From: Streptomyces niveus
Lineage (GTDB): Bacteria > Actinomycetota > Actinomycetes > Streptomycetales > Streptomycetaceae
Assembly: GCF_002009175.1 (NCBI RefSeq)
Contig: NZ_CP018047.1
Span: 5,580,001 to 5,644,000 of the forward strand
DNA length: 64,000 nucleotides
Direction: 5' to 3'
Shown here one piece after another: positions 1 through 64,000 of the stretch; the stretch's first letter is position 1; each line of letters opens with the position of its first letter. The position numbers and the translations under genes are program-made. Under the pieces are notes generated by a model. That model was not told the origin of the DNA, did no database searches, and worked only from the letters and a program-made list of their open reading frames with translations.

Positions 1-2
1 TC

Positions 3-770
3 CCCGCGCCGCCCGGCGGCCGCTGGTGCTTCATGCTCGGCGACGTCCAGGGCAGCGGCCCCGAGGCCGCCGTCGTCACCGGCCTGGCCCGGCCCTGGCT
101 GCGGCTCCTCGCCCGCGAGGGGTACGGCGTCGGCGAAGTCCTCGACCGGCTCAACCGGCTCCTGCTGGACGACGCGATGGAGGCCGCCGAGGCCGCCGCG
201 CTGATGGTCGCCGTCGCCGGCGGACAGGACCTCTCCGGCGGCGAGAGCGGTCTCCCGGGCCTCAGCGACCTGGGCCCGCTCGGTGACATCCGCGACATCG
301 GGAAGAGCCTGGACGACGGCCGGGGCGGCGGGCTCGCCGACGGTGGCCAGTCCCGCTTCCTGTCCCTGCTCTACGGCCAGCTGGAGCCGCTTCCCGGCAC
401 CGGCGGCGGCGCCCGCTGCACCCTCGCGAGCGCCGGCCACCCCCTGCCGCTGCTGCTGCGGCCCGACGGGACGGTACGGGTGGCGGCCGAGCCGCAACTG
501 CTCCTCGGGGTCGACGAGCACGTCGCCTACGAGAGCCTCAGCTTCGATTTGGAGTCCGGGGACACGCTCCTGTGCGTCACCGACGGCGTCACCGAGCGCC
601 GCTCGGGGCGGCTGCTCCTGGACGACGACGACGGCCTCGCCGCGATCCTGGCGGGCTGCACGGGACTGAACGCGCAGGGCGTCGCCGAGCGGATCAGACG
701 CGCCGTGCACGACTTCGACCCGAGCCCGCCCTCGGACGACCTGGCGATGCTGGTGCTGCGCGCGGTGTAG
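3..770 (+). CDS. PP2C/SpoIIE-type serine phosphatase, C-terminal part (5' end outside window)
   Basis: The frame is open from the window edge, so the gene begins upstream. What is visible (about 255 residues) is a PP2C/SpoIIE catalytic domain: the motif LGDVQGSGPEAA near the start carries the metal-binding Asp of the family, followed by ASAGHPLPLLLRPDG, VTDGVTERRSG and the terminal SDDLAMLVLR, whose Asp pair usually binds Mn/Mg. Such enzymes dephosphorylate anti-sigma-factor antagonists in partner-switching pathways, often with PAS/GAF sensor domains at the N-terminus, which would lie off the window. A low-complexity Gly/Asp-rich insert (about 235-350) separates the two halves of the domain. 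It precedes hemW on the same strand. Confident on family, unknown signal. Confidence 0.85.
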   Translation, partial: PAPPGGRWCFMLGDVQGSGPEAAVVTGLARPWLRLLAREGYGVGEVLDRLNRLLLDDAMEAAEAAALMVAVAGGQDLSGGESGLPGLSDLGPLGDIRDIGKSLDDGRGGGLADGGQSRFLSLLYGQLEPLPGTGGGARCTLASAGHPLPLLLRPDGTVRVAAEPQLLLGVDEHVAYESLSFDLESGDTLLCVTDGVTERRSGRLLLDDDDGLAAILAGCTGLNAQGVAERIRRAVHDFDPSPPSDDLAMLVLRAV

Positions 771-810
771 TGCGCGCCGGCGCACCCGCGACGTGCGGGA
801 CACTGGGGGC

Positions 811-2043
811 ATGCCTTCCGCACTGCCCGACGGTGACCCCATACCCGAGTCCGGCGCGCTGCCCCCGCACGCCCTCCAGGGCGCGGCGGACCGGCCGCTC
901 GGGTTCTATCTGCACGTGCCGTACTGCGCCACCCGCTGCGGCTACTGCGACTTCAACACCTACACGGCGACCGAGCTGCGCGGCTCGGGCGGCGTGCTGG
1001 CCTCCCGCGACAACTACGCCGACACCCTGACCGACGAGATCCGGCTCGCCCGGAAGGTCCTCGGCGACGACCCCAGGCCGGTGCGCACGGTCTTCGTCGG
1101 CGGCGGTACGCCCACGCTGCTGGCCGCGTCCGATCTCGTACGGATGCTGGGCGCCGTACGCGAGGAGTTCGGCCTCGCCGACGACGCCGAGATCACCACC
1201 GAGGCGAACCCGGAGTCCGTCGACCCGGCGTACCTCGCGGAGCTGCGCGAAGGCGGCTTCAACCGGATCTCCTTCGGCATGCAGAGCGCCAGGCAGCACG
1301 TCCTGAAGGTCCTCGACCGCACGCACACCCCCGGGCGGCCCGAGGCGTGCGTGGCCGAGGCCCGCGCGGCCGGGTTCGACCATGTGAACCTCGACCTGAT
1401 CTACGGCACACCCGGCGAGAGCGACGACGACTGGCGCGCGTCGCTGGCGGCGGCGGTGGGCGCCGGGCCCGACCACATCTCGGCGTACGCGCTGATCGTC
1501 GAGGAGGGCACGGGGCTGGCCCGCCGTATCCGCCGGGGCGAGGTCCCCATGACCGACGACGACGAGCACGCCGACCGCTATCTGATCGCGGACGAGACGC
1601 TTGGGGCGGCGGGGTTCTCCTGGTACGAGGTCTCCAACTGGGCCACCACTCCGGCCGGGCGCTGCCTGCACAACGAGCTGTACTGGCGCGGCGCGGACTG
1701 GTGGGGCGCGGGGCCGGGCGCCCACAGCCATGTCGGCGGGGTGCGGTGGTGGAACGTGAAGCACCCCGGCGCGTACGCGGCGGCGCTGGCGGAGGGGCGG
1801 TCGCCGGGCGCGGGCCGTGAGGTCCTCACGGAGGAGGACCGGCGCGTCGAGCGGATCCTGCTGGAACTGCGGCTGTCGGACGGGGTGGAGCTGTCCCTGC
1901 TGCGGCCGGCCGGGCTGGCGGCGGCGGGGCGGGCGCGGTCCGAGGGGCTGCTGGAGGAGGGGCCGTACGGGGAGGGGCGGGCGGTGCTGACGCTGCGGGG
2001 GCGGTTGCTGGCGGATGCGGTGGTGCGGGGGCTGGTGGATTGA
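811..2043 (+). CDS. hemW: Radical SAM heme chaperone HemW
   Basis: A 410-residue radical SAM protein. The cluster motif CATRCGYCDF (CX3CX2C) lies near residue 45, preceded by YLHVPYC, and followed by the family signatures VGGGTPTLL, TTEANPES, RISFGMQS and LIYGTPGES. These are typical of HemW, the heme-binding relative of coproporphyrinogen III oxidase HemN. A role in delivering heme to respiratory proteins is known for the family rather than visible here. A GTG at 793 is also in frame, but MPSALPDGD at 811 matches the usual streptomycete N-terminus. Its place between a SpoIIE-type phosphatase and hrcA is conserved in the genus. No partner gene overlaps it. Confidence 0.9.
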   Translation: MPSALPDGDPIPESGALPPHALQGAADRPLGFYLHVPYCATRCGYCDFNTYTATELRGSGGVLASRDNYADTLTDEIRLARKVLGDDPRPVRTVFVGGGTPTLLAASDLVRMLGAVREEFGLADDAEITTEANPESVDPAYLAELREGGFNRISFGMQSARQHVLKVLDRTHTPGRPEACVAEARAAGFDHVNLDLIYGTPGESDDDWRASLAAAVGAGPDHISAYALIVEEGTGLARRIRRGEVPMTDDDEHADRYLIADETLGAAGFSWYEVSNWATTPAGRCLHNELYWRGADWWGAGPGAHSHVGGVRWWNVKHPGAYAAALAEGRSPGAGREVLTEEDRRVERILLELRLSDGVELSLLRPAGLAAAGRARSEGLLEEGPYGEGRAVLTLRGRLLADAVVRGLVD

Positions 2044-2047
2044 CCGT

Positions 2048-2614
2048 TGCCGCCCGGTGGTCGGGTTTTGGCCTCAATCGCCGGCCGGGCTGGGGGTGGT
2101 TGCGGTTGTCGGTCGTGGGCGGGGTTCGGGGTCTCCGGAGGGGTATGTCCGGACGGCGTGATTTACGGCGCGTGCCCCGTTCGTTGGACCCGCTGACCCT
2201 GCTTGTTCACGCGCCACAAATCAGCCTGAGTGTCCGAACACACCCCTCCTGCGACCCCGCACCCCTCACGCCGTCGACCGCAACGGTGAGCGACTGCCGT
2301 CCGCCTCCCGCGGGTTGGAAGGGGGACGTGCAGGGGTCGTGGCCGGACACTCAGGCTGATTTGTGGCGCGTGGGAAGCCTGGTTCCCCTGGGTCCAACGA
2401 GCCGTGCACGCGCCGTAAATCACGCCGTCCGGGCATGACCCCGGAGCGGCACCCGGCCCCCGACCCGCACCAAACAAGCCCGGTGCCACAGGTGCCTGTC
2501 CCGTCGCCGGGCGGGCGCTTTTCAAGCCCGTCCGGCGATTGAGGCCACAACCCACCGGGCCGGCGCATTTCAAGCCCGTCCGGCGATTGAGGACAACCCG
2601 ACCACCGGGCGGCA
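2048..2614. repeat. Nested inverted-repeat patch between convergent genes
   Basis: This gene-free stretch consists largely of repeats. Outer pair: 2048-2084 (begins TGCCGCCCGGTGGTCGGG) is the near-perfect reverse complement of 2580-2614. Inner pair: about 2149-2237 is the inverted counterpart of about 2344-2432, near-identical over its outer and inner ends, with a variable middle. Each inner arm is itself a rough hairpin, because GGCGTGATTTACGGCGCGTG at one end resembles the inverse of CACGCGCCACAAATCAG at the other. A 25-nt direct repeat starting TTTCAAGCCCGTCC occurs at 2520-2544 and 2568-2592. It sits between the 3' ends of hemW and the DUF3097 gene, where such DNA can serve as a bidirectional terminator or a REP/MITE-like element. 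Confidence 0.8.
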
Positions 2615-2656
2615 CCGGTCAACGAAACCCCGGCCCGCAGGCACACGCGGAACCGG

Positions 2657-3481
2657 TCAGTCGACGCCCGGTACCGTCACGAAGTCGATCAGCTCCTCCA
2701 CCCGGCCCAGCAACGCCGGCTCCAGGTCCCTGTACGACCGCACCGAGGACAGGATCCGCTGCCACGCCGCACCGGTGTTTTCCGGCCAGCCCAGCTCGCG
2801 GCACACCCCCGTCTTCCAGTCCTGGCCCCGCGGAATCGTCGGCCACGCCGGGATGCCGACCGACGACGGCTTCACCGCCTGCCAGACGTCGATGTACGGG
2901 TGGCCCACGATCAGGACGTCCTCCCCGGTGACCTGCTCCGCTAGGCGGGACTCCTTCGAGCCTGGCACCAGGTGGTCGACCAGCACACCGAGCCGCGCGT
3001 CCGCCGCCGGGGCGAACTCCGCGACGATCGCCGGGAGATCGTCGATGCCCTCCAGGTACTCCACGACCACCCCCTCGATCCGCAGGTCGTCGCCCCAGAC
3101 CCGCTCGACCAGTTCCGCGTCGTGCCGCCCCTCGACGTAGATGCGGCCCGCACGGGCCACCCGGGCGCGGGCGCCCGGGACGGCGACCGAGCCGGAGGCC
3201 GTACGGGTGGGCCGGGCCGGGCCGCCGGCGGTGGGGCGGACCAGGGTGACGATCTGGCCCTCGAGCATGAAACCCCGCTCCACCAGCGGGAACACCCGGT
3301 GCTTGCCGAAGCGGTCCTCCAGCGTGACCGTCGGCCCCTCGGCGGTCTTCTCGCAGCGGATCACCGCGCCGCAGAAGCCCGTCGACACCTCCTCGACCAC
3401 CAGATCCGGTTCGGCGGGCACCTCGGGCACCGGCTTCGAACGCTTCCAGGGCGGGGTCAGATCGGGGCTGTAACTGCGCAT
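2657..3481 (-). CDS. DUF3097 family protein
   Basis: A 274-residue soluble protein that I recognise as DUF3097, a family found across actinobacteria with no assigned function. It starts MRSYSPDLTPPWKRSKPV. The middle has IYVEGRHDAELVERVWG, then LGVLVDHLVPGSKESR and DVLIVGHPYIDVW. An acidic EGxxD block followed by Asp-containing strands recalls the TOPRIM nuclease/primase layout, but that is my inference. There is no signal peptide or membrane segment. It is followed by the repeat patch on its 3' side and lies downstream of the minus-strand MBL hydrolase with a gap of about 56 nt, so the two may be co-transcribed. Confidence 0.8.
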   Translation of the reverse strand: MRSYSPDLTPPWKRSKPVPEVPAEPDLVVEEVSTGFCGAVIRCEKTAEGPTVTLEDRFGKHRVFPLVERGFMLEGQIVTLVRPTAGGPARPTRTASGSVAVPGARARVARAGRIYVEGRHDAELVERVWGDDLRIEGVVVEYLEGIDDLPAIVAEFAPAADARLGVLVDHLVPGSKESRLAEQVTGEDVLIVGHPYIDVWQAVKPSSVGIPAWPTIPRGQDWKTGVCRELGWPENTGAAWQRILSSVRSYRDLEPALLGRVEELIDFVTVPGVD

Positions 3482-3537
3482 CCGCCGACGATATCGGGGC
3501 CCCGCGCCGCCTCGTGCCGGAACTCGCGGCCGGCCGG

Positions 3538-4257
3538 CTACCCCGTGCCGAAACGCGCCGCCAGTTCGTCCCGCTGCGCCCGCACGAACGCCGCGTCGAC
3601 GGCCGCTCCGTGGCCGGGAACGTACAGCGCGTCCTCGCCGCCCAGGGCCAGCAGCCGGTCCAGCGCGGCCGGCCAGCGTGCCGGGATCGCGTCGTGGCCG
3701 GCCTGCGGTTCGCCCGACTCCTCGACCAGGTCGCCGCAGAAGACGACCTCACGTTCGCCCGGGACGAGCAGCGCGAGATCGTGCCCGGTGTGCCCCGGCC
3801 CCACATTGGCGAGAAGTACCTGCCGCCCGCCGAGGTCGAGCGTCGACTCGCCGGACACCGCGTGCTGCGGCGCGACCAGTACGTCCACGGCCTCGGTGGC
3901 GTCCGCGATGCTCACCCCGTGGCGTACGGCGGAGGCGCGCAGGCTCTCGCGGTCGCGCAGCAGCAGCTCCGCCAGGCCGACCGCGCCGTACACCCGCGCA
4001 CCGGAGAAGACCGCCGTCCCGAGGACATGGTCGAAGTGGGGATGGCTCAGCGCGATGTGCGTGACGCGCCGACCGCACAGCGCCTGCGCCTGCGCGCGGA
4101 TCTCGGCGCCCTCACGGAGCGTCGAGCCCGTGTCGTACAGAAGTACGGCGTCCTCACCCACGACCAGGCCGACCGTCGCATCCCAGCCAGGGAGTCTGCG
4201 TCTGCCGACTCCCGGGGCGATGCGTTCCCAGCCGTGCTCTTCCCAACGGACGTTCAT
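3538..4257 (-). CDS. MBL-fold metallohydrolase
   Basis: A 239-residue metallo-beta-lactamase-fold hydrolase. The zinc-site motif SHPHFDHVLG (HxHxDH) is near residue 93, followed by GPGHTGHD, the bridging-Asp strand VFCGDLVEESG and a C-terminal PGHG. The domain is complete and single; no signal peptide is seen. The substrate cannot be read from the sequence. Members of this group include glyoxalase-II-like thioesterases and lactonases. It diverges from hrcA, with about 100 nt containing the hrcA promoter between them, and probably leads the minus-strand pair with the DUF3097 gene. Confidence 0.85.
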   Translation of the reverse strand: MNVRWEEHGWERIAPGVGRRRLPGWDATVGLVVGEDAVLLYDTGSTLREGAEIRAQAQALCGRRVTHIALSHPHFDHVLGTAVFSGARVYGAVGLAELLLRDRESLRASAVRHGVSIADATEAVDVLVAPQHAVSGESTLDLGGRQVLLANVGPGHTGHDLALLVPGEREVVFCGDLVEESGEPQAGHDAIPARWPAALDRLLALGGEDALYVPGHGAAVDAAFVRAQRDELAARFGTG

Positions 4258-4315
4258 ACGGCGACGCTATCGGTGGGGACGGCGGTGCCGCGCGCGGTAG
4301 CGTGACCGGTCGGCC

Positions 4316-4346
4316 TTGCTAGGGGCGTACCTCACGGCCGTACACT
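4316..4346 (+). promoter_or_regulatory. Putative hrcA-dnaJ2 promoter
   Basis: TTGCTA at 4316-4321 and TACACT at 4341-4346 are a plausible -35/-10 pair with a 19-nt spacer, placing the transcript start just before the CIRCE element. This is read from sequence only. Confidence 0.5.
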
Positions 4347-4359
4347 GGCCCGGGGAATG

Positions 4360-4386
4360 CTGGCACTCCTACGCACCGAGTGCCAA
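4360..4386 (+). promoter_or_regulatory. CIRCE element (HrcA operator)
   Basis: CTGGCACTC, a 9-nt spacer (CTACGCACC), then GAGTGCCAA. This matches the CIRCE consensus half-sites TTAGCACTC/GAGTGCTAA with N9 between them. It lies about 14 nt downstream of the -10 and 36 nt before the hrcA start, the usual place for HrcA autorepression relieved by heat shock. Confidence 0.92.
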
Positions 4387-4422
4387 GCCGGATCCGAGGA
4401 ACCAGAGCTGGAGGTGTGCGCG

Positions 4423-5439
4423 ATGCTGAGCGAACGCAGGCTTGAGGTGCTGCGCGCCATCGTCCAGGACTATGTCGGCACCGAGGAGCCCGTCGGCTCC
4501 AAGGCGCTGACCGAGCGGCACAAGCTCGGTGTCTCCCCGGCCACTGTCCGTAACGACATGGCCGTCCTGGAGGACGAGGGCTTCATCGCCCAGCCCCATA
4601 CGAGTGCGGGGCGTATTCCGACGGACAAGGGCTACCGGCTCTTCGTCGACCGGCTGGCGGGCGTCAAGCCCCTGTCGGCGCCGGAGCGCAGGGCCATCCA
4701 GAACTTTCTCGACAGCGCCGTCGATCTGGACGACGTGGTGGGCCGTACGGTGCGGCTGCTCGCGCAGCTGACCCGGCAGGTCGCGGTCGTGCAGTACCCC
4801 TCGCTGACCCGCTCGACGGTGCGGCACGTGGAACTGCTCTCGCTGGCCCCCGCGCGGCTGATGCTCGTCCTGATCACCGACACCGGCCGGGTCGAGCAGC
4901 GCATGATCGACTGCCCGGTGCCGTTCGGCGACACGTCGCTGGCGGACCTGCGGGCCAGGCTCAACGCCCGGGTCGTCGGCCGCCGGTTCTCGGACGTGCC
5001 GCTGCTGGTGCAGGAGCTGCCCGAGTCCTTCGACCTGGAGGACCGGGGCACGGTGACCACCGTCCTGGCGACGCTGCTGGAGACGCTGGTCGAGGAGACG
5101 GAGGAGCGGCTGATGATCGGCGGCACCGCCAATCTGACGCGCTTCGGGCACGACTTCCCCCTGACGATCCGGCCGGTGCTGGAGGCACTTGAGGAGCAGG
5201 TCGTGCTCCTCAGGCTGCTCGGCGAGGCCGAGGACTCGGGCATGACCGTACGAATCGGGCACGAGAACGCCCACGAGGGCCTCAACTCCACGTCCGTCGT
5301 CGCGGTCGGCTACGGTTCGGGCGACGAGGCAGTCGCCAAACTCGGCGTGGTCGGACCGACCCGCATGGACTACCCCGGAACGATGGGAGCGGTACGCGCA
5401 GTGGCACGTTACGTCGGACAGATCCTGGCGGAGTCGTAA
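4423..5439 (+). CDS. hrcA: Heat-inducible transcription repressor HrcA
   Basis: A 338-residue HrcA. The N-terminal winged helix contains [20 protein letters not shown] and the [14 protein letters not shown] motif diagnostic of the family, followed by the GAF-like dimerisation domain. HrcA binds CIRCE operators and represses chaperone genes, with GroEL or DnaK modulating it in different phyla. An in-frame ATG at 4357 would make the CIRCE element coding, so I chose 4423 ([13 protein letters not shown]), which has GGAGG at 4410-4414, 8 nt upstream. dnaJ starts on the base after the hrcA stop codon, so the two form an operon under one CIRCE. Confidence 0.95.
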
Positions 5440-6573
5440 GTGGCCACGGACTACTACGCCGTACTCGGCGTACGCCGCGACGCGTCGCAGGACGAGATCA
5501 AGAAGGCATTCCGCAGGCTCGCCCGCGAGCTGCACCCGGATGTCAATCCCGATCCCAAGACGCAGGAGCGCTTCAAGGAGATCAACGCCGCCTACGAGGT
5601 GTTGTCGGACCCGCAGAAGAAGCAGGTCTACGACCTCGGCGGTGACCCGCTCTCGCAGGCGGGCGGTGGCGCGGGCGGATTCGGGGCCGGTGGCTTCGGC
5701 AACTTCTCGGACATCATGGACGCGTTCTTCGGGACGTCGCAGCAGCGTGGCCCGAGGTCGCGGACGCGGCGCGGCCAGGACGCGATGATCCGGCTGGAGA
5801 TCGACCTCAACGAGGCGGCCTTCGGCACCACCAAGGACATCCAGGTCGACACGGCGGTCGTCTGTACGACCTGCTCGGGCGAGGGCGCCGCACCCGGCAC
5901 CTCCGCGCAGACCTGTGACATGTGCCGCGGCCGCGGCGAGGTCTCGCAGGTCACGCGGTCCTTCCTGGGCCAGGTCATGACATCGCGGCCGTGTCCGCAG
6001 TGCCAGGGCTTCGGTACGGTCGTGCCGACCCCCTGCCCCGAGTGCGCCGGCGACGGCCGCATCCGTTCGCGCCGCACGCTCACGGTCAAGATCCCGGCGG
6101 GCGTCGACAACGGCACCCGTATCCAGCTCTCCGGTGAGGGCGAGGTCGGGCCCGGTGGCGGTCCGGCGGGCGATCTGTACGTCGAGATCCACGAATCGCC
6201 GCACGCGGTGTTCCAGCGCCGCGGCGACGATCTGCACTGCACGGTGACCATCCCGATGACGGCGGCGGCGCTGGGCACGCAGTGTCCGCTGGAGACTCTG
6301 GACGGCGTCGAGGACATCGACGTCCGGCCGGGCACCCAGTCGGGCCAGTCGATCCCGCTCCACGGCCGCGGCATCACGCATCTGCGCGGCGGCGGCCGGG
6401 GCGACCTGATCGTCCATGTCGAGGTCATGACCCCGTCGAAACTCGACCCGGAGCAGGAGCGGTTGCTGCGCGAGCTGTCGAAGCTCAGGGGCGAGGAACG
6501 GCCCACCGGCCAGTTTCAACCGGGTCAACAGGGGCTTTTCTCAAGGCTGAAGGACGCGTTCAACGGCCGTTAG
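5440..6573 (+). CDS. dnaJ: Molecular chaperone DnaJ (DnaJ2 type)
   Basis: A 377-residue type I DnaJ with a GTG start directly after the hrcA stop. The J domain has the DnaK-stimulating HPD (ELHPDVNPD, near residue 33). It is followed by a Gly/Phe-rich linker, four CxxCxGxG zinc motifs (CTTCSGEG, CDMCRGRG, CPQCQGFG, CPECAGDG) and the substrate-binding C-terminal domains. It is an HSP40 co-chaperone of DnaK. Streptomycetes carry one dnaJ in the dnaK operon and a second behind hrcA; this is the second. Regulation is through the upstream CIRCE element. Confidence 0.95.
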   Translation: MATDYYAVLGVRRDASQDEIKKAFRRLARELHPDVNPDPKTQERFKEINAAYEVLSDPQKKQVYDLGGDPLSQAGGGAGGFGAGGFGNFSDIMDAFFGTSQQRGPRSRTRRGQDAMIRLEIDLNEAAFGTTKDIQVDTAVVCTTCSGEGAAPGTSAQTCDMCRGRGEVSQVTRSFLGQVMTSRPCPQCQGFGTVVPTPCPECAGDGRIRSRRTLTVKIPAGVDNGTRIQLSGEGEVGPGGGPAGDLYVEIHESPHAVFQRRGDDLHCTVTIPMTAAALGTQCPLETLDGVEDIDVRPGTQSGQSIPLHGRGITHLRGGGRGDLIVHVEVMTPSKLDPEQERLLRELSKLRGEERPTGQFQPGQQGLFSRLKDAFNGR

Positions 6574-6606
6574 GGCCCGGCCCGACCGAATCGGCGGGCG
6601 TTCTGT

Positions 6607-6654
6607 CCTCGATCGCCGGGCGGGCCGCGCAGGCGGCCCGCCCGACGATCGAGG
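6607..6654 (+). terminator. Hairpin downstream of dnaJ
   Basis: CCTCGATCG-CCGGGCGGGCCGC pairs with the inverted GCGGCCCGCCCG-ACGATCGAGG around a short GCAG loop. It is a very stable stem, 33 nt after the dnaJ stop, without a U tract, as is common for streptomycete terminators. Confidence 0.65.
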
Positions 6655-6696
6655 TCCACATTCGGCACCCCACCGGGGACATGGCACGATGCGTGC

Positions 6697-7770
6697 ATGT
6701 CCTCCGTGTTGACCGACATCTGCCGGTATCCGATCGTGCAGGCCCCCATGGCCGGCGGCGCGTCCTGCCCGCAGTTGGTCGCGGCCGTCGGTGACGCCGG
6801 AGGGCTCGGATTCCTCGCCGCCGGGTACAAGACCGCCGACGGCATGTACCAGGAGGTCAAGCAGCTCCGGGGACTGAGCGCCGGCGCCTTCGGGATCAAC
6901 CTCTTCATGCCGCAGCCGCACCACGACGACCACGCAGCCGTGGAGGTCTACCGCGATCAGCTCGCCGGTGAGGCGACCTGGTACGAGACCCCGCTCGGCG
7001 ACCCCGAGGCGGGCCGTGACGACGGGTACGAGGCCAAGCTCGCGATACTCCTCGACGATCCCGTCCCGGTCGTGTCGTTCACCTTCGGCTGCCCCACGCC
7101 CACCACACTCGACGCCTTCACCCGCGTCGGCACCCTCACCGTCGTCACGGTGACCACGCCCGAGGAGGCCCAGACCGCCGAGTGGTCCGGCGCCGACGTC
7201 GTCTGCGTCCAGGGCATCGAGGCCGGCGGCCACCAGGGCACGCACCGCGACGACCCCGCCACCGACGGCGCGGGCATCGGGCTGCTGTCGCTCGTCACAC
7301 AGGTACGCGACTCCGTGACGCTGCCGGTCATCGCGGCCGGCGGGCTCATGCGCGGCGGCCAGATCGCCGCCGTACTCGCCGCCGGCGCCGACGCCGCACA
7401 GTTCGGCACCGCCTTCCTCGTCTGCCCGGAGTCCGGCGCTCACGCCCTCCACAAGCGCGCCATGACCAACCCGCTGTTCACCCGCACAGAACTCACCCGC
7501 GCCTTCTCCGGCCGGCCCGCGCGCGGTCTCGTCAACCGCTTCATGCGGGAACACGGCCCCTACGCCCCGCCCGCGTACCCCGCGGTGCACCACCTCACCA
7601 CCGGACTGCGCAAGGCCGCCGCCAAGGTCGGCGACCCCCAGGGCATGGCCCTGTGGGCCGGCCAGGGCCACCGGATGGCCCGCGATCTGCCCGCAGGACA
7701 GCTCGTCGAGGTCCTCGCCGACGAACTCGAAGCCGCCCGCGCCTCGTTGACCCCGGGAACCGCCTCATGA
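6697..7770 (+). CDS. Nitronate monooxygenase family flavoenzyme
   Basis: A 357-residue FMN-dependent TIM-barrel protein of the nitronate monooxygenase (2-nitropropane dioxygenase) family. The N-terminus YPIVQAPMAGGASCP, then GGLGFLAAGYKT, the phosphate-binding IEAGGHQGTH and VIAAGGLMRGGQIAAVLAAG are family hallmarks. The enzyme oxidises alkyl nitronates, possibly protecting against nitro compounds such as 3-nitropropionate; physiological substrates are uncertain in the family. Its stop codon overlaps the rsmE start (ATGA), so the two are translationally coupled, an arrangement conserved in streptomycetes. Confidence 0.85.
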   Translation: MSSVLTDICRYPIVQAPMAGGASCPQLVAAVGDAGGLGFLAAGYKTADGMYQEVKQLRGLSAGAFGINLFMPQPHHDDHAAVEVYRDQLAGEATWYETPLGDPEAGRDDGYEAKLAILLDDPVPVVSFTFGCPTPTTLDAFTRVGTLTVVTVTTPEEAQTAEWSGADVVCVQGIEAGGHQGTHRDDPATDGAGIGLLSLVTQVRDSVTLPVIAAGGLMRGGQIAAVLAAGADAAQFGTAFLVCPESGAHALHKRAMTNPLFTRTELTRAFSGRPARGLVNRFMREHGPYAPPAYPAVHHLTTGLRKAAAKVGDPQGMALWAGQGHRMARDLPAGQLVEVLADELEAARASLTPGTAS

Positions 7771-8507
7771 CCGCACCTGTCTTCGTCGTCGACACCGCCG
7801 GGACCCTGCGGCCCGGCACCGTCACGTTGGACGGCCCCGAGGGCCGCCACGCGGTCTCCGTAAGGAGGCTGCGCGTCGGGGAGGAGGTCGTCCTGACCGA
7901 CGGCGCCGGGACCGGCGCCCACGGGACGGTCGCGGCCGTCCACGGCAAGGACCGGCTGGAGGTGGCCGTCACGGGCGTACGGACCGAGGACGAGCCCGCG
8001 CCGCGCATCACCGTCGTACAGGCGCTGCCCAAGGGCGACCGGGGCGAGCTGTCCGTCGAGACGATGACCGAGACCGGGGTCGACCGGATCGTGCCGTGGC
8101 AGGCCGCGCGCTGCATCACGCAGTGGAAGGGCGAGCGGGGCGCCAAGGCCCTCGGCAAGTGGCGCGCCACCGCCCGTGAGGCGGGCAAGCAGTCCCGCAG
8201 GCTCCGCTTCCCCGAGGTCGCGGGGGCGATGTCCTCCAAAGAGGTCGCGGCGCTCCTTCAGTCCGCCGACTTCGCCGCCGTCCTGCACGAGGAAGGCAGC
8301 GAACCGCTGGCCACCGCCGAACTCCCGGACGCCGGAAGCATCGTGCTGGTCGTCGGACCCGAAGGCGGCGTCTCCCCGGACGAGTTGGCGCTCTTCGCGA
8401 ACGCCGGGGCCGCCCCGTACCGGCTCGGCCGCACCGTACTGCGCACCTCCACCGCCGGCACGGCCGCCTGCGCGCTGCTCCTGGGCCGCACGGGCCGCTG
8501 GTCCTGA
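7767..8507 (+). CDS. rsmE: 16S rRNA (uracil(1498)-N(3))-methyltransferase
   Basis: A 246-residue SPOUT-class RNA methyltransferase. An N-terminal PUA-like part (GPEGRHAVSVRRLRVGEEV) is followed by the knotted SAM-binding C-terminus with LVVGPEGGVSPDEL and LGRTVLRTSTAG, which match RsmE. It methylates U1498 of 16S rRNA in the 30S subunit. Translation starts at the ATGA overlap with the preceding flavoenzyme gene; a longer open frame upstream is only read-through of the other gene's alternate frame. Length is normal for the family. Confidence 0.93.
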   Translation: MTAPVFVVDTAGTLRPGTVTLDGPEGRHAVSVRRLRVGEEVVLTDGAGTGAHGTVAAVHGKDRLEVAVTGVRTEDEPAPRITVVQALPKGDRGELSVETMTETGVDRIVPWQAARCITQWKGERGAKALGKWRATAREAGKQSRRLRFPEVAGAMSSKEVAALLQSADFAAVLHEEGSEPLATAELPDAGSIVLVVGPEGGVSPDELALFANAGAAPYRLGRTVLRTSTAGTAACALLLGRTGRWS

Positions 8508-8607
8508 TCGCCGGGCGGACACGTCCGGGCGCCGGCAGGCGGATAGCATGCCTTGGTACGGAAGCGACCGGGGACGACCGGCCGACCGACGTGAGGAGAC
8601 CCGGACC

Positions 8608-8967
8608 ATGGCGGGAGAACCACAGGCCGACTGCCTGTTCTGCAAGATCGTCGCCGGGGAGGTGCCCGCCACCGTCGTACGTGAGACGGACACCACCGTG
8701 GCCTTCAGGGACATCAACCCGCAGGCCCCCACCCATGTGCTGGTGATCCCCAAGGTGCACTACCCGGACGCGGCGGCGCTCGCCGCCGCCGAGCCGCGGA
8801 TCGCCGCCGACATCCTGCGCGAGTCCGCCGAGGTCGCCGCCGAGGACAAGACCGTCGGCAGCGGCTACCGGATCGTCTTCAACACCGGCAGCGGCGCCGG
8901 CCAGACCGTCTTCCACGCGCACGCCCACGTCCTGGGCGGACGCGGTCTCAACTGGCCCCCCGGGTAG
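8608..8967 (+). CDS. HIT family (histidine triad) protein
   Basis: A 119-residue HIT-domain protein, HINT type. It starts CLFCKIVAGEVPA and ends with the histidine triad HAHAHVLGG; DINPQAPTHVLVIPK is the core of the family. HINT proteins hydrolyse nucleoside phosphoramidates and adenylylated intermediates. GAGGAG lies 10-15 nt before the ATG. The downstream RNase Z gene starts 12 nt after its stop, so they probably share a transcript, with rsmE ahead of them. Confidence 0.92.
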   Translation: MAGEPQADCLFCKIVAGEVPATVVRETDTTVAFRDINPQAPTHVLVIPKVHYPDAAALAAAEPRIAADILRESAEVAAEDKTVGSGYRIVFNTGSGAGQTVFHAHAHVLGGRGLNWPPG

Positions 8968-8979
8968 GCGGCCGACACC

Positions 8980-9888
8980 GTGTCCGTACGAGAACTCGTC
9001 GTCCTCGGCACCGCCAGCCAGGTCCCCACCCGGCACCGCAACCACAACGGCTATCTGCTGCGCTGGGACGGCGAGGGCATCCTCTTCGACCCGGGCGACG
9101 GCACCCAGCGCCAGATGGCGCGCGCCTCGGTCGCGGCGTACGACATCAACCGGATCTGCGTCACGCACTTCCACGGAGACCACTCGCTCGGTCTCGCCGG
9201 AGTGATCCAGCGCATCAATCTGGACGGCGTCCCGCACGAGGTCACCGCGCACTACCCGGCGAGCGGACACGTCTTCTTCAGGAGGCTGCGTTACGCGACG
9301 GCGTACCGCGAGAGCGTCGACATCACCGAGGCACCCGTCCAGGCCGACGGCGTACTCGCGCGGACCGACTCGTACACGCTGCGGGCCCACAAGCTCTCGC
9401 ACCCCGTCGAGTCCTACGGCTACCGGATCACCGAGCCCGACGGACGCAGGATGCTGCCCGAACGCCTCGCCGCGCACGGCATCAAGGGGCCCGACGTCGG
9501 ACGACTGCAACGGGACGGCGAACTGCGCGGGGTGACGCTCGCCGACGTCAGTGAGGAGCGCAGGGGCCAGAGCTTCGCGTTCGTCATGGACACCCGGCTC
9601 TGCGACGGCGTGCACGCCCTGGCCGACGGCTGCGACATGCTCGTCATCGAGTCCACCTTCCTCGACGAGGACCACCAACTGGCCTCCGACCACGGCCATC
9701 TGACGGCGGGCCAGGCGGGGGCGGTGGCGCGGCGGGCCGGCGTACGGCACCTCGTGCTGACGCACTTCTCGCAGCGCTACAGCGACCCCGCGGAGTTCGA
9801 GCGGCAGGCCAGGGCGGCCGGATACGACGGCGAGCTGACCGTCGCGGCGGACCTCGTGCGGGTGCCGCTTCCCAAGCGCTCGCCCTGA
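8980..9888 (+). CDS. rnz: Ribonuclease Z
   Basis: A 302-residue tRNA 3'-endonuclease of the MBL superfamily. The catalytic motif [11 protein letters not shown] is near residue 63, [11 protein letters not shown] marks the ElaC/RNase Z type, and [21 protein letters not shown] and HFSQRYSDP follow in the right order. RNase Z trims tRNA precursors lacking encoded CCA or with 3' trailers. It starts at GTG. The gene is close behind the HIT gene. A short gap with a small GTGCC/GGCAC dyad separates it from the PfkB kinase. Confidence 0.92.
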
Positions 9889-10007
9889 ACCGCGGGCGCG
9901 CGACCGGCGGCCGGGACCGGCGGCGGCCCCCACGGCCTGTTTCACGCCGACTGTCAGTGCCATCGGGCACACTGTCCGGATCCGTACGCCGATCCGGGAG
10001 CGCGACC

Positions 10008-11120
10008 GTGACCCCACGTGAAGGAACGCCGCAGGCACACACCGCCGATGTCGACCCGCTGGGCGCCCTGCGCTCCCCCGACGACCCGGACTGCGACGTC
10101 TACCTCACCGGCACGGTCTTCCTCGACATCATCTTCACCGGCCTCGACAGCGCTCCCGTGCGCGGCACCGAGTCCTGGGCCAGGGGCATGGGTTCGAGCC
10201 CGGGCGGCATCGCCAACATGGCCAGCGCGCTGGCCCGGCTGGGACTGCGCACCTCGCTGTCGGCCGCCTTCGGCGACGACCACTACGGGGAGTACTGCTG
10301 GGACGCGCTGGAGCAGGGCGAGGGCATCGACCTCTCCCGCTCACGCACCGTCCCCGGCTGGCACTCACCGGTCACGGTCTCCATGGCGTACGAGGGCGAG
10401 CGCACGATGGTCTCGCACGGCCACGAGGCGCCGCCGCCCGAAGGCACCCTGCCCGAGTGCCCGCCACGCGCGCGTGCCGCCGTCGCCGCGCTCACACCGG
10501 GCCGCAGCGAGGGGTGGATCGCCCGCGCCGCCGGGCACGGCGCACGGGTCTTCGCCGACGTGGGGTGGGACGACACGGGCCGCTGGGACCTCGCCGGACT
10601 TCCCGACCTGGCGCACTGCGAGGCGTTCCTGCCCAACGCCGAGGAGGCGATGCGCTACACCCGCGCCGACTGCCCCAAGGCCGCCGCGCGGGCGCTGGCC
10701 GAGCTGGTGCCGCTGGTGGTCGTGACCCTGGGCGCGGAGGGCGCGTACGCGGTCGACGGCGCCACCGGCGCCACCGCCGAGGTGCCCGCCATCGACGTGG
10801 AGGCGCTGGACCCGACGGGCGCGGGCGACGTGTTCGTCGCCGGGTTCGTCACCGGCACCCTCGCAGGCTGGCCGCTCGCCGACCGGCTCGCCTTCTCCGG
10901 GCTCACGGCCGCCCTGTCGGTCCAGGAGTTCGGCGGATCGCTGTCGGCGCCCGGCTGGGCGGAGGTCGCCGCCTGGTGGAGCTATGTCCGGGAGTCCTCC
11001 GACCAGGACCCGGCCGCCCTGCGCCGATACGCCTTCCTGGCGGGCCTGTTGCCCGCCCCGAGCCGGCCGTGGCCGCTGCGCAGGGCCGTACCGACCATCG
11101 GGTTCGGCCGCTCGGGCTGA
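10008..11120 (+). CDS. PfkB-family carbohydrate kinase
   Basis: A 370-residue ribokinase-fold sugar kinase. Signature 1 region GSSPGGIANMASALARLG is near residue 60, and signature 2 with the catalytic Asp is DPTGAGDVFVAGF near residue 270. The C-terminal tail of about 60 residues is longer than in the minimal family. The sugar is not identifiable. A GTG at 9957 is in frame, but GTG at 10008 has GGGAG 7 nt upstream and gives a conventional N-terminus, so I prefer it. It stands between rnz and phoH on the same strand. Confidence 0.82.
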   Translation: MTPREGTPQAHTADVDPLGALRSPDDPDCDVYLTGTVFLDIIFTGLDSAPVRGTESWARGMGSSPGGIANMASALARLGLRTSLSAAFGDDHYGEYCWDALEQGEGIDLSRSRTVPGWHSPVTVSMAYEGERTMVSHGHEAPPPEGTLPECPPRARAAVAALTPGRSEGWIARAAGHGARVFADVGWDDTGRWDLAGLPDLAHCEAFLPNAEEAMRYTRADCPKAAARALAELVPLVVVTLGAEGAYAVDGATGATAEVPAIDVEALDPTGAGDVFVAGFVTGTLAGWPLADRLAFSGLTAALSVQEFGGSLSAPGWAEVAAWWSYVRESSDQDPAALRRYAFLAGLLPAPSRPWPLRRAVPTIGFGRSG

Positions 11121-11283
11121 CGCGGCCGGGCCCCCTTCCGCAGACCGTTCGCACGCCCGCCCGAAAAGGCGCGCGGAAAAGCCCTACGGGCTTGTCGGTG
11201 CGGAGTCGTACGCTGGTACCCAGAGGTTGTCGAGCGGCGAGAACCCTGCAACGGGAGGTATGTGCAGGCCACAGTGCCGGCCC

Positions 11284-12315
11284 ATGACTCAGACACCCAC
11301 AGTCCGTACCCCCGCGCCGGGTCAGGCGCGAGCCCACTTCACCATCCCCGCCAAGCACCCGATGGTGACGATCCTGGGTTCCGGTGACTCGCTGCTGCGC
11401 GTGATCGAGAAGGCGTTCCCGGCCGCCGACATCCATGTCCGGGGCAATCAGATCAGTGCCGTGGGCGACGCGGCCGAGGTCGCGCTGATCCAGAGCCTGT
11501 TCGACGAGATGATGCTGGTGCTCCGCACCGGTCAGCCGATGACGGAGGACGCAGTGGAACGCTCGATCGCCATGCTCAGGGCGAGCGAGAACGGCGGCGC
11601 GGACGGACCCGAGACCCCCGCCGAAGTTCTCACGCAGAACATCGTCTCCAGCCGTGGCCGCACGATCCGCCCCAAGACGCTCAACCAGAAGCGTTACGTG
11701 GACGCGATCGACAGGCACACGATCGTCTTCGGCATCGGCCCGGCGGGCACCGGCAAGACCTATCTCGCCATGGCCAAGGCCGTGCAGGCCCTCCAGTCCA
11801 AGCAGGTCACCAGGATCATCCTGACCAGGCCCGCGGTGGAGGCGGGGGAGCGGCTCGGCTTCCTGCCCGGCACGCTGTACGAGAAGATCGACCCGTATCT
11901 GCGCCCCCTCTACGACGCGCTGCACGACATGCTCGACCCCGACTCGATCCCGCGCCTGATGGCCGCGGGCACGATCGAGGTCGCGCCCCTGGCGTACATG
12001 CGCGGCCGGACGCTGAACGACGCGTTCATCATCCTCGACGAGGCGCAGAACACCAGCTCGCAGCAGATGAAGATGTTCCTGACGAGGCTCGGCTTCGACT
12101 CGAAGATCGTCATCACGGGCGATGTCACCCAGGTCGACCTCCCCGGCGGCACGAAGAGCGGTCTGCGCCAGGTGCAGGACATCCTGCACGACGTCGAGGA
12201 CGTGCACTTCTCCCGGCTCACATCGGACGATGTCGTCCGGCACAAGCTCGTCGGCCGTATCGTCGACGCCTACGAGCAGTACGACAGCCGCAACGGCAAC
12301 GAACAGCACAGCTGA
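11284..12315 (+). CDS. phoH: PhoH family ATPase
   Basis: A 343-residue PhoH-like protein: an N-terminal KH-like region, then an ATPase core with Walker [20 protein letters not shown] near residue 155, the [16 protein letters not shown] block, and Walker [12 protein letters not shown]. PhoH proteins are cytoplasmic ATPases with suspected roles in RNA metabolism; the gene is usually followed by ybeY, as here (52 nt gap). The start is uncertain: ATG 11260 is in frame but only 1 nt from GGGAGG, while ATG 11284 gives the conserved [19 protein letters not shown]. Confidence 0.9.
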
Positions 12316-12366
12316 GCCGGCACCTCGCGGCCCAGCGGCATCTATCCGGGAGAGTCACACCGCACC

Positions 12367-12864
12367 ATGTCGATCGACGTCAACAACGAGTCAGGCACCG
12401 AGGTCGACGAGCAGGCGATCCTCGGGGCCGCCCGCTACGCGCTCACCCGGATGCGTATCCACCCCCTCTCCGAGCTCTCGGTGATCGTGGTGGACTCCGC
12501 CGCCATGGAGCAGCTGCACATGCAGTGGATGGACCTGCCGGGTCCGACCGACGTCATGTCCTTCCCGATGGACGAGCTGCGTCCACCGGTGAAGGACGAG
12601 GAGGAGCCCCCGCAGGGGCTCCTCGGTGACGTCGTGCTCTGCCCGGAGGTCGCGAAGACCCAGGGCGAGGAGGCGCCGACACGGCACTCCATGGACGAGG
12701 AGCTTCAGCTCCTCACCGTCCACGGTGTCCTGCACCTCCTCGGGTACGACCACGAGGAGCCGGACGAGAGGGCCGAGATGTTCGGCCTCCAGGCGGCCAT
12801 CGTGGACGGCTGGCGGGCCGAACAGGGCCTCACCGGTCCCTCTCCCGCACCGACCGTCTCGTGA
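12367..12864 (+). CDS. ybeY: Endoribonuclease YbeY
   Basis: A 165-residue YbeY (16S rRNA maturation and ribosome quality control metalloenzyme). The zinc-binding motif [11 protein letters not shown] (HxxxHxxxxxH) is near residue 120, and [11 protein letters not shown] precedes it. An acidic insert DEEEPPQ is typical for actinobacteria. Its stop overlaps the start of the CBS/CorC gene by 4 nt (GTGA). The phoH-ybeY-corC-MmcQ-era order links it functionally to ribosome biogenesis. Confidence 0.95.
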
Positions 12865-14147
12865 TCACGCAACTGATCATCGGGGCGGTCGCGCTGGTCG
12901 TCGTCGCCTGGCTGGCGGCCTGCGCCGAGGCGGGGCTCGCCCGCGTCTCCACGTTCCGGGCGGCGGAGGCCGAGCGCTCCGGGCGGCGCGGCGCCGACAA
13001 GCTGGCGCAGATCGCCGCCGACCCGACGCGCTATCTCAACGTGGCGCTGCTGGTGCGCGTCGCGTGCGAGATGGCGGCCGGGGTGCTGGTCACGTACGTC
13101 TGCCTGGAGGAGTTCGCGGAGACCTGGGCCTCGCTGCTCGTCGCGATCGGCGTGATGGTCCTCGTGAGCTACGTCGCCGTGGGCGTCTCGCCGCGCACCA
13201 TCGGCCGCCAGCACCCGCTGAACACCGCGACCGCCGCGGCGTACGTGCTGCTGCCGCTGGCCCGGATCATGGGGCCGGTCCCGCAGCTGCTGATCCTCCT
13301 GGGCAACGCCCTCACGCCCGGCAAGGGCTTCCGCAAGGGACCGTTCGCGAGCGAGGCGGAGCTGCGGGCGATGGTCGACCTCGCCGAGCAGGAGTCGCTG
13401 ATCGAGGACGACGAGCGCCGGATGGTGCACTCGGTCTTCGAGCTCGGGGACACGCTGGTGCGGGAGGTCATGGTCCCGCGTACGGACCTGGTCTGCATCG
13501 AGCGCTACAAGACGATCAGGCAGGCCCTGACGCTGGCGCTGCGCTCCGGTTTCTCCCGGATCCCGGTCACGGGGGAGAACGAGGACGACATCGTCGGCAT
13601 CGTCTATCTCAAGGACCTCGTCAGGAAGACGCACATCAACCGTGACTCCGAGGCCGATCTGGTCTCCACGGCGATGCGCCCGGCGGCGTTCGTGCCGGAC
13701 ACGAAGAACGCGGGCGATCTGCTGCGGGAGATGCAGCAGGAGCGCAATCACGTCGCCGTCGTCATCGACGAGTACGGCGGCACGGCCGGCATCGTGACGA
13801 TCGAGGACATCCTGGAGGAGATCGTCGGCGAGATCACGGACGAGTACGACCGTGAGCTGCCGCCCGTCGAGGAGACGGGCACCGACTCCTACCGGGTCAC
13901 GGCCAGGCTCGACATCGGCGATCTCGGGGACCTGTACGGGCTCGACGAGTTCGACGACGAGGACGTGGAGACGGTCGGCGGTCTGCTCGCGAAGGCGCTG
14001 GGCCGGGTGCCGATCGCCGGGGCGAGCGCGCTGGTGGAGCTGCCGGACGGGCGCACGCTGCGGCTGACGGCGGAGTCCCCGGCCGGCCGGCGGAACAAGA
14101 TCGTGACGGTTCTCGCGGAGCCGGCCGGGCGGACGACGGCGCGGTGA
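12861..14147 (+). CDS. Hemolysin-like membrane protein with CBS pair (CorC/HlyC family)
   Basis: A 428-residue protein with the order DUF21 transmembrane domain (residues 1-150, three to four helices, starting [20 protein letters not shown]), two CBS domains ([11 protein letters not shown] to [11 protein letters not shown], and the second ending [21 protein letters not shown]), and a C-terminal CorC/HlyC domain. Relatives are proposed Mg/Co efflux or transport accessory proteins; cytolytic activity is only historical naming. It starts at GTG overlapping ybeY and ends overlapping the MmcQ-like gene, so all three are translationally coupled. Confidence 0.9.
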
Positions 14148-14524
14148 GCGGCGCGGCACGGGGCGGCTCGCTGTCACGGGACGAACTACGCGCGTTCTGC
14201 CTGGAGTTCAACGCCGTGACGGAGGAGTTCCCCTTCAACCCGGAGACGTCGGTCTTCAAGGTCGTGGGGAAGGTGTTCGCGCTCACCGCCCTGGACGCCG
14301 AGCCGTTGAAGGTCTCGCTCAAGTGCGACCCGGACGAGGCGATCCGGCTCCGTGCCGCCCATCCGCAGATCGTCCCCGGCTGGCATCTCAACAAGCGGCA
14401 CTGGAACACGGTCACGGTCGCCGGGCTGCCCGCCGGGACGGTGCGCGAGTTGATCGAGGACAGTTACGACCTGGTGGTGGCCGGTCTGCCGAAGGCGGAG
14501 CGCCTCCGGCTGGACCGGCCGTGA
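14144..14524 (+). CDS. MmcQ/YjbR family DNA-binding-fold protein
   Basis: A 126-residue protein of the MmcQ/YjbR family: TEEFPFNPETSVFKVVGKVFAL, then SLKCDPDEAIRLRAAHP and GWHLNKRHWNTV. The fold (CyaY-like) is described as a double-wing DNA-binding module, but function is not established. It starts with GTG in a 4-nt overlap with the CBS/CorC gene. It converges on the next minus-strand gene with only 13 nt between stop codons. Confidence 0.88.
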   Translation: MSGAARGGSLSRDELRAFCLEFNAVTEEFPFNPETSVFKVVGKVFALTALDAEPLKVSLKCDPDEAIRLRAAHPQIVPGWHLNKRHWNTVTVAGLPAGTVRELIEDSYDLVVAGLPKAERLRLDRP

Positions 14525-14537
14525 CAGGGGTGCGGAC

Positions 14538-15944
14538 TCAGCTGTTGGGCCGCAGCCTGCGGCGTACCTGACGCCGGACCGCCGGACCGATCCGCAGCGG
14601 CGAGCCGTTCTCCAGGTCGGCCAGACGCCGCTCCATGGAGTTGAGCTTCTTCTGGAGTTCGTTGTTCTTCTTGGTGAGCATCTCGAGACGGCGGTCGGTG
14701 ACGGTGTGACGCTCGTGCAGCCGGCTGAACCGGTAGTGCAGCGAGCCGTCGTCCGTGCCGTCCCACACACCGAGGGACGGCGGGAGGTCGAGCGCGCCGA
14801 GCCGCAGGTCGAACGCGGCGCCGCCGTCGCCGTGCGTGAAGGTGTTCTCCAGACCGTTCCGGTCGAGGAAGCCGACGAAGCGGTCGAAGCGTTCCTTGTG
14901 CCCGTTCAGCATGTCGCTGAAGTCGGCCTGGTCGTACAGCTCCTGCGGGTGGATGTCGGCGGGCGTGGCGCTGAGCATCCGGTGCGGTATGCCGAAGTAG
15001 CGGCACAGCTCCAGGGTCCGCGAGTCGTGGACGAGCACGACGCTGGGGGTGCCGGCGAGCAGGGGCGCGATGTTGCCGTGGATGCGGGTGCCGTAGACGA
15101 AGTCGTACGTCGACAGCTCGTCCATCCATGTCTTGGGGTCCAGCGGGACCCTGACCCGGTTCTCCTCGAACAGCGGGTGGGTCAACCGGCGGGGGAAGCG
15201 CGTCTTCGGGCCGGTGACGGCGGACGTGTCGCCCCAGAAGAGGATCTCGGCGTCGGCGAGGTTCTGCGCGTAGTACCTGAGGTGCGGGAAGCGGCTCAGC
15301 GCGTGGCGGGCCAGGCCCTCCAGGTCGCCGACGGTCGTCGCGCCCGGCGACATGTTGATCACGATCCGGGAGTGGGCGTCTATCGTGCCCGGGTCCCGGG
15401 GCGTCGGGAAGGTGTCGCCGTGGAGGAACATCGACGGACAGCCGATGACCTCGATGTGCTTCTTGAAACCGAGCCGCTCCAGGTAGGAGGCGGTCAGCTC
15501 ACCGCGTACGCCCATGGAGGCGGACCGGTCCAGGACGGCCTTGACGAACCGCTTGACGGAGGTCTCGATGGGCCCCAGTTTGGCGGTGTTGTAGTCATGG
15601 GTCGCCTGCGCGCCCACGCCCACGACGACGACGGGGATGGTGAGCTGCTCGATGAGGGTGGAGAGCTTGTCCAACGCGCCCTTGAAGGAGGGGCGGAAGG
15701 CATTGGCGAGAGGGACGACGAAGACGTCGTACTGCTCGTTGATCTGGCGCGCCCGCTCGGCCGTCGGGACGGTGCTGAGCCCGTTGGACGTGATCTCGGT
15801 GCGCTCGGTGAGAAGGATCTTGTGCGCGGCGTCGCTGAAGAGCAGATTCCCGGAGTTCGTGCCGATCAGGTCCTTCTGGATGAACTCCTGCTGACTGGCG
15901 ACGTAGAACGGGCTCTTACCAGAGCGTATGAGTATGCGCTTCAT
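14538..15944 (-). CDS. Polysaccharide pyruvyl transferase family protein with C-terminal coiled coil
   Basis: A 468-residue protein resembling the polysaccharide pyruvyl transferase (PS_pyruv_trans/CsaB/WcaK) family: MKRILIRSGKSPF, VVVVGVGAQATHDY, a middle with IVINMSPG, and YDFVYGTRIHGNIAPLLAGTPSVV, the most conserved family block. The family adds ketal pyruvate to surface polysaccharides. The last 70 residues contain a heptad-rich coiled coil (TKKNNELQKKLNSMERRLAD) and a basic tail. ATG 15944 is preceded by GAGGAAGAAGG; an upstream extension to 16013 lacks such a site. It stands alone inside a run of housekeeping genes, so it may be a later insertion. Confidence 0.8.
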   Translation of the reverse strand: MKRILIRSGKSPFYVASQQEFIQKDLIGTNSGNLLFSDAAHKILLTERTEITSNGLSTVPTAERARQINEQYDVFVVPLANAFRPSFKGALDKLSTLIEQLTIPVVVVGVGAQATHDYNTAKLGPIETSVKRFVKAVLDRSASMGVRGELTASYLERLGFKKHIEVIGCPSMFLHGDTFPTPRDPGTIDAHSRIVINMSPGATTVGDLEGLARHALSRFPHLRYYAQNLADAEILFWGDTSAVTGPKTRFPRRLTHPLFEENRVRVPLDPKTWMDELSTYDFVYGTRIHGNIAPLLAGTPSVVLVHDSRTLELCRYFGIPHRMLSATPADIHPQELYDQADFSDMLNGHKERFDRFVGFLDRNGLENTFTHGDGGAAFDLRLGALDLPPSLGVWDGTDDGSLHYRFSRLHERHTVTDRRLEMLTKKNNELQKKLNSMERRLADLENGSPLRIGPAVRRQVRRRLRPNS

Positions 15945-16273
15945 GACCTTCTTCCTCGTTTGCTCAGACACACCTGGTCTGGGAGCCCGGCAAGCGCTCT
16001 CCCCCACCGGCACCGGTCCTGGTCAGTGACCCGGCCGCATGGAACGGGACGATACCCGAGATCAAAAGCTAGAAGACATGGGTATTTCATGCTTTGTTGG
16101 GATGACGTTCATGTGATCTACAGCTCCCGCGTGATGCCGGAATCGCGAAGTTCAACGCTGCGTCAGGTGAACTGTGCGCTCCGTGTGCCGACGGCGCCGC
16201 GCGGACGGTGGGGCCCGTCCGCCGGGACGCCCGTGAAACAGCGGCCCCAAGTCTTCGGAAGGACACTCTCCCA
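15945..16273. other. Divergent intergenic region, AT-richer than surroundings
   Basis: About 330 nt between the pyruvyl-transferase-like gene and the VOC gene. The part 16040-16130 is clearly AT-richer than the flanks and presumably holds promoters for both. I found no convincing -35/-10 pair, operator or hairpin. Confidence 0.5.
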
Positions 16274-16642
16274 GTGATCGGCAAACTGCAGTGCGTGGTG
16301 CTGGACTGCCCCGATGTGGGGGCCCTCGCCCGTTTCTACCAGTCGCTTCTCGGCGGCGACGTCAATCGGCCCGATCGCCGGTGGACCGTGGACGACGGCT
16401 TCGCCACCCTGCACACCGGGGACGGTCACGTATTCGCCTTTCAGCGGGTGCCGGGGCACCGGGCGCCGCGGTGGCCGGACCCCGCGTATCCGCAGCAACT
16501 CCATCTGGATCTCGACGTCGAGGACATCGATCTGGCCCAGGAGCAAGTGCTCGGTCTCGGCGCGACGTTGCTCCGTACCGACCCCGCCGGGTGGCGGGTC
16601 TTCGCCGATCCGGCGGGGCATCCCTTCTGTCTTCTCGGCTGA
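16274..16642 (+). CDS. VOC superfamily (glyoxalase/bleomycin-resistance fold) protein
   Basis: A 122-residue single VOC domain of two beta-alpha-beta-beta-beta modules. The first begins LQCVVLDCPDVGALARFYQSLLGG and the second begins QQLHLDLDVEDIDLAQEQVLGLGA, ending GWRVFADPAGHPFCLL. Substrate is not predictable: the family spans glyoxalases, dioxygenases and drug-binding proteins. GTG 16274 with GGAAGGA 10 nt upstream is preferred to an ATG at 16208. It lies 47 nt ahead of the deaminase-like gene. Confidence 0.85.
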   Translation: MIGKLQCVVLDCPDVGALARFYQSLLGGDVNRPDRRWTVDDGFATLHTGDGHVFAFQRVPGHRAPRWPDPAYPQQLHLDLDVEDIDLAQEQVLGLGATLLRTDPAGWRVFADPAGHPFCLLG

Positions 16643-16689
16643 CGAGGGCGGGCCGTGTCGGCGGTGAAGCGGCTCTCTATGCTCGGGCC

Positions 16690-17043
16690 ATGACGCAGAG
16701 CACCGACCTCGACCCCGAGGACCGCAAGATCATCACGTTGGCCCGCAGCGCCCGTGCCCGTAACGGGGTGCCCGAGGGGGCCGCCGTGCGGGACGACACC
16801 GGGCGGACCTATGTCGCGGGGACCGTCGGCCTCGACTCCCTCAGGCTCAGCGCGCTGCGGACCGCCGTCGCCATGGCCGTCGCGAGCGGCGCCACCTCGC
16901 TGGAGGCCGCCGCCGTCGTCACCGACGGGGAGGCGCCGAGCGAGGAGGACCTGGCCGCCGTACGCGATCTCGGCGGGCCCGGGACGCCCGTGCTGGTGGC
17001 CGCTCCCGACGGGACCGTGCGGCGACGCGTCACCGCCGGCTGA
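16690..17043 (+). CDS. Degenerate cytidine deaminase-like protein
   Basis: A 117-residue protein with the cytidine deaminase fold outline: RSARARNGVPEGAAVRDDTGRTYVAGTV, then SALRTAVAMAVASG. The last block aligns with the CAERTAI motif of tetrameric deaminases, but the zinc Cys is Ser and the catalytic Glu is Leu. The second zinc motif PCxxC is replaced by a LGGPGTPV stretch. Databases tend to name it cytidine deaminase. On what is visible it cannot bind catalytic zinc, so enzyme activity is unlikely. It sits immediately upstream of era, as in other streptomycetes. Confidence 0.8.
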   Translation: MTQSTDLDPEDRKIITLARSARARNGVPEGAAVRDDTGRTYVAGTVGLDSLRLSALRTAVAMAVASGATSLEAAAVVTDGEAPSEEDLAAVRDLGGPGTPVLVAAPDGTVRRRVTAG

Positions 17044-17112
17044 GGCATCCGGAGGGTCCGCATCCGGGCCGACTGGTCGGCGGCGGCGGGACGATCGGGG
17101 AGAATGGGCGCC

Positions 17113-18066
17113 ATGAGCGCTCGTACCCCTACGTCTCCCGAGACTTCCGAAGCCCCCCACCGGGCCGGTTTCGCCTGTTTCGTCGGTCGCCCCAACGCGG
17201 GCAAGTCCACCCTCACGAACGCTCTGGTCGGCCAGAAGGTGGCCATCACGTCGAGCCGGCCGCAGACCACGCGTCACACCGTGCGCGGCATCGTGCACCG
17301 GCCCGAGGCGCAGCTGATCCTGGTCGACACCCCCGGTCTCCACAAGCCGCGCACGCTGCTCGGCGAGCGGCTGAACGATGTCGTGAGGACCACCTGGGCC
17401 GAGGTCGACGTCATCGGCTTCTGCGTGCCCGCGGACCAGAAGCTCGGCCCCGGTGACCGCTTCATCGCCAAGGAGCTGGCCGGGATCAGGAAGACGCCGA
17501 AGGTCGCGCTCGTCACGAAGACCGACCTCGTCGACTCCCGCGTCCTGGCCGAGCAGCTGATCGCGATCGACCAGCTCGGCAAGGAGCTGGGCTTCGAGTG
17601 GGCGGAGATCGTCCCGGTCTCGGCCGTCAGCGGCGACCAGGTGGACCTCGTCGCCGATCTGCTGGTCCCGCTGCTGCCGCAGAGCCCGCCGCTCTACCCG
17701 GAGGGCGACCTCACCGACGAGCCCGAGATGGTCATGGTGGCCGAGCTGATCCGTGAGGCCGCGCTCGAAGGCGTACGGGACGAGCTGCCGCACTCGATCG
17801 CGGTCGTGGTCGAGGAGATGCTGCCGCGCGAGGACCGGCCCGCGGACAAGCCGCTGCTGGACATCCACGCGAACGTCTACATCGAGCGGCCGAGCCAGAA
17901 GGGGATCATCATCGGCCCCAAGGGCAAGCGGCTCAAGGAGGTCGGGACGAAGTCCCGCAAGCACATCGAGGCGCTGCTGGGCACGCCGGTCTTCCTGGAC
18001 CTGCACGTCAAGGTCGCGAAGGACTGGCAGCGCGATCCCAAGCAGCTGCGCAAGCTCGGCTTCTGA
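17113..18066 (+). CDS. era: GTPase Era
   Basis: A 317-residue Era, an essential GTPase that binds the 3' end of 16S rRNA during 30S assembly. G1 is GRPNAGKS, G3 is DTPGLH, G4 is TKTD in place of the usual NKxD, and the C-terminal KH domain has GIIIGPKGKRLKEVG. An ATG at 17104 is only 1 nt from GGGGAG, while 17113 is 10 nt from it, hence the start chosen. Position close behind phoH-ybeY agrees with a shared ribosome-maturation role. Confidence 0.95.
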   Translation: MSARTPTSPETSEAPHRAGFACFVGRPNAGKSTLTNALVGQKVAITSSRPQTTRHTVRGIVHRPEAQLILVDTPGLHKPRTLLGERLNDVVRTTWAEVDVIGFCVPADQKLGPGDRFIAKELAGIRKTPKVALVTKTDLVDSRVLAEQLIAIDQLGKELGFEWAEIVPVSAVSGDQVDLVADLLVPLLPQSPPLYPEGDLTDEPEMVMVAELIREAALEGVRDELPHSIAVVVEEMLPREDRPADKPLLDIHANVYIERPSQKGIIIGPKGKRLKEVGTKSRKHIEALLGTPVFLDLHVKVAKDWQRDPKQLRKLGF

Positions 18067-18166
18067 GCGAGGTCGACAGCTACCGCCGGACTGCCGACGG
18101 CCGGAGGTCGGTGCGCGGGCGGATGGGCAGTCGGGCGCGCGGGCAGATCGGGGCTTTTCCGGGCAT

Positions 18167-18197
18167 TTGACCGCGACCCCCGGTGATCCCGCATACT
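18167..18197 (+). promoter_or_regulatory. Putative leuA promoter
   Basis: TTGACC at 18167-18172 and CATACT at 18192-18197, spacer 19 nt, lie about 50 nt ahead of the leader peptide start. This is a fair match to the vegetative consensus. Confidence 0.5.
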
Positions 18198-18245
18198 GAT
18201 ACGGCCCCGCGCGTACCGCGCGGCTCGGCTAGGCTGCGGCACATC

Positions 18246-18293
18246 ATGCGTTTCGGGCTGCTTCTCCTTAGCTGCCGCGGCGAGGGTCTGTAG
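18246..18293 (+). CDS. leuA leader peptide
   Basis: A 15-codon ORF, MRFGLLLLSCRGEGL, with four consecutive Leu codons (CTG CTT CTC CTT) and a fifth at the end, ending in TAG 90 nt before leuA. Leu-rich leader peptides upstream of leuA are known in streptomycetes as attenuation devices. Two competing pairings surround it: 18275-18286 with 18307-18318 (CCGCGGCGAGGG against CCCTCCCCGCGG, 11 of 12), and GGCCGAC 18299-18305 with GTCGGCC 18346-18352. Ribosome stalling on the Leu codons would disturb the first. Confidence 0.82.
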   Translation: MRFGLLLLSCRGEGL

Positions 18294-18328
18294 TCGTAGG
18301 CCGACCCCCTCCCCGCGGAGTCTGGTGA

Positions 18329-20191
<1,863 letters not shown>

Positions 20192-20207
20192 CCTGAGCGT
20201 TTACCGG

Positions 20208-20237
20208 CCCCGCCCACCTGTCACGGTGGGCGGGGTT
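20208..20237 (+). terminator. Rho-independent-type terminator of leuA
   Basis: An 11-bp GC stem CCCCGCCCACC/GGTGGGCGGGG with a 6-nt loop, 16 nt after the leuA stop, followed by TT. Confidence 0.8.
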
Positions 20238-20345
20238 CGGCCATGTCGTGGCGACCTGACGCCCAGGTAATGACGCCGCATCGTTGCTGTGGTTAACATC
20301 ACGTCAATGCGGCAAAGTTGCCGAAGCGTTATGGAGGTGCGCGAC

Positions 20346-21041
20346 GTGCTGCCAGGCCAGGGATCGAACGGCAGGAAACTGCGCATCTGCGGCATCAACA
20401 CCGCGTGGAACACCATCGGGGACGGGGAGTTCTTCTGCCCCGACTGCGGCGGTGACCGCAACTACCGCCGCCGCACCGGCCGTCGCCGCTTCGCCGTGCT
20501 CGGAGTGCCGCTGGTGCCGCGCGGCCCGGCCGGCCCCGTCGTCGAATGCGCCGCCTGCCACGGCCACTTCGGCACCGACATCCTCGACCACCCCACCACC
20601 GTCCGCTTCTCCGCCATGCTCCGCGACGCCGTGCACACGGTGGCGCTCGCCGTCCTCGCCGCGGGCGGCACGTCCTCCCGTACGGTCCGGGAGACCGCCG
20701 TCGGCACGGTCAGGGCGGCCGGGATCGAGGACTGTACGGAGGAGCAGCTCACGGAGCTGGTGGAGGCGCTTGCCGCCGACACGGGACGGTTCCTGATCGA
20801 TCCGGGACCCTGCGGGGCCGCGCTCGCCATCGAGCTGCACGAGGCACTGGAGCCGCTGGCCCCGCATCTCGCTGCGGCCGGCCGGGAGTCGATCCTGCTC
20901 CAGGGCGCGCGGATCGCGCTGGCCGACGGGCCGTACAGCGCGGCGGAGCGCGACGTGCTCTCCACCGTCGGCGGCGCGCTGCAGCTGTGCGCCGACGACA
21001 CGGCCCGGCTGCTCGAATCGGCCCGTACGCCCTCGTCCTGA
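20346..21041 (+). CDS. Zinc-ribbon plus TerB-like domain protein
   Basis: A 231-residue protein. The N-terminal 70 residues hold two Cys pairs (FFCPDCGGD and VECAACHGHF), a zinc-ribbon-like layout. The rest is alpha-helical and resembles TerB-like (tellurite-resistance B) proteins, with acidic patches such as IEDCTEEQLTELVEAL and AERDVLSTVGGAL. Function is unknown; tellurite resistance should not be inferred. GTG 20346 has GGAGG 8 nt upstream; the upstream ATG at 20331 overlaps that site. Stand-alone gene after leuA. Confidence 0.75.
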   Translation: MLPGQGSNGRKLRICGINTAWNTIGDGEFFCPDCGGDRNYRRRTGRRRFAVLGVPLVPRGPAGPVVECAACHGHFGTDILDHPTTVRFSAMLRDAVHTVALAVLAAGGTSSRTVRETAVGTVRAAGIEDCTEEQLTELVEALAADTGRFLIDPGPCGAALAIELHEALEPLAPHLAAAGRESILLQGARIALADGPYSAAERDVLSTVGGALQLCADDTARLLESARTPSS

Positions 21042-21135
21042 GCCGCCTCCCGCCGAGCCCGGAGCAGCCGGCCTCCGGGCCGCGCCTCCCGGTGCCCGGC
21101 CGGCCGGGGCCGCCCACGGGCGTACCTCCACCGCG

Positions 21136-21151
21136 TACTCCCCCGGGAGTA
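21136..21151. promoter_or_regulatory. Perfect palindrome upstream of the MMPL gene
   Basis: TACTCCC-CC-GGGAGTA, a 16-nt dyad 122 nt before the MMPL start. It is a candidate operator for the LuxR-type response regulator encoded two genes downstream; this is inference. Confidence 0.55.
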
Positions 21152-21272
21152 GCCGCGCGCCCCGGTCACCCGGGGCAGTAACACCCATCTCGCTCTCACG
21201 CGCGACGATTCCGGCGCTTCCCGCCGCGAGGCTGGAGTCGAATCTGACCGGCTGTGCAGAAGGGGGGCCGCG

Positions 21273-23432
21273 ATGGGGCCCGATATCAAACGCCGACGTC
21301 TGCTGCCCTGGGCGGTGGTCGGACTCTGGGTGGTCGTGATCGCCGTGGCCGCCATGTTCGCCGGGAAGCTCAGCGACGTCTCGCGCGACGAAGCCGTCGA
21401 CTACCTCCCGGCGAGCGCCGACTCCACCCATGTGGAGAAGGTCCGGCAGGAGCTGCCCGGCGGCGAGACGACCGATCTGATCGTCGTCTACCACCGCGAC
21501 GGCGGACTCACCGCCGACGACCGGACGACCGCCGAGGAGCAACTGGCGCGGGTCGCGACCGAGCAGAAGCTCACGGCGCCGCCCAAGGGCATCCCGTCCG
21601 AGGACGGCACGCTCCTGATGTACCCGATCGCCAGTGCCGTCCCCGACGAGCCGGGCATCGACAAGGAGGCCGTGCAGATCGCCTTCGTCGAGGACGTACG
21701 GGCCCTGACCTCGGAGGGCGGCGGAAGCGGCGGCAGCAGCGGACTCGACATCGAGGTCGCCGGATCCGGCGCCCTCCAGTCCGACATGGAGGCCGTCTTC
21801 GAGTCCATCGACGGCACCCTGATGATGGCGACCGTGCTGGTCGTCGCCGTCCTGCTGATCATCACCTACCGCAGCCCGTTCCTGTGGATCGTGCCGCTGT
21901 TCGTCGTCGGCGCCGCCGCCGTCAGCTCCATGGCGGTCGTCTACGGGCTGGTGCAGGCCTTCGACACCGTCGTGAGCAGCCAGAGTTCGGCGATCATGAC
22001 GGTGCTCGTGTTCGGCGCGGGCACCGACTACGCGCTGCTGATCGTCGCCCGCTACCGGGAGGAGCTGCGCCGCGTACCCCAGCCGTACGACGCCATGCGC
22101 ATCGCGCTGCGCGGCTGCGGTCCCGCCGTCCTCGCCTCCTCCGGCACCGTCGCCGCCGGTCTGCTCTGCCTCATGGCCGCCGACCTCAACAGCAGCAGCG
22201 GCATGGGACCGATCGCCGCCATCGGCGTCGTGTGCGCGCTCATCGCGATGCTCACGCTGCTCCCCGCCGTCCTGGTGCTGCTCGGCCGCCGCGTCTTCTG
22301 GCCGCTGATCCCCGTCCACGGCAGCGAGGGCAAGCAGCGCCGCTCCTTCTTCGCCGCCATGGGCACCTCGGCCGCCCGCAAGCCGGTGGCCGTGCTCGTC
22401 ACCGGTCTGGTGGTGCTCGGCGCCCTCGCGCTCGGCGTGCTGAACCTTCCCGGCGCGCTCAAGCAGGAGGACGGCTTCATCGACCGGCCCGAGTCGGTCG
22501 TCGGCATGGCGCGCCTCGCGGACGCCTTCCCGGAGCAGAGCGCGCAGCCCATCAGCATCATGGCGCCCGACGCCAAGGCCGGCGCGGCGCTCGACACCGC
22601 CCGCTCCGTCTCCGGGGTCGCCGAGGCCGAACGGGGCCGCAGCGGCGGCGGCTGGACCGAGATCACCGTCTTCGCGAAGGACGCGCCGGAGTCGGCGGGG
22701 GAGACCGCCACCATCGAACGGCTGCGGTCCACCCTCGACGACGAGACCTACGTCGGCGGCCCCAGCGCCCAGCAGATCGACCTCGCCGACACCAACGCCA
22801 GGGACCGGCTGTACGTCATCCCCCTCGTCGTCATCGCCGTCCTGCTGATCCTGATCGCCCTGCTGCGCAGCCTCGTCGCCCCCCTGATGCTGGTGTTCGC
22901 CGTCGTGGTCGTCTGGGGCGCGTCGATGGGCATCGGCGGGCTGGTCTTCGAACCACTGCTCGGCTTCGCCGGGATGGATCCGGGGCTCGCGCTGCTCTCG
23001 TTCGTCTTCCTCGTGGCGCTCGGCGTCGACTACGGCATCTTCCTGATGCACCGGATGCGGGAGGAGGCGCTGAAGGGCGCGGAGCCCGAGGCCGCCGCGC
23101 TGACGGCGCTGCGCACCACGGGCGGCGTGATCGCCTCGGCCGGCGTCGTGCTCGCCGCGACGTTCGGTGTCCTCGCCAGCCTGCCGCTGGTGATGCTCGT
23201 GGAGATGGGCCTCTTGGTGGCCGTGGGCGTCCTGCTGGACACCTTCCTGGTCCGTACGTATCTGGTGACGAGCGCGAGCGTGCTGCTCGGCCGCAAGGTC
23301 TGGTGGCCCGGAGCGCTGTCCAAGCCGCCGGCCGCGCCACGGACCGGCGAGGGACAGCCGGGCCGGAACGGACCCGGCGACCAGGACGGACCCGGCGACC
23401 GCGAGCGGGAACCCGTCGGCACCGGGGCCTGA
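21273..23432 (+). CDS. MMPL/RND-family transporter
   Basis: A 719-residue membrane protein with the duplicated MMPL layout: helix 1 at residues 12-30, an extracytoplasmic domain, a helix bundle (about 180-350) including VLVFGAGTDYALLIVARYREEL, a second external domain, and a second bundle with FLVALGVDYGIFLMHRMREE. The two GTDYA and GVDYG motifs supply the Asp-Tyr pairs used for proton coupling. Family members export lipids, lipopeptides or drugs. It is followed by a histidine kinase and response regulator on the same strand, so it is probably their regulated target. Substrate unknown. Confidence 0.9.
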   Translation: MGPDIKRRRLLPWAVVGLWVVVIAVAAMFAGKLSDVSRDEAVDYLPASADSTHVEKVRQELPGGETTDLIVVYHRDGGLTADDRTTAEEQLARVATEQKLTAPPKGIPSEDGTLLMYPIASAVPDEPGIDKEAVQIAFVEDVRALTSEGGGSGGSSGLDIEVAGSGALQSDMEAVFESIDGTLMMATVLVVAVLLIITYRSPFLWIVPLFVVGAAAVSSMAVVYGLVQAFDTVVSSQSSAIMTVLVFGAGTDYALLIVARYREELRRVPQPYDAMRIALRGCGPAVLASSGTVAAGLLCLMAADLNSSSGMGPIAAIGVVCALIAMLTLLPAVLVLLGRRVFWPLIPVHGSEGKQRRSFFAAMGTSAARKPVAVLVTGLVVLGALALGVLNLPGALKQEDGFIDRPESVVGMARLADAFPEQSAQPISIMAPDAKAGAALDTARSVSGVAEAERGRSGGGWTEITVFAKDAPESAGETATIERLRSTLDDETYVGGPSAQQIDLADTNARDRLYVIPLVVIAVLLILIALLRSLVAPLMLVFAVVVVWGASMGIGGLVFEPLLGFAGMDPGLALLSFVFLVALGVDYGIFLMHRMREEALKGAEPEAAALTALRTTGGVIASAGVVLAATFGVLASLPLVMLVEMGLLVAVGVLLDTFLVRTYLVTSASVLLGRKVWWPGALSKPPAAPRTGEGQPGRNGPGDQDGPGDREREPVGTGA

Positions 23433-23444
23433 ACGACGGTTCCG

Positions 23445-23493
23445 TGTCCGGTGCGTCGCGGGTCCCGATGACGGGGCCGCGGCGCACCGGACA
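23445..23493 (+). terminator. Strong hairpin between MMPL and kinase genes
   Basis: TGTCCGGTGCGTCGCGG pairs with inverted CCGCGGCGCACCGGACA (16 of 17, plus one G-T). It lies 12 nt after the MMPL stop and probably limits read-through into the kinase gene. Confidence 0.7.
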
Positions 23494-23544
23494 ACTCCGT
23501 GCGGGGCCATACCGTGCCGGAGCGCCACGAGAGAGGATGTATCC

Positions 23545-24867
23545 GTGTCAGAGACCCGGAGTAGAGGACCGCGCACCGAACGTGTCTTCGCGGTGCTCAA
23601 CCGCGACCCGCTCGACGCACCGAACCCACTGCGCACGGACCTGGTGGTCACCGGAGTCGTCGGCGTCCTGGGTCTCCTGCTCGCCCTGGCCGTGCCCGGC
23701 GACGGCAACTCCCTCGACGCCCCCGGCTGGGCGATGTTCGCCGCCGTCACCACCTCCCTGCTCTGGCGGCGGCGGCACCCGGTGCCCGTCCTGCTGGTGA
23801 TGGTCGTCCTCGTCGGCACCTACCACGCACTGGACTACTCGCACGCGGCCACCACCCCGGCCACGATGGTCGCCCTCTACACCGTCGCCGTCACCGGTCC
23901 GCCGATGCGTGCCGCACTGCTCGGTGTCGGCACCGTCGGAATCACGCTCACGGTGATGTTCCTCCTCAACACCGACCGCGGCCTGGAGATGCTCCGCACG
24001 TCCGGCTGGATCATCGCGGTCGTCGTCATCGGCATGGACGTACGCGTCTACCGCAAGTACATCGCGGCGACGGTCGAACGCGCGGAGCGCGCCGAACGGA
24101 CCCGCGAGGAGGAGGCGGCCCGCCGCGTCGCCGAGGAGCGCCTGCGGATCGCCCGGGACCTGCACGACCTGCTGGCCCACAGCATCACGCTCATCGGCGT
24201 CCAGACCTCGGTGGCATCACACGTCCTGACCGTCTCCCCCGACCGGCTGGACCGGGCCGCGATCTCGCAGGCGCTCGACGGCATCTCGGACACCTGCCGC
24301 GGCGCGCGCTCCGAACTGCGCACCACGCTGGACGTGCTGCGCGCCGCCGGAACCGCCGAGGGCGAGGAAGGGACCTGGGGCGGGGCTCTGCCCGACCTGT
24401 CCGCGCTGCCCGGTCTCGTGGAGGCCGCGCGGACGGCGGGCGCGGAGACGCGGCTCACGGTACGGACGGAGGGCGTACGCGTACCGCCGGTCGCCGAGGC
24501 CGCCGCGTACCGGATCGTGCAGGAATCGCTCACCAACGCCGTACGGCACGCCGGCCCCGCCCCACGGGTGCGGGTGCGCGTGGAGACGCGGGCCGGGGCG
24601 CTGCACGTCACTGTGACCGACAACGGGGGCGCGCCCGGCGGCAAGGGGGCGCCCGTCGACCCCGGCTACGGCATCGTCGGTATGCGGGAGCGGGCCCGCA
24701 GCGTCGGGGGCACGCTCGACGCCGGACCGTTCGACGACGGCTTCCGGGTGGCCGCGGTCCTGCCCCTGCGGGAGTACGGCGACGCGGCGGAGGAGGACCC
24801 GGAGCGAGACCCGGCGTACGGGGAGCGGCCGGCCGGTCCGGGCGGCCGACGGGAGTCGGTCGTATGA
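23545..24867 (+). CDS. Sensor histidine kinase, HisKA_3 (DesK/NarL-partner type)
   Basis: A 440-residue kinase. The N-terminal half has about five hydrophobic helices (residues 33-170) without a large external loop. The DHp helix RIARDLHDLLAHSITLIGVQ contains the phospho-acceptor His. The ATPase domain has the N box VQESLTNAVRHAG and a G box ending GYGIVGMRERARSVGG. It pairs with the response regulator that follows in a 4-nt overlap. Membrane-embedded sensing of lipid or envelope state is common in this class; the signal here is unknown. Start GTG 23545. Confidence 0.92.
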   Translation: MSETRSRGPRTERVFAVLNRDPLDAPNPLRTDLVVTGVVGVLGLLLALAVPGDGNSLDAPGWAMFAAVTTSLLWRRRHPVPVLLVMVVLVGTYHALDYSHAATTPATMVALYTVAVTGPPMRAALLGVGTVGITLTVMFLLNTDRGLEMLRTSGWIIAVVVIGMDVRVYRKYIAATVERAERAERTREEEAARRVAEERLRIARDLHDLLAHSITLIGVQTSVASHVLTVSPDRLDRAAISQALDGISDTCRGARSELRTTLDVLRAAGTAEGEEGTWGGALPDLSALPGLVEAARTAGAETRLTVRTEGVRVPPVAEAAAYRIVQESLTNAVRHAGPAPRVRVRVETRAGALHVTVTDNGGAPGGKGAPVDPGYGIVGMRERARSVGGTLDAGPFDDGFRVAAVLPLREYGDAAEEDPERDPAYGERPAGPGGRRESVV

Positions 24868-25556
24868 TCCGCGTCCTGCTCGCCGACGACCAGCGCCTCG
24901 TCAGGGCGGCCTTCGCGATGCTCGTCGAGTCCGCCGCCGACATGGAGGTCGTCGGCCAGGCCGGCACCGGCCGGGAAGCCGTCGAACTGGCCCGCTCCGC
25001 ACGGGCCGACCTCGTCGTCATGGACATCCGGATGCCCGAGATGGACGGTATCGAGGCGACCCGGCTGATCGCCGCCGACGAGGACCTAGCGGGCGTCAAG
25101 GTGCTGGTCCTCACCACGTACGACACCGACGACCATGTCGTGGAGGCGCTGCGCGCCGGCGCGTCCGGCTTCCTCGTGAAGGACACCAGACCGGCCGAAC
25201 TCCTCACCGCCATCAGGACGGTGGCGGCCGGCGACTCCCTGCTCTCACCGGGCCCGACGGCCCGTCTGATCGCCCGCGTGCTGAGCGCGCGCAGCGTCCC
25301 GGAGACCTCACCGGCCCGTGGTCCCGACTGCCTCTCGGTACGCGAACGGCAGGTGCTCGCCCTCGTCGCACGCGGCCTCACCAACACGGAGATCGCGGAG
25401 TCCCTCGGCCTCAGCCCGCTGACCGCCAAGACGCATGTGAGCCGCATCATGGGCAAGCTGGACGCCCGGGACCGGGCACAACTCGTGATCATCGCCTACG
25501 AGTCGGGGCTGGTCACCCCCGGTGACATCAGGGTCACGGCGCCCGACGGCGGCTGA
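24864..25556 (+). CDS. NarL/LuxR-family response regulator
   Basis: A 230-residue regulator: receiver domain with acidic pocket LLADDQRLV, phospho-acceptor Asp in VVMDIRMPEMDG, conserved Thr/Lys in VLVLTTYDTDD and FLVKDTRP. The C-terminal LuxR HTH is LSVRERQVLALVARGLTNTE followed by SPLTAKTHVSRIMGKL. It overlaps the kinase gene by 4 nt and forms a cognate pair with it. The palindrome upstream of the MMPL gene is a candidate binding site. recO follows 66 nt later with its own probable start. Confidence 0.93.
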   Translation: MIRVLLADDQRLVRAAFAMLVESAADMEVVGQAGTGREAVELARSARADLVVMDIRMPEMDGIEATRLIAADEDLAGVKVLVLTTYDTDDHVVEALRAGASGFLVKDTRPAELLTAIRTVAAGDSLLSPGPTARLIARVLSARSVPETSPARGPDCLSVRERQVLALVARGLTNTEIAESLGLSPLTAKTHVSRIMGKLDARDRAQLVIIAYESGLVTPGDIRVTAPDGG

Positions 25557-25622
25557 TCGCCCCCGTCACGAAAACCGGGGCGGCAGCCATCGGCACCCTC
25601 CCGGTGCGGGAGAATGGCCCCC

Positions 25623-26372
25623 ATGAGCCTGTTCCGCGACGACGGCATCGTGCTGCGCACCCAGAAGCTGGGTGAGGCGGACCGCATCATCACGTTCCTC
25701 ACCCGCGGCCACGGCCGCGTCCGGGCCGTCGCACGCGGAGTCCGCCGTACGAAGTCGAAGTTCGGCGCCAGGCTCGAACCGTTCTCCCATGTCGACGTGC
25801 AGTTCTTCTCACGCGGCAGCGAACTCGTCGGGCGCGGACTGCCGCTCTGTACGCAGAGCGAGACCATCGCCCCGTACGGCGGCGCCATCGTCACCGACTA
25901 CCCCCGCTACACGGCCGGTACGGCCATGCTGGAGACCGCAGAGCGGTTCACCGACCACGAGGGCGAGCCCGCCGTCCAGCAGTATCTGCTCCTCGTCGGC
26001 GCACTGCGCACGCTCTCGCGCGGTGAGCACGCCCCGCATCTGATCCTCGACGCCTTCCTGCTGCGCTCCCTCGCGGTCAACGGGTACGCGCCGAGCTTCG
26101 ACGACTGCGCCAAGTGCGGGCTCGACGGGCCCAACCGCTTCTTCTCGGTCGCGGCGGGAGGCGTCATATGCGCCGACTGCCGGGTGCCGGGCAGCGTCGT
26201 ACCGTCGTCGGAGGCGGTCGGTCTCCTCAGCGCGCTGCTGACCGGGGACTGGGGGACGGCGGACGCGTGCGAGGCTCGTCATGTCCGGGAGGGCAGCGGG
26301 CTGGTGTCCGCGTATCTGCACTGGCATCTGGAGCGCGGTCTGCGCTCACTCAGATATGTAGAGAAGAATTAG
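25623..26372 (+). CDS. recO: DNA repair protein RecO
   Basis: A 249-residue RecO: N-terminal OB fold [21 protein letters not shown] with [17 protein letters not shown], followed by the helical domain with zinc motif CAKCG and CADC. It loads RecA onto SSB-coated DNA with RecR in the RecFOR pathway. An ATG at 25614 is too close to GGGAGA, so 25623 is chosen. uppS begins 13 nt downstream; recO-uppS linkage is conserved in actinobacteria. Confidence 0.95.
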
Positions 26373-26385
26373 GAGACACGAGCGC

Positions 26386-27240
26386 ATGGCACGACGCGGA
26401 ATCCTGGGACGGCCCCGCCGCGAGTACAAGGTCCCCGAGCCGCACCCCTCCGGTGCGGTGCCGCCGAAGATCCCCGGCGAGCTGGTGCCCAAGCACGTCG
26501 CGTGCGTCATGGACGGCAACGGCCGCTGGGCCAAGGAGCGCGGGCTGCCGCGCACCGAGGGCCACAAGGTCGGCGAGGGCGTCGTGCTGGACGTGCTCAA
26601 GGGCTGCCTGGAGATGGGCGTCAAGAACCTCTCCCTGTACGCCTTCTCCACCGAGAACTGGAAGCGCACGCCCGACGAGGTGCGCTTCCTGATGAACTTC
26701 AACCGCGATGTCATCCGGCGCCGCCGTGACGAGATGAACGAACTCGGCATCCGGATCCGCTGGGTCGGCCGGATGCCCAAGATGTGGAAGTCGGTCGTCC
26801 AGGAGCTCCAGGTCGCGCAGGAGCAGACCGTCGACAACGACGCCATGACGCTCTACTTCTGCGTCAACTACGGCGGCCGCGCCGAGATCGCGGACGCGGC
26901 GCGGGCGCTCGCCGCCGACGTGGCGTCGGGGAAACTCGACCCGTCCAAGGTCAACGAGAAGACCTTCGCCAAGTACCTGTACTACCCGGACATGCCGGAC
27001 GTGGATCTCTTCCTGCGGCCGAGCGGTGAGCAGCGGACGTCCAACTACCTGATCTGGCAGAGCAGTTACGCCGAGATGATCTTCCAGGACGTGCTCTGGC
27101 CGGACTTCGACCGGCGGGATCTGTGGCGGGCCTGTCTGGAGTACGCGCACCGGGACCGCCGTTTCGGCGGGGCGCTGCCCAACCAGTCGGACAAGTCCGG
27201 CGAGTTGAGCGAGAAGAATCACGAGGGCGAGGGCGAGTAG
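26386..27240 (+). CDS. uppS: Isoprenyl (cis-polyprenyl) diphosphate synthase
   Basis: A 284-residue Z-prenyltransferase making the lipid carrier (undecaprenyl/decaprenyl type) for cell-wall synthesis. The IPP/Mg site [20 protein letters not shown] has the catalytic Asp; [11 protein letters not shown] and [18 protein letters not shown] are the other signatures. An N-terminal extension of about 35 basic residues is typical of actinobacteria. It ends convergent with zur; the 96-nt gap holds a GGGACCGG/CCGGTCCC dyad that may terminate both. Confidence 0.94.
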
Positions 27241-27336
27241 GGCTCCTCCGCCGGGGGCCGGGCCCGGGACCGGTGCGTACGGGGCGGGACTCCGAGGGCA
27301 TGTCCCGGTGCCGGTCCCGCGCCGGTCACCGGCCCG

Positions 27337-27813
27337 TCAGGTCCCGACCGGCGGCGCCGAAGGGCCCGCGCCCGCTCCGGGGCCGTTCCCCGACGCGCAT
27401 TCCGCGCAGGTGCCGAAGACCTCCACCGTGTGCGCCACGGCCACGAAGCCGTGCTCGGCCGCGATCGTCTCGGCCCACTGCTCCACGGCCGGACCCTCGA
27501 CCTCCACGGCCTTGCCGCACACCCGGCACACCAGATGGTGGTGGTGATCACCGGTCGAGCAGCGCCGGTAGACCGACTCCCCGTCGTTGGTGCGCAGCAC
27601 GTCCACGTCGCCCGCGTCGGCGAGCGACTGGAGCGTGCGGTAGACCGTCGTCAGCCCGACCGAGTCGCCGCGGTGCTTCAGCATGTCGTGGAGCTCCTGC
27701 GCGCTGCGGAACTCGTCCACCTCGTCCAGCGCGGCGGCCACCGCGGCACGCTGCCGGGTCGATCGGCCGCGTACAGGGGCGGTGCTCGCACCGCCGCCAG
27801 GCGCAGTCGTCAC
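27337..27813 (-). CDS. zur: Zinc uptake regulator Zur (Fur family)
   Basis: A 158-residue Fur-family repressor. Winged helix: STRQRAAVAAALDEVDEFRS to GLTTVYRTLQSLADAG. Metal sites: DHHHHLVCRVCGKAVEVEG and a second Cys pair CAEC at the end, giving structural zinc plus the His-rich regulatory site. Its position behind znuA-znuC-znuB and the double Zur box at znuA identify it as Zur rather than Fur. GTG 27813 has GGAGG 5 nt upstream; the longer TTG-started form would contain the ribosome site. It blocks zinc uptake genes when zinc is replete. Confidence 0.92.
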   Translation of the reverse strand: MTTAPGGGASTAPVRGRSTRQRAAVAAALDEVDEFRSAQELHDMLKHRGDSVGLTTVYRTLQSLADAGDVDVLRTNDGESVYRRCSTGDHHHHLVCRVCGKAVEVEGPAVEQWAETIAAEHGFVAVAHTVEVFGTCAECASGNGPGAGAGPSAPPVGT

Positions 27814-27881
27814 GGGTGCCTCCAATACTTCTGCCCGGAATCGCTAATCGCTCGTCTGCCGGGCCATTCTGCCAGCTCGTG

Positions 27882-28793
27882 TCAGACCGTGGCCTCGTCG
27901 GACGGTCCGCGCATGGCGGGAACGGCGGTAACGTCCGCCGGGCCCTCGGCGCGTTCGTCCTCCGCCGACCTCAGCGCCCGTGCCCGCCGTCTCGCGAGCG
28001 GCGTCGCGAGCACGGTCAGGATCAGGAAGACGCCGATGGCCAGCAACACAATTGTCGCTCCGGGCGGTACGTCCTGGTAGTACGAGGTGACCGTGCCGGC
28101 CAGCGTGACCGCCGTACCGATCACCACCGCCAGTACGAAGGTGACGGCGAAGGACCGGGTGATCTGCTGCGCCGCCGCGACCGGCACCACCATCAGCGCG
28201 CTGACCAGCAGCAGGCCCACGACCCGCATCGCGACGGTGACGGTCACGGCGGCCGTGACGGCGACCAGCAGGTTGAGCGCGCGTACCGGCAGCCCGGTGA
28301 CCCGCGCGAACTCCTCGTCCTGGCTGACGGCGAACAGCTGCCGCCGCAGCCCCACGGTGACCAGCACCACCAGGGCCGCCAGGATCCAGATCGCGTCCAG
28401 ATCGGCCTCGGAGACCGTGGAGAGCGACCCGAAGAGATACGAGCTGAGGTTGGCGTTGGAGCCGGTCGGCGAGAGGTTGATCAGCAGCACACCGCCCGCC
28501 ATACCGCCGTAGAAGAGCATGGCCAGGGCGATGTCGCCGCGGGTGCGGCCGTACGCCCGGATCAGCTCCATCGCGATGGAGCCGACGATCGCCACGGCCG
28601 TCGCCATCCACACGGGGCTGGTGGAGAGCAGGAACCCCAGCCCGACACCGGTCATGGCGACGTGGCCGATGCCGTCGCCCATCAGCGCCTGGCGGCGCTG
28701 GACGAGATAGATGCCGACCGCGGGCGCGATGACGCCGACCAGTACGGCCGCGATCAGGGCCCGCTGCATGAGGGCGGTCTCGAGGATTTCCAT
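27882..28793 (-). CDS. znuB: Zinc ABC transporter permease
   Basis: A 303-residue ABC-3 family permease with about eight hydrophobic segments, starting MEILETALMQRALIAAVLVG; QRRQALMGDGIGHVAMTGVG is the conserved loop of manganese/zinc permeases, and VVGLLLVSALMVVPVAAAQQ the C-terminal signature. It forms the membrane channel for zinc delivered by ZnuA. It lies 2 nt after the ATPase gene. The last 45 residues are polar and variable. Confidence 0.93.
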   Translation of the reverse strand: MEILETALMQRALIAAVLVGVIAPAVGIYLVQRRQALMGDGIGHVAMTGVGLGFLLSTSPVWMATAVAIVGSIAMELIRAYGRTRGDIALAMLFYGGMAGGVLLINLSPTGSNANLSSYLFGSLSTVSEADLDAIWILAALVVLVTVGLRRQLFAVSQDEEFARVTGLPVRALNLLVAVTAAVTVTVAMRVVGLLLVSALMVVPVAAAQQITRSFAVTFVLAVVIGTAVTLAGTVTSYYQDVPPGATIVLLAIGVFLILTVLATPLARRRARALRSAEDERAEGPADVTAVPAMRGPSDEATV

Positions 28794-28795
28794 GA

Positions 28796-29686
28796 TCAGG
28801 TCAGCAGTCCTGTGCGGAGCGGCTCTTCGGCCGTGTGCGGGTGGCAGCCCTGGTTGGTCAGGGGCTTGGGGTCGTGACCGGTCGGCGCGTGCTGCCCCGG
28901 CGCCCTCGGCGGCGGCCCGTCGTGCGTCACAGCGCCGTCGCGCAGCACCACGGCGCGGTCGATCAGCGGCTCCAGCGGGCCCAGTTCGTGCAGGACGAGC
29001 AGGACGGTCGTACCGGCCGCCACCTGGTCACGCAGCGTGGCCGCCAGGATCTGCTGGCTGGCCAGGTCGACGCCCGCCATCGGCTCGTCCATGATCAGCA
29101 GTTCGGGTTCGGCGGCGAGGGCGCGGGCGATGAGCACCCGCTGGTGCTGACCGCCGGAGAGGGCGTCCACGGCGTCCTTGGCGCGGTCCGTGAGGCCCAC
29201 GAGCTCGATGGCGCGCCGAACGGCCGCCCGGTCGGCCTTGGAGGGCCACCTGAGCAGTCCGGAGCGCGAGAGCCGCCCCGAGGACACGACCTCGCGGACG
29301 GTCGCGGGCACGCCGCTCGCGGCCGTGGTGCGCTGCGGTACGTAGCCGACGCGCGCCCAGTCGCGAAAACGCCGCAGCGGGGTGCCGAAGAGGGTCACCT
29401 CGCCGCCGGTGAGCGGGACTTGGCCGATCACGGAGCGTACGGCGGTGGACTTGCCCGAGCCGTTGGCACCGAGCAGCGCGACGACCTCACCGCGCCGCAG
29501 GGTGAGGTCGACGCCGCGCAGTACGGGGCGGGAGCCGAGCGTGGCGGTGGCGCCGCGCAGCGACAGGACGGTGCCGGTGGGCGGGGGCGCGGGTGCGGCG
29601 GCGTCGTGCCCGGCCGCCTCTGCCTGCCCCGTGTGTGTCGTCGCCACGTTCCGTACCTCCGTTGCCGCTGTCGCCCGGTTCATCAC
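28796..29686 (-). CDS. znuC: Zinc ABC transporter ATP-binding protein
   Basis: A 296-residue ABC ATPase: Walker A LLGANGSGKSTAVR near residue 75, signature LSGGQHQRVLIARALA, Walker B LLIMDEPMAGVD, and a switch His in LVLHELG. It has N- and C-terminal extensions rich in Ala, His and Pro beyond the usual ZnuC length. The start overlaps the znuA stop (ATGA). It powers zinc import with ZnuB. Confidence 0.93.
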   Translation of the reverse strand: MMNRATAATEVRNVATTHTGQAEAAGHDAAAPAPPPTGTVLSLRGATATLGSRPVLRGVDLTLRRGEVVALLGANGSGKSTAVRSVIGQVPLTGGEVTLFGTPLRRFRDWARVGYVPQRTTAASGVPATVREVVSSGRLSRSGLLRWPSKADRAAVRRAIELVGLTDRAKDAVDALSGGQHQRVLIARALAAEPELLIMDEPMAGVDLASQQILAATLRDQVAAGTTVLLVLHELGPLEPLIDRAVVLRDGAVTHDGPPPRAPGQHAPTGHDPKPLTNQGCHPHTAEEPLRTGLLT

Positions 29687-30699
29687 TTCGCGCCGAGGGC
29701 CTTCTCCAGCGCGGCGAGGTTGGACTCCATGACCTCGACGTAGTCAGCGCCCTCGGACTTCTTCGTGATTCCCTCGATGGGATCCAGGACGTCCGTCTTC
29801 AGTCCGCTGTCGGCGGCGACCGTCTTCGCCGTTTTGTCGCTGACCAGTGTCTCGAAGAAGACCGTGCCGACCTTGTCCCGGGTCGCGATGGACCGCAGTT
29901 CCTTGATCCGCGCCGGGCTGGGCTCGGACTCGGGGGAGAGGCCGGAGATGGACTCCTGCTTGAGACCGTAGCGCTCGGCGAGATAGCCGAAGGCCGAGTG
30001 CGTGGTGATGAAGGTCTTGGTGGAGGTGTCGGCGAGGCCCTTTTCGAACTCGGTGTCGAGGGTGGTGAGCCGCTCGACCAGCGCGGTGGTGTTCTTCCGG
30101 TACGCCTTGGCGTTGTCCGGGTCCGCCTTCTCCAGCGAGGCGCCGACGCCCTTGGCGACCTCGGCGTACTTCACGGGGTCGAGCCAGATGTGCGGGTCGG
30201 TGCCGGCCTCGCCCTCGCCCGCGTGCTCCTCCTCCGCGTGCCCGTCCTCGGCGTGCTCCTCACCGGCGTGCTCGTCGCCGTGCGAGTGGCCGACCTCCGA
30301 GCCGTGCTTCTCCAGCTCGGTCAGTGTCGCGGCGTCGACGGTGTTCTTCACCCCCGCGGCGGCGATGGCCTCGTCCACGGCGGGCTGGAGGCCCTTGAGG
30401 TAGAGGATGTAGTCGGCCTCGCCGAGCTGGGCGGCCTGCCGGGTCCCCAGCTCCAGATCGTGCGGCTCGACGCCCGGCCTGGTGAGGGTGGAGACGTCGA
30501 CATGCGTCCCGCCTATCTCCTCGGCCAGATACTGCATGGGGTAGAACGACGCGATCACCGCGAGCCTGCCGTCGCCCTTGCCGCCCGCACCGCCCCCGCC
30601 GTCGGCCGCGTCCGAGGGGGAACACGCGGACAGCGCGACCAGTCCGAGGGTGACGGATCCGGCGAGCGCGGCGGTGGGTATCAGGCGTCGTACGTTCAT
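29683..30699 (-). CDS. znuA: Zinc ABC transporter substrate-binding lipoprotein
   Basis: A 338-residue periplasmic-type zinc-binding protein. The signal peptide ends in a lipobox (LVALSAC). A His/Glu-rich loop of about 35 residues around residue 125 (from HSHGDEHAGEEHAED) is the hallmark of ZnuA and follows the first zinc His in GVEPHDLELG. TDPHIWLDPVKYAEVA and TTHSAFGYLAERYGL contribute further ligands. ATG 30699 lies 7 nt after a -10-like hexamer, suggesting a leaderless transcript; two upstream in-frame starts (30708 ATG, 30717 TTG) lie inside the operator. Confidence 0.92.
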   Translation of the reverse strand: MNVRRLIPTAALAGSVTLGLVALSACSPSDAADGGGGAGGKGDGRLAVIASFYPMQYLAEEIGGTHVDVSTLTRPGVEPHDLELGTRQAAQLGEADYILYLKGLQPAVDEAIAAAGVKNTVDAATLTELEKHGSEVGHSHGDEHAGEEHAEDGHAEEEHAGEGEAGTDPHIWLDPVKYAEVAKGVGASLEKADPDNAKAYRKNTTALVERLTTLDTEFEKGLADTSTKTFITTHSAFGYLAERYGLKQESISGLSPESEPSPARIKELRSIATRDKVGTVFFETLVSDKTAKTVAADSGLKTDVLDPIEGITKKSEGADYVEVMESNLAALEKALGAK

Positions 30700-30713
30700 G
30701 ACAGTCATTTTCA
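30699..30713 (-). promoter_or_regulatory. Zur box 2 overlapping the znuA start
   Basis: On the minus strand TGAAAATGACTGTCA, a 7-1-7 dyad of the actinobacterial Zur type, covering the -10 region (GAAAAT) and the start codon. Confidence 0.75.
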
Positions 30714-30720
30714 ACAAAAG

Positions 30721-30735
30721 TGGAAACGATTGTCA
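30721..30735 (-). promoter_or_regulatory. Zur box 1 overlapping the znuA -35
   Basis: On the minus strand TGACAATCGTTTCCA. Its left end is part of a perfect -35, TTGACA (30736-30731), with an 18-nt spacer to GAAAAT. Its centre is 22 bp from box 2. Confidence 0.75.
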
Positions 30736-30770
30736 ACAAGGAGTGGTGAGGGCCACCGCGGGACACCGAT

Positions 30771-30801
30771 TTGATACAGGGGGTGCGCCCGCCGCTAATC
30801 T
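30771..30801 (+). promoter_or_regulatory. Putative glyS promoter
   Basis: TTGATA at 30771-30776, a 19-nt spacer and TAATCT at 30796-30801, 39 nt before the GTG start; a good vegetative-type promoter. Confidence 0.6.
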
Positions 30802-30840
30802 GAAGCATTCGCCGTTCGTCGTCGTAATGAAGAGAGCACC

Positions 30841-32223
30841 GTGGCCGCCGACAAGATCGACAGCATCGTCAACCTGAGCAAGCGCCGTGGCTTCGTCTAC
30901 CCGTGCAGCGAGATCTACGGCGGACAGCGTGCCGCCTGGGACTACGGGCCGCTCGGGGTCGAGCTGAAGGAGAACATCAAGCGCCAGTGGTGGCGTTACA
31001 TGGTCACTTCGCGCGAGGACGTTGTCGGTCTCGACTCGTCGGTGATCCTGGCCTCCGAGGTCTGGGAGGCCTCGGGGCACGTCGCCACGTTCACCGACCC
31101 GCTCACCGAGTGCACCTCCTGCCACAAGCGTTACCGCGCCGACCACTTGGAGGAGGCGTACGAGGAGAAGCACGGCAAGCCGCCGGTCAACGGCCTGAAG
31201 GACCTCAACTGCCCCAACTGCGGCAACAAGGGCACCTTCACCGAGCCCAAGTCGTTCTCCGGGCTCCTCTCCACCCACCTCGGCCCGACGCAGGACTCCG
31301 GCTCCGTGGCGTATCTGCGCCCCGAGACCGCCCAGGGCATCTTCACCAACTTCGCCCAGGTGCAGCAGACGTCGCGCAAGAAGCCGCCCTTCGGCATCGC
31401 GCAGATGGGCAAGTCCTTCCGTAACGAGATCACGCCCGGCAACTTCATCTTCCGCACGCGCGAGTTCGAGCAGATGGAGATGGAATTCTTCGTCAAGCCC
31501 GGCGAGGACGAGACGTGGCAGGACTACTGGATGGAGCAGCGCTGGAACTGGTACCGGGACCTGGGCCTGCGCGAGGAGAACATGCGCTGGTTCGAGCACC
31601 CGAAGGAGAAGCTCTCCCACTACTCCAAGCGCACCGCCGACATCGAGTACCGCTTCAGCTTCGGCGGCTCGGAGTGGGGCGAGCTCGAGGGCGTCGCGAA
31701 CCGCACGGACTTCGACCTCACCGCGCACTCCAAGGCGTCGGGCCACGACCTGTCGTACTTCGACCAGGAGGCCGGTGAGCGCTGGACGCCGTACGTCATC
31801 GAGCCCGCCGCCGGTGTCGGCCGCGCGATGCTGGCCTTCCTCCTCGACGCGTACAACGAGGACGAGGCGCCGAACGCGAAGGGTGTGCTGGAGAAGCGCA
31901 CGGTGATGCGGCTCGACCCGCGCCTGGCGCCGGTCAAGGTCGCGGTGCTGCCGCTGTCGCGCAACCCGCAGCTCTCGCCGAAGGCGAAGGGGCTCTCGGC
32001 GGACCTGCGGAAGAACTGGAACATCGAGTTCGACGACGCGGGCGCGATCGGCCGGCGTTACCGCAGGCAGGACGAGATCGGTACGCCGTTCTGCGTCACC
32101 GTCGACTTCGACACCCTCGACGACGACGCGGTGACGGTGCGCGAGCGCGACACGATGAAGCAGGAGCGCGTCTCGCTGAGCCAGATCCAGGGCTACCTCG
32201 GCGAGCGCCTGCTCGGCTGCTGA
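30841..32223 (+). CDS. glyS: Glycyl-tRNA synthetase (single-chain, homodimeric type)
   Basis: A 460-residue class II synthetase of the alpha2 type. Motif 1 region [17 protein letters not shown], an inserted Cys-rich stretch with CTSCHKRY and CPNCGNKG (zinc-binding), motif 2 with [20 protein letters not shown], and motif 3 [18 protein letters not shown]. It charges tRNA-Gly. Start is GTG with GAGAG upstream. It diverges from znuA; no T-box-like leader is visible in the short 5' region. Confidence 0.96.
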
Positions 32224-32250
32224 TCACGGCCGCGGATCACGTTCGTGGCT

Positions 32251-32287
32251 CGAAGCCCCCGGTTCCGTGACGGAGCCGGGGGCTTCG
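32251..32287 (+). terminator. Terminator after glyS
   Basis: A 17-bp stem CGAAGCCCCCGGTTCCG with its inverse (one G-T pair) and a 3-nt loop, 27 nt past the glyS stop. Confidence 0.85.
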
Positions 32288-32330
32288 TCGCACACTGCTG
32301 ACTGGCCGCATCCGTCTACAGGAGGCACTC

Positions 32331-32543
32331 ATGCCGCCCACGACCAGCAGCAAGGTAAGCCGATGGGACCAGCACGGCCGCGAGCATGTCGTCCATGTCC
32401 AAAAGGCCGGTATGCAGCGGGCGTTGAACTGCGACACCTGCGGCTGGAACAAGAAGGCGCAGTTCCTGCCGTGGCTCAAGGCGGAGGAACACCTCGCCGA
32501 GGCGCACCAGGCGACCGTCGACCCGACGGTGTCCGGCGGCTAG
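32331..32543 (+). CDS. Small conserved C2H2-like zinc-binding protein
   Basis: A 70-residue protein with no family name I can give with certainty. ALNCDTCGWNKKAQ and, 17 residues after the second Cys, HLAEAH give the spacing C-x2-C-x17-H-x4-H of a C2H2-like zinc site. The rest is polar, without signal or membrane segments. AGGAGG lies just upstream (about 32320-32325). It follows glyS behind a terminator, so it likely has its own promoter. Similar small proteins occur at this position in streptomycetes, as far as I recall. Confidence 0.65.
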   Translation: MPPTTSSKVSRWDQHGREHVVHVQKAGMQRALNCDTCGWNKKAQFLPWLKAEEHLAEAHQATVDPTVSGG

Positions 32544-32604
32544 CGCGTGTCCGGTGCGGGTGCCCGTGTCGGTGTCGGCGCGGTGCCGGAGCCGGGAAAA
32601 TGAG

Positions 32605-32635
32605 GTGACGGGCGCCACCCGCCCGGTGGTAGCGT
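32605..32635 (+). promoter_or_regulatory. Putative promoter giving a leaderless transcript
   Basis: GTGACG at 32605-32610 (five of six against TTGACG), a 19-nt spacer and TAGCGT at 32630-32635; the ATG of a 7-codon ORF is exactly 7 nt further on. Confidence 0.5.
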
Positions 32636-32642
32636 CTCGGGC

Positions 32643-32666
32643 ATGTTCTTCCAGATCTACGAGTGA
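32643..32666 (+). CDS. Seven-codon ORF MFFQIYE, possible leader peptide
   Basis: ATG TTC TTC CAG ATC TAC GAG TGA. It has no ribosome site but sits at the expected transcription start of the promoter just upstream, so it could be read as a leaderless ORF. Three of seven residues are aromatic. The DUF6243 gene starts 76 nt after its stop. Whether it is translated, and whether it regulates, is not shown by sequence alone. Confidence 0.4.
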   Translation: MFFQIYE

Positions 32667-32742
32667 GAACGCGGCGGTCACGGTCCGCCTCTCACCAGAC
32701 GAATCCGCAGATCACTTCGCCTTCACCAATTCGGGAGAACCC

Positions 32743-33006
32743 GTGGCAAAGAGCCGGAACAACCTTCTCGGCGTGGGCGGACAGCGTAAGAAGCTGTCCC
32801 GCGCCGATCAGCAGGGCAACGGCCCCGGCCGGAACGCCGACCGCAAGGTCGCCGAGGACAAGAAGCAGGAACTGGTGCGCAAGATGCGCGAGCGCGCGAC
32901 CGGTACCGAGTCCGAGGAGCCCACGGCGGACACGGCGGACGCGGCCGACACCACCGACGCGAACAGCGCGGCCGATGTGACCGACGGGCCCGCCGCCCAG
33001 TCCTGA
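32743..33006 (+). CDS. DUF6243 family small protein
   Basis: An 87-residue basic then acidic protein starting MAKSRNNLLGVGGQRKKLSR, which I recognise as DUF6243, a small actinobacterial family of unknown function. The N-terminal half is Lys/Arg-rich, the last 35 residues are a low-complexity Ala/Asp/Thr tail (TADTADAADTTDANSAAD) likely disordered. GTG start with GGGAG about 6 nt upstream. A strong inverted repeat lies immediately behind the gene. Confidence 0.78.
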   Translation: MAKSRNNLLGVGGQRKKLSRADQQGNGPGRNADRKVAEDKKQELVRKMRERATGTESEEPTADTADAADTTDANSAADVTDGPAAQS

Positions 33007-33020
33007 CACACCGCTTCGGC

Positions 33021-33064
33021 GTGACGACGGCCCGGATCACCTCGGTGATCCGGGCCGTCGTCAC
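33021..33064. terminator. Bidirectional terminator hairpin
   Basis: A perfect 21-bp inverted repeat, GTGACGACGGCCCGGATCAC... with a 2-nt spacer, between convergent DUF6243 and MFS genes. It overlaps the stop codon of the MFS gene. Confidence 0.88.
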
Positions 33065-34389
33065 GTGGTTCGGGGTTCGTCGGCCGGGGCCGGGGCGCGG
33101 TGCGGTCCGTCCGGAGACCGGTGCGGCTCGCGGGGGGACGCCGGCAGATCCCTGGCGCGTCCGATCGGCGAGAAGAGCAGGATCAGCGCGGCCAGCGGCA
33201 CACCGGCGGTGGTGATCCACATCGCCGTACGGATGCCGAGCACCGTACCGAGCGTGCCGCCCAGCAGGGCGCCGAGCGGGATCGTCCCGTAGTTGAGGAA
33301 GGCCGTGCTCGCCGTGAGGCGGCCGAGCAACTCCGGCGGGCAGTAGCGCTGCTGGAAGCTCGCCTTGATCACATTGCCCGCCACCACGCCCGCGGCGACG
33401 AAGAATCCGCCGGCGACGTAGAACAGCACCCCGGCCCCGCCCACGGTCAGCGGGATGAGCAGGGCGAACACCGCGAGGCCCAGCTCGAAGAGCAGCGTCG
33501 CGCGTGCCGTGCCCACCCGTGCCGCGACCCGGCGCGCCAGGAAGGCCCCGGCCACGCCGCCCGTGCCCGCCGCGGCGACGAGCCCGCCGACCGGCCCGGG
33601 GTCCAGACCGACGGTCCGCACCAGGAAGACGACGAGGATCGACTGGTACCCCATCAGGGCCAGATTGGACGCGGCGCCGAAGAGCGTCAGCGTACGGAGC
33701 CAGGGATCCCCGGCGACCAGCCGCAGGCCCTCCCCGACCTCGGCGGCCAGCGCGCCGGGCCGGCGCGGGACGCGTGGGAGGCGCGGCTCGCGGTGGCGGA
33801 TGCGCGACAGACACAGGAGCGAGACGAGGAAGGTCGCCGCGTTGGCGAACATCCCGTTGACCGCGCCCGCCAACTGCGCGATCAGTCCGCCCGATCCGAG
33901 CCCGGCGATCTGCGCGGCGGACGCGCTGCCGTGCAGTTTGGCGTTGCCCTCTGGCTGGTCCTCCGGGGCCAGGATGGCGGGCAGATAGGCGGTGTACGCG
34001 GTCTGGAAGAACACGGCGGCCGTGCCCGTCAGCAGCGCCACGCCCACCAGCAGGCCGACGCTCAGCAGACCCGCCCACGCGGCGAGCGGGACGGCGGCGA
34101 ACAGCGCCAGTGAGACCGCCGCGGCGGCCAGCATGATCGGTCTGCGCCGGGTCCGGTCCACCCAGACGCCGACCGGCAGACCGATGACCAGCCAGGGCGC
34201 CCAGGTCGCCGCGGTGAGCAGGCCGACCTCGAACGTGCCCGCGTCCAGGGTGGAGACGGCGATCAGCGGCATCGCGACGCCGGTGACCGACGTACCGAAC
34301 TTGCCGGCGGTCTCGCCGAGCCAGAGCAGCCGGAAGTCGTGGTGACGGCGCAGCAGCCCGCCGCGTATCGGGCGTGTCCCGCGCTTCAC
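33061..34389 (-). CDS. MFS transporter (MFS_3/enterobactin-exporter type)
   Basis: A 442-residue, roughly 12-helix major facilitator resembling the enterobactin-exporter/MFS_3 type: DFRLLWLGETAGKFGTSVTG at the N-terminus, then LPVGVWVDRTRRRPIML (motif A). Likely exports a drug or siderophore-like compound; substrate unknown. It starts at GTG overlapping the stop of the ArsR-type regulator (GTGA), so regulator and transporter form one operon. Control is presumably by the operator array upstream of the regulator. Confidence 0.88.
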   Translation of the reverse strand: MKRGTRPIRGGLLRRHHDFRLLWLGETAGKFGTSVTGVAMPLIAVSTLDAGTFEVGLLTAATWAPWLVIGLPVGVWVDRTRRRPIMLAAAAVSLALFAAVPLAAWAGLLSVGLLVGVALLTGTAAVFFQTAYTAYLPAILAPEDQPEGNAKLHGSASAAQIAGLGSGGLIAQLAGAVNGMFANAATFLVSLLCLSRIRHREPRLPRVPRRPGALAAEVGEGLRLVAGDPWLRTLTLFGAASNLALMGYQSILVVFLVRTVGLDPGPVGGLVAAAGTGGVAGAFLARRVAARVGTARATLLFELGLAVFALLIPLTVGGAGVLFYVAGGFFVAAGVVAGNVIKASFQQRYCPPELLGRLTASTAFLNYGTIPLGALLGGTLGTVLGIRTAMWITTAGVPLAALILLFSPIGRARDLPASPREPHRSPDGPHRAPAPADEPRTT

Positions 34390-35006
34390 CGGGTGTCGCT
34401 CCCGGTCCCGCGCGCCTTGCGGGGGAAGGACTGGAGCTGGACGACGACGGGCAGGGCGCCGGGGTCCGCCTCAGTGTCGGGGCCGGGTGTGTGGCGGGCG
34501 ACGACCGCCATCAACTCCGCGTTGAGCGCGCTCAGTTGCTCCGGCGTGAGCCGCAGGTCGTGCCAGTCCGAGACCGTACCGGCGGCGCGCCAGCCGTTGT
34601 CCCACTCCTCGTTCAGATAGTCCGTGACCCGGCTGAAGTACTGGCCCACCAGCTCGTGGAGATAGACGGACAGCGCGCCCCGGGTGCGGGGATCGTCCCG
34701 GAAGTCGGCGGTGTTCAGCTCGTTCGGTACGCCGGTCCTGCGCCACCAGCGCTCCCGCTTGGTGCCGCGTCCGGTCTCCTCCTCGATGAAGCCGTGCTCG
34801 GCGAGATGGCGCAGATGCCAGCTGACGGTGCCGGTGTTCTCGCCGAGCCGCTCGGCGAGAACGGTGGCGGTGGCGGGCCCGTCGAGGCTGATCGCTTCGA
34901 GGATGCTCATCCGCAGGGGGTGGGCGAGCCCGCGCAGACTGCGGGCGTCGATACGGCGGGTGGGTCGCGCGGCCGGCTGCGACGGGGTCTCGGGTTCGTC
35001 GGGCAT
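34386..35006 (-). CDS. ArsR-type winged-helix regulator
   Basis: A 206-residue regulator. The winged helix is LAHPLRMSILEAISLDGPAT to LGENTGTVSWHLRHLAEHGF, followed by a wing EEETGRGTKRERWWRR and a C-terminal helical part of unknown ligand specificity (no ArsR metal motif ELCVCDL). Start ATG 35006 (MPDEPETPSQ) is preferred to the 35054 extension, which would encode the operator array. A TACGAT hexamer 6 nt before the ATG suggests leaderless transcription. Confidence 0.85.
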   Translation of the reverse strand: MPDEPETPSQPAARPTRRIDARSLRGLAHPLRMSILEAISLDGPATATVLAERLGENTGTVSWHLRHLAEHGFIEEETGRGTKRERWWRRTGVPNELNTADFRDDPRTRGALSVYLHELVGQYFSRVTDYLNEEWDNGWRAAGTVSDWHDLRLTPEQLSALNAELMAVVARHTPGPDTEADPGALPVVVQLQSFPRKARGTGSDTR

Positions 35007-35018
35007 GACGGCATCGTA

Positions 35019-35070
35019 TGTTGCAGAGAGTCCTCTGCATAGACTTCTCTGCATAGGAGCCTCTGCAACA
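35019..35070. promoter_or_regulatory. Phased CTCTGCA operator array
   Basis: TGCAGAG at 35022-35028 is followed by three direct CTCTGCA copies at 35033-35039, 35047-35053 and 35061-35067, a strict 14-bp period. The outermost sequences ATGTTGCAGAG and CTCTGCAACAT make a larger dyad. It covers the promoter of the ArsR-type gene. Confidence 0.7.
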
Positions 35071-35126
35071 TGGGCGTCCCGGCACGGGAGCCCGCCACGA
35101 CAGGCGGCCGGGTCCGGCCCGACCCG

Positions 35127-36632
35127 TCAGGCCGCCGATTCCGGGACCGACGCCGGCTCCAGTCGTGCCGCGTTGCGGCGCGCCGTACCGCGCGCCCACT
35201 CCCCGCTCGTCAGCGCGCCGACCACCAGCACGCAGAACCCGAGCCCGGCGATGATCCACCACGCGGGGCGGCTCGCCGCGACGAAGCCCGCCTCGTCGAT
35301 GCCGCCCCGGTGCGTGGCCGACGACGCGCCCGCCGCCAGTACCGCTCCGATCACCGCGACGCCCAGCGTCTGCCCGATCTGCCGGCTGGTCGACGCGACC
35401 GCGGCGGCCACCCCCGACTGCGCCAGCGGCATCCCGGAGACCGCCGTGTTGGTGATCGGGGCGTTCACGAGGCCGAAGCCCGTGCCGAACAGGACGTATC
35501 CGGTGAACAGCAGCGCCGTGTGCGTCTCCGCCTCGAAGACCGCGAACAGCAGCCCGCTCGCCGCGATGGCCGTGCCCGCGAGCAGCAGCGGGAGCCGCGG
35601 CCCCCTCGTACCGACGAGCCGTCCCGACAGCGGCGCGCAGACGAAGGCGAGCGCCGCCATCGGCAGCATGTGGAGACCGGCGTCCAGGGCGGAGAGGCCC
35701 CGTACGTTCTGGAGGTAGAGCGTGTTCATGAACAGGAAGCCGCCGAGGCCGCCGAACGCGCACACGGCGATGACCGTCGCCCCGCTGAACGGCGCGCTGC
35801 GGAAGAAACGCAGATCGATCAGCGGCTCGGGGCGCCTCGGCTCGTACAGCAGCAGCCCGGTCAGCGCGCACACCGTGACGCCGACGAAGGTCAGGATCAG
35901 CGGCGACGTCCAGCCGGCCGTCGGCGCCTCGATGATCGCGTACGTCAGCGCGCCGAGGGTGGCCATGACCAGCAGCTGGCCCACGGGGTCGGGGCGGCGC
36001 GGCTTCGCGGCGCGCGACTCGGGGACGAACCGCCAGGTGAGCACGTACGCGGTGATCCCCACCGGCAGATTGACCAGGAAGATCGCGCGCCAGCCGACCG
36101 TCTCCACGAGCAGCCCGCCGATCAGCGGCCCGGCCGCCATCGAGATTCCGACGACCCCGCCCCAGACGCCGATCGCGCGGGCGCGCTCGCGCGGGTCGGT
36201 GAAGGTGTTCGTGATGATCGACATCGCGACCGGGTTGAGCATCGAGCCGCCGACGGCCTGCACCATCCGGAACGCGACCAGCGACTCCAGATTCGGCGCG
36301 AGCGAGCACAGCAGCGACCCGAGCGTGAAGATCACGAGCCCCGTCTTGAAGACGCGCCGCCGGCCGACGCGGTCGGCCGTGGAGCCCGCGAGCATCAGCA
36401 GCGAGGCGATGACCAGGGTGTACGCGTCGATGGTCCACTGCATGCCGGCGAGCGTGGTGTGCAACTCCTTCTGCATGGACGGCAGCGCGACGTTGAGCAC
36501 CGTGTTGTCGAGACTGACGATCAGCAGGCTCATGCAGCAGGTCCCCAGAATCACCATCCGCCGGCGTGGACCGCACTGCGGTGTGGCTTCCTCCGACGGC
36601 TCCGGCGAGGACTCGTGCTGGGGAGCTGGCAT
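35127..36632 (-). CDS. MFS drug efflux transporter (EmrB/QacA, DHA2 type)
   Basis: A 501-residue, 14-helix exporter. Near the N-terminus is the DHA2 signature LIVSLDNTVLNVALPSMQKE, then MQWTIDAYTLVIASLLMLAG, GSTADRVGRRRVFKTG (motif A) and GGVVGISMAAGPLIGGLLVE (motif C). Such pumps extrude hydrophobic or cationic drugs by proton antiport. Start ATG 36632 agrees with MPAPQHESS; the long open frame further upstream is antisense to dus. It lies divergently from dus with 60 nt between starts and has no obvious regulator of its own. Confidence 0.92.
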   Translation of the reverse strand: MPAPQHESSPEPSEEATPQCGPRRRMVILGTCCMSLLIVSLDNTVLNVALPSMQKELHTTLAGMQWTIDAYTLVIASLLMLAGSTADRVGRRRVFKTGLVIFTLGSLLCSLAPNLESLVAFRMVQAVGGSMLNPVAMSIITNTFTDPRERARAIGVWGGVVGISMAAGPLIGGLLVETVGWRAIFLVNLPVGITAYVLTWRFVPESRAAKPRRPDPVGQLLVMATLGALTYAIIEAPTAGWTSPLILTFVGVTVCALTGLLLYEPRRPEPLIDLRFFRSAPFSGATVIAVCAFGGLGGFLFMNTLYLQNVRGLSALDAGLHMLPMAALAFVCAPLSGRLVGTRGPRLPLLLAGTAIAASGLLFAVFEAETHTALLFTGYVLFGTGFGLVNAPITNTAVSGMPLAQSGVAAAVASTSRQIGQTLGVAVIGAVLAAGASSATHRGGIDEAGFVAASRPAWWIIAGLGFCVLVVGALTSGEWARGTARRNAARLEPASVPESAA

Positions 36633-36692
36633 GGGCCGATCGTAGGTCCGGCACCCGGCGGCCCTCCCGCCGCCATGCGCGACAATGGGGGG

Positions 36693-37853
36693 ATGACCGC
36701 TCCGCTCGCCCCCTCCCTCGCACCGCCCGCCACGCTCGCCGTCGGGCCGTACACGGTGCGCCCGCCGGTGGTCCTCGCGCCCATGGCCGGGATCACCAAC
36801 GCCCCGTTCCGGACGCTGTGCCGGGAGTTCTCGGGCGGCAAGGGGCTGTTCGTCAGCGAGATGATCACCACGCGGGCGCTGGTCGAGCGCAACGAGAAGA
36901 CGATGCAGCTCATCCGCTTCGACGCGACCGAGACACCGCGCTCGATCCAGCTGTACGGGGTCGACCCGGTCACCGTCGGCAAGGCCGTCCGCATGATCGC
37001 GGACGAGGGCCTGGCCGACCACATCGACCTGAACTTCGGCTGCCCCGTCCCCAAGGTCACCCGCAAGGGCGGCGGCTCGGCCCTCCCGTACAAGCGGCCC
37101 CTGCTTCGCGCGATCCTGCACGAGGCCGTGTCGAACGCCGGGGACCTGCCGGTCACCATGAAGATGCGCAAGGGCATCGACGACGGTCACCTCACCTATC
37201 TGGACGCGGGCCGTATCGCGGTCGAGGAGGGCGTGACCGCGATCGCCCTGCACGGCAGAACGGCCGCTCAGCACTACGGCGGTACGGCCGACTGGGACGC
37301 CATCGCCCGCCTCAAGGAGCATGTCCCCGAGATCCCGGTCCTCGGCAACGGCGACATCTGGTCGGCGGACGACGCGCTGCGGATGGTCCGCGAGACCGGC
37401 TGCGACGGCGTGGTCGTGGGACGCGGCTGCCTCGGCCGGCCGTGGATCTTCGGCGATCTGGTGGCGGCCTTCGAAGGTACGGGGGAGCTCGCCCGGCCCG
37501 CGCTGCGCGAGGTCGCCGGGGTCATGCGGCGGCACGCGGAGCTGCTGGGGGAGTGGATCGGCGACGAGGCGCGCGGGGTGATCGACTTCCGTAAGCACGT
37601 GGCCTGGTACCTGAAGGGCTTCTCGGTCGGTTCCGAGATGCGCAAGAAGCTCGCGATCACCTCGTCCCTCGCCGAACTGGATTCGCTGCTGGGTGAGTTG
37701 GACCTGGACCAGCCGTGGCCGGACGGCGCGGACGGGCCGCGCGGGCGGACGTCGGGGAACAACCGGGTGGTCCTGCCGGACGGCTGGCTGAAGGACCCGT
37801 ACGACTGCGCGGGCATCGGCGCCGACGCGGAACTGGACACCTCCGGCGGCTGA
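36693..37853 (+). CDS. dus: tRNA-dihydrouridine synthase (DusB-like)
   Basis: A 386-residue FMN enzyme: VVLAPMAGITNAPFRTLCRE at the N-terminus, the catalytic Cys in NFGCPVPKVTRKGGGSAL, substrate/FMN motif ALHGRTAAQHYGG and phosphate-binding VLGNGDIW with GVVVGRGCLGRPWIF. It reduces specific uridines in tRNA D-loops with NADPH. ATG 36693 follows GGGGG. No operon partner is evident. Confidence 0.93.
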   Translation: MTAPLAPSLAPPATLAVGPYTVRPPVVLAPMAGITNAPFRTLCREFSGGKGLFVSEMITTRALVERNEKTMQLIRFDATETPRSIQLYGVDPVTVGKAVRMIADEGLADHIDLNFGCPVPKVTRKGGGSALPYKRPLLRAILHEAVSNAGDLPVTMKMRKGIDDGHLTYLDAGRIAVEEGVTAIALHGRTAAQHYGGTADWDAIARLKEHVPEIPVLGNGDIWSADDALRMVRETGCDGVVVGRGCLGRPWIFGDLVAAFEGTGELARPALREVAGVMRRHAELLGEWIGDEARGVIDFRKHVAWYLKGFSVGSEMRKKLAITSSLAELDSLLGELDLDQPWPDGADGPRGRTSGNNRVVLPDGWLKDPYDCAGIGADAELDTSGG

Positions 37854-38217
37854 ACGGAGTGTGGTGGCGGGCGTGATTCTCGCCACGTCTGATAGGCGCT
37901 TCGCTCAGACGAGCGGTTTGCGGGCGGCTGCACTTCCGGAAGGGGTGGCACTGGGTGCCACCTCTTCCGCGTTCGAGAGGTGAACTCAGAAGTCGCTATA
38001 CCGGCTCAGATGAGCGCGTTACGTCATGCAAAGGTCATGCCCGGTTCGAGGTATGAAGGGGGCCGGAGCGGCTGACTCCCCGTCATACGCATTCGATCCA
38101 GTGGCGGACGGGTGGTTGCGGCCGTATGACGGACAGGTGGACATATCCAGGCACCTTCGATCTGGGTATGTTCCTCGCCGTCAGGGCAGCCAGCGTCTCC
38201 CGGAGGAGCCGAGATCC
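37854..38217. other. Intergenic region between dus and ppdK
   Basis: About 360 nt. A hairpin at 37938-37968 (14 bp, one G-T, loop TGG) may terminate dus transcription. Further on, 38040-38180 is less GC-rich and probably holds the ppdK promoter; TATGTT at 38168-38173 is a possible -10 but I see no matching -35. The region is otherwise without ORFs of coding character. Confidence 0.5.
37938..37968 (+). terminator. Hairpin after dus
   Basis: GGAAGGGGTGGCAC pairs with GTGCCACCTCTTCC around TGG, 85 nt after the dus stop. Confidence 0.6.
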
Positions 38218-40962
38218 GTGTCCGAAAGCAAAGACACCCACGTAGCGACAGACACCGCCCCGCAGGACCAGAAGTTCGTCTATGACTTCACCGAGGGCAA
38301 CAAGGATCTCAAGGGCCTCCTCGGCGGCAAGGGCGCCAACCTCGCCGAGATGACCAACCTCGGTCTGCCCGTCCCTCCGGGCTTCACCATCACCAGCGAA
38401 GCGTGCAAGGTCTACCTCGCCACGGGTACGGAGCCGGCCGCCCTGCGTGACGAGGTCGGCGCGCACCTCGACGCCCTCGAACGGAAGATGGGCAAGAAGC
38501 TCGGCCAGGCCGACGACCCGCTGCTCGTCTCCGTACGGTCCGGCGCCAAGTTCTCCATGCCCGGGATGATGGACACCGTCCTCAACATCGGGCTCTCGGA
38601 CAAGTCCGTCGCCGGCCTCGCCAAACAGTCCGGCGACGAGCGCTTCGCCTGGGACTCCTACCGCAGGCTCATCCAGATGTTCGGCAAGACCGTCCTCGGC
38701 GTCGACGGCGACCTCTTCGAGGAGGCGCTGGACGATGCCAAGCGGGCCAAGAAGGCCGCCACCGACATCGACCTCGACGCCGCCGACCTGAAGAAGCTGG
38801 TCAAGCAGTTCAAGAAGATCGTCTCGCGCGACGCGGGCCGTGACTTCCCGCAGGACCCGCGCGAGCAGATGGATCTCGCCATCCGCTCCGTCTTCGAGTC
38901 CTGGAACACCGACCGCGCCAAGCTCTACCGCCGCCAGGAGCGCATCCCCGGCGACCTCGGCACCGCCGTCAACATCTGCTCCATGGTCTTCGGCAACCTC
39001 GGCCCGGACTCCGGCACCGGCGTCGCCTTCACCCGCGACCCGGCCAGCGGCCACCAGGGTGTGTACGGGGACTACCTCCAGAACGCGCAGGGCGAGGACG
39101 TCGTCGCCGGTATCCGCAACACCGTGCCGCTCGCCGACCTGGAGACCATCGACAAGACGTCCTACGACCGGCTGATGCGGATCATGGAGGTCCTGGAGAC
39201 GCACTACCGGGACCTCTGCGACATCGAATTCACCATCGAGCGCGGCGAGTTGTGGATGCTCCAGACCCGCGTCGGCAAGCGCACCGCGGGCGCCGCCTTC
39301 CGCATCGCGACCCAGCTCGTCGACCAGGGCCTGATCGACGAGGCGGAGGCCCTTCAGCGCGTCAACGGCTCCCAGCTGGCGCAGCTGATGTTCCCGCGCT
39401 TCGACCATGGTGCGAAGACCGAGCTGCTGGGGCGCGGTATCGCCGCGTCGCCCGGCGCCGCCGTCGGCAAGGCCGTCTTCGACTCGTACACCGCCGTCAA
39501 GTGGTCGCGCTCCGGCGAGCGGGTCATCCTCATCCGCCGCGAGACCAACCCCGACGACCTGGACGGCATGATCGCCGCCGAGGGCATCCTCACCTCGCGC
39601 GGCGGCAAGACCTCGCACGCCGCCGTCGTGGCCCGCGGCATGGGCAAGACCTGCGTCTGCGGCGCCGAGGAGCTGGAGGTCGACACCAAGCGGCGCCGGA
39701 TGACCGTCGGCAGGACCGTCGTCGAGGAGGGCGACATCGTCTCCGTCGACGGCTCGACCGGCAAGGTCTACCTCGGCGAGGTTCCCGTCGTCCCCTCGCC
39801 GGTGGTCGAGTACTTCGAGGGCCGCATGCACGCCGGCGCCGACGACGCCGACGAACTGGTCGAGGCCGTCCACCGGATGATGGCGTACGCCGACCGCCGC
39901 CGCCGGCTGCGGGTGCGCGCCAACGCCGACAACGCCGAGGACGCGCTGCGGGCACGCCGCTTCGGCGCGCAGGGCATCGGACTGTGCCGCACCGAGCACA
40001 TGTTCCTCGGCGAACGCCGGGCCATGGTCGAGAAGTTGATCCTCGCCGACACCGACGACGAGCGCGAGCAGGCGCTGAAGACACTGCTGCCGTACCAGAA
40101 GAAGGACTTCGTCGAGCTCTTCGAGGCGATGGACGGACTGCCCGTCACCGTACGGCTGCTGGACCCGCCGCTGCACGAGTTCCTGCCCGACATCACGGAG
40201 TTGTCCGTACGGGTCGCGCTCGCCGAATCCCGCAAGGACCACAACGAGAACGATCTGCGGCTGCTCCAGGCCGTGCACAAACTGCACGAGCAGAATCCGA
40301 TGCTCGGACTGCGCGGCGTACGGCTCGGCCTGGTCATCCCCGGGCTGTTCGCTATGCAGGTACGGGCGATCGCCGAGGCCGCGGCGGAGCGCAAGCACGC
40401 CAAGGGCGACCCGCGGGCCGAGATCATGATCCCGCTCGTCGGCACCGTCCAGGAGCTGGAGATCGTCCGCGACGAGGCCGAGCAGGTCATCGCGGAGGTA
40501 CGGAAGTCCACCGGGATCGACCTCAGGCTGTCGCTCGGCACGATGATCGAACTGCCGCGTGCCGCACTGACGGCGGGTCAGATCGCGGAAGCCGCCGAGT
40601 TCTTCTCCTTCGGTACGAACGACCTCACCCAGACCGTGTGGGGCTTCTCCCGCGACGACGTCGAGGCGAGCTTCTTCACCGCGTACCTGGAGAAGGGCAT
40701 CTTCGGGGTGTCGCCGTTCGAGACGATCGACATGGACGGCGTCGGCGAACTCGTACGCGGCGCGTGCGAGGCCGGCCGCAGGACCCGGCCCGATCTGAAG
40801 CTGGGCGTCTGCGGCGAGCACGGTGGCGACCCCGAGTCGGTGCACTTCTTCCACAAGGTGGGGCTGGACTACGTGTCCTGCTCGCCGTTCCGGATCCCCG
40901 TGGCCCGCCTGGAGGCCGGGCGGGCGGCGGCGGAGCCGGACGGGCGCGGCGACACACGCTGA
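38218..40962 (+). CDS. ppdK: Pyruvate, phosphate dikinase
   Basis: A 914-residue PPDK converting pyruvate, ATP and Pi to PEP, AMP and PPi (or the reverse). The N-terminal ATP-grasp region starts FVYDFTEGNKDLKGLLGGKG; the phospho-carrier His is in SRGGKTSHAAVVARGMGKTC near residue 460; the C-terminal PEP barrel ends with the catalytic Cys in GVCGEHGGDPES. GTG 38218 has GGAGGAG 9 nt upstream. It links glycolysis and gluconeogenesis; stand-alone gene. Confidence 0.95.
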   Translation: MSESKDTHVATDTAPQDQKFVYDFTEGNKDLKGLLGGKGANLAEMTNLGLPVPPGFTITSEACKVYLATGTEPAALRDEVGAHLDALERKMGKKLGQADDPLLVSVRSGAKFSMPGMMDTVLNIGLSDKSVAGLAKQSGDERFAWDSYRRLIQMFGKTVLGVDGDLFEEALDDAKRAKKAATDIDLDAADLKKLVKQFKKIVSRDAGRDFPQDPREQMDLAIRSVFESWNTDRAKLYRRQERIPGDLGTAVNICSMVFGNLGPDSGTGVAFTRDPASGHQGVYGDYLQNAQGEDVVAGIRNTVPLADLETIDKTSYDRLMRIMEVLETHYRDLCDIEFTIERGELWMLQTRVGKRTAGAAFRIATQLVDQGLIDEAEALQRVNGSQLAQLMFPRFDHGAKTELLGRGIAASPGAAVGKAVFDSYTAVKWSRSGERVILIRRETNPDDLDGMIAAEGILTSRGGKTSHAAVVARGMGKTCVCGAEELEVDTKRRRMTVGRTVVEEGDIVSVDGSTGKVYLGEVPVVPSPVVEYFEGRMHAGADDADELVEAVHRMMAYADRRRRLRVRANADNAEDALRARRFGAQGIGLCRTEHMFLGERRAMVEKLILADTDDEREQALKTLLPYQKKDFVELFEAMDGLPVTVRLLDPPLHEFLPDITELSVRVALAESRKDHNENDLRLLQAVHKLHEQNPMLGLRGVRLGLVIPGLFAMQVRAIAEAAAERKHAKGDPRAEIMIPLVGTVQELEIVRDEAEQVIAEVRKSTGIDLRLSLGTMIELPRAALTAGQIAEAAEFFSFGTNDLTQTVWGFSRDDVEASFFTAYLEKGIFGVSPFETIDMDGVGELVRGACEAGRRTRPDLKLGVCGEHGGDPESVHFFHKVGLDYVSCSPFRIPVARLEAGRAAAEPDGRGDTR

Positions 40963-41365
40963 AACCGGGCCCTATCCGTCCGCGCCGTGCCCGGATCCCG
41001 TCGCACGGCGCCGAATGCGAAATCCCTTACCGCCGCTCTTCCCGCAATGGATAAGCACGGCACGGAAACAAATCGGGGTGCGGCCGGTGGATCCCCATCC
41101 ACCGGCCGCACCCCATTTACCGGCCGGGCACGGAGCCGCAACCCTCACCGACCGCCGCCGAGCGAGCAAAGCCCCCACGGTCCTCACCTCGCCTTTCCGG
41201 TGGCTCGGGTTTCGCGCCTGACCTGGTACAGCCTTTCGTTTCGCACCCAATGCGCGCGAAGCGTTTCAACTGTGGCTGAAACTCCGTGGTGACGGCCTGT
41301 GATGGCATGCATACTCATCGCTGGGGACGATTGCGGATGCAACAGAGGCAACAGGTGGGGGATAG
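40963..41365. other. Intergenic region with ppdK terminator
   Basis: About 400 nt. It contains a perfect 18-bp inverted repeat at 41075-41114 (terminator), and then a lower-GC stretch from about 41210 that presumably holds the promoter of the downstream regulator gene. No further operator or ORF is convincing. Confidence 0.6.
41075..41114 (+). terminator. ppdK terminator
   Basis: GGGGTGCGGCCGGTGGAT, loop CCCC, and its exact inverse, followed by ATTT; the stem is 18 bp. Confidence 0.85.
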
Positions 41366-42415
41366 GTGCTGCGAATTCACTTCACGGGGGGAGACCTCGG
41401 CGCGGTCCGGACGGCCGCCGGTCCCGACCCGCTGTGGGAAACGATTCTCAGCTTTCACCGATTGCGGGACCGGCGGGGCGCGCCCGCTTTCGGGGAATGG
41501 CGCACGGAAACCCGGGTGAGGTTGAAAGGTGAAACACGTCTGCTCGGCGCGCTGGTGCCGCGGCGCGGCTATTTCCCGGATTTCCTGACGCCCCCGGAAG
41601 GCCGCTTCGGGCTGGCGGAGGGGCTTCAGGCGCTGCGCGCGACGCCGGGGGAGCAGGTCCGTACGGAGCTGGCCCTGCTCGGCCCCGGGGCGCCCTCGCT
41701 CCCCGCCCGGATCGGCGCGCTGTCCGAGGACGACCCGGCCGAACTGGGGCGGCTCGCCGACGCGTTGCGCGCCTACCACCGGGCCGCCGTGGAGCCGTAC
41801 TGGCCGCACATCCGGGCACGCGCCGAGGCGGACCGCGTCGTCCGTGGCCGGGCGCTGCTCGACGGCGGCGCCGACGAACTGCTCGCCACGCTCCCGCCGA
41901 TGATCCGCTGGCGCGCTCCCGTCCTGGAGGCGGACTATCCGGTGGACCGTGAACTCTTCCTGGACGGGCGTGGGTTGCTGCTCCAGCCGTCGTTCTTCTG
42001 CCGGGGGACACCGGTCGTCTACCGCGACCCGACGCTGCCGCCGGTACTGGTCTACCCCGTCACCCAGGTGGACGCGCCGACCGCCGCGGGACACCGCGGC
42101 CGAGGTGCGGGACCGTCCCTCGGCCGGCTCGTCGGCCGTACGCGCTCGGCCGTCCTGAGCGCCATCGAGCACGGCACGACCACCAGTGAACTCGCCCGCA
42201 GGGCAGGGGTGTCGCTCGCCTCGGCCAGCCAGCACGCCTGCGTCCTGCGCGAGGCGGGACTGGTGGTGACCCTGCGCCACGGCAACGCCGTCCTGCACAC
42301 ACTGACACCCCTGGGCGCCGCCCTGCTGAACGGCGGCGCCCAGGGTGTGCCGGGGCCCGGACGGACCGGCCGGACGGGGACTACGTCCGGAACGGTCCCG
42401 TCACCTCGTACGTGA
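41366..42415 (+). CDS. ArsR/SmtB-like helix-turn-helix protein (DUF5937-type)
   Basis: A 349-residue protein. The first 240 residues form a domain of unknown function common in streptomycete regulators (MLRIHFTGGDLGAVRTA), the last 90 a winged helix: RTRSAVLSAIEHGTTTSELA and VSLASASQHACVLREAGLV. The likely role is transcription factor of unknown target. It starts with GTG, and its last 35 nt overlap the 3' end of the convergent PhoX-like gene. Confidence 0.8.
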   Translation: MLRIHFTGGDLGAVRTAAGPDPLWETILSFHRLRDRRGAPAFGEWRTETRVRLKGETRLLGALVPRRGYFPDFLTPPEGRFGLAEGLQALRATPGEQVRTELALLGPGAPSLPARIGALSEDDPAELGRLADALRAYHRAAVEPYWPHIRARAEADRVVRGRALLDGGADELLATLPPMIRWRAPVLEADYPVDRELFLDGRGLLLQPSFFCRGTPVVYRDPTLPPVLVYPVTQVDAPTAAGHRGRGAGPSLGRLVGRTRSAVLSAIEHGTTTSELARRAGVSLASASQHACVLREAGLVVTLRHGNAVLHTLTPLGAALLNGGAQGVPGPGRTGRTGTTSGTVPSPRT

Positions 42416-43541
42416 TGCCGCCCGACGAACTGCCGCTCGTGCCGCGCTGGCTGGAGAAGTACAGCCGCGAGCCGTCCGGCGAGAACGCCGGACCGGTGAT
42501 CTCGGAGCCGGACTGCCCGCCCACGCGCAGGAACGGCGCGACGACGTCGTCCGGGGTGATCACGCAGATCTCCAGGTTGCCGCCGTCCTCCGCGACGAAG
42601 AGATCACCGGACGGTGACCCCGTGACGTTGTCGACACCGGTCAGCGGGGCGCCGCCACCGCTGACGAGCGAGTCGTCGTACGTCAACTCGTAGGTGGACG
42701 CGGCCGGATCGACCCGCCAGACACGGTTGTCGCCCTTCGTGGTGAACCACACCGAGCCGTCCGCGTAGTAGCAGCCCTCGCCGCCGTTGAACCGCTTGGC
42801 GCCCGAGACCTGGTCACGGGTGACGGTCGGCGTGCCGTCCGGGTCCGGCACCGTCGCCCAGGTGAAGGAGCCCGAGGTGGCGGTGGAGGCCCGCAGCACC
42901 TGGAGAGTGCCCGAGGAGAGATCGCCCCAAGTGGTGGGCGTGAAGCGGTAGAAGCACCCGTTCGTCTCGTCCTCGGTCAGATAGATCACCCGGCGCACCG
43001 GGTCGGCGGCCGCCGCCTCGTGCTTGAACCGGCCCATCGCGTCGCGCCGTACCGCCGCGTCTACGCCCCACGGGTCGGTCTCGTACACATACCCGCGGTC
43101 CACCTCCTCGCAGGACAGCCAGGTGTTCCACGGTGTGCTGCCGCCCGCGCAGTTCTGCCGGGTGCCGGAGAGGATCCGGTACGCGCCGGTGATCGCGCCG
43201 GCCGAGGAGAACCGGAGCGCGCCCGCACCGCCGGAGGGGTTGATCTCCGAGTTCGAGACATAGATCCAACCGCTGCCGTCGGCGTAACAGGCGCCGCCGT
43301 CAGGGGCGTTGTGCCAGGTGTACGACGTGCCGGGCACGGTCTGCCCGGACCGGGCGACCACCCTGCTGGTGAATCCGGCGGGCAGCCGGATGTTGTTCGC
43401 GTCGGCCGAACCGAGCGCGCCGTACGGTCCCGCGCCCGGCTGCGCGGGGTCGGCGTACGCGGCGCCGCGCCAGAGTGTGCCGCCGAGTGCGGCGGCGGAG
43501 CCGGTGACGATCGCTCCACGCAGAAAATTGCGACGTTCCAC
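42381..43541 (-). CDS. Secreted PhoX/DUF839-like protein with Tat signal
   Basis: A 386-residue exported protein. The N-terminus (ERRNFLRGAIVTGSAAALGG) is a twin-arginine signal, so it is folded before export. The mature part is PhoX/DUF839-like with beta-propeller motifs: NAPDGGACYADGSGWIYVSN, STPWNTWLSCEEVDRG and TGVDNVTGSPSGDLFVAEDG. PhoX enzymes are calcium/iron alkaline phosphatases, but whether the ligands are complete I could not verify. Start GTG 43541 has GGAG upstream; a frame extension to 43625 lacks a site. The gene end overlaps the ArsR-like gene. Confidence 0.82.
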   Translation of the reverse strand: MERRNFLRGAIVTGSAAALGGTLWRGAAYADPAQPGAGPYGALGSADANNIRLPAGFTSRVVARSGQTVPGTSYTWHNAPDGGACYADGSGWIYVSNSEINPSGGAGALRFSSAGAITGAYRILSGTRQNCAGGSTPWNTWLSCEEVDRGYVYETDPWGVDAAVRRDAMGRFKHEAAAADPVRRVIYLTEDETNGCFYRFTPTTWGDLSSGTLQVLRASTATSGSFTWATVPDPDGTPTVTRDQVSGAKRFNGGEGCYYADGSVWFTTKGDNRVWRVDPAASTYELTYDDSLVSGGGAPLTGVDNVTGSPSGDLFVAEDGGNLEICVITPDDVVAPFLRVGGQSGSEITGPAFSPDGSRLYFSSQRGTSGSSSGGITYEVTGPFRT

Positions 43542-43694
43542 TGGGCCGCTCCATGGGGATGGGGTGGATGTGCGGTCGCGTGCAGGAAGGAGCGTAGAGC
43601 GACGGGATGGCCACCGGCTGAACACGGAGGTGACTGCCGATGAGTTCTGAACCCGGCGGGGTTACGTGGCCGGGCCCCGGGGACGTCCGCACTG

Positions 43695-44456
43695 TCAGGC
43701 CGACGCGGCTCCGTCGATCACGAGGTCGGCGCCCACGACCGACGCCGCGTCCGGCGAGGCGAGATACAGCACCGCCGCCGCCACTTCCTCCGTCGCCGAC
43801 ACCCGGCCGAGCGGCGACTCCCGCTTCATCCGCGCCGTCCGGTCGGCCGCGCTCTCGCCCGGCCGCAGCGACATCGTGGTGTCCGCCGCGCCGGGGCTGA
43901 CGGCGTTGATCCGCACCCCGTCCCGGATGTGGTCGAGGGCGGCGGCCCGGCTCAGCGCCGAGACGGCGGCCTTCGACGTCAGATAGCCGGCCAGATTCGG
44001 GACGCGCAGATGCGCGCCGAGGTTGGAGGCGACATTGACGACGGCGCCGCCGCCGTTGGCCCGCATGTACGCGATCTCCGCCTGGAGGCAGTGCAGAACG
44101 CCGGTGACGTTGACGTCCATCAGCGCCTGCCAGTCCTCGATGGGCAGATCGGCGAGGGGCGCCCCGCCCCGGAATATCCCCGCGTTGTTGACGGCGACAT
44201 CCAGGCCCCCGAAGTGTTCGACGCTCTCGCGCACCAGGGCGCGCACGTCGTCCGCGCGGGACACGTCGGCGGTGACGACCAGCGACTCGCCGCCCGCCGC
44301 CTCGATCAGGGCGCGGGTCTCCTCCAGCGGCGCGGTGCTCCGGCCGGAGAGGACGACCGAGGCGCCCTCGGCCGCGAACGCCACGGCGACGGCGCGGCCG
44401 ATTCCGGAACCGGCGCCGGTGACGAGGACGGTCCTGCCGGTGAAGCGATCGGACAT
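43695..44456 (-). CDS. SDR-family oxidoreductase
   Basis: A 253-residue classical short-chain dehydrogenase. NAD(P)-binding VTGAGSGIGRAVAV, NNAGIFRGG, a Ser in VVNVASNLGAH and the catalytic YLTSK (YxxxK). Reaction and substrate unknown. Its promoter region has a palindromic GAACGATCGTTC operator shared in part with the upstream TetR-type gene, so it is probably repressed by that regulator. The mature length is normal for the family. Confidence 0.88.
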   Translation of the reverse strand: MSDRFTGRTVLVTGAGSGIGRAVAVAFAAEGASVVLSGRSTAPLEETRALIEAAGGESLVVTADVSRADDVRALVRESVEHFGGLDVAVNNAGIFRGGAPLADLPIEDWQALMDVNVTGVLHCLQAEIAYMRANGGGAVVNVASNLGAHLRVPNLAGYLTSKAAVSALSRAAALDHIRDGVRINAVSPGAADTTMSLRPGESAADRTARMKRESPLGRVSATEEVAAAVLYLASPDAASVVGADLVIDGAASA

Positions 44457-44505
44457 GGGTGACTCCCTTGGTACGTATGGACGGTGGGCGTGGACGATTT
44501 ATCTG

Positions 44506-44517
44506 GAACGATCGTTC
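44506..44517. promoter_or_regulatory. TetR-type operator at the SDR promoter
   Basis: Perfect 12-nt palindrome GAACGATCGTTC in the context CTGGAACGATCGTTCTG, about 50 nt upstream of the SDR start. Confidence 0.6.
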
Positions 44518-44598
44518 TGTTATGAGGGCAGCAGAAGCGCCGCCCGAAGGCCTGTTGAACGCGTATCACCGCCCTGCCGTGCCGCCGTGCCGCCGTGG

Positions 44599-45189
44599 TC
44601 AGTCTCGGTCGAGCAGGCTCAGCGCCTGCTCGGCCGCGTCCCGCACCCGCGCGGGGTCCTGTGAGGTCTTGCCGACGATCTGCATGCCCTGCATCAGCAC
44701 GAGCAGCATCCGCGCCAGTGCGCGCGGATCGCGGTCCGGCGCCAACTCGCCCCGGCCCTGGGCCCGGACGAGCGCCGAGTGGATCAGCGTCTCGATGTGC
44801 TGCCAGCTCAGCTCGACCCGGCGGGCCGCCTCGCTGTCGTGCGGCCCCAGTTCGGCGGCCGTGTTGGTGATGAAGCAGCCCTTCTCGCGCCGTGGGTCGG
44901 TGCTGGCGTCGCCGGCGAACCGCCGCACCACCGCCCGCACCGCGGGCAGTGCCGGACCCGGCTTCGACAGCGCGTCGAGCAGCGACGGGTCGCGGGTCTC
45001 GCCGTACCGGTCCATGGCCTTCAGATACAGCTCGCGCTTGTTGCCGAACGTCGCGTAGATGCTGGCGCGGCCGATGCCGAGGTGCTCGACGAGGTCCGCC
45101 ATGGACGTCGCCTCGTAGCCGCGCCGCCAGAACAGCTCTAGGGCCGACTGGAGTGCGGCGTCCGGATCGAATTCCTTGGTCCTGGCCAC
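44599..45189 (-). CDS. TetR-family transcriptional regulator
   Basis: A 196-residue TetR-type repressor: HTH FWRRGYEATSMADLVEHLGI with GRASIYATFGNKRELYLKAM, and a ligand-binding helical C-terminus, containing RREKGCFITNTAAELGPHD (TetR_C subtype). It starts with GTG. It lies upstream of the SDR gene on the same strand. A related site is found in front of its own start (45212-45224), so it likely represses both itself and the SDR gene. Ligand unknown. Confidence 0.9.
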   Translation of the reverse strand: MARTKEFDPDAALQSALELFWRRGYEATSMADLVEHLGIGRASIYATFGNKRELYLKAMDRYGETRDPSLLDALSKPGPALPAVRAVVRRFAGDASTDPRREKGCFITNTAAELGPHDSEAARRVELSWQHIETLIHSALVRAQGRGELAPDRDPRALARMLLVLMQGMQIVGKTSQDPARVRDAAEQALSLLDRD

Positions 45190-45211
45190 GGATTGGACTC
45201 TAGGCTCAACT

Positions 45212-45224
45212 GGAACGCTCGGTC
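45212..45224. promoter_or_regulatory. Second TetR-type site, at the TetR promoter
   Basis: GGAACGCTCGGTC, a relaxed copy of GGAACGATCGTTC, preceded by CT in both cases. It sits between the TetR start and the 3' end of nirD. Confidence 0.5.
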
Positions 45225-45609
45225 AAGATTCGATACGGGAGGCGTAGACCGTCACCGACACCGACTCGTCGTCCAGACAGCGCCCCGACTCCAGGTCGAA
45301 ACGCTGCTTCAGCAGCGGCGACGCCACGAAGGCACGGCCGTCCTGGGTGCCGGTCAGCCCGCGCGAGAGCACCTGGGCGCCGGAGTACGGGTCGCGGTTG
45401 TCGATCGCGTACGTCCGGCCCGCCCGGTCCATGAAGAGCGCGACCTGCCGGCCGTCCGGCAGCAGCGCGGCCACGCCCCGGCCCGCGATGAGCGCGGACC
45501 GGTCGCAGACGGGGAACCAGGCCCCGCCGACGAGGAGTTGGAGCGTCGCCCGCACCCGGCCTGTCGCCAGGTCCGCCGGGCTCATGGGACTCATCGTGCG
45601 CGTGTTCAT
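45223..45609 (-). CDS. nirD: Nitrite reductase small subunit NirD
   Basis: A 128-residue Rieske-fold small subunit of assimilatory NAD(P)H nitrite reductase. Key region: VALFMDRAGRTYAIDNRDPY, GTQDGRAFVASPLLKQRFDL. As in other NirD proteins, the Cys/His ligands of a Rieske cluster are absent, so it is probably structural. ATG 45609 overlaps the nirB stop (ATGA), so the subunits are translationally coupled. Confidence 0.92.
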   Translation of the reverse strand: MNTRTMSPMSPADLATGRVRATLQLLVGGAWFPVCDRSALIAGRGVAALLPDGRQVALFMDRAGRTYAIDNRDPYSGAQVLSRGLTGTQDGRAFVASPLLKQRFDLESGRCLDDESVSVTVYASRIES

Positions 45610-48149
45610 CGGGCTGTCACCCCTTCGAGGGTCAGAAACGTCAGATCCGGTTTCACCTGGTCGCGCTCCGGCACGAACCGCACCGTCGGGTCCGGCGCGT
45701 CCGGCGCGTTGACGAAGGAGACGAAGCGGCGCAGCCGCTCCGGGTCGTCCAGCGTCTCGGCCCACTCGTCGCGGTAGCCCGTCACATGGTCGGCCATCAG
45801 CTTCTCCAACTCCCCGCACAGGCCCAGCGAGTCGTTGACGACGACGTCCCGCACATGGTCGAGACCGCCCTCGATCCGGCCCAGCCACGCCGATGTGCGC
45901 TCAAGACGGTCGGCGGTGCGGATGTAGAACATCAGGAAACGGTCGATCAGCCGCACCAGCGACTCGTCGTCCAGATCCCGCGCCAGCAGGTCCGCGTGGC
46001 GCGGCTCGGCGCCGCCGTTGCCGCCGACGTACAGATTCCAGCCCTCCGCCGTCGCGATGATCCCGAAGTCCTTGCCGCGCGCCTCGGCGCACTCCCGGGC
46101 ACAGCCCGAGACCGCCGACTTGAGCTTGTGCGGCGCGCGCAGACCCCGATAGCGCAGCTCCAGATCGATGGCCATCTTCACCGAGTCCTGCACGCCGTAC
46201 CGGCACCAGGTCTGCCCGACGCACGACTTCACGGTCCGCAGCGCCTTTCCGTACGCGTGCCCGGACTCGAAGCCCGCGTCGACCAACCGCCCCCAGATCT
46301 GCGGCAGTTGGTCGACCCGCGCCCCGAAGAGGTCGATGCGCTGGCCGCCCGTGATCTTCGTGTAGAGCCCGAAGTCCCGTGCCACCTCACCGATCACGAT
46401 CAGCTTCTCCGGTGTGATCTCGCCGCCCGGGATGCGCGGCACGATCGAGTACGAGCCGTTGCGCTGCAAGTTGGCCAGGAAGTGGTCGTTGGTGTCCTGG
46501 AGCGCGGCCTGCTCGCCGTCCAGGACATGGCCGCTCAGCCCCAGCGTCGGCGCGAGGGAGGCGATGATCGAGCCGACGGTCGGCTTGCAGACGTCGCAGC
46601 CGTCGCCGCCGCGCGCACCTTCGCGGCCGTGCGAGTCCAGCAGCGAGGCGTACGACGTCACACGCAGGGTCCGCACGATCTCGTACAGCTCGCCGCGCGT
46701 GTGCTTGAAGCAGCCGCACAGTCCGCTGTCACCGGACGCGGGCAGGAGCTGGCCGATCACCTTCACGCAACTGCCGCAGCCCGTACCGGCCTTGGTGCAC
46801 TTCTTCACCTCCGGCAGCGTCGCGCACGCGGCGATCGCGCCCTTCGTCACGTTGTGACAGCTGCAGATCACCGCGCTGTCCGGCAGCGAGCCCGGACCGA
46901 GCGCCGCCGGCGCCCCGACCCCCGGCGGCAGGACGAGCTGTTCCGGCGGTACGGGCGGTACCGAGCCGGTCAGCGGGCGCAGCATCCCGTACGCGTCGGC
47001 GTCACCGACCAGCACGCCCCCGAGCAGCGCCCCGTCCTGGCCGACGACGACCTTCTTGTAGACGCCCGAGCGGGAGTCCGCGTACACGACGTCGAGACAG
47101 CCGGGGGCGGCGCCGTGCGCGTCACCGAAGGACGCGACGTCCACCCCGAGCAGTTTGAGCTTCGTTGACAGGTCGGCCCCGGTGAACTCGTTGGCGTTCT
47201 CGGTGACTTCGGCGATCGCGTCCGCCGCCGTCCGCGCCATCTCGTAGCCCGGCGCCACCAGTCCGTACACCCGCCCGTCCGCCGCGAGCGCGCACTCGCC
47301 GATCGCGAAGACCCGCGGATCCGACGTACGGCACCGCTCGTCCACCGCGATCCCGCCGCGCTCGCCGACCCGCAGTCCGGCGTCGCGGGCGAGCTGGTCC
47401 CGGGGCCGTACGCCCGCCGAGAAGACGACGAGATCGGTCGCGAGGACCGAACCGTCCGACAGCGTCATGCCGTTGACGACGCCCTGCGCGTCCGTCGTCA
47501 CCTCCTGCGTGCCGACGCCCGTATGGACCGTCAGTCCCATGCCCTCGATGGTGCGCAGCAGGGCCGAGCCTCCGCCGTCGTCCACCTGGACGGGCATCAG
47601 ACGCGGCGCGAACTCCACCACGTGGGTGTCGAGTTCGAGTCCCTTCAACGCGCCGGCGGCTTCGAGACCGAGCAGCCCGCCGCCCACCACGGCGCCGGTG
47701 CGGGCGGTCTTCGCGTACTCCTCGATCGCCAGCAGGTCCTCGATCGTCCGGTAGACGAAGCAGCCGGTGGCGTCCTTGCCCGGCACGGGCGGCACGAACG
47801 GGTACGACCCGGTGGCCAGCACGAGCGTGTCGTACGTGAAGGTCAGCCCGGCGCGCGAGGTGACCGTGCGCGCCGCCCGGTCGACGGTCTCGGCCGGGTC
47901 GTCCAGATGCAGCTCGATACCGTGCCGCTCCATGAAGTCCGGTTCGACCAGGGAGAGTTCGTCCGGGGTGCGGCCGTCGAAGTACGAGCTGAGGCGTACC
48001 CGGTCGTAGGCGGGGCGCGGCTCCTCGCAGAGCACCACGACCCGGGCCCGGCCGGTGGTGCCGTGCTCGGCGAGGGCTTCGAGGAACCGCTGGCCGACCA
48101 TGCCGTGGCCGACGACCACGATGGTGGGCAGGGGCGTTGTGTCGGGCAT
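45606..48149 (-). CDS. nirB: Nitrite reductase (NAD(P)H) large subunit NirB
   Basis: An 847-residue siroheme enzyme reducing nitrite to ammonium in the cytosol. In order: FAD/NAD domain (VVVGHGMVGQRFLEALAEHG, GGGLLGLEAA), BFD-like [2Fe-2S] region CSCHNVTKGAIAAC with CTKAGTGCGSC, then sulfite/nitrite reductase repeats with cluster/siroheme Cys in SCVGQTWCRYG and SGCARECAEA. It belongs to an operon with a partner flavoprotein upstream and nirD downstream, controlled by the GlnR box at 49556. Confidence 0.95.
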   Translation of the reverse strand: MPDTTPLPTIVVVGHGMVGQRFLEALAEHGTTGRARVVVLCEEPRPAYDRVRLSSYFDGRTPDELSLVEPDFMERHGIELHLDDPAETVDRAARTVTSRAGLTFTYDTLVLATGSYPFVPPVPGKDATGCFVYRTIEDLLAIEEYAKTARTGAVVGGGLLGLEAAGALKGLELDTHVVEFAPRLMPVQVDDGGGSALLRTIEGMGLTVHTGVGTQEVTTDAQGVVNGMTLSDGSVLATDLVVFSAGVRPRDQLARDAGLRVGERGGIAVDERCRTSDPRVFAIGECALAADGRVYGLVAPGYEMARTAADAIAEVTENANEFTGADLSTKLKLLGVDVASFGDAHGAAPGCLDVVYADSRSGVYKKVVVGQDGALLGGVLVGDADAYGMLRPLTGSVPPVPPEQLVLPPGVGAPAALGPGSLPDSAVICSCHNVTKGAIAACATLPEVKKCTKAGTGCGSCVKVIGQLLPASGDSGLCGCFKHTRGELYEIVRTLRVTSYASLLDSHGREGARGGDGCDVCKPTVGSIIASLAPTLGLSGHVLDGEQAALQDTNDHFLANLQRNGSYSIVPRIPGGEITPEKLIVIGEVARDFGLYTKITGGQRIDLFGARVDQLPQIWGRLVDAGFESGHAYGKALRTVKSCVGQTWCRYGVQDSVKMAIDLELRYRGLRAPHKLKSAVSGCARECAEARGKDFGIIATAEGWNLYVGGNGGAEPRHADLLARDLDDESLVRLIDRFLMFYIRTADRLERTSAWLGRIEGGLDHVRDVVVNDSLGLCGELEKLMADHVTGYRDEWAETLDDPERLRRFVSFVNAPDAPDPTVRFVPERDQVKPDLTFLTLEGVTAR

Positions 48150-48150
48150 C

Positions 48151-49533
48151 TCAGGAGCCTCCGTCGGGAGTGAGCAGGTGGAGCAGCGGGGTGGTGGGCG
48201 GCAGTGGTTCGTCGTCCTCCCAGGTGCGGGCGAGCGCGCCGATCGTGGTCAGGTCGCCGAGGAGTACGCCGCCGACGAGCCGGTCGCCCCGGACGACGAC
48301 CTTGCGGTAGGCACCGCGGGTGGCGTCGGTCAGCTGGACGACGTCGTCGCCGGGCCGGGGTGTCGTCTCGCCGAACGCGGCGAGGTCGAGCGGGCCGGAC
48401 GGCCGCTCCGTGGGCGGGACTTGGGGTGCGTGGCCGCCGAGGGCGGCGAGGGTGAGCCGGGTGAGGGCGCGGGTGCCGGTGTAGCGCGCCGCCCGGCCGG
48501 AGGCCGGGCCCGCGGTGAGCGACCGGGCCAGCGCGTCGGCCTGTTCGATGGCGGCGCCGGCGAGACCGTAGAGCCGGTCCCCGTGTTCCGCGCAGTCCCC
48601 GATCGCGTGGATGTACGGGTCCGACGTCCTCAGCTCGTCGTCCACGACGACGCCGTGCCTGACGTCGAGCCCGGCGTCGCGGGCGAGGCCGGTGCGGGGG
48701 CGTACGCCGCAGGCCAGGACGGTGAGTTCGGCGTCGAGCCGGAAGCCGTCGGCGAGTTCGACGGCGGCCAGCCGGCCGGGGCCGTGGCCGGGATCGGAGC
48801 CGAGGACGGAGCCCGGGTCGGAGCCGGGGTCGGAGCCGGGGTCGTCTTCGACGTCGTCGAGTACGAGGCCCCGTACGCGGCACTCCGTGTGGACCTCCAC
48901 TCCCCACGACTCCAGATGGCGCCTGAGCAACAGTGAGCCCGCACGGTCGAGCTGACGTTCCATCAGGTACTCGCCCTGCTGCGCGAGCACCACCTGGGCG
49001 CCGCGCTCCGCGAGCGCGCGGGCCGCCGAGACCCCGAGGAGCCCGCCGCCGATGACGACGGCGCGCGTGCCCGGCCGTACTTCCGCCGACAGCGCCAGGC
49101 AGTCGTCCATGGTCCGGAAGGAGTGCACCCCGGCCGGCAGACCGCCCCGCTCCGGCTGCCGGAGCCCGCGCAGGGCCGGCAGGACGGGGTTCGAGCCGGT
49201 CGCGAGAACCAGCCGGTCGTACGGGACGACGCTGCCGTCGTCGCACCGCACCAGCCGCTCGGCCCGGTCGATCCGGACCGCCCGGACACCGCGCCGTACG
49301 GTGCCGGGTGCCGGTGGCAGCGAGATGACGTCGGGGCCGTACCGCCCGGCGAGCACTTCGCCGAGCAGGACCCGGTTGTACGGGGCGTGGGGCTCCTCGC
49401 CGAGCAGGGTGACCGCCGTCGCGGGAGCGTCGGCGTTTGCGGTGGCGTCGGCGGCGAGGCGCTGGGCCAGCCGTACGCCGGCCGTGCCCCCGCCGATCAC
49501 CACGATCTCCGTCGCCCTGCCCTCAGCTGCCAT
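48151..49533 (-). CDS. FAD/NAD(P)-dependent oxidoreductase of the nitrite-reductase operon
   Basis: A 460-residue pyridine nucleotide-disulfide-type reductase. FAD motif VVIGGGTAGVRLAQRLA, NAD motif AVVIGGGLLGVSAARALAERG, and the second FAD motif IHAIGDCAEHG, as in the reductase half of NirB or NasB-type proteins. It probably supplies electrons for nitrate or nitrite reduction; the exact partner is unknown. A DPGS tetrapeptide tract of about 24 residues interrupts the NAD domain near residue 230. nirB starts 1 nt after its stop. First gene behind the GlnR box. Confidence 0.88.
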   Translation of the reverse strand: MAAEGRATEIVVIGGGTAGVRLAQRLAADATANADAPATAVTLLGEEPHAPYNRVLLGEVLAGRYGPDVISLPPAPGTVRRGVRAVRIDRAERLVRCDDGSVVPYDRLVLATGSNPVLPALRGLRQPERGGLPAGVHSFRTMDDCLALSAEVRPGTRAVVIGGGLLGVSAARALAERGAQVVLAQQGEYLMERQLDRAGSLLLRRHLESWGVEVHTECRVRGLVLDDVEDDPGSDPGSDPGSVLGSDPGHGPGRLAAVELADGFRLDAELTVLACGVRPRTGLARDAGLDVRHGVVVDDELRTSDPYIHAIGDCAEHGDRLYGLAGAAIEQADALARSLTAGPASGRAARYTGTRALTRLTLAALGGHAPQVPPTERPSGPLDLAAFGETTPRPGDDVVQLTDATRGAYRKVVVRGDRLVGGVLLGDLTTIGALARTWEDDEPLPPTTPLLHLLTPDGGS

Positions 49534-49555
49534 GTCCGCAGAGTGCGTGGCCGGT

Positions 49556-49593
49556 GTTACCCGGCGGCACCATCACTGTTTCCCGCTCGGAAC
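49556..49593. promoter_or_regulatory. GlnR box (four half-sites)
   Basis: GTTAC-n6-GCACC-n6-GTTTC-n6-GGAAC on the plus strand, exactly 11-bp phased, matching the streptomycete GlnR pattern GTnAC-n6-GaAAC twice (first and fourth half-sites best). It starts 22 nt before the flavoprotein start and 145 nt before the divergent permease start. Confidence 0.75.
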
Positions 49594-49737
49594 GCTGCCC
49601 TCAGCGTGTGCCGGTACGGGGTGTGAGGCCGCGTCGGACCTGGTCGGGACGGTCCGGGATACGAGCGCGCGGTGGCGTGTGCCAGCTCACCCCGAATCCG
49701 TGTCAGGGCCAACCAGTCGTCCCATAGGCTCGCGATC

Positions 49738-50517
49738 ATGCCCGAGATATCCCTGACCATGATCGTCGTCCTCTGCCTCGCGGCAGCCGCCGCCGGCTGG
49801 ATCGACGCCGTGGTGGGCGGGGGCGGACTGCTGCTCCTGCCCGCGCTGCTGCTCGGTCTGCCGAACGTCCCGGCGGCCCACATCCTCGGTACGAACAAGG
49901 CCGTGGCGATCGTCGGCACCACCGGCGCCGCCGTGACCTACGTGCGCAAGGCGCCGGTGGATGTGAAGAGCGCCGTACGGATCGGGCTGATGGCGCTCGC
50001 CGGGTCGATGGCCGGGGCGTTCTTCGCCGCCGGGATCAGCAGCGATGTCCTGCGCCCCGTGATCATGGTGGTGCTTCTCGGGGTCGCGGCCTTCGTGATG
50101 CTGCGGCCCGCCTTCGGCAGGGCGCAGGCGGGCGGGCCGGTCTCCCGGGGCCGGCATGTCACCGCGATCGTCCTTGTCGGCGGCGGGATCGGCTTCTACG
50201 ACGGGCTGTTCGGTCCCGGCACGGGCACGTTCCTCGTACTGGCGCTGACCGCCGTACTGCATCTGGATCTGGTCACGGCGTCGGCCACCGCGAAGATCGT
50301 CAACGTCTGCACCAACGGCGGGGCGCTCGCGATGTTCGCCTACCAGGGGACCGTGCTGTGGCAACTGGCCGCGCTGATGGCGGTGTTCAATCTGGCGGGC
50401 GGCATGTTCGGCGCGCGGATGGCGCTCAGGAAGGGCAGCGAGTTCGTCCGCGGGGTGCTGCTCGTGGTCGTGTTCTCGCTGGTCGCGAAGCTCGCCTTCG
50501 ACCAGTGGACGGCCTGA
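49738..50517 (+). CDS. TSUP-family (TauE/SafE) membrane permease
   Basis: A 259-residue permease with about eight hydrophobic segments: IVVLCLAAAAAGWIDAVVGG at the N-terminus, the family motif GGGGLLLLPALLLGLP, GTNKAVAIVGTTGAAVTYVR and, in the second repeat, GFYDGLFGPGTGTFLVLALT. TSUP proteins move sulfite, organosulfur anions or other small anions. It faces the nitrite reductase operon with the GlnR box between them, so a nitrogen-linked anion is possible but unproven. TAGGCT ends 7 nt before ATG 49738, suggesting a leaderless mRNA. Confidence 0.88.
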   Translation: MPEISLTMIVVLCLAAAAAGWIDAVVGGGGLLLLPALLLGLPNVPAAHILGTNKAVAIVGTTGAAVTYVRKAPVDVKSAVRIGLMALAGSMAGAFFAAGISSDVLRPVIMVVLLGVAAFVMLRPAFGRAQAGGPVSRGRHVTAIVLVGGGIGFYDGLFGPGTGTFLVLALTAVLHLDLVTASATAKIVNVCTNGGALAMFAYQGTVLWQLAALMAVFNLAGGMFGARMALRKGSEFVRGVLLVVVFSLVAKLAFDQWTA

Positions 50518-50542
50518 CCACCGCAGGTCCGCCCGCGCCGGA

Positions 50543-51160
50543 TCACCGGACGCCGATGAGGTGCGCGTAGGTCACCACGTTGCCCTGGTAGCCGGTCTTC
50601 TCGGAGAATCCGCCGCCGCAGGTGATCACCCGCAGTTCGGCCCGGTCCTTCTTCCCGTAGACCTTCCGGTCGGGGAAGTCGTCGTTGTCGTAGACCTCGA
50701 CGGCGTCGACCGTGAACACGGCGGTCCGCCCGTCCCGGCGGGTGACCTCGATCCGCTGCCCCTTCTTCAGGGTGCCCAGGCTGTAGAAGACCGCCGGGCC
50801 GCGCGCGTTGTCCACATGGCCCGCGACGATCGACGTGCCCTTGGCGCCCGGGGTGGTGCCGTCCTTGTACCAGCCGGCGGCATCCCCGTTCTCGGCCGGC
50901 GGGACGTCGAGGCTGCCGTCCTTCGCCAGCCCCAGCCGGGTGACCGGCGCGTCGACCCCGATCTCGGGTATTCGCAACCGTACGGGCGGGGAGGCGGGCA
51001 TCGGGTCGGCGGCGGCGTCCGTGTGGAAGCCGGGCCCGGCGGCGAACGCCTGGGCGGCCGACGGGATCGGCGGGGTGACGGTCCGCGAGCCGTTCTGCAC
51101 GAGCCACACGCCGACGCACGCGGCTCCGGCCACCAGCCACGCCTTGCCCTTGACGGTCAT
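50543..51160 (-). CDS. Class F sortase
   Basis: A 205-residue membrane-anchored sortase. N-terminal helix GKAWLVAGAACVGVWLV, a linker, then the catalytic barrel: His in SIVAGHVDN, Cys in RVITCGGGFSE and the conserved Arg at the end (LIGVR). Class F sortases of actinobacteria attach or process surface proteins; substrates are poorly known. The neighbour (51303-51824) encodes an exported protein with a C-terminal membrane segment, a candidate partner in the same operon direction. Confidence 0.92.
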   Translation of the reverse strand: MTVKGKAWLVAGAACVGVWLVQNGSRTVTPPIPSAAQAFAAGPGFHTDAAADPMPASPPVRLRIPEIGVDAPVTRLGLAKDGSLDVPPAENGDAAGWYKDGTTPGAKGTSIVAGHVDNARGPAVFYSLGTLKKGQRIEVTRRDGRTAVFTVDAVEVYDNDDFPDRKVYGKKDRAELRVITCGGGFSEKTGYQGNVVTYAHLIGVR

Positions 51161-51302
51161 CGCTCGGCCTGCGAGGTCATGGGTCCTCCGGAAGTTGTTC
51201 CCCCGCCCCCGGCAGCGATGAGCGTGACGGGGGCGGGGGCCACGGCGGTACGGGGGCGGTGGAGGCCGCCAGGGCCTGGTCCGAAAGACAGGCCCCGCCC
51301 CG

Positions 51303-51824
51303 TCAGCTGCCCTGCGCGCCGCTCGCCCGACGGCGCAGGAGCCAGGTCCCGCCGACGGCGGCAGCGGTCAGAACGACCGCCCCCGCCGCGATCTGGGTGG
51401 TGTCGGGTCCGACGCTGCCGCCGACCCCCGTCCGTACATGGCCGGACGGCTGATGCTCGCGGTGGTGCTCGACCCTCAGGTCGCCGCGGGCCTCCCGGCC
51501 GTTCTCGCAGTGCACGAAGATGGCGTAGGTGCCCGCCCGGGTGTGCTCGGGCACCCGGAACCGGCCGACGACGGTGTCCTTGCGGTCGCCGGGGCGCAGA
51601 CGGAACTCACCCGCTCCCAGGGAACTGGCGTCGCCCCTGCCGTGCCCGTCCTTGCCGCAGGCGGTGGTGTTGACCGTGACGGTCTCGCCGGGTTCGGAGG
51701 TCGAGGGGAACAGCTCCAGCTCACCCCGGTCGCCGGCGAACGCGGCGGCGGGGGCCGCGAGGGACAGGCCGAGCGAGGCGGCCGCCAGCGCGGTACCGGT
51801 CAGCAGGCGGGCGGTGGTGCGCAT
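51303..51824 (-). CDS. Exported protein next to sortase F
   Basis: A 173-residue protein with a signal peptide (about 30 residues, ending AAAFAGD), a beta-rich domain LELFPSTSEPGETVTVNTTA to HTRAGTYAIFVHCENG, and a C-terminal TM helix TTQIAAGAVVLTAAAVGGTW followed by RRR. That tail has the sortase-substrate shape, but a clear LPxTG motif is missing. Function unknown; proximity makes it the likely partner of the class F sortase 142 nt downstream. Confidence 0.78.
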   Translation of the reverse strand: MRTTARLLTGTALAAASLGLSLAAPAAAFAGDRGELELFPSTSEPGETVTVNTTACGKDGHGRGDASSLGAGEFRLRPGDRKDTVVGRFRVPEHTRAGTYAIFVHCENGREARGDLRVEHHREHQPSGHVRTGVGGSVGPDTTQIAAGAVVLTAAAVGGTWLLRRRASGAQGS

Positions 51825-52060
51825 GGGTTCCTCCGTGGCGGCGCGGTTCTCGTCCCTTCCGAGATAAGGCGCAGCCCGGCGCGCACGCCTGCTGATGGAG
51901 AATCAGATTGATCGGATCGCTACGGCGTGTCCCGCTTGCCAGTTGATGTTCCCGCAGGTCAGTGACGTGTGATCGAGCGGATGACACGCCGGCCGGCCCG
52001 TCGTGCCGAACGGGTGAGGCCCGGCGGAGGCGCCCCGCCGGGGCGGCGGGTCCGGACGGC

Positions 52061-52834
52061 TCAGATCACGTCCCACTCCACCGCTTCGTACGCCGCCGCC
52101 ACCGTCCCCATCAGCTCCGCGTCGACCGTGAACTCCACGTCGTCGATCCGGCCCACGGGCGCGATGCCCTGCGAGTTGGTGATGAAGGCGGACGCGTACG
52201 AGGACAGGCCGGCCAGCGTCACCGGGCGCCGTACGGAAGGCAGCCGCGGCTCCAGCAGCGCCATGGTGATCCCGAGCAGCGAGGGCGCGTCCGGCCAGAC
52301 CACGTGCGTGCCGTCCCAGAAGGCGATGTTGGTGATCGCTCCCTCGGTCACCAGCCCGCCGGGCGCGGTCAGCAGCGCCTCGTCGAACCCGGCGCGCTCG
52401 GCCCGCAGCAGGTGGTACGTCTGCGCGAAGCCGCCCAGGTGCTTGATGTGCGGGACCTCGCGGGCGAACGGCACCGACATCAGACCGTGCGGCCGGCCGT
52501 CCTTGACCGACGGCGGCCTGACGGTGACCATCACCCGCGCGTCCTCCTCGCCCTCCGGCCAGTGCACATACACACGGGCCGACGCGTCGGCCACCTCACG
52601 CAGGGCGTGCCGCAGCAGTTCCCGTACGCGCTCCCCGGCCAGGCCCGCGCCGAACAGCTCACGGGTCGCCGAGTCGAGCCGGGCGAGATGCAGCTCCAGT
52701 CCGCGCACCCGGCCGCCCCTGACCTGCATGGCGGTGAAGTGCCCGTAGCCGCTGAGCGCCGGGACCCGGAGCGTGGCCCGCGTGGCGGGCTCGCCGTTGA
52801 CCTCGATGACCTCGACAGCGTCAGTTGGTGCCAT
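52061..52834 (-). CDS. Class IV aminotransferase-fold PLP protein
   Basis: A 257-residue branched-chain aminotransferase/ADC-lyase-fold enzyme. The PLP Lys is in REVPHIKHLGGFAQTY, the substrate/PLP Glu in GGLVTEGAITNIAFWDG, and GITMALLEPRLP follows. It may be an aminodeoxychorismate lyase or amino acid transaminase; the sequence does not decide. It stands alone between the sortase region and soxR on the minus strand. Confidence 0.83.
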   Translation of the reverse strand: MAPTDAVEVIEVNGEPATRATLRVPALSGYGHFTAMQVRGGRVRGLELHLARLDSATRELFGAGLAGERVRELLRHALREVADASARVYVHWPEGEEDARVMVTVRPPSVKDGRPHGLMSVPFAREVPHIKHLGGFAQTYHLLRAERAGFDEALLTAPGGLVTEGAITNIAFWDGTHVVWPDAPSLLGITMALLEPRLPSVRRPVTLAGLSSYASAFITNSQGIAPVGRIDDVEFTVDAELMGTVAAAYEAVEWDVI

Positions 52835-52853
52835 GGGCCCACGGTAGAACCGG

Positions 52854-53309
52854 TCAGTCCTCGATCAGCCTGCGGGGTCCGGGGCCGTGCGCGGCCAGTT
52901 CGTCGCCGGGGTTGGACAGGACGCAGCGGTCCAGCGAGAGACAGCCGCAGCCGATGCAGTCGGCGAGGTTGTCGCGCAGCCGCTGGAGGGTGCGGATACG
53001 GGTGTTCAGGTCGTTGCGCCAGCACTCGGAGATCCGGGCCCAGTCCTCCCTGGTGGGCGTACGGTCCTCCGGCAGCAGCCCCAGCACGTCGCGGATCAGG
53101 GCGAGCGGGATGCCGAGGCGCTGCGAGGTGCGGATGAAGGCCACGCGCCGGAGCGTGTCACGGGTGTAGCGCCGCTGGTTGCCCGAGGTGCGGCGGCTGG
53201 TGATCAGCCCCTCGCGCTCGTAGAAGCGCAGTGCGGAGGGGGCGACACCACTGCGTTCGGCCAGTTCGCCGACCGTGGCTTCCTTGGCGTTCCAGGCGAG
53301 TTGCGTCAT
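52854..53309 (-). CDS. soxR: Redox-sensitive regulator SoxR
   Basis: A 151-residue MerR-family regulator. HTH: TVGELAERSGVAPSALRFYE and NQRRYTRDTLRRVAFIR. The C-terminal CIGCGCLSLDRC (CX2CXCX5C) binds the [2Fe-2S] cluster. In streptomycetes SoxR responds to redox-active secondary metabolites rather than superoxide itself. A SoxR box lies in the divergent promoter of the FMN reductase next to it, the likely target. Confidence 0.95.
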   Translation of the reverse strand: MTQLAWNAKEATVGELAERSGVAPSALRFYEREGLITSRRTSGNQRRYTRDTLRRVAFIRTSQRLGIPLALIRDVLGLLPEDRTPTREDWARISECWRNDLNTRIRTLQRLRDNLADCIGCGCLSLDRCVLSNPGDELAAHGPGPRRLIED

Positions 53310-53328
53310 GCGGCTCAGGGTAGCTTGA

Positions 53329-53346
53329 CCTGAACCATGGTTTAAG
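53329..53346. promoter_or_regulatory. SoxR box
   Basis: CCTGAACCATGGTTTAAG, an 18-bp dyad of the SoxR type, between TTGACC (-35, 53325-53330) and CACGCT (-10, 53350-53355), spacer 19 nt, typical for MerR-family activation. The ATG at 53363 is 7 nt after the -10. Confidence 0.8.
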
Positions 53347-53362
53347 TATCACGCTCGTACCC

Positions 53363-54007
53363 ATGGACATCACCACGCATGATCCGGCCACCGGGGCGAG
53401 TCCCCACTCCCCTCGGACCCCGGCTCTCCAGGCGCCACTCGGACTCGCCGTCATCATGGCCAGCAACCGGGAGGGACGGTTCGGCCCCGTCGTCTCCGAC
53501 TGGTTCGTCTCCCGCGCCACCGGCCGCACCGATTTCACCGTCGACCTGATCGACCTCGCCGACACCGATCTGCCGACCGCGCTCTCCTTCAGCCCGCCCG
53601 TCTCGGTCCGGGGCCAGCTCGGCAAGGTCACCCACCGGCTGGCCGAGGCCGACGCGTTCGTGATCGTCACCCCCGAGTACAACCACTCCTATCCGGCGTC
53701 CCTCAAGGTCCTGATCGACTGGCACTTCGACGAGTGGCGGGCCAAGCCGGTCGGATTCGTCTCCTACGGCGGAATCTCCGGCGGTCTGCGCGCCGTCGAG
53801 CATCTGCGTCAGGTCTTCGCCGAACTGCACGCCGTCGCGGTACGCGACACCGTCTCCTTCCACAACGCGGGCGCGCTCTTCGACGACGAGGGCCGGCACC
53901 GGGATCCGTCCGGCGCCGAAGCGGCGGCCACCGCGATGCTCGACCAGATCGCCTGGTGGGGTCTGGCCCTGCGGGACGCCAAATCCGCTCGCGCGTACGC
54001 CGGTTGA
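53363..54007 (+). CDS. NADPH-dependent FMN reductase-type flavoprotein
   Basis: A 214-residue flavodoxin-fold reductase: LAVIMASNREGRFGPVVSDW, PVSVRGQLGKVT, DAFVIVTPEYNHSYPASLK (the family FMN signature PEYNxS) and FVSYGGISGGLRAVEHL. Likely reduces quinones or FMN with NAD(P)H to deal with redox-cycling metabolites. It diverges from soxR with the SoxR box in its promoter, so it is most likely activated by oxidised SoxR. Confidence 0.9.
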   Translation: MDITTHDPATGASPHSPRTPALQAPLGLAVIMASNREGRFGPVVSDWFVSRATGRTDFTVDLIDLADTDLPTALSFSPPVSVRGQLGKVTHRLAEADAFVIVTPEYNHSYPASLKVLIDWHFDEWRAKPVGFVSYGGISGGLRAVEHLRQVFAELHAVAVRDTVSFHNAGALFDDEGRHRDPSGAEAAATAMLDQIAWWGLALRDAKSARAYAG

Positions 54008-54139
54008 TCGAACCGGTTGATCGAGCCGGGGCCATATCGTGGACCGGGGCACCCACGGCGGACTTCCGCCGTCCGGGGGGTCTGTGCCCGCCGCCACGCC
54101 TTGCCGCGCGGCGGCGGCCCGGGAGAAGGAGTGAAGCCG

Positions 54140-54478
54140 ATGACCGGTCCGGAGTTCCTGACCGTACTGACCACCACCGACAGCGCCGCGAAGGCGGAGG
54201 CCCTGGCACGGGGCGCGGTGGAGGCGCGGCTCGCCGCGTGCGCGCAGATCTCGGCGCCGGTCACCTCCGTCTACCGCTGGCAGGGCGCGATCGAGACGGC
54301 GGAGGAGTGGCAGGTGCTCCTCAAGACGACCGCCGCCCGCTACGGAGCCCTCGAGGCGCATCTGACGGCGGCGCACGACTACGACACGCCGGAGATCCTC
54401 GCGTTCCCGGTGGTACGGGGCAGCGCGCCGTACCTGGCCTGGCTGGCGGACGAGACCGCGCCCGGCGCTATTTCCTAA
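54140..54478 (+). CDS. cutA: Divalent-cation tolerance protein CutA
   Basis: A 112-residue CutA1: LTVLTTTDSAAKAEALARGA, LAACAQISAPVTSVYRWQG, EEWQVLLKTTAARY and DTPEILAFPV. These are the diagnostic segments of the trimeric family linked to copper and other divalent metals, whose function is still unclear. GAAGGAG lies 8 nt before the ATG. Its stop overlaps the 3' end of the convergent HpcH-like gene by 4 nt. Confidence 0.92.
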   Translation: MTGPEFLTVLTTTDSAAKAEALARGAVEARLAACAQISAPVTSVYRWQGAIETAEEWQVLLKTTAARYGALEAHLTAAHDYDTPEILAFPVVRGSAPYLAWLADETAPGAIS

Positions 54479-55341
54479 GCCGTCCGGTCCGCCCGGCCCG
54501 TGAGTTCGCGGGCGCGGCGGACCGTCGCCGCGTCGACCATCGCGCCCCCGCTGTCGCGGAACGCGCCGCTGCCCGCGTCCACCCGGTGCTCGAACAGGTC
54601 CAACAGGGCGTGCGCGTCCGCCAGTTCGCCGGGGTCGACGCCGAACACCTCGTTGGCGACGGCGACCTGGACCGGGTGGATGCAGGCGCGCCCCTGGAAG
54701 CCGAGCCCGCGCAGCCGCAGGCTCGACGTACGGAACGCCTCGGGGTCCGAGGCGTGCACCGACACGGGCGCCACGGCCGAGACGAGACCGTGCGCGGCCG
54801 TGTGCGCGACCGTCAGACCGCGAGCCCAGTCGAGCAACTGGTCGCCGGGGGCGGAGTCGGGAGCCATCCGCAGATCGGCCCGCAGATCGACCTCGCCGAG
54901 CTGGAGGTGGCGTACCCCGGCGCGGCCCGCGGTGTCGGCGAGCGAGAGCACCCCGGTGGCGCTCTCGATCAGCAGCCCCAGCGCGACCTCCGGTGCGGCG
55001 GCCACCAGCGCGATCAGCGCGTCCAGATCGGCCCCGGCCGTCGCCTTCGGCATCCACAGCCCGTCGACACGGCCCGTGGCCAGCAGCGCGCGGGCGTCGT
55101 CCCGGCCACGGGCGCCCTCGTTGATCCGTACCCACAGCTCGGGGCCCCCGGCGGCGCGCTCCTGGGCGAAGGCGACGGCGGCGGCGCGCGCCCCGTCCTT
55201 CCTCGACGGCGCGACGGCGTCCTCCAGATCGAGGATCAGCGCGTCCGCTCCCGAGCGCGGCGCGGCGCGCAGAAAGCGGGGCTGGTCGGCGGGTACGTAC
55301 AGATGGGAGCGGGGCGGCTGACCGGGCATGGGCGCTGGCAT
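54475..55341 (-). CDS. HpcH/HpaI-family CoA-ester lyase (CitE/Mcl-like)
   Basis: A 288-residue TIM-barrel lyase of the CitE/malyl-CoA lyase class: SHLYVPADQPRFLRAAPRSG, LILDLEDAVAPSRK (CoA/Mg region), the metal Glu in LGLLIESATG and the Asp in LGEVDLRADL. Such enzymes cleave or form beta-hydroxyacyl-CoA thioesters (citryl-, malyl-, citramalyl-CoA). Start ATG 55341 has AAGGAG upstream. It diverges from the MBL/CoA-transferase pair, and a shared 17-nt element lies in the gap. Substrate not identified. Confidence 0.88.
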   Translation of the reverse strand: MPAPMPGQPPRSHLYVPADQPRFLRAAPRSGADALILDLEDAVAPSRKDGARAAAVAFAQERAAGGPELWVRINEGARGRDDARALLATGRVDGLWMPKATAGADLDALIALVAAAPEVALGLLIESATGVLSLADTAGRAGVRHLQLGEVDLRADLRMAPDSAPGDQLLDWARGLTVAHTAAHGLVSAVAPVSVHASDPEAFRTSSLRLRGLGFQGRACIHPVQVAVANEVFGVDPGELADAHALLDLFEHRVDAGSGAFRDSGGAMVDAATVRRARELTGRADRTA

Positions 55342-55366
55342 GAACACTCCTTACACATCATGAATC

Positions 55367-55383
55367 AGATGATGCATTTTCCA
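55367..55383. promoter_or_regulatory. Candidate GntR operator, copy 1
   Basis: AGATGATGCATTTTCCA, identical to 59494-59510, in an AT-rich gap between divergent genes. A wider dyad (CATCAT...ATGATG, 55357-55373) surrounds it. Confidence 0.65.
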
Positions 55384-55495
55384 TGATGGTGATGTAGTTT
55401 GCGACTCACCATACTTCAAGACCGGGTGTCACATACGGAAGTGGGCGTGGCCCCGGACCCGTGACCCGGACTCGTAACTACGGGAGGACCGCGGC

Positions 55496-56506
55496 GTGTT
55501 CGAAGCCGACAGCGTGACGATTACCGTGCTGGTCGAGAACCAGGTGGACATGCTGCTGCCCGACCAGGCCAGCCCCACCGGCGGCCACGGCGGCGACGGT
55601 GTGGACGACCACTGCGTCTCCCGGTACGGACTGATCGAGCACTTCGATCCCAAGCGCGTGCCGCCCCAGGCCGAGAACGGCATCAGCTTCCTGGTCGAGG
55701 CGGTACGGGGCCGCCACAGCGTGCGCGTCCTGTTCGACGTCGGCCTCACCGGCACCGTCCTCGAACACAACATGCGGGTGCTCGGCGTCGACCCCGCCTC
55801 CATCGACCATGTCGTCATCAGCCATGGCCATCCGGACCATTTCGGTGGAATCCACCGCTTCCTCGACCTCGCCGGACGCCCGATCCCCGTCGCCACCCAC
55901 GCCGACGCGGAACTCCCGCGCTACGCCGTGATGGGCGACGGCCGCACCTCCTCCGTCTACAACGCGGCGTTCCGGTTCGGCGAGGTCGAGAGGTCCGGCG
56001 GCGTACCCGTACTGACCCAGGACTCCCTCGACCTCGGCTGCGGCGTGCACACCACCGGGGTGATCCCCAGGAAGGTCGCCTTCGAGGCGGGCGCCGCACC
56101 GGCGTTCAAGCCCGGCGACCCCGGCCTCTACCAGGTCTCACCGGAGGGAAAGCTCCGCCGCGACGAGGTCATGGACGAGATGGGGCTCGTGATCGACGTA
56201 CGCGGCCAGGGGCTCGTCGTCCTCACCGGCTGCGCGCACGCCGGAGTCGTCAACACGATCGAGCAGGCGCGCGCGGTGTGCGGACCCAAGCCCGTACGCG
56301 CCGTGATGGGCGGATTCCACCTCGGCTTCCCCACCACCCCGGCGGAGAACGTCGGGCTGACCGCCGCCGCGTTCGCCGAACTGGAGGTCGCGACCGTCAT
56401 GCCGATGCACTGCTCCGGACTGCGCACCCACACCCTGCTGTCCACCGACATGTCCGCCAACTACGTGCAGCCCGCGGTCGGCACCGTGCTGCGCTTCGGC
56501 CGCTGA
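55496..56506 (+). CDS. MBL-fold metallohydrolase (DHPS-like subgroup)
   Basis: A 336-residue metallohydrolase: VISHGHPDHFGGIHRFLD has the zinc HxHxDH; LTGCAHAGVVNTIEQA and FHLGF are those of the group annotated as dihydropterin aminobenzene-phosphate synthase-like. Whether it makes or hydrolyses a phosphate/thioester is not known. GTG 55496 with GGGAGGA upstream. It overlaps the CoA-transferase gene start by 1 nt (TGATG), so they form one operon, diverging from the lyase. Confidence 0.85.
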   Translation: MFEADSVTITVLVENQVDMLLPDQASPTGGHGGDGVDDHCVSRYGLIEHFDPKRVPPQAENGISFLVEAVRGRHSVRVLFDVGLTGTVLEHNMRVLGVDPASIDHVVISHGHPDHFGGIHRFLDLAGRPIPVATHADAELPRYAVMGDGRTSSVYNAAFRFGEVERSGGVPVLTQDSLDLGCGVHTTGVIPRKVAFEAGAAPAFKPGDPGLYQVSPEGKLRRDEVMDEMGLVIDVRGQGLVVLTGCAHAGVVNTIEQARAVCGPKPVRAVMGGFHLGFPTTPAENVGLTAAAFAELEVATVMPMHCSGLRTHTLLSTDMSANYVQPAVGTVLRFGR

Positions 56507-57681
56507 TGAGCGGCGACCTGCGGGGCATCCGGGTGATCGCGGTCGAACAGGCCGTCGCGGCGCCCCTGTGCACCCGCCATCTGGCCGACCTCGGAGCCGA
56601 GGTCGTCAAGATCGAGCGGCCCGGCGGCGGCGACTTCGCCCGCGGCTACGACGAGAGCGTGCACGGTCTGGCCAGCCACTTCGTCTGGCTCAACCGGGGC
56701 AAGCGCAGCGTCGTACTCGACCTGAAGACCGAGCCGGGGCGGCGGGCGCTGCGCCAACTGCTCGCCGGGGCCGACGTCCTGGTCTGCAATCTGGCGCCCG
56801 GCGCCCTGAACCGGATCATCACCGACGAGGCCCTGGCGGAACTCAACCCGCGCCTGGTGCGCTGCTATCTCTCCGGCTACGGCCCGTCCGGCCCCTACGC
56901 CGACCGCAAGGCGTACGACGCGCTGGTGCAGGGCGAGGCCGGCACGATCTCCGCCACGGGCACCCCCGAGAACCCGGCCAAACCCGGTGTCTCCCTCGCG
57001 GACCTGGCCGGCGGCTCGTACGCGCTCAGTGCCGTCACCTCCGCCCTGTACGCCCGGACACGGACCGGCCTCGGGCGGCGGATCGACATCGCGCTGTTCG
57101 ACGTGCTGCTGGAGTGGATGAGTCCGCTGCTGCTCGCCGAACTGCACTCCGGTTCCGCGCCCGCGCCGGCCGGACTGCGGCACGCCAGCATCGCCCCGTA
57201 CGGGCCGTACACGACGGCCGACGGGCAGGACGTGCTGATCGCCGTGCAGAACGAGGGGCAGTGGCAGCGGCTCTGCCGCACCGTGCTCGACGACGCGGCG
57301 CTGCTCGACGACCCGGACTTCAGCTCGAACACCGCGCGGGTACGGCACCGTGAACGCACCGAACGGGCGGTGCAGGCACGGCTCATCACCCTGTCCACCG
57401 CCGAGGTCACCGCCCGGCTCGAAGCGGCGGACGTGCCGCACGCGCGGCTGAACCAGATCGCCGACGTACTGGCCCATCCGCAGGCGCAGGCCACCGGGCG
57501 CTGGTCGGAGGCGACGCTGCCGGACGGACGGGCGGTCCGGGTGGTCACCTCGCCGCTGCACCGCGCACCCGAGCCGCCGGGCGGCCGGAGGGTGCCCGCG
57601 CTGGGGGAGCACACCGCCGAGGTACTGGCCGAACTCGGGCTGTCCGAGGCGGACATGGCCGAGCGGGAGCCGGCCGGGTAG
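56506..57681 (+). CDS. Class III CoA-transferase (CaiB/BaiF family)
   Basis: A 391-residue CoA-transferase: GIRVIAVEQAVAAPLCTRHL, LGAEVVKIERPGGGD, YGPSGPYADRKAYDALVQGE, whose Asp is the catalytic residue, and LADLAGGSYALSAVT. Class III enzymes move CoA from a donor acid to a substrate acid without hydrolysis. Together with the CitE-like lyase it suggests CoA activation of an acid followed by C-C cleavage; this is inferred. Complete length. Confidence 0.92.
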   Translation: MSGDLRGIRVIAVEQAVAAPLCTRHLADLGAEVVKIERPGGGDFARGYDESVHGLASHFVWLNRGKRSVVLDLKTEPGRRALRQLLAGADVLVCNLAPGALNRIITDEALAELNPRLVRCYLSGYGPSGPYADRKAYDALVQGEAGTISATGTPENPAKPGVSLADLAGGSYALSAVTSALYARTRTGLGRRIDIALFDVLLEWMSPLLLAELHSGSAPAPAGLRHASIAPYGPYTTADGQDVLIAVQNEGQWQRLCRTVLDDAALLDDPDFSSNTARVRHRERTERAVQARLITLSTAEVTARLEAADVPHARLNQIADVLAHPQAQATGRWSEATLPDGRAVRVVTSPLHRAPEPPGGRRVPALGEHTAEVLAELGLSEADMAEREPAG

Positions 57682-57701
57682 CACCTGCCAGGCCTTCGAA
57701 C

Positions 57702-57743
57702 GCTGCTTGAACTGTCCCGGCAGGCCCGGACGGTTCAAGCGGC
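57702..57743. terminator. Hairpin between CoA-transferase and GntR genes
   Basis: GCTGCTTGAACTGTCC pairs with GGACGGTTCAAGCGGC (14 of 16, rest G-T) between convergent stops. Confidence 0.7.
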
Positions 57744-57752
57744 GCGCCGGTC

Positions 57753-58532
57753 TCAGTCGTTGTCGACGTCGAACGGGTCGGCGACCGCCCGGCCCGTCAA
57801 GTGCTTGCCCAGCGCCAGGAAGCTGCGCGAGAGGTGCCACTCCGTGGCCTTCGCCAGCGCGTCGCCGTCGCCGAGGCGGGCGGCGGCCAGCATGGAACGG
57901 TGTTCGTTGGAGGTCTCGTCGGCGCGGTCGTGGAGTACCTGGAGCACGTCCCACGGGAACTTCTGCCAGAGCTGCTCGATCTCCGCCGCCAGCCCCTCGT
58001 TGCCGCACTTGGCGTAGAAGAGGAAGTGGAACTGGTAGTTGGCCGCGTTCAGCCGCGCCCTGTCCCCTTCCTCGGCCGCCTGCTCCATGTCGGTCACCAG
58101 CCGCTCGGCCAGGTCGATGTCCAGCGGCGAGAGTCGCCGGGCGGCGCGCTGCATGGCGTACGGCTCCACGAGGCGCCGCAGCAGGTAGACGGTCTTGACC
58201 TGCTCGTAGTCGGCGTCCGCGACCCTGACGCCCTTGTGCGGCTCCCCGACCAGCACACCCTCGGCCTCCAGCAGGCGCAGCGCCTCGCGGACCGGGGTGA
58301 TGCTGGTGTCGAACATCGCGGCGAGCACGTCCTGCTGGATACGGCTGCCGCGGGGCAGCTCGCCCTCGCTGATCATCCGCCGCAGCTCGGTCGCGATGCG
58401 GTCCCGCTTGGTCGGCGCCTTGGCCGACGACTTGGCGGCCGACTTGGCCGGTTTCGGCACGGTTCTGGCGACGCCCTTGGGTACGACGCCGTCAGTCGTG
58501 CTGGTCTTGGTTCGTCGGGACTGCGGCGGCAT
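57753..58532 (-). CDS. GntR/FadR-family regulator
   Basis: A 259-residue regulator. A basic Ala/Lys-rich N-terminal extension (about 45 residues, KPAKSAAKSSAKAPTKRD) precedes the GntR HTH RIQQDVLAAMFDTSITPVRE, and then an FCD effector domain with metal-type His residues in NYQFHFLFY, NEHRSML and EWHLSRSF. Its likely ligand is a small organic acid or CoA-linked catabolite. It sits inside the module whose promoters share the 17-nt element. ATG 58532 with AAGGA upstream. Confidence 0.9.
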   Translation of the reverse strand: MPPQSRRTKTSTTDGVVPKGVARTVPKPAKSAAKSSAKAPTKRDRIATELRRMISEGELPRGSRIQQDVLAAMFDTSITPVREALRLLEAEGVLVGEPHKGVRVADADYEQVKTVYLLRRLVEPYAMQRAARRLSPLDIDLAERLVTDMEQAAEEGDRARLNAANYQFHFLFYAKCGNEGLAAEIEQLWQKFPWDVLQVLHDRADETSNEHRSMLAAARLGDGDALAKATEWHLSRSFLALGKHLTGRAVADPFDVDND

Positions 58533-58671
58533 GTCGTGGTCCTTCTGTCGTGGGCGCTCGGTGAGCGGTGGGGGAGCGGGCGGCGGGCCCGACGAGTGTC
58601 GCATCGAACGGAACGAACGGTGTGGCGTGGGCGATTGAGGACGGACCGGCGGGCCGGCGGGCGGGCGGACA

Positions 58672-59478
58672 TCAGTCGGCGGGCGCGGTGCGCAGCCCGT
58701 CGTGGAAGGCGGCGAGCGCGGCGGCGAAGGCCTCGGGCTCGTCCAGATAGGCGACATGGCCCGCGCCCGGCACGACGGCGCTGCCGCCGCCGAGCCGTTC
58801 GGCCAGCGCGTCGGCCGCCGCGGCGGGGACCCGGTGGTCCCGCGCGCCGCGCAGCACCTGACAGGGCAGGCCGACCGGACCCGGCCGCGCGTGCGCGGTC
58901 CAGCCGAGCGTGGCGCGCAGCGAGTCGATCAGGACCTCGGGCCGGGTGCCGGCCATCGAGCGGCGCAGCAGGTCACGGTGGGCGGGATCGGCGGACAGGA
59001 GCGTGCTGTCGACGTAGTTCCGGGCGAAGAGGGCCGCGCCGTCGCGGTTGAGCGCGGCGCGGGTGTCGGCGGGGCGGCGGGCCGCCTCGGCGCCACCGGC
59101 CGGGGGGAATCCGACCAGCGTCAGCGAACGCACCCGGTCCGGGTGCCGCTGCGCCAGGGCGAGCGCGACGAGCGCGCCGAGCCCGGACCCGACCACATCC
59201 ACGGGCCGGAGCGCATCCTCGGGCCCGCCGACGTCCTGGGACCCGACCACATCCTCGTACCCGACCGCGTCTTCGGACCCGCCCGCGGACGCGGACAAAG
59301 CCGTGCCCACCGCCCCGTCCACGGTGAACGGTTCGGCGGCGCGGGCCCCGTGGCCCGGCAGGTCGAGCGCCTTCAAGTGCCGTCCGCCCGCGCCGAGATG
59401 GCGCAGCGCGGGCTCCCAGGTCGCGGCGTCGCCGCCCCAGGTGTGCAGCAGGAGAAGAGGGTTCGCCCTCGTGGTCAT
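58672..59478 (-). CDS. Alpha/beta-hydrolase-fold protein with altered nucleophile elbow
   Basis: A 268-residue alpha/beta-hydrolase-fold protein: LLLLHTWGGDAATWEPALRH, then LDLPGHGARAAEP, and acid/base residues in GARDHRVPAAAADAL and GAGHVAYLDEPEAF. The nucleophile motif aligning with GxSxG reads VVGSGLGALVALALAQRHPD, so Gly stands where Ser is expected. A hexapeptide tract (GSEDAV, GYEDVV, GSQDVG, GPEDAL, RPVDVV) directly precedes it. Catalysis may be lost or use another residue. It diverges from the ABC transporter. Confidence 0.82.
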   Translation of the reverse strand: MTTRANPLLLLHTWGGDAATWEPALRHLGAGGRHLKALDLPGHGARAAEPFTVDGAVGTALSASAGGSEDAVGYEDVVGSQDVGGPEDALRPVDVVGSGLGALVALALAQRHPDRVRSLTLVGFPPAGGAEAARRPADTRAALNRDGAALFARNYVDSTLLSADPAHRDLLRRSMAGTRPEVLIDSLRATLGWTAHARPGPVGLPCQVLRGARDHRVPAAAADALAERLGGGSAVVPGAGHVAYLDEPEAFAAALAAFHDGLRTAPAD

Positions 59479-59493
59479 AGGCACCTCATACCA

Positions 59494-59510
59494 AGATGAT
59501 GCATTTTCCA
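59494..59510. promoter_or_regulatory. Candidate GntR operator, copy 2
   Basis: AGATGATGCATTTTCCA, identical to 55367-55383, in the gap between the hydrolase-fold gene and the ABC ATPase gene. Confidence 0.65.
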
Positions 59511-59564
59511 GATTCTGAAGTATAGCTATTGCATGTCAGGCATCCTAGTCCCAGAATCCCCGGT

Positions 59565-60374
59565 ATGACCACGATCAAAGCGGTGCGCCAAGCCGCACCG
59601 GCCGACGGCGACGAAGCCGGTGCCACGGTCAGGCTGGACGGCCTGACCATGCGATTCGGCGAGCGCACGGTTTCCAAGGACATCAACCTGACCATCGGCG
59701 CCGGCGAGGTGCTCTCCATCGTCGGACCGTCCGGCTGCGGCAAGACCACCCTGCTGAGGGCGGTCGCCGGTCTCATCCCGCCGGCCGAGGGCGCCGTCCG
59801 TATCGACGGCCACGTGGTGGACGGCACCCCGGACGGCGTGGCCATGGTCTTCCAGCACTTCGGCCTCTTCCCCTGGAAGACGGTCGAGTCGAACGTCGCC
59901 TACGCGCTGCGCGTGCGGGGGACGGGAAAGAAGGAAGCGCTCGACCGGGCACGGGAGTTGATCACCCTCGTCGGCCTCACCGGCTTCGAGAAGTCGTACC
60001 CCCATCAGCTGTCCGGCGGCATGCAGCAGCGCACCGGTCTCGCCAGGGCCCTGGCGGTGCGCCCCCGGCTGCTCCTCATGGACGAGCCCTTCGGCGCGCT
60101 GGACGCCCAGACGCGCGAAGTGCTCCAGTTCGAACTGCTGCGCATCTGGCAGGACCACCCCGTGACGATGCTGTTCGTCACCCACTCGATAGACGAGGCC
60201 GTCCTCTTCGGGAACCGGATCGCCGTACTCAACGGCCGCCCCAGCGGCGTGGCCGAGCTGATCGACGTAACGCTTCCGCGGCACCGGGACCGTTCCGTGA
60301 CGGCGATGCCGGAGTTCCTGGCGATCCGTGAGCGCGTCTGGTCCCTGATCATGAACGCCGAATCCGGCCGCTGA
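59565..60374 (+). CDS. ABC transporter ATP-binding protein (NitT/TauT type)
   Basis: A 269-residue ABC ATPase of the nitrate/sulfonate/bicarbonate type. Walker A IVGPSGCGKTTLLRAVAG, Q-loop with VFQHFGLFPWKTVESNV (a family-typical FPWKTV), signature LSGGMQQRTGLARALAV, Walker B LLMDEPFGALD and a switch His in VTHSIDEAV. With the downstream binding protein and two permeases it makes a complete importer. A possible leaderless or weak-site start at ATG 59565; the preceding 12 codons upstream are less typical. Confidence 0.92.
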   Translation: MTTIKAVRQAAPADGDEAGATVRLDGLTMRFGERTVSKDINLTIGAGEVLSIVGPSGCGKTTLLRAVAGLIPPAEGAVRIDGHVVDGTPDGVAMVFQHFGLFPWKTVESNVAYALRVRGTGKKEALDRARELITLVGLTGFEKSYPHQLSGGMQQRTGLARALAVRPRLLLMDEPFGALDAQTREVLQFELLRIWQDHPVTMLFVTHSIDEAVLFGNRIAVLNGRPSGVAELIDVTLPRHRDRSVTAMPEFLAIRERVWSLIMNAESGR

Positions 60375-60523
60375 CCGGCGCTGCCGGGCCGAGTCCGGCC
60401 CTGCCAGGCCCTGTCCGCCCCGTCCGGCCCTGACATACCCGGCGTGTCCCGCACGTCCGCCACGCCACACCCACCCTCAGCCCTGCCGTGCACCCTGGCG
60501 CGGAAGAAGAAGGAGCAGTTGCC

Positions 60524-61570
60524 ATGAAGTTTCCGCGACGCAGGTCCGCCCTGGTCGGTGCGGCCACCGTCCTCGCCCTCGTAGGCGCACTCGCCGGCTG
60601 TGGCGAAGGCGGCTCCGACACCGCCGCGGGTTCCGCCCCGGGCGGCGCCAAGATGACCATCGGCGTGCCGGGCATCCCGCCCATCTTCCTCAACACCGTC
60701 ATGTACGTGGGCGAGAAGCAGGGCTTCTTCAAGGACCGCGGCCTCGACGTCACCCTGCGCCCCCTGACGACCGGCGCCGACGTCGGCCGCGCGGTGCAGA
60801 GCGGCGAGATCCAGGGCGGCATCATCGGCACCCCGGGCGCCGTCGCCCTGCGGGCCACCGGCGGCTCGGTCGTCTCCGTGATGGGCTTCCCCAAGCCCAC
60901 CTACCTGCTGGCCAGCACCGACCCCGGCATCACGGACTGCGAGGCGGTCAAGGGCAAGACGGTGGCGGTGGACGCCGTGGGCGCGCCCAAGGCGCTCGCC
61001 CTGGCGGGCATGCTCAAGAGCTGCGGACTCGGCAAGAACGACGTCAGCACGATCAACGTCGGCGGTCCGCCCACGGTCGACGCGCTGGTGGCCGGACAGG
61101 TCAAGGTCGCCGTACTGCACCCGGACGAACTCGCCACCGTGCGGCAGAAGATCAAGTCCGGCACCGAGGCCCACGAGATCATGACGCTGGCCGGCGTCGA
61201 CCCGCTGGAGCACTACACGGTGCTCGTCGCACCCAAGAGCGCGCTGACCGGCGCGTCCCGCGAGCAGTGGGTCGACGTGGTCGCCGCCGTACGCGAGTCC
61301 ATCGCGTACATGAACGACCCGGCCAACCTCAAGGAGGTCGCGGCCATCGCATCCGGGGTCACGAAGGCGCCGGACAGTGTCACCGAGGCCGCGATGCCGA
61401 AGTTCCTCTCCCTCGGCGTCTGGCCGAAGTCGGGCGACGGCCTTGACCGCGCCGCCATCGAGCACACCATCGAGGGCGCCGTCGCGGCGGGCAACGTGCC
61501 CAAGCAGAAGGCGCCGACGTACGACGACATGGTCGACCCGTCCGTGTTCGCCGACGCGACGGGCAAGTGA
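60524..61570 (+). CDS. ABC transporter substrate-binding lipoprotein
   Basis: A 348-residue lipoprotein with lipobox LAGC near residue 28, then the NMT1/TauA/ThiY-like binding fold: IGVPGIPPIFLNTVMYVGEK, GFFKDRGLDVTLRPL, GEIQGGIIGTPGAVALRATG, and VKGKTVAVDAVGAPKALA. The family binds sulfonates, nitrate, pyrimidines, aromatic acids and similar small molecules, so the ligand cannot be read off. GAAGGAG lies 8 nt upstream. It overlaps the first permease start. Confidence 0.9.
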   Translation: MKFPRRRSALVGAATVLALVGALAGCGEGGSDTAAGSAPGGAKMTIGVPGIPPIFLNTVMYVGEKQGFFKDRGLDVTLRPLTTGADVGRAVQSGEIQGGIIGTPGAVALRATGGSVVSVMGFPKPTYLLASTDPGITDCEAVKGKTVAVDAVGAPKALALAGMLKSCGLGKNDVSTINVGGPPTVDALVAGQVKVAVLHPDELATVRQKIKSGTEAHEIMTLAGVDPLEHYTVLVAPKSALTGASREQWVDVVAAVRESIAYMNDPANLKEVAAIASGVTKAPDSVTEAAMPKFLSLGVWPKSGDGLDRAAIEHTIEGAVAAGNVPKQKAPTYDDMVDPSVFADATGK

Positions 61571-62439
61571 TGGGTACGCCCCCGGCCACCTCCCCGCACC
61601 CCGTGGCGCCACCCGACACACCCGGCACATCCGCGCTCCCGGCCGATGCGGTGCCGGCCGCGGGCCCGCCACGCGGCCGGCGCGTCGTCCGCCGGCTGAC
61701 ACCGCTCGCCATCTCGGCCGCCGGACTGCTCGTCGGACTCGGGCTCTGGCAGTGGGCGGGCCAACGCGACCCGGTCCTCTTCGCCACACCCGGCCGCTCG
61801 CTCTCGGCCCTGGCCACCATCACCGAGGACGGCACACTGCCGAGCGCGCTGCTCTCGTCGGGCCGCCTGCTCGTCGTCGGACTCGCCCTCGCGATCGTCG
61901 CCGGGGTCGGATTCGGCCTGCTGCTCTCCCGCGCCCGGCTGCTGCGCAGCAGCACCGACTGGCTGCTGTTCGCCCTCCAGTCCGTTCCGATCGTCGCCCT
62001 GGCCCCGCTGATCCTGTCGGCGTTCGGCTTCGGGCTGCCGGCCAAGACGCTGGTGGTCTTCCTGACCGCGGTGTTCCCCATCACCGTCAACACCGCGGAA
62101 GGAGCACACCGGGTGCCGACCACCCTGCTCGAAGTCGCCCGCACGTTCCGCAGCAGCGAGTGGCGGATCTGGAAGGACGTCCTGCTGCCGCACACCGTGC
62201 CGTACGCCATGACCGGCGTACGGCAGGGCATCGCGATGGCCTTCGTCGGCACCCTCGCCGCCGAGTTCTTCCTCAACGCCAGCGGCGTGGGCGGGCTGTT
62301 GCTCGCCGCGAGCACCCAGTTCGACTCGGCCACCGTGCTCGGGCTGACCCTGCTGGTGTCCGTACTGGCCGTCGCCCTGATGGGCTGCGGCCGGGCCGTC
62401 GAGGGCTACTTCGCACGGTGGCGGGAGGTGCGGCCATGA
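61570..62439 (+). CDS. ABC transporter permease 1
   Basis: A 289-residue inner membrane permease of the NitT/TauT type. After a disordered N-terminus, helices start at LAISAAGLLVGLGLWQWAG. The family core is LLLVVGLALAIVAGVGFGLL-like (LLVVGLALAIVAGVG), and the EAA-loop EVARTFRSSEWRIWKDVLLP. Start ATG 61570 overlaps the binding-protein stop (TGATG); GTG 61567 is an alternative. Next permease begins in a 4-nt overlap. Confidence 0.9.
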   Translation: MGTPPATSPHPVAPPDTPGTSALPADAVPAAGPPRGRRVVRRLTPLAISAAGLLVGLGLWQWAGQRDPVLFATPGRSLSALATITEDGTLPSALLSSGRLLVVGLALAIVAGVGFGLLLSRARLLRSSTDWLLFALQSVPIVALAPLILSAFGFGLPAKTLVVFLTAVFPITVNTAEGAHRVPTTLLEVARTFRSSEWRIWKDVLLPHTVPYAMTGVRQGIAMAFVGTLAAEFFLNASGVGGLLLAASTQFDSATVLGLTLLVSVLAVALMGCGRAVEGYFARWREVRP

Positions 62440-63287
62440 CACCGCGGACCATGACACCGAAGGCGCCCGCCGCGCCCCCGCCCGCCGCGAAGCGGCCCCG
62501 CCGCCGGGGTCAGGGCACCGACCCGGCCGTCGGCCGACGCGCCGACGTCATCGGGAAACTGACCGTCGCCGCCCTCGTCCTGGCCGTCTGGGAACTCTCC
62601 GTACGGCTCTGGCTGCCCGACTATCTGCCCACCCCCTCCGGCGTCGCCGGGGCCGCCCGGCCGACCCTGACCTCCCCGGAGTTCTCCACGGCGCTCGGCG
62701 AGACCCTGGGCGGAGTGGTGCTCGGCCTGCTCATCGGCTGCGTCGCGGGCACCGGACTCGGTCTCGCCGTCGGACGGGTGGCGTGGCTGCGCCATCTGAC
62801 CTCGCCGTACGTCAGCGGCCTGTACGCCATGCCGATGCTCGCGATCGTCCCCATGGCCACGATCTGGCTCGGCTACTCCGGCGAGACCCGGCTGGCCGTC
62901 ATCGCGCTCTCGGCGTTCCTGCCGTGCGTGGTCAGCACCGGCGACGGCGCCCGGAACGTACCGCTCCAGCTCTCCGAACTCGCGCAGATGCTGCGGCTGT
63001 CCCGCCCCCGGGTGGTGGTCGACGTACTGCTGCCGGCCACCCTCCCGTTCGTCGTCGCCGGCGTTCAGGTCGCCGTCGGCCGGGCGCTGGTCGGCGCGGT
63101 GGCCGTCGAATTCCTCGCCAGCCTGCCGGGACTCGGCACGTTCATCCTCACCAACGCCCGCTCGTTCGACCAGGACGCCGCGTTCGTCGCCGTCCTCGTG
63201 CTGGCCGTGCTCGGCATCGCCGCACGCACCGGGACCGAGGCGGCGCTGCGCCGGCTCGCGCCCTGGCACCTTCACGTCAACCGCTGA
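62436..63287 (+). CDS. ABC transporter permease 2
   Basis: A 283-residue second permease with about six helices; the N-terminal 40 residues are Pro/Ala/Arg-rich and disordered. VLGLLIGCVAGTGLGLAVGR and the EAA loop QMLRLSRPRVVVDVLLPATL identify the type. Two different permease genes imply a heterodimeric channel for the importer. Start overlaps the first permease (ATGA), with GGGAGG upstream. Confidence 0.9.
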   Translation: MTPRTMTPKAPAAPPPAAKRPRRRGQGTDPAVGRRADVIGKLTVAALVLAVWELSVRLWLPDYLPTPSGVAGAARPTLTSPEFSTALGETLGGVVLGLLIGCVAGTGLGLAVGRVAWLRHLTSPYVSGLYAMPMLAIVPMATIWLGYSGETRLAVIALSAFLPCVVSTGDGARNVPLQLSELAQMLRLSRPRVVVDVLLPATLPFVVAGVQVAVGRALVGAVAVEFLASLPGLGTFILTNARSFDQDAAFVAVLVLAVLGIAARTGTEAALRRLAPWHLHVNR

Positions 63288-63330
63288 CCACACCAAGAGC
63301 CGCCACAGAGCAGCCAGCAAGGAGCGAGAA

Positions 63331-64000
63331 ATGCCCGACGCCGGTGACGTACGGCCGTTCCGGACCGAGACCGTCCGCGGCATGCGGATCGAGTGGGACG
63401 TGCCCGTCGAGATGGACGACGGAGTCGTCCTGCGCGCGGACGTGTTCCGCCCGGTGACCGACGGACCGGTACCGGTGATCATGACGTACGGCCCGTACGC
63501 GAAGGGCCTGCCCTTCGAGCGCGGCTACCCCAGCGCGTGGAAGGCCATGGCGCGGGACCACCCCGACACCGTGGCCGGCACCTCGAACACCTACCAGAAC
63601 TGGGAAGTCGTCGACCCGGAGAAGTGGGTGCCGGACGGCTACGCGTGCGTGCGCGTCGACTCGCGCGGGACCGGCCGTTCACCGGGCCGCGTCGACCCGT
63701 TCTCGCCGCGCGAGACCCGCGACTTCCACGACTGCGTCGAATGGGCGGGCACCCGCGACTGGAGCAACGGCCGTGTCGGCCTCAACGGCATCTCCTACTA
63801 CGCGATGAACCAGTGGCAGGTCGCGTCGCTGCGGCCCCCGCACCTCGCCGCTATCTGCCCGTGGGAGGGCGCGTCGGACTTCTACCGCGACGGCTCCTAC
63901 CAAGGAGGCATCCGCTCCACGTTCTGGGACAACTGGTACGACATGCAGGTCAAGACCGTGCAGTACGGCGTCGGTGAGACCGGTGGCCGTGACCCGAACA
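63331..64000 (+). CDS. CocE/NonD-family hydrolase, N-terminal part (3' end outside window)
   Basis: At least 223 residues are in the window with no stop. The CocE-type alpha/beta hydrolase is recognised by DGVVLRADVFRP, VIMTYGPYAKGLPFERGYP, ACVRVDSRGTGRSPGRVDPF and the nucleophile region NGRVGLNGISYYAMNQWQVA, with Ser in GISYY. Relatives are esterases, amidases and X-Pro peptidases. GGAGCGAG precedes the ATG. It follows the importer within 44 nt, so it probably processes the imported substrate inside the cell. Confidence 0.9.
   Translation, partial: MPDAGDVRPFRTETVRGMRIEWDVPVEMDDGVVLRADVFRPVTDGPVPVIMTYGPYAKGLPFERGYPSAWKAMARDHPDTVAGTSNTYQNWEVVDPEKWVPDGYACVRVDSRGTGRSPGRVDPFSPRETRDFHDCVEWAGTRDWSNGRVGLNGISYYAMNQWQVASLRPPHLAAICPWEGASDFYRDGSYQGGIRSTFWDNWYDMQVKTVQYGVGETGGRDPN

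Follow-up and report, generated by a model that had tools for sequence, protein, structure and literature searches.

A conserved, apparently undescribed actinobacterial gene module for putative import, hydrolysis, CoA transfer and C–C cleavage

Itaconate is degraded with a gene set (Ict/Ich/Ccl, RipABC) that includes a class III CoA-transferase and a CitE-type lyase, and the lower beta-ketoadipate pathway (PcaD, PcaIJ, PcaF) follows a logic of lactone hydrolysis, CoA transfer and C–C cleavage. On pUSP2 of Aminobacter sp. MSH1, a TRAP importer, CocE, citryl-CoA lyase, CaiB and an extradiol dioxygenase are clustered. Rhodococcus jostii RHA1 takes up an acid ester through the ABC importer PatDABC and uses a monoalkyl phthalate ester hydrolase as part of the same catabolic process (PMC10973024, excerpt). 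Here, we describe a cluster of ten genes in Streptomyces niveus that resembles each of these systems in part. It extends from position 54475 to 65094, counted from the start of the analyzed window (a stretch of 64,000 nucleotides), and encodes in open frames, as seen by Pfam and frame check, a CitE-like lyase, an MBL hydrolase, a class III CoA-transferase, an FCD-type GntR regulator, an alpha/beta-hydrolase-fold protein, a four-gene NitT/TauT-type ABC importer and a CocE hydrolase. The CoA-transferase and CitE-type lyase are shared with the itaconate set, to which the cluster adds the ABC importer, CocE, the MBL hydrolase and a serine-less protein, whereas a hydratase is absent among its ten genes and the equivalog scores are missed. 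From the lower beta-ketoadipate pathway it differs in having a class III transferase and a lyase instead of a class I transferase and a thiolase. The Aminobacter cluster likewise unites importer, CocE, CoA-transferase and CoA-ester lyase and so obeys the same principle, albeit with a lyase that is unrelated, but its importer is of the TRAP type, its lyase belongs to the citrate synthase family, it yielded no MBL match and its CaiB is 33% identical. The likeness to RHA1, ABC import of an acid ester plus ester hydrolysis, is one of description, and the excerpt of PMC10973024 does not mention a CoA-transferase/lyase step for that system.

All seven components proposed by the sequence-only reading, i.e., importer, CocE, CoA-transferase, CoA-ester lyase, MBL hydrolase, hydrolase-fold protein and GntR regulator, are borne out by scores above the Pfam cut-offs. 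The importer, encoded on the plus strand, consists of an ATPase (59529..60374, possibly starting with the ATG at 59565; ABC_tran, 120.4 bits versus a cut-off of 25), a lipoprotein-like substrate-binding protein (60488..61570; NMT1 above the Pfam cut-off, lipobox recognized by eye) and permeases A (61567..62439) and B (62436..63287), which scored 86.5 and 78.7 versus 26.4 for BPD_transp_1. This combination of an NMT1-type binding protein, two BPD permeases and an ATPase places it in the NitT/TauT-type superfamily. Scores for taurine, sulfonate and nitrate importers stayed below the cut-offs, both for the binding protein (SsuA_fam, 60.2 versus 163.5; taurine binding protein, 35.3 versus 304) and for the ATPase (taurine ATPase, 232.5 versus 357; ntrCD, 215.8 versus 291.8). 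The CocE/NonD (S15) hydrolase of 587 amino acids follows on the plus strand (63331..64000) and continues for 1,094 bases beyond the window end to the equivalent of position 65094 (L002:13095); its first 223 amino acids place it in the TIGR00976 subfamily (160.3 versus 66.3) and match Peptidase_S15 (140.3 versus 23). Its GxSY motif, which we take to be the nucleophile motif, is present in 11/11 aligned sequences, and no signal peptide was visible by eye. A CocE homologue (56%) is encoded on plasmid PF (OZ000536) of an acesulfame-degrading Shinella; we equate it with SHIWSC3_PF0195 because the plasmid is the same and has a CocE gene at a single site. According to the excerpt of PMC11500405, a CocE homologue of Shinella is strongly expressed during growth on acesulfame, and an acesulfame sulfatase of the MBL type exists. 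Acesulfame was rejected as the cluster substrate because its hydrolysis in Shinella is not associated with the CocE homologue and is attributed to another enzyme (PMC11500405, excerpt).

The MBL-fold metallo-hydrolase (336 amino acids; 55496..56506, plus strand; Lactamase_B, 39.5 versus 22.7) retains the HGHPDH metal motif in 9/9 aligned sequences and is 59–97% identical across the linked loci. Its stop codon overlaps by one base with the start codon of the class III (CaiB/BaiF) CoA-transferase (56506..57681, plus strand), whose superfamily membership is apparent from PF02515 (CoA_transf_3, 356.8 versus 23.3) and from the Asp of the KAYD motif, presumably catalytic, which is conserved in 11/11 aligned sequences.

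The cluster is rare and was found in few soil actinobacteria, namely members of Streptomyces, Phytohabitans, Herbidospora and Glaciibacter and one Pseudonocardiales MAG. Including the S. niveus window, 13 loci from five orders (two of which are presumed) were found, ten of them with all ten genes visible. A lack of conserved gene order had been named beforehand as a possible refutation of the module; the loci compared here do not bear this out. Of 31 genome loci found via the binding protein, 11 carry the cluster enzymes in near-identical arrangement as far as the contigs reach, with 31–97% identity to the window genes (most genes >50%), which argues against a chance association. An additional complete cluster locus is present in G044. 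CutA, which still adjoins the cluster in locus L006 of S. niveus, and FMN reductase were left out of the cluster because neither was found beside it in L008–L015 or L114; the molybdopterin oxidoreductase, the next gene on the opposite strand, was rejected as a member since a single further locus, L018, was found to have it next to the cluster.

Two distant actinobacteria retain the MBL hydrolase, CoA-transferase and FCD-GntR beside other importers. In G719 (L065), a GntR of 50% identity and an ABC importer of the sugar type neighbor the MBL and CoA-transferase genes. Locus L066 of actinobacterium G829 resembles the cluster in its MBL protein (59–61%), CoA-transferase (56%), FCD-GntR (33%) and a CitE family member (30%), but differs by a TRAP importer, 3-hydroxyisobutyrate-dehydrogenase-like and HbpS-like genes and the absence of the operator and, in its contig, of CocE. 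As the 14.3 kb of L066 show no alpha/beta protein either, not every such locus may include the hydrolytic steps. MBL searches at E ≤ 1e-60 returned 1/36 in the order of G829 and 1/30 in that of G719, namely G829 and G719 themselves again, and a plasmid search at E ≤ 1e-30 returned one record (34%).

The GntR regulator (57753..58532, minus strand; GntR, 52.9 versus 27; FCD, 79.4 versus 24.3) falls into the FCD/FadR subfamily. The palindrome GATNATGCATNATC is present in both divergent promoter regions of the cluster. Putative operators A (55368..55381, between the CitE and MBL genes) and B (59495..59508, between the alpha/beta-hydrolase and ATPase genes) both read GATGATGCATTTTC and are the only two exact matches to the Streptomyces form GATNATGCATTNTC in the 8.0-Mb genome. 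Three one-mismatch sites lie elsewhere in this genome; the one inspected (L075) falls within open frames, including one that looks regulator-like by eye. Over the 13 loci, the palindrome occupies 24 of 25 examinable promoter positions (operator A is absent in L011); a stray copy was seen once in 279,729 bases. Because it was first noticed by eye in these very loci, L065 of G719 among them, its discovery and the locus counts are not independent of each other, whereas its whole-genome rarity is independent of how it was found. Within one mismatch, G044 has only two sites, both in the cluster, and G719 a single one, upstream of the MBL gene. In genomes other than those of Streptomyces and G719, several sites with one mismatch occur away from the cluster; in Phytohabitans G880, GATNATGCATNATC is matched exactly once and with one mismatch three times, and the cluster accounts for the exact match and for one of the others. 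We infer GntR binding at these sites, and with the palindrome shared by both halves of the cluster, the earlier proposal of a single GntR regulator is well supported at the sequence level. Ligands of FadR-subfamily regulators include carboxylic acids (PMC4494728, excerpt).

The protein previously read as having a hydrolase fold (58672..59484, minus strand) does adopt that fold, as indicated by Abhydrolase_6 (61.2 versus 26.3), an AlphaFold2 model with a pLDDT of 90.7 and a Foldseek match to rice DWARF14 (6.2e-15, TM 0.70). It is, however, no ordinary serine hydrolase, because Gly replaces the catalytic Ser of GxSxG in 41/41 orthologues (GSGLGA in the window), with Asp kept in 40/41 and His in 39/41. 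In the model, residue 101 sits between strand 95–100 and helix 102–113.

The CitE/HpcH-type CoA-ester C–C lyase (290 amino acids; 54475..55347, minus strand; HpcH_HpaI, 97.5 versus 25) retains its Asp/Glu/Arg positions in 11/11 sequences aligned by eye, a set that leaves out the chimera of L015, in which a 79-residue match is followed by unrelated sequence in the same frame. Five loci of Herbidospora and Glaciibacter encode a 31–36% identical CitE at a different position, while their remaining genes are 51–74% identical (alpha/beta protein, 33–40%; not found by tblastn in L011). The lyase was thus exchanged in these lineages, and the lyase step seems required, since these loci carry a substitute elsewhere while the other genes stay similar.

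Could a described route account for the cluster? A lactone or enol-lactone route akin to the lower beta-ketoadipate pathway, with ring opening, CoA transfer and C–C cleavage, is unlikely, even though lactonases occur within the MBL fold and PcaDC is the best NCBIfam model for the serine-less protein. Moreover, Ala at the same position is common in PcaD–PcaC fusions (31 of the 79 relatives listed and, going by the motif, 30 of 55 fusions), which sets a precedent for a lactonase fold that lacks the serine. Against this route, PcaDC scored 78.9 versus 390 bits, the ten genes include neither a thiolase nor a class I CoA-transferase, and the PDB neighbors of the fold include many esterases. Catabolism of itaconate, mesaconate, citramalate or malate esters via the known route of CoA-transferase, (hydratase) and citramalyl- or malyl-CoA lyase would fit the finding that RipC_Ccl (NF038242), the itaconate-pathway lyase, is the best model for all six CitE-type lyases scored. 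Class III transferases are also known for mesaconate, (S)-malate/citramalate and itaconate (PMC5592240, excerpt). These fits reach only 112.9–161.9 bits versus a cut-off of 375, however, with the window lyase at 112.9 and far below the cut-offs for the lyases of the itaconate, citrate and malyl types, and the transferase likewise misses the models for mesaconate (NF041294, 186.9 versus 700) and oxalate CoA-transferase (NF008511, 223.3 versus 522). The GNxH loop, a feature of ACOCT-type YfdE and Mct (PMC5592240, excerpt), reads GLRH in the window, with His in 11/11 and Asn in 0/11 sequences. Together with the missing hydratase, this makes the route quite improbable, and the earlier guess of an itaconate- or malyl-type substrate is not upheld.

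We regard as very improbable that a conjugate of 3-hydroxy-3-methylglutarate (HMG) is degraded, its acid being freed by the hydrolase, charged by a SUGCT-like transferase and cleaved by the CitE-type lyase to acetyl-CoA and acetoacetate. Succinate–glutarate CoA-transferase (NF052585) is indeed the best transferase model, at 276.9 bits, but far below its cut-off of 750, and the solved homologues include chains named succinate–hydroxymethylglutarate CoA-transferase, which three other PDB chains outscore. The CitE-type Rv2498c is an (R)-HMG-CoA lyase (PMC6689899, excerpt), but its chain 6aq4 matches the window lyase weakly (45 bits). It is still harder to believe that the importer and the CoA-transferase/lyase genes form two operons that are merely neighbors and serve no single pathway. 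Such independence would agree with the absence of the cluster-type importer and CocE from the examined stretches of L065 and L066 and with the 20 of 31 binding-protein loci that have importer genes without cluster enzymes, although binding proteins there are 26–38% identical and some contigs are short. It is at odds with a gene set common to five orders and one palindrome in both halves.

The previously proposed scheme of import, hydrolysis, CoA transfer and C–C cleavage is still the best reading of the sequences, and, as anticipated, no named pathway with this set emerged from the curated pathway models or the open-access literature searched. We consider it reasonably probable that the cluster is an accessory regulon for catabolism of a (di)carboxylic acid that is taken up as its ester, lactone or amide; here we infer reactions, step order and substrate. 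Briefly, a carboxylic acid, probably a dicarboxylic or hydroxy acid, would enter the cytoplasm as its ester, lactone or amide by way of the binding protein and ABC importer and there be hydrolyzed by CocE. The MBL and serine-less proteins might contribute further ring-opening, hydrolytic or isomerizing steps. The class III transferase would then load the released acid with CoA taken from a donor. The 3-hydroxyacyl-CoA so formed would be the substrate of the CitE-type lyase, a metal-dependent enzyme, which would cleave it to acetyl-CoA or a different acyl-CoA plus a 2-oxo or 3-oxo acid. FCD-GntR would sit on GATNATGCATNATC in both divergent promoters until released by the substrate or an intermediate.

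It is tempting, but decidedly more speculative, to propose an undescribed actinobacterial pathway for hydroxy-dicarboxylic esters or lactones that combines a new class of serine-less alpha/beta-hydrolase-fold enzymes, acting on a lactone or enol ester through general-base chemistry or a non-hydrolytic reaction, a lineage-exchangeable lyase and a GntR operator, GATNATGCATNATC, unlike the usual TKGT/ACMA of the FadR subfamily. The cluster is compact and has its own regulator and putative operator, which makes its substrate directly testable, and the conservation of a serine-less alpha/beta-hydrolase in a defined gene set offers a handle on the role of such proteins.

The ten cluster genes lie at window positions 54475 to 65094 (window G000:C1:5580001-5644000, in an 8.0 Mb genome on a single contig). 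They encode a CitE-like lyase (-), an MBL protein (+), a class III CoA-transferase (+), an FCD-GntR regulator (-), an alpha/beta-hydrolase-fold protein (58672-59484, -), an importer composed of an ATPase (+), a binding protein (60488-61570, +) and permeases A and B (both +), and CocE (+). The MBL and CoA-transferase genes overlap by one base, and four-base overlaps by listed starts join the binding protein to permease A and permease A to permease B. By eye, a lipobox is present in the binding protein and a signal peptide is absent from CocE, so that hydrolysis would come after import. Upstream of the cluster (50543-51824), a sortase-like protein adjoins a small surface-protein-like gene, as judged by eye.

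A search of the species-genome collection with a binding-protein profile, built from the window's own sequence and 30 of 98 found, returned 31 loci. The cluster enzymes were present, as far as contigs reach, at eleven of these: four in Streptomyces (L006, L007, L009, L018), four in Herbidospora (L010, L012, L013, L014) and one each in Phytohabitans (L008), Glaciibacter (L011) and a Pseudonocardiales MAG (L015). With the window and L114 in genome G044 this gives 13 loci in five orders, the placement of Streptomyces and Pseudonocardiales being partly presumed. All ten genes are visible at 10/13 loci, two of them with a blemish. At L008 the CoA-transferase match is split over two frames (L008:6292-7400, Phytohabitans flavus), apparently because the gene or its assembly is frameshifted. 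At L011 the alpha/beta protein was not found by tblastn, and an alpha/beta-hydrolase-fold gene between CocE and CitE is taken as its counterpart by position and fold only. Contig ends interrupt the cluster at L006 and L007, and at L015 the CitE match spans 79 residues before the frame enters unrelated, by eye AMP-ligase-like sequence (L015:2113-5024). Transposase-like genes adjoin this stretch.

The cluster is rare. At E≤1e-30, a match to the binding protein came from two of 150 relatives, the window's own genome among them, and MBL was detected in 18/394 class-sample genomes at E≤1e-20 (best besides its own, 43% identical) and 3/396 phylum-sample genomes at E≤1e-60, own included. The nearest relatives of the alpha/beta protein come from Streptomyces, five of these clusters of relatives carrying the name S. 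niveus. The remaining 20 of the 31 loci hold importer genes with distant binding proteins. One such clade recurs beside genes that are by eye M24-peptidase-like, 3-hydroxyisobutyrate-dehydrogenase-like or xanthine-dehydrogenase-like (L017, L021, L022, L028, L033), a separate importer context. Cys 151, Cys 179, His 211 and Tyr 243 of the binding protein are invariant in all 31 sequences aligned; the cysteines could possibly form a disulfide, and His 211 and Tyr 243 could be ligand residues.

The alpha/beta-hydrolase-fold protein lacks the catalytic serine. Its predicted structure (pLDDT 90.7; best Foldseek match 6.2e-15, TM 0.70) is clearly that of an alpha/beta-hydrolase, and the nucleophile elbow reads GxGLGA, with Gly at the Ser position, in all 13 cluster members aligned, L011 counterpart included. 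Gly also occupies this position in 41/41 orthologues (P0219-P0259, delimited by a fall in E-value from 2.5e-29 to 1.2e-11), which keep Asp in 40 and His in 39 cases. Such a conserved Gly, with Asp and His retained, speaks for a function different from classical serine hydrolysis. Among the matches listed (120 of 280), the 79 remoter relatives carry Ser (48) or Ala (31). Matches P0260-P0338 include PcaD-PcaC fusions, many from Streptomyces and often with Ala at the nucleophile position (30/55 fusions by motif), so PcaD domains without the serine may be common.

The two divergent promoter regions share a palindrome. GATNATGCATTNTC occurs perfectly at 55368-55381 (operator A, between CitE and MBL) and 59495-59508 (operator B, between the alpha/beta-hydrolase and ATPase genes), the sole perfect matches in the whole genome. 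Allowing ≤2 mismatches, the window yields the same two places only, i.e., four matches over both strands, against a mean of 0.74 in shuffled windows (at least four in 1/100), and the genome 61 matches versus 30 for a reversed control pattern. Of 25 positions that could be examined across the 13 loci, 24 have a site (≤2 mismatches to GATNATGCATNATC), and the 279,729 bases covered contain a single stray match; operator A was not found in Glaciibacter. Within one mismatch, the only two sites of G044 both lie in the cluster (control 1), and the only one of G719, whose GntR is 50% identical, lies upstream of MBL (control 0). Other genomes are less clear-cut: such sites number four in Herbidospora G881 (one in the cluster; control 1), eight in Pseudonocardiales G883 (two; control 1), four in Phytohabitans G880 (two) and one, outside the cluster, in Glaciibacter G882 (control 2). 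No site was found at L066, where the best GntR is 33% identical. These patterns suggest one regulator with a putative operator in both divergent promoters. The palindrome is unlike the TKGT/ACMA boxes that an excerpt of PMC4494728 describes at sites of the FadR subfamily.

The lyase was exchanged between lineages. Where Streptomyces and Phytohabitans loci hold a full lyase (L006, L008, L009, L018, L114), the lyase gene diverges from MBL, and its product shares 68-92% identity with the window's lyase. In the four Herbidospora loci and Glaciibacter it is located after CocE on the opposite strand and 31-36% identical, with MBL, CoA-transferase, CocE and GntR at 59-74%. Both types keep, by eye, the Asp, Glu and Arg positions that have assigned roles in the CitE family, and RipC_Ccl is the best model for the six CitE-type lyases scored, all far under its cut-off. 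The simplest reading is that a C-C lyase step is required.

Variant arrangements occur elsewhere. MBL and CoA-transferase adjoin a TRAP importer in G829 (L066), and further along come FCD-GntR and CitE-type lyase genes; in G719 (L065), MBL, CoA-transferase (43%) and GntR flank apparent sugar-type ABC genes, by eye. CocE homologues occur in 24 plasmid records at E≤1e-60, with 35-57% identity among the matches listed (20 of 24). We inspected eight hand-picked regions, one without annotation. Plasmid pUSP2 of Aminobacter sp. MSH1 unites TRAP, CocE, citryl-CoA lyase and CaiB (33% identical); the run (L060:8930-17958) also holds a UroD-like protein and an extradiol dioxygenase and may represent a further acid pathway not yet described. 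In the six remaining annotated regions a BKACE-type (two regions) or fumarylacetoacetate-hydrolase-family gene (five) is present within 12 kb, so CocE of this kind may often accompany enzymes cleaving 3-oxo or 3-hydroxy acids, at least in these hand-picked regions. On a Shinella plasmid (NZ_OZ000536.1; L056:11971-15567) a CocE homologue (56%) lies near a BKACE-type gene; an excerpt of PMC11500405 describes a CocE from this plasmid as strongly expressed during growth on acesulfame, with no link to acesulfame hydrolysis.

Judged from gene families, the cluster would import its substrate, hydrolyse it, transfer CoA and cleave a C-C bond. Transferase, lyase and importer miss the cut-offs of substrate-specific models, and we therefore propose no substrate. 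The cluster is a real, rare catabolic unit with one odd enzyme, apparently undescribed so far.
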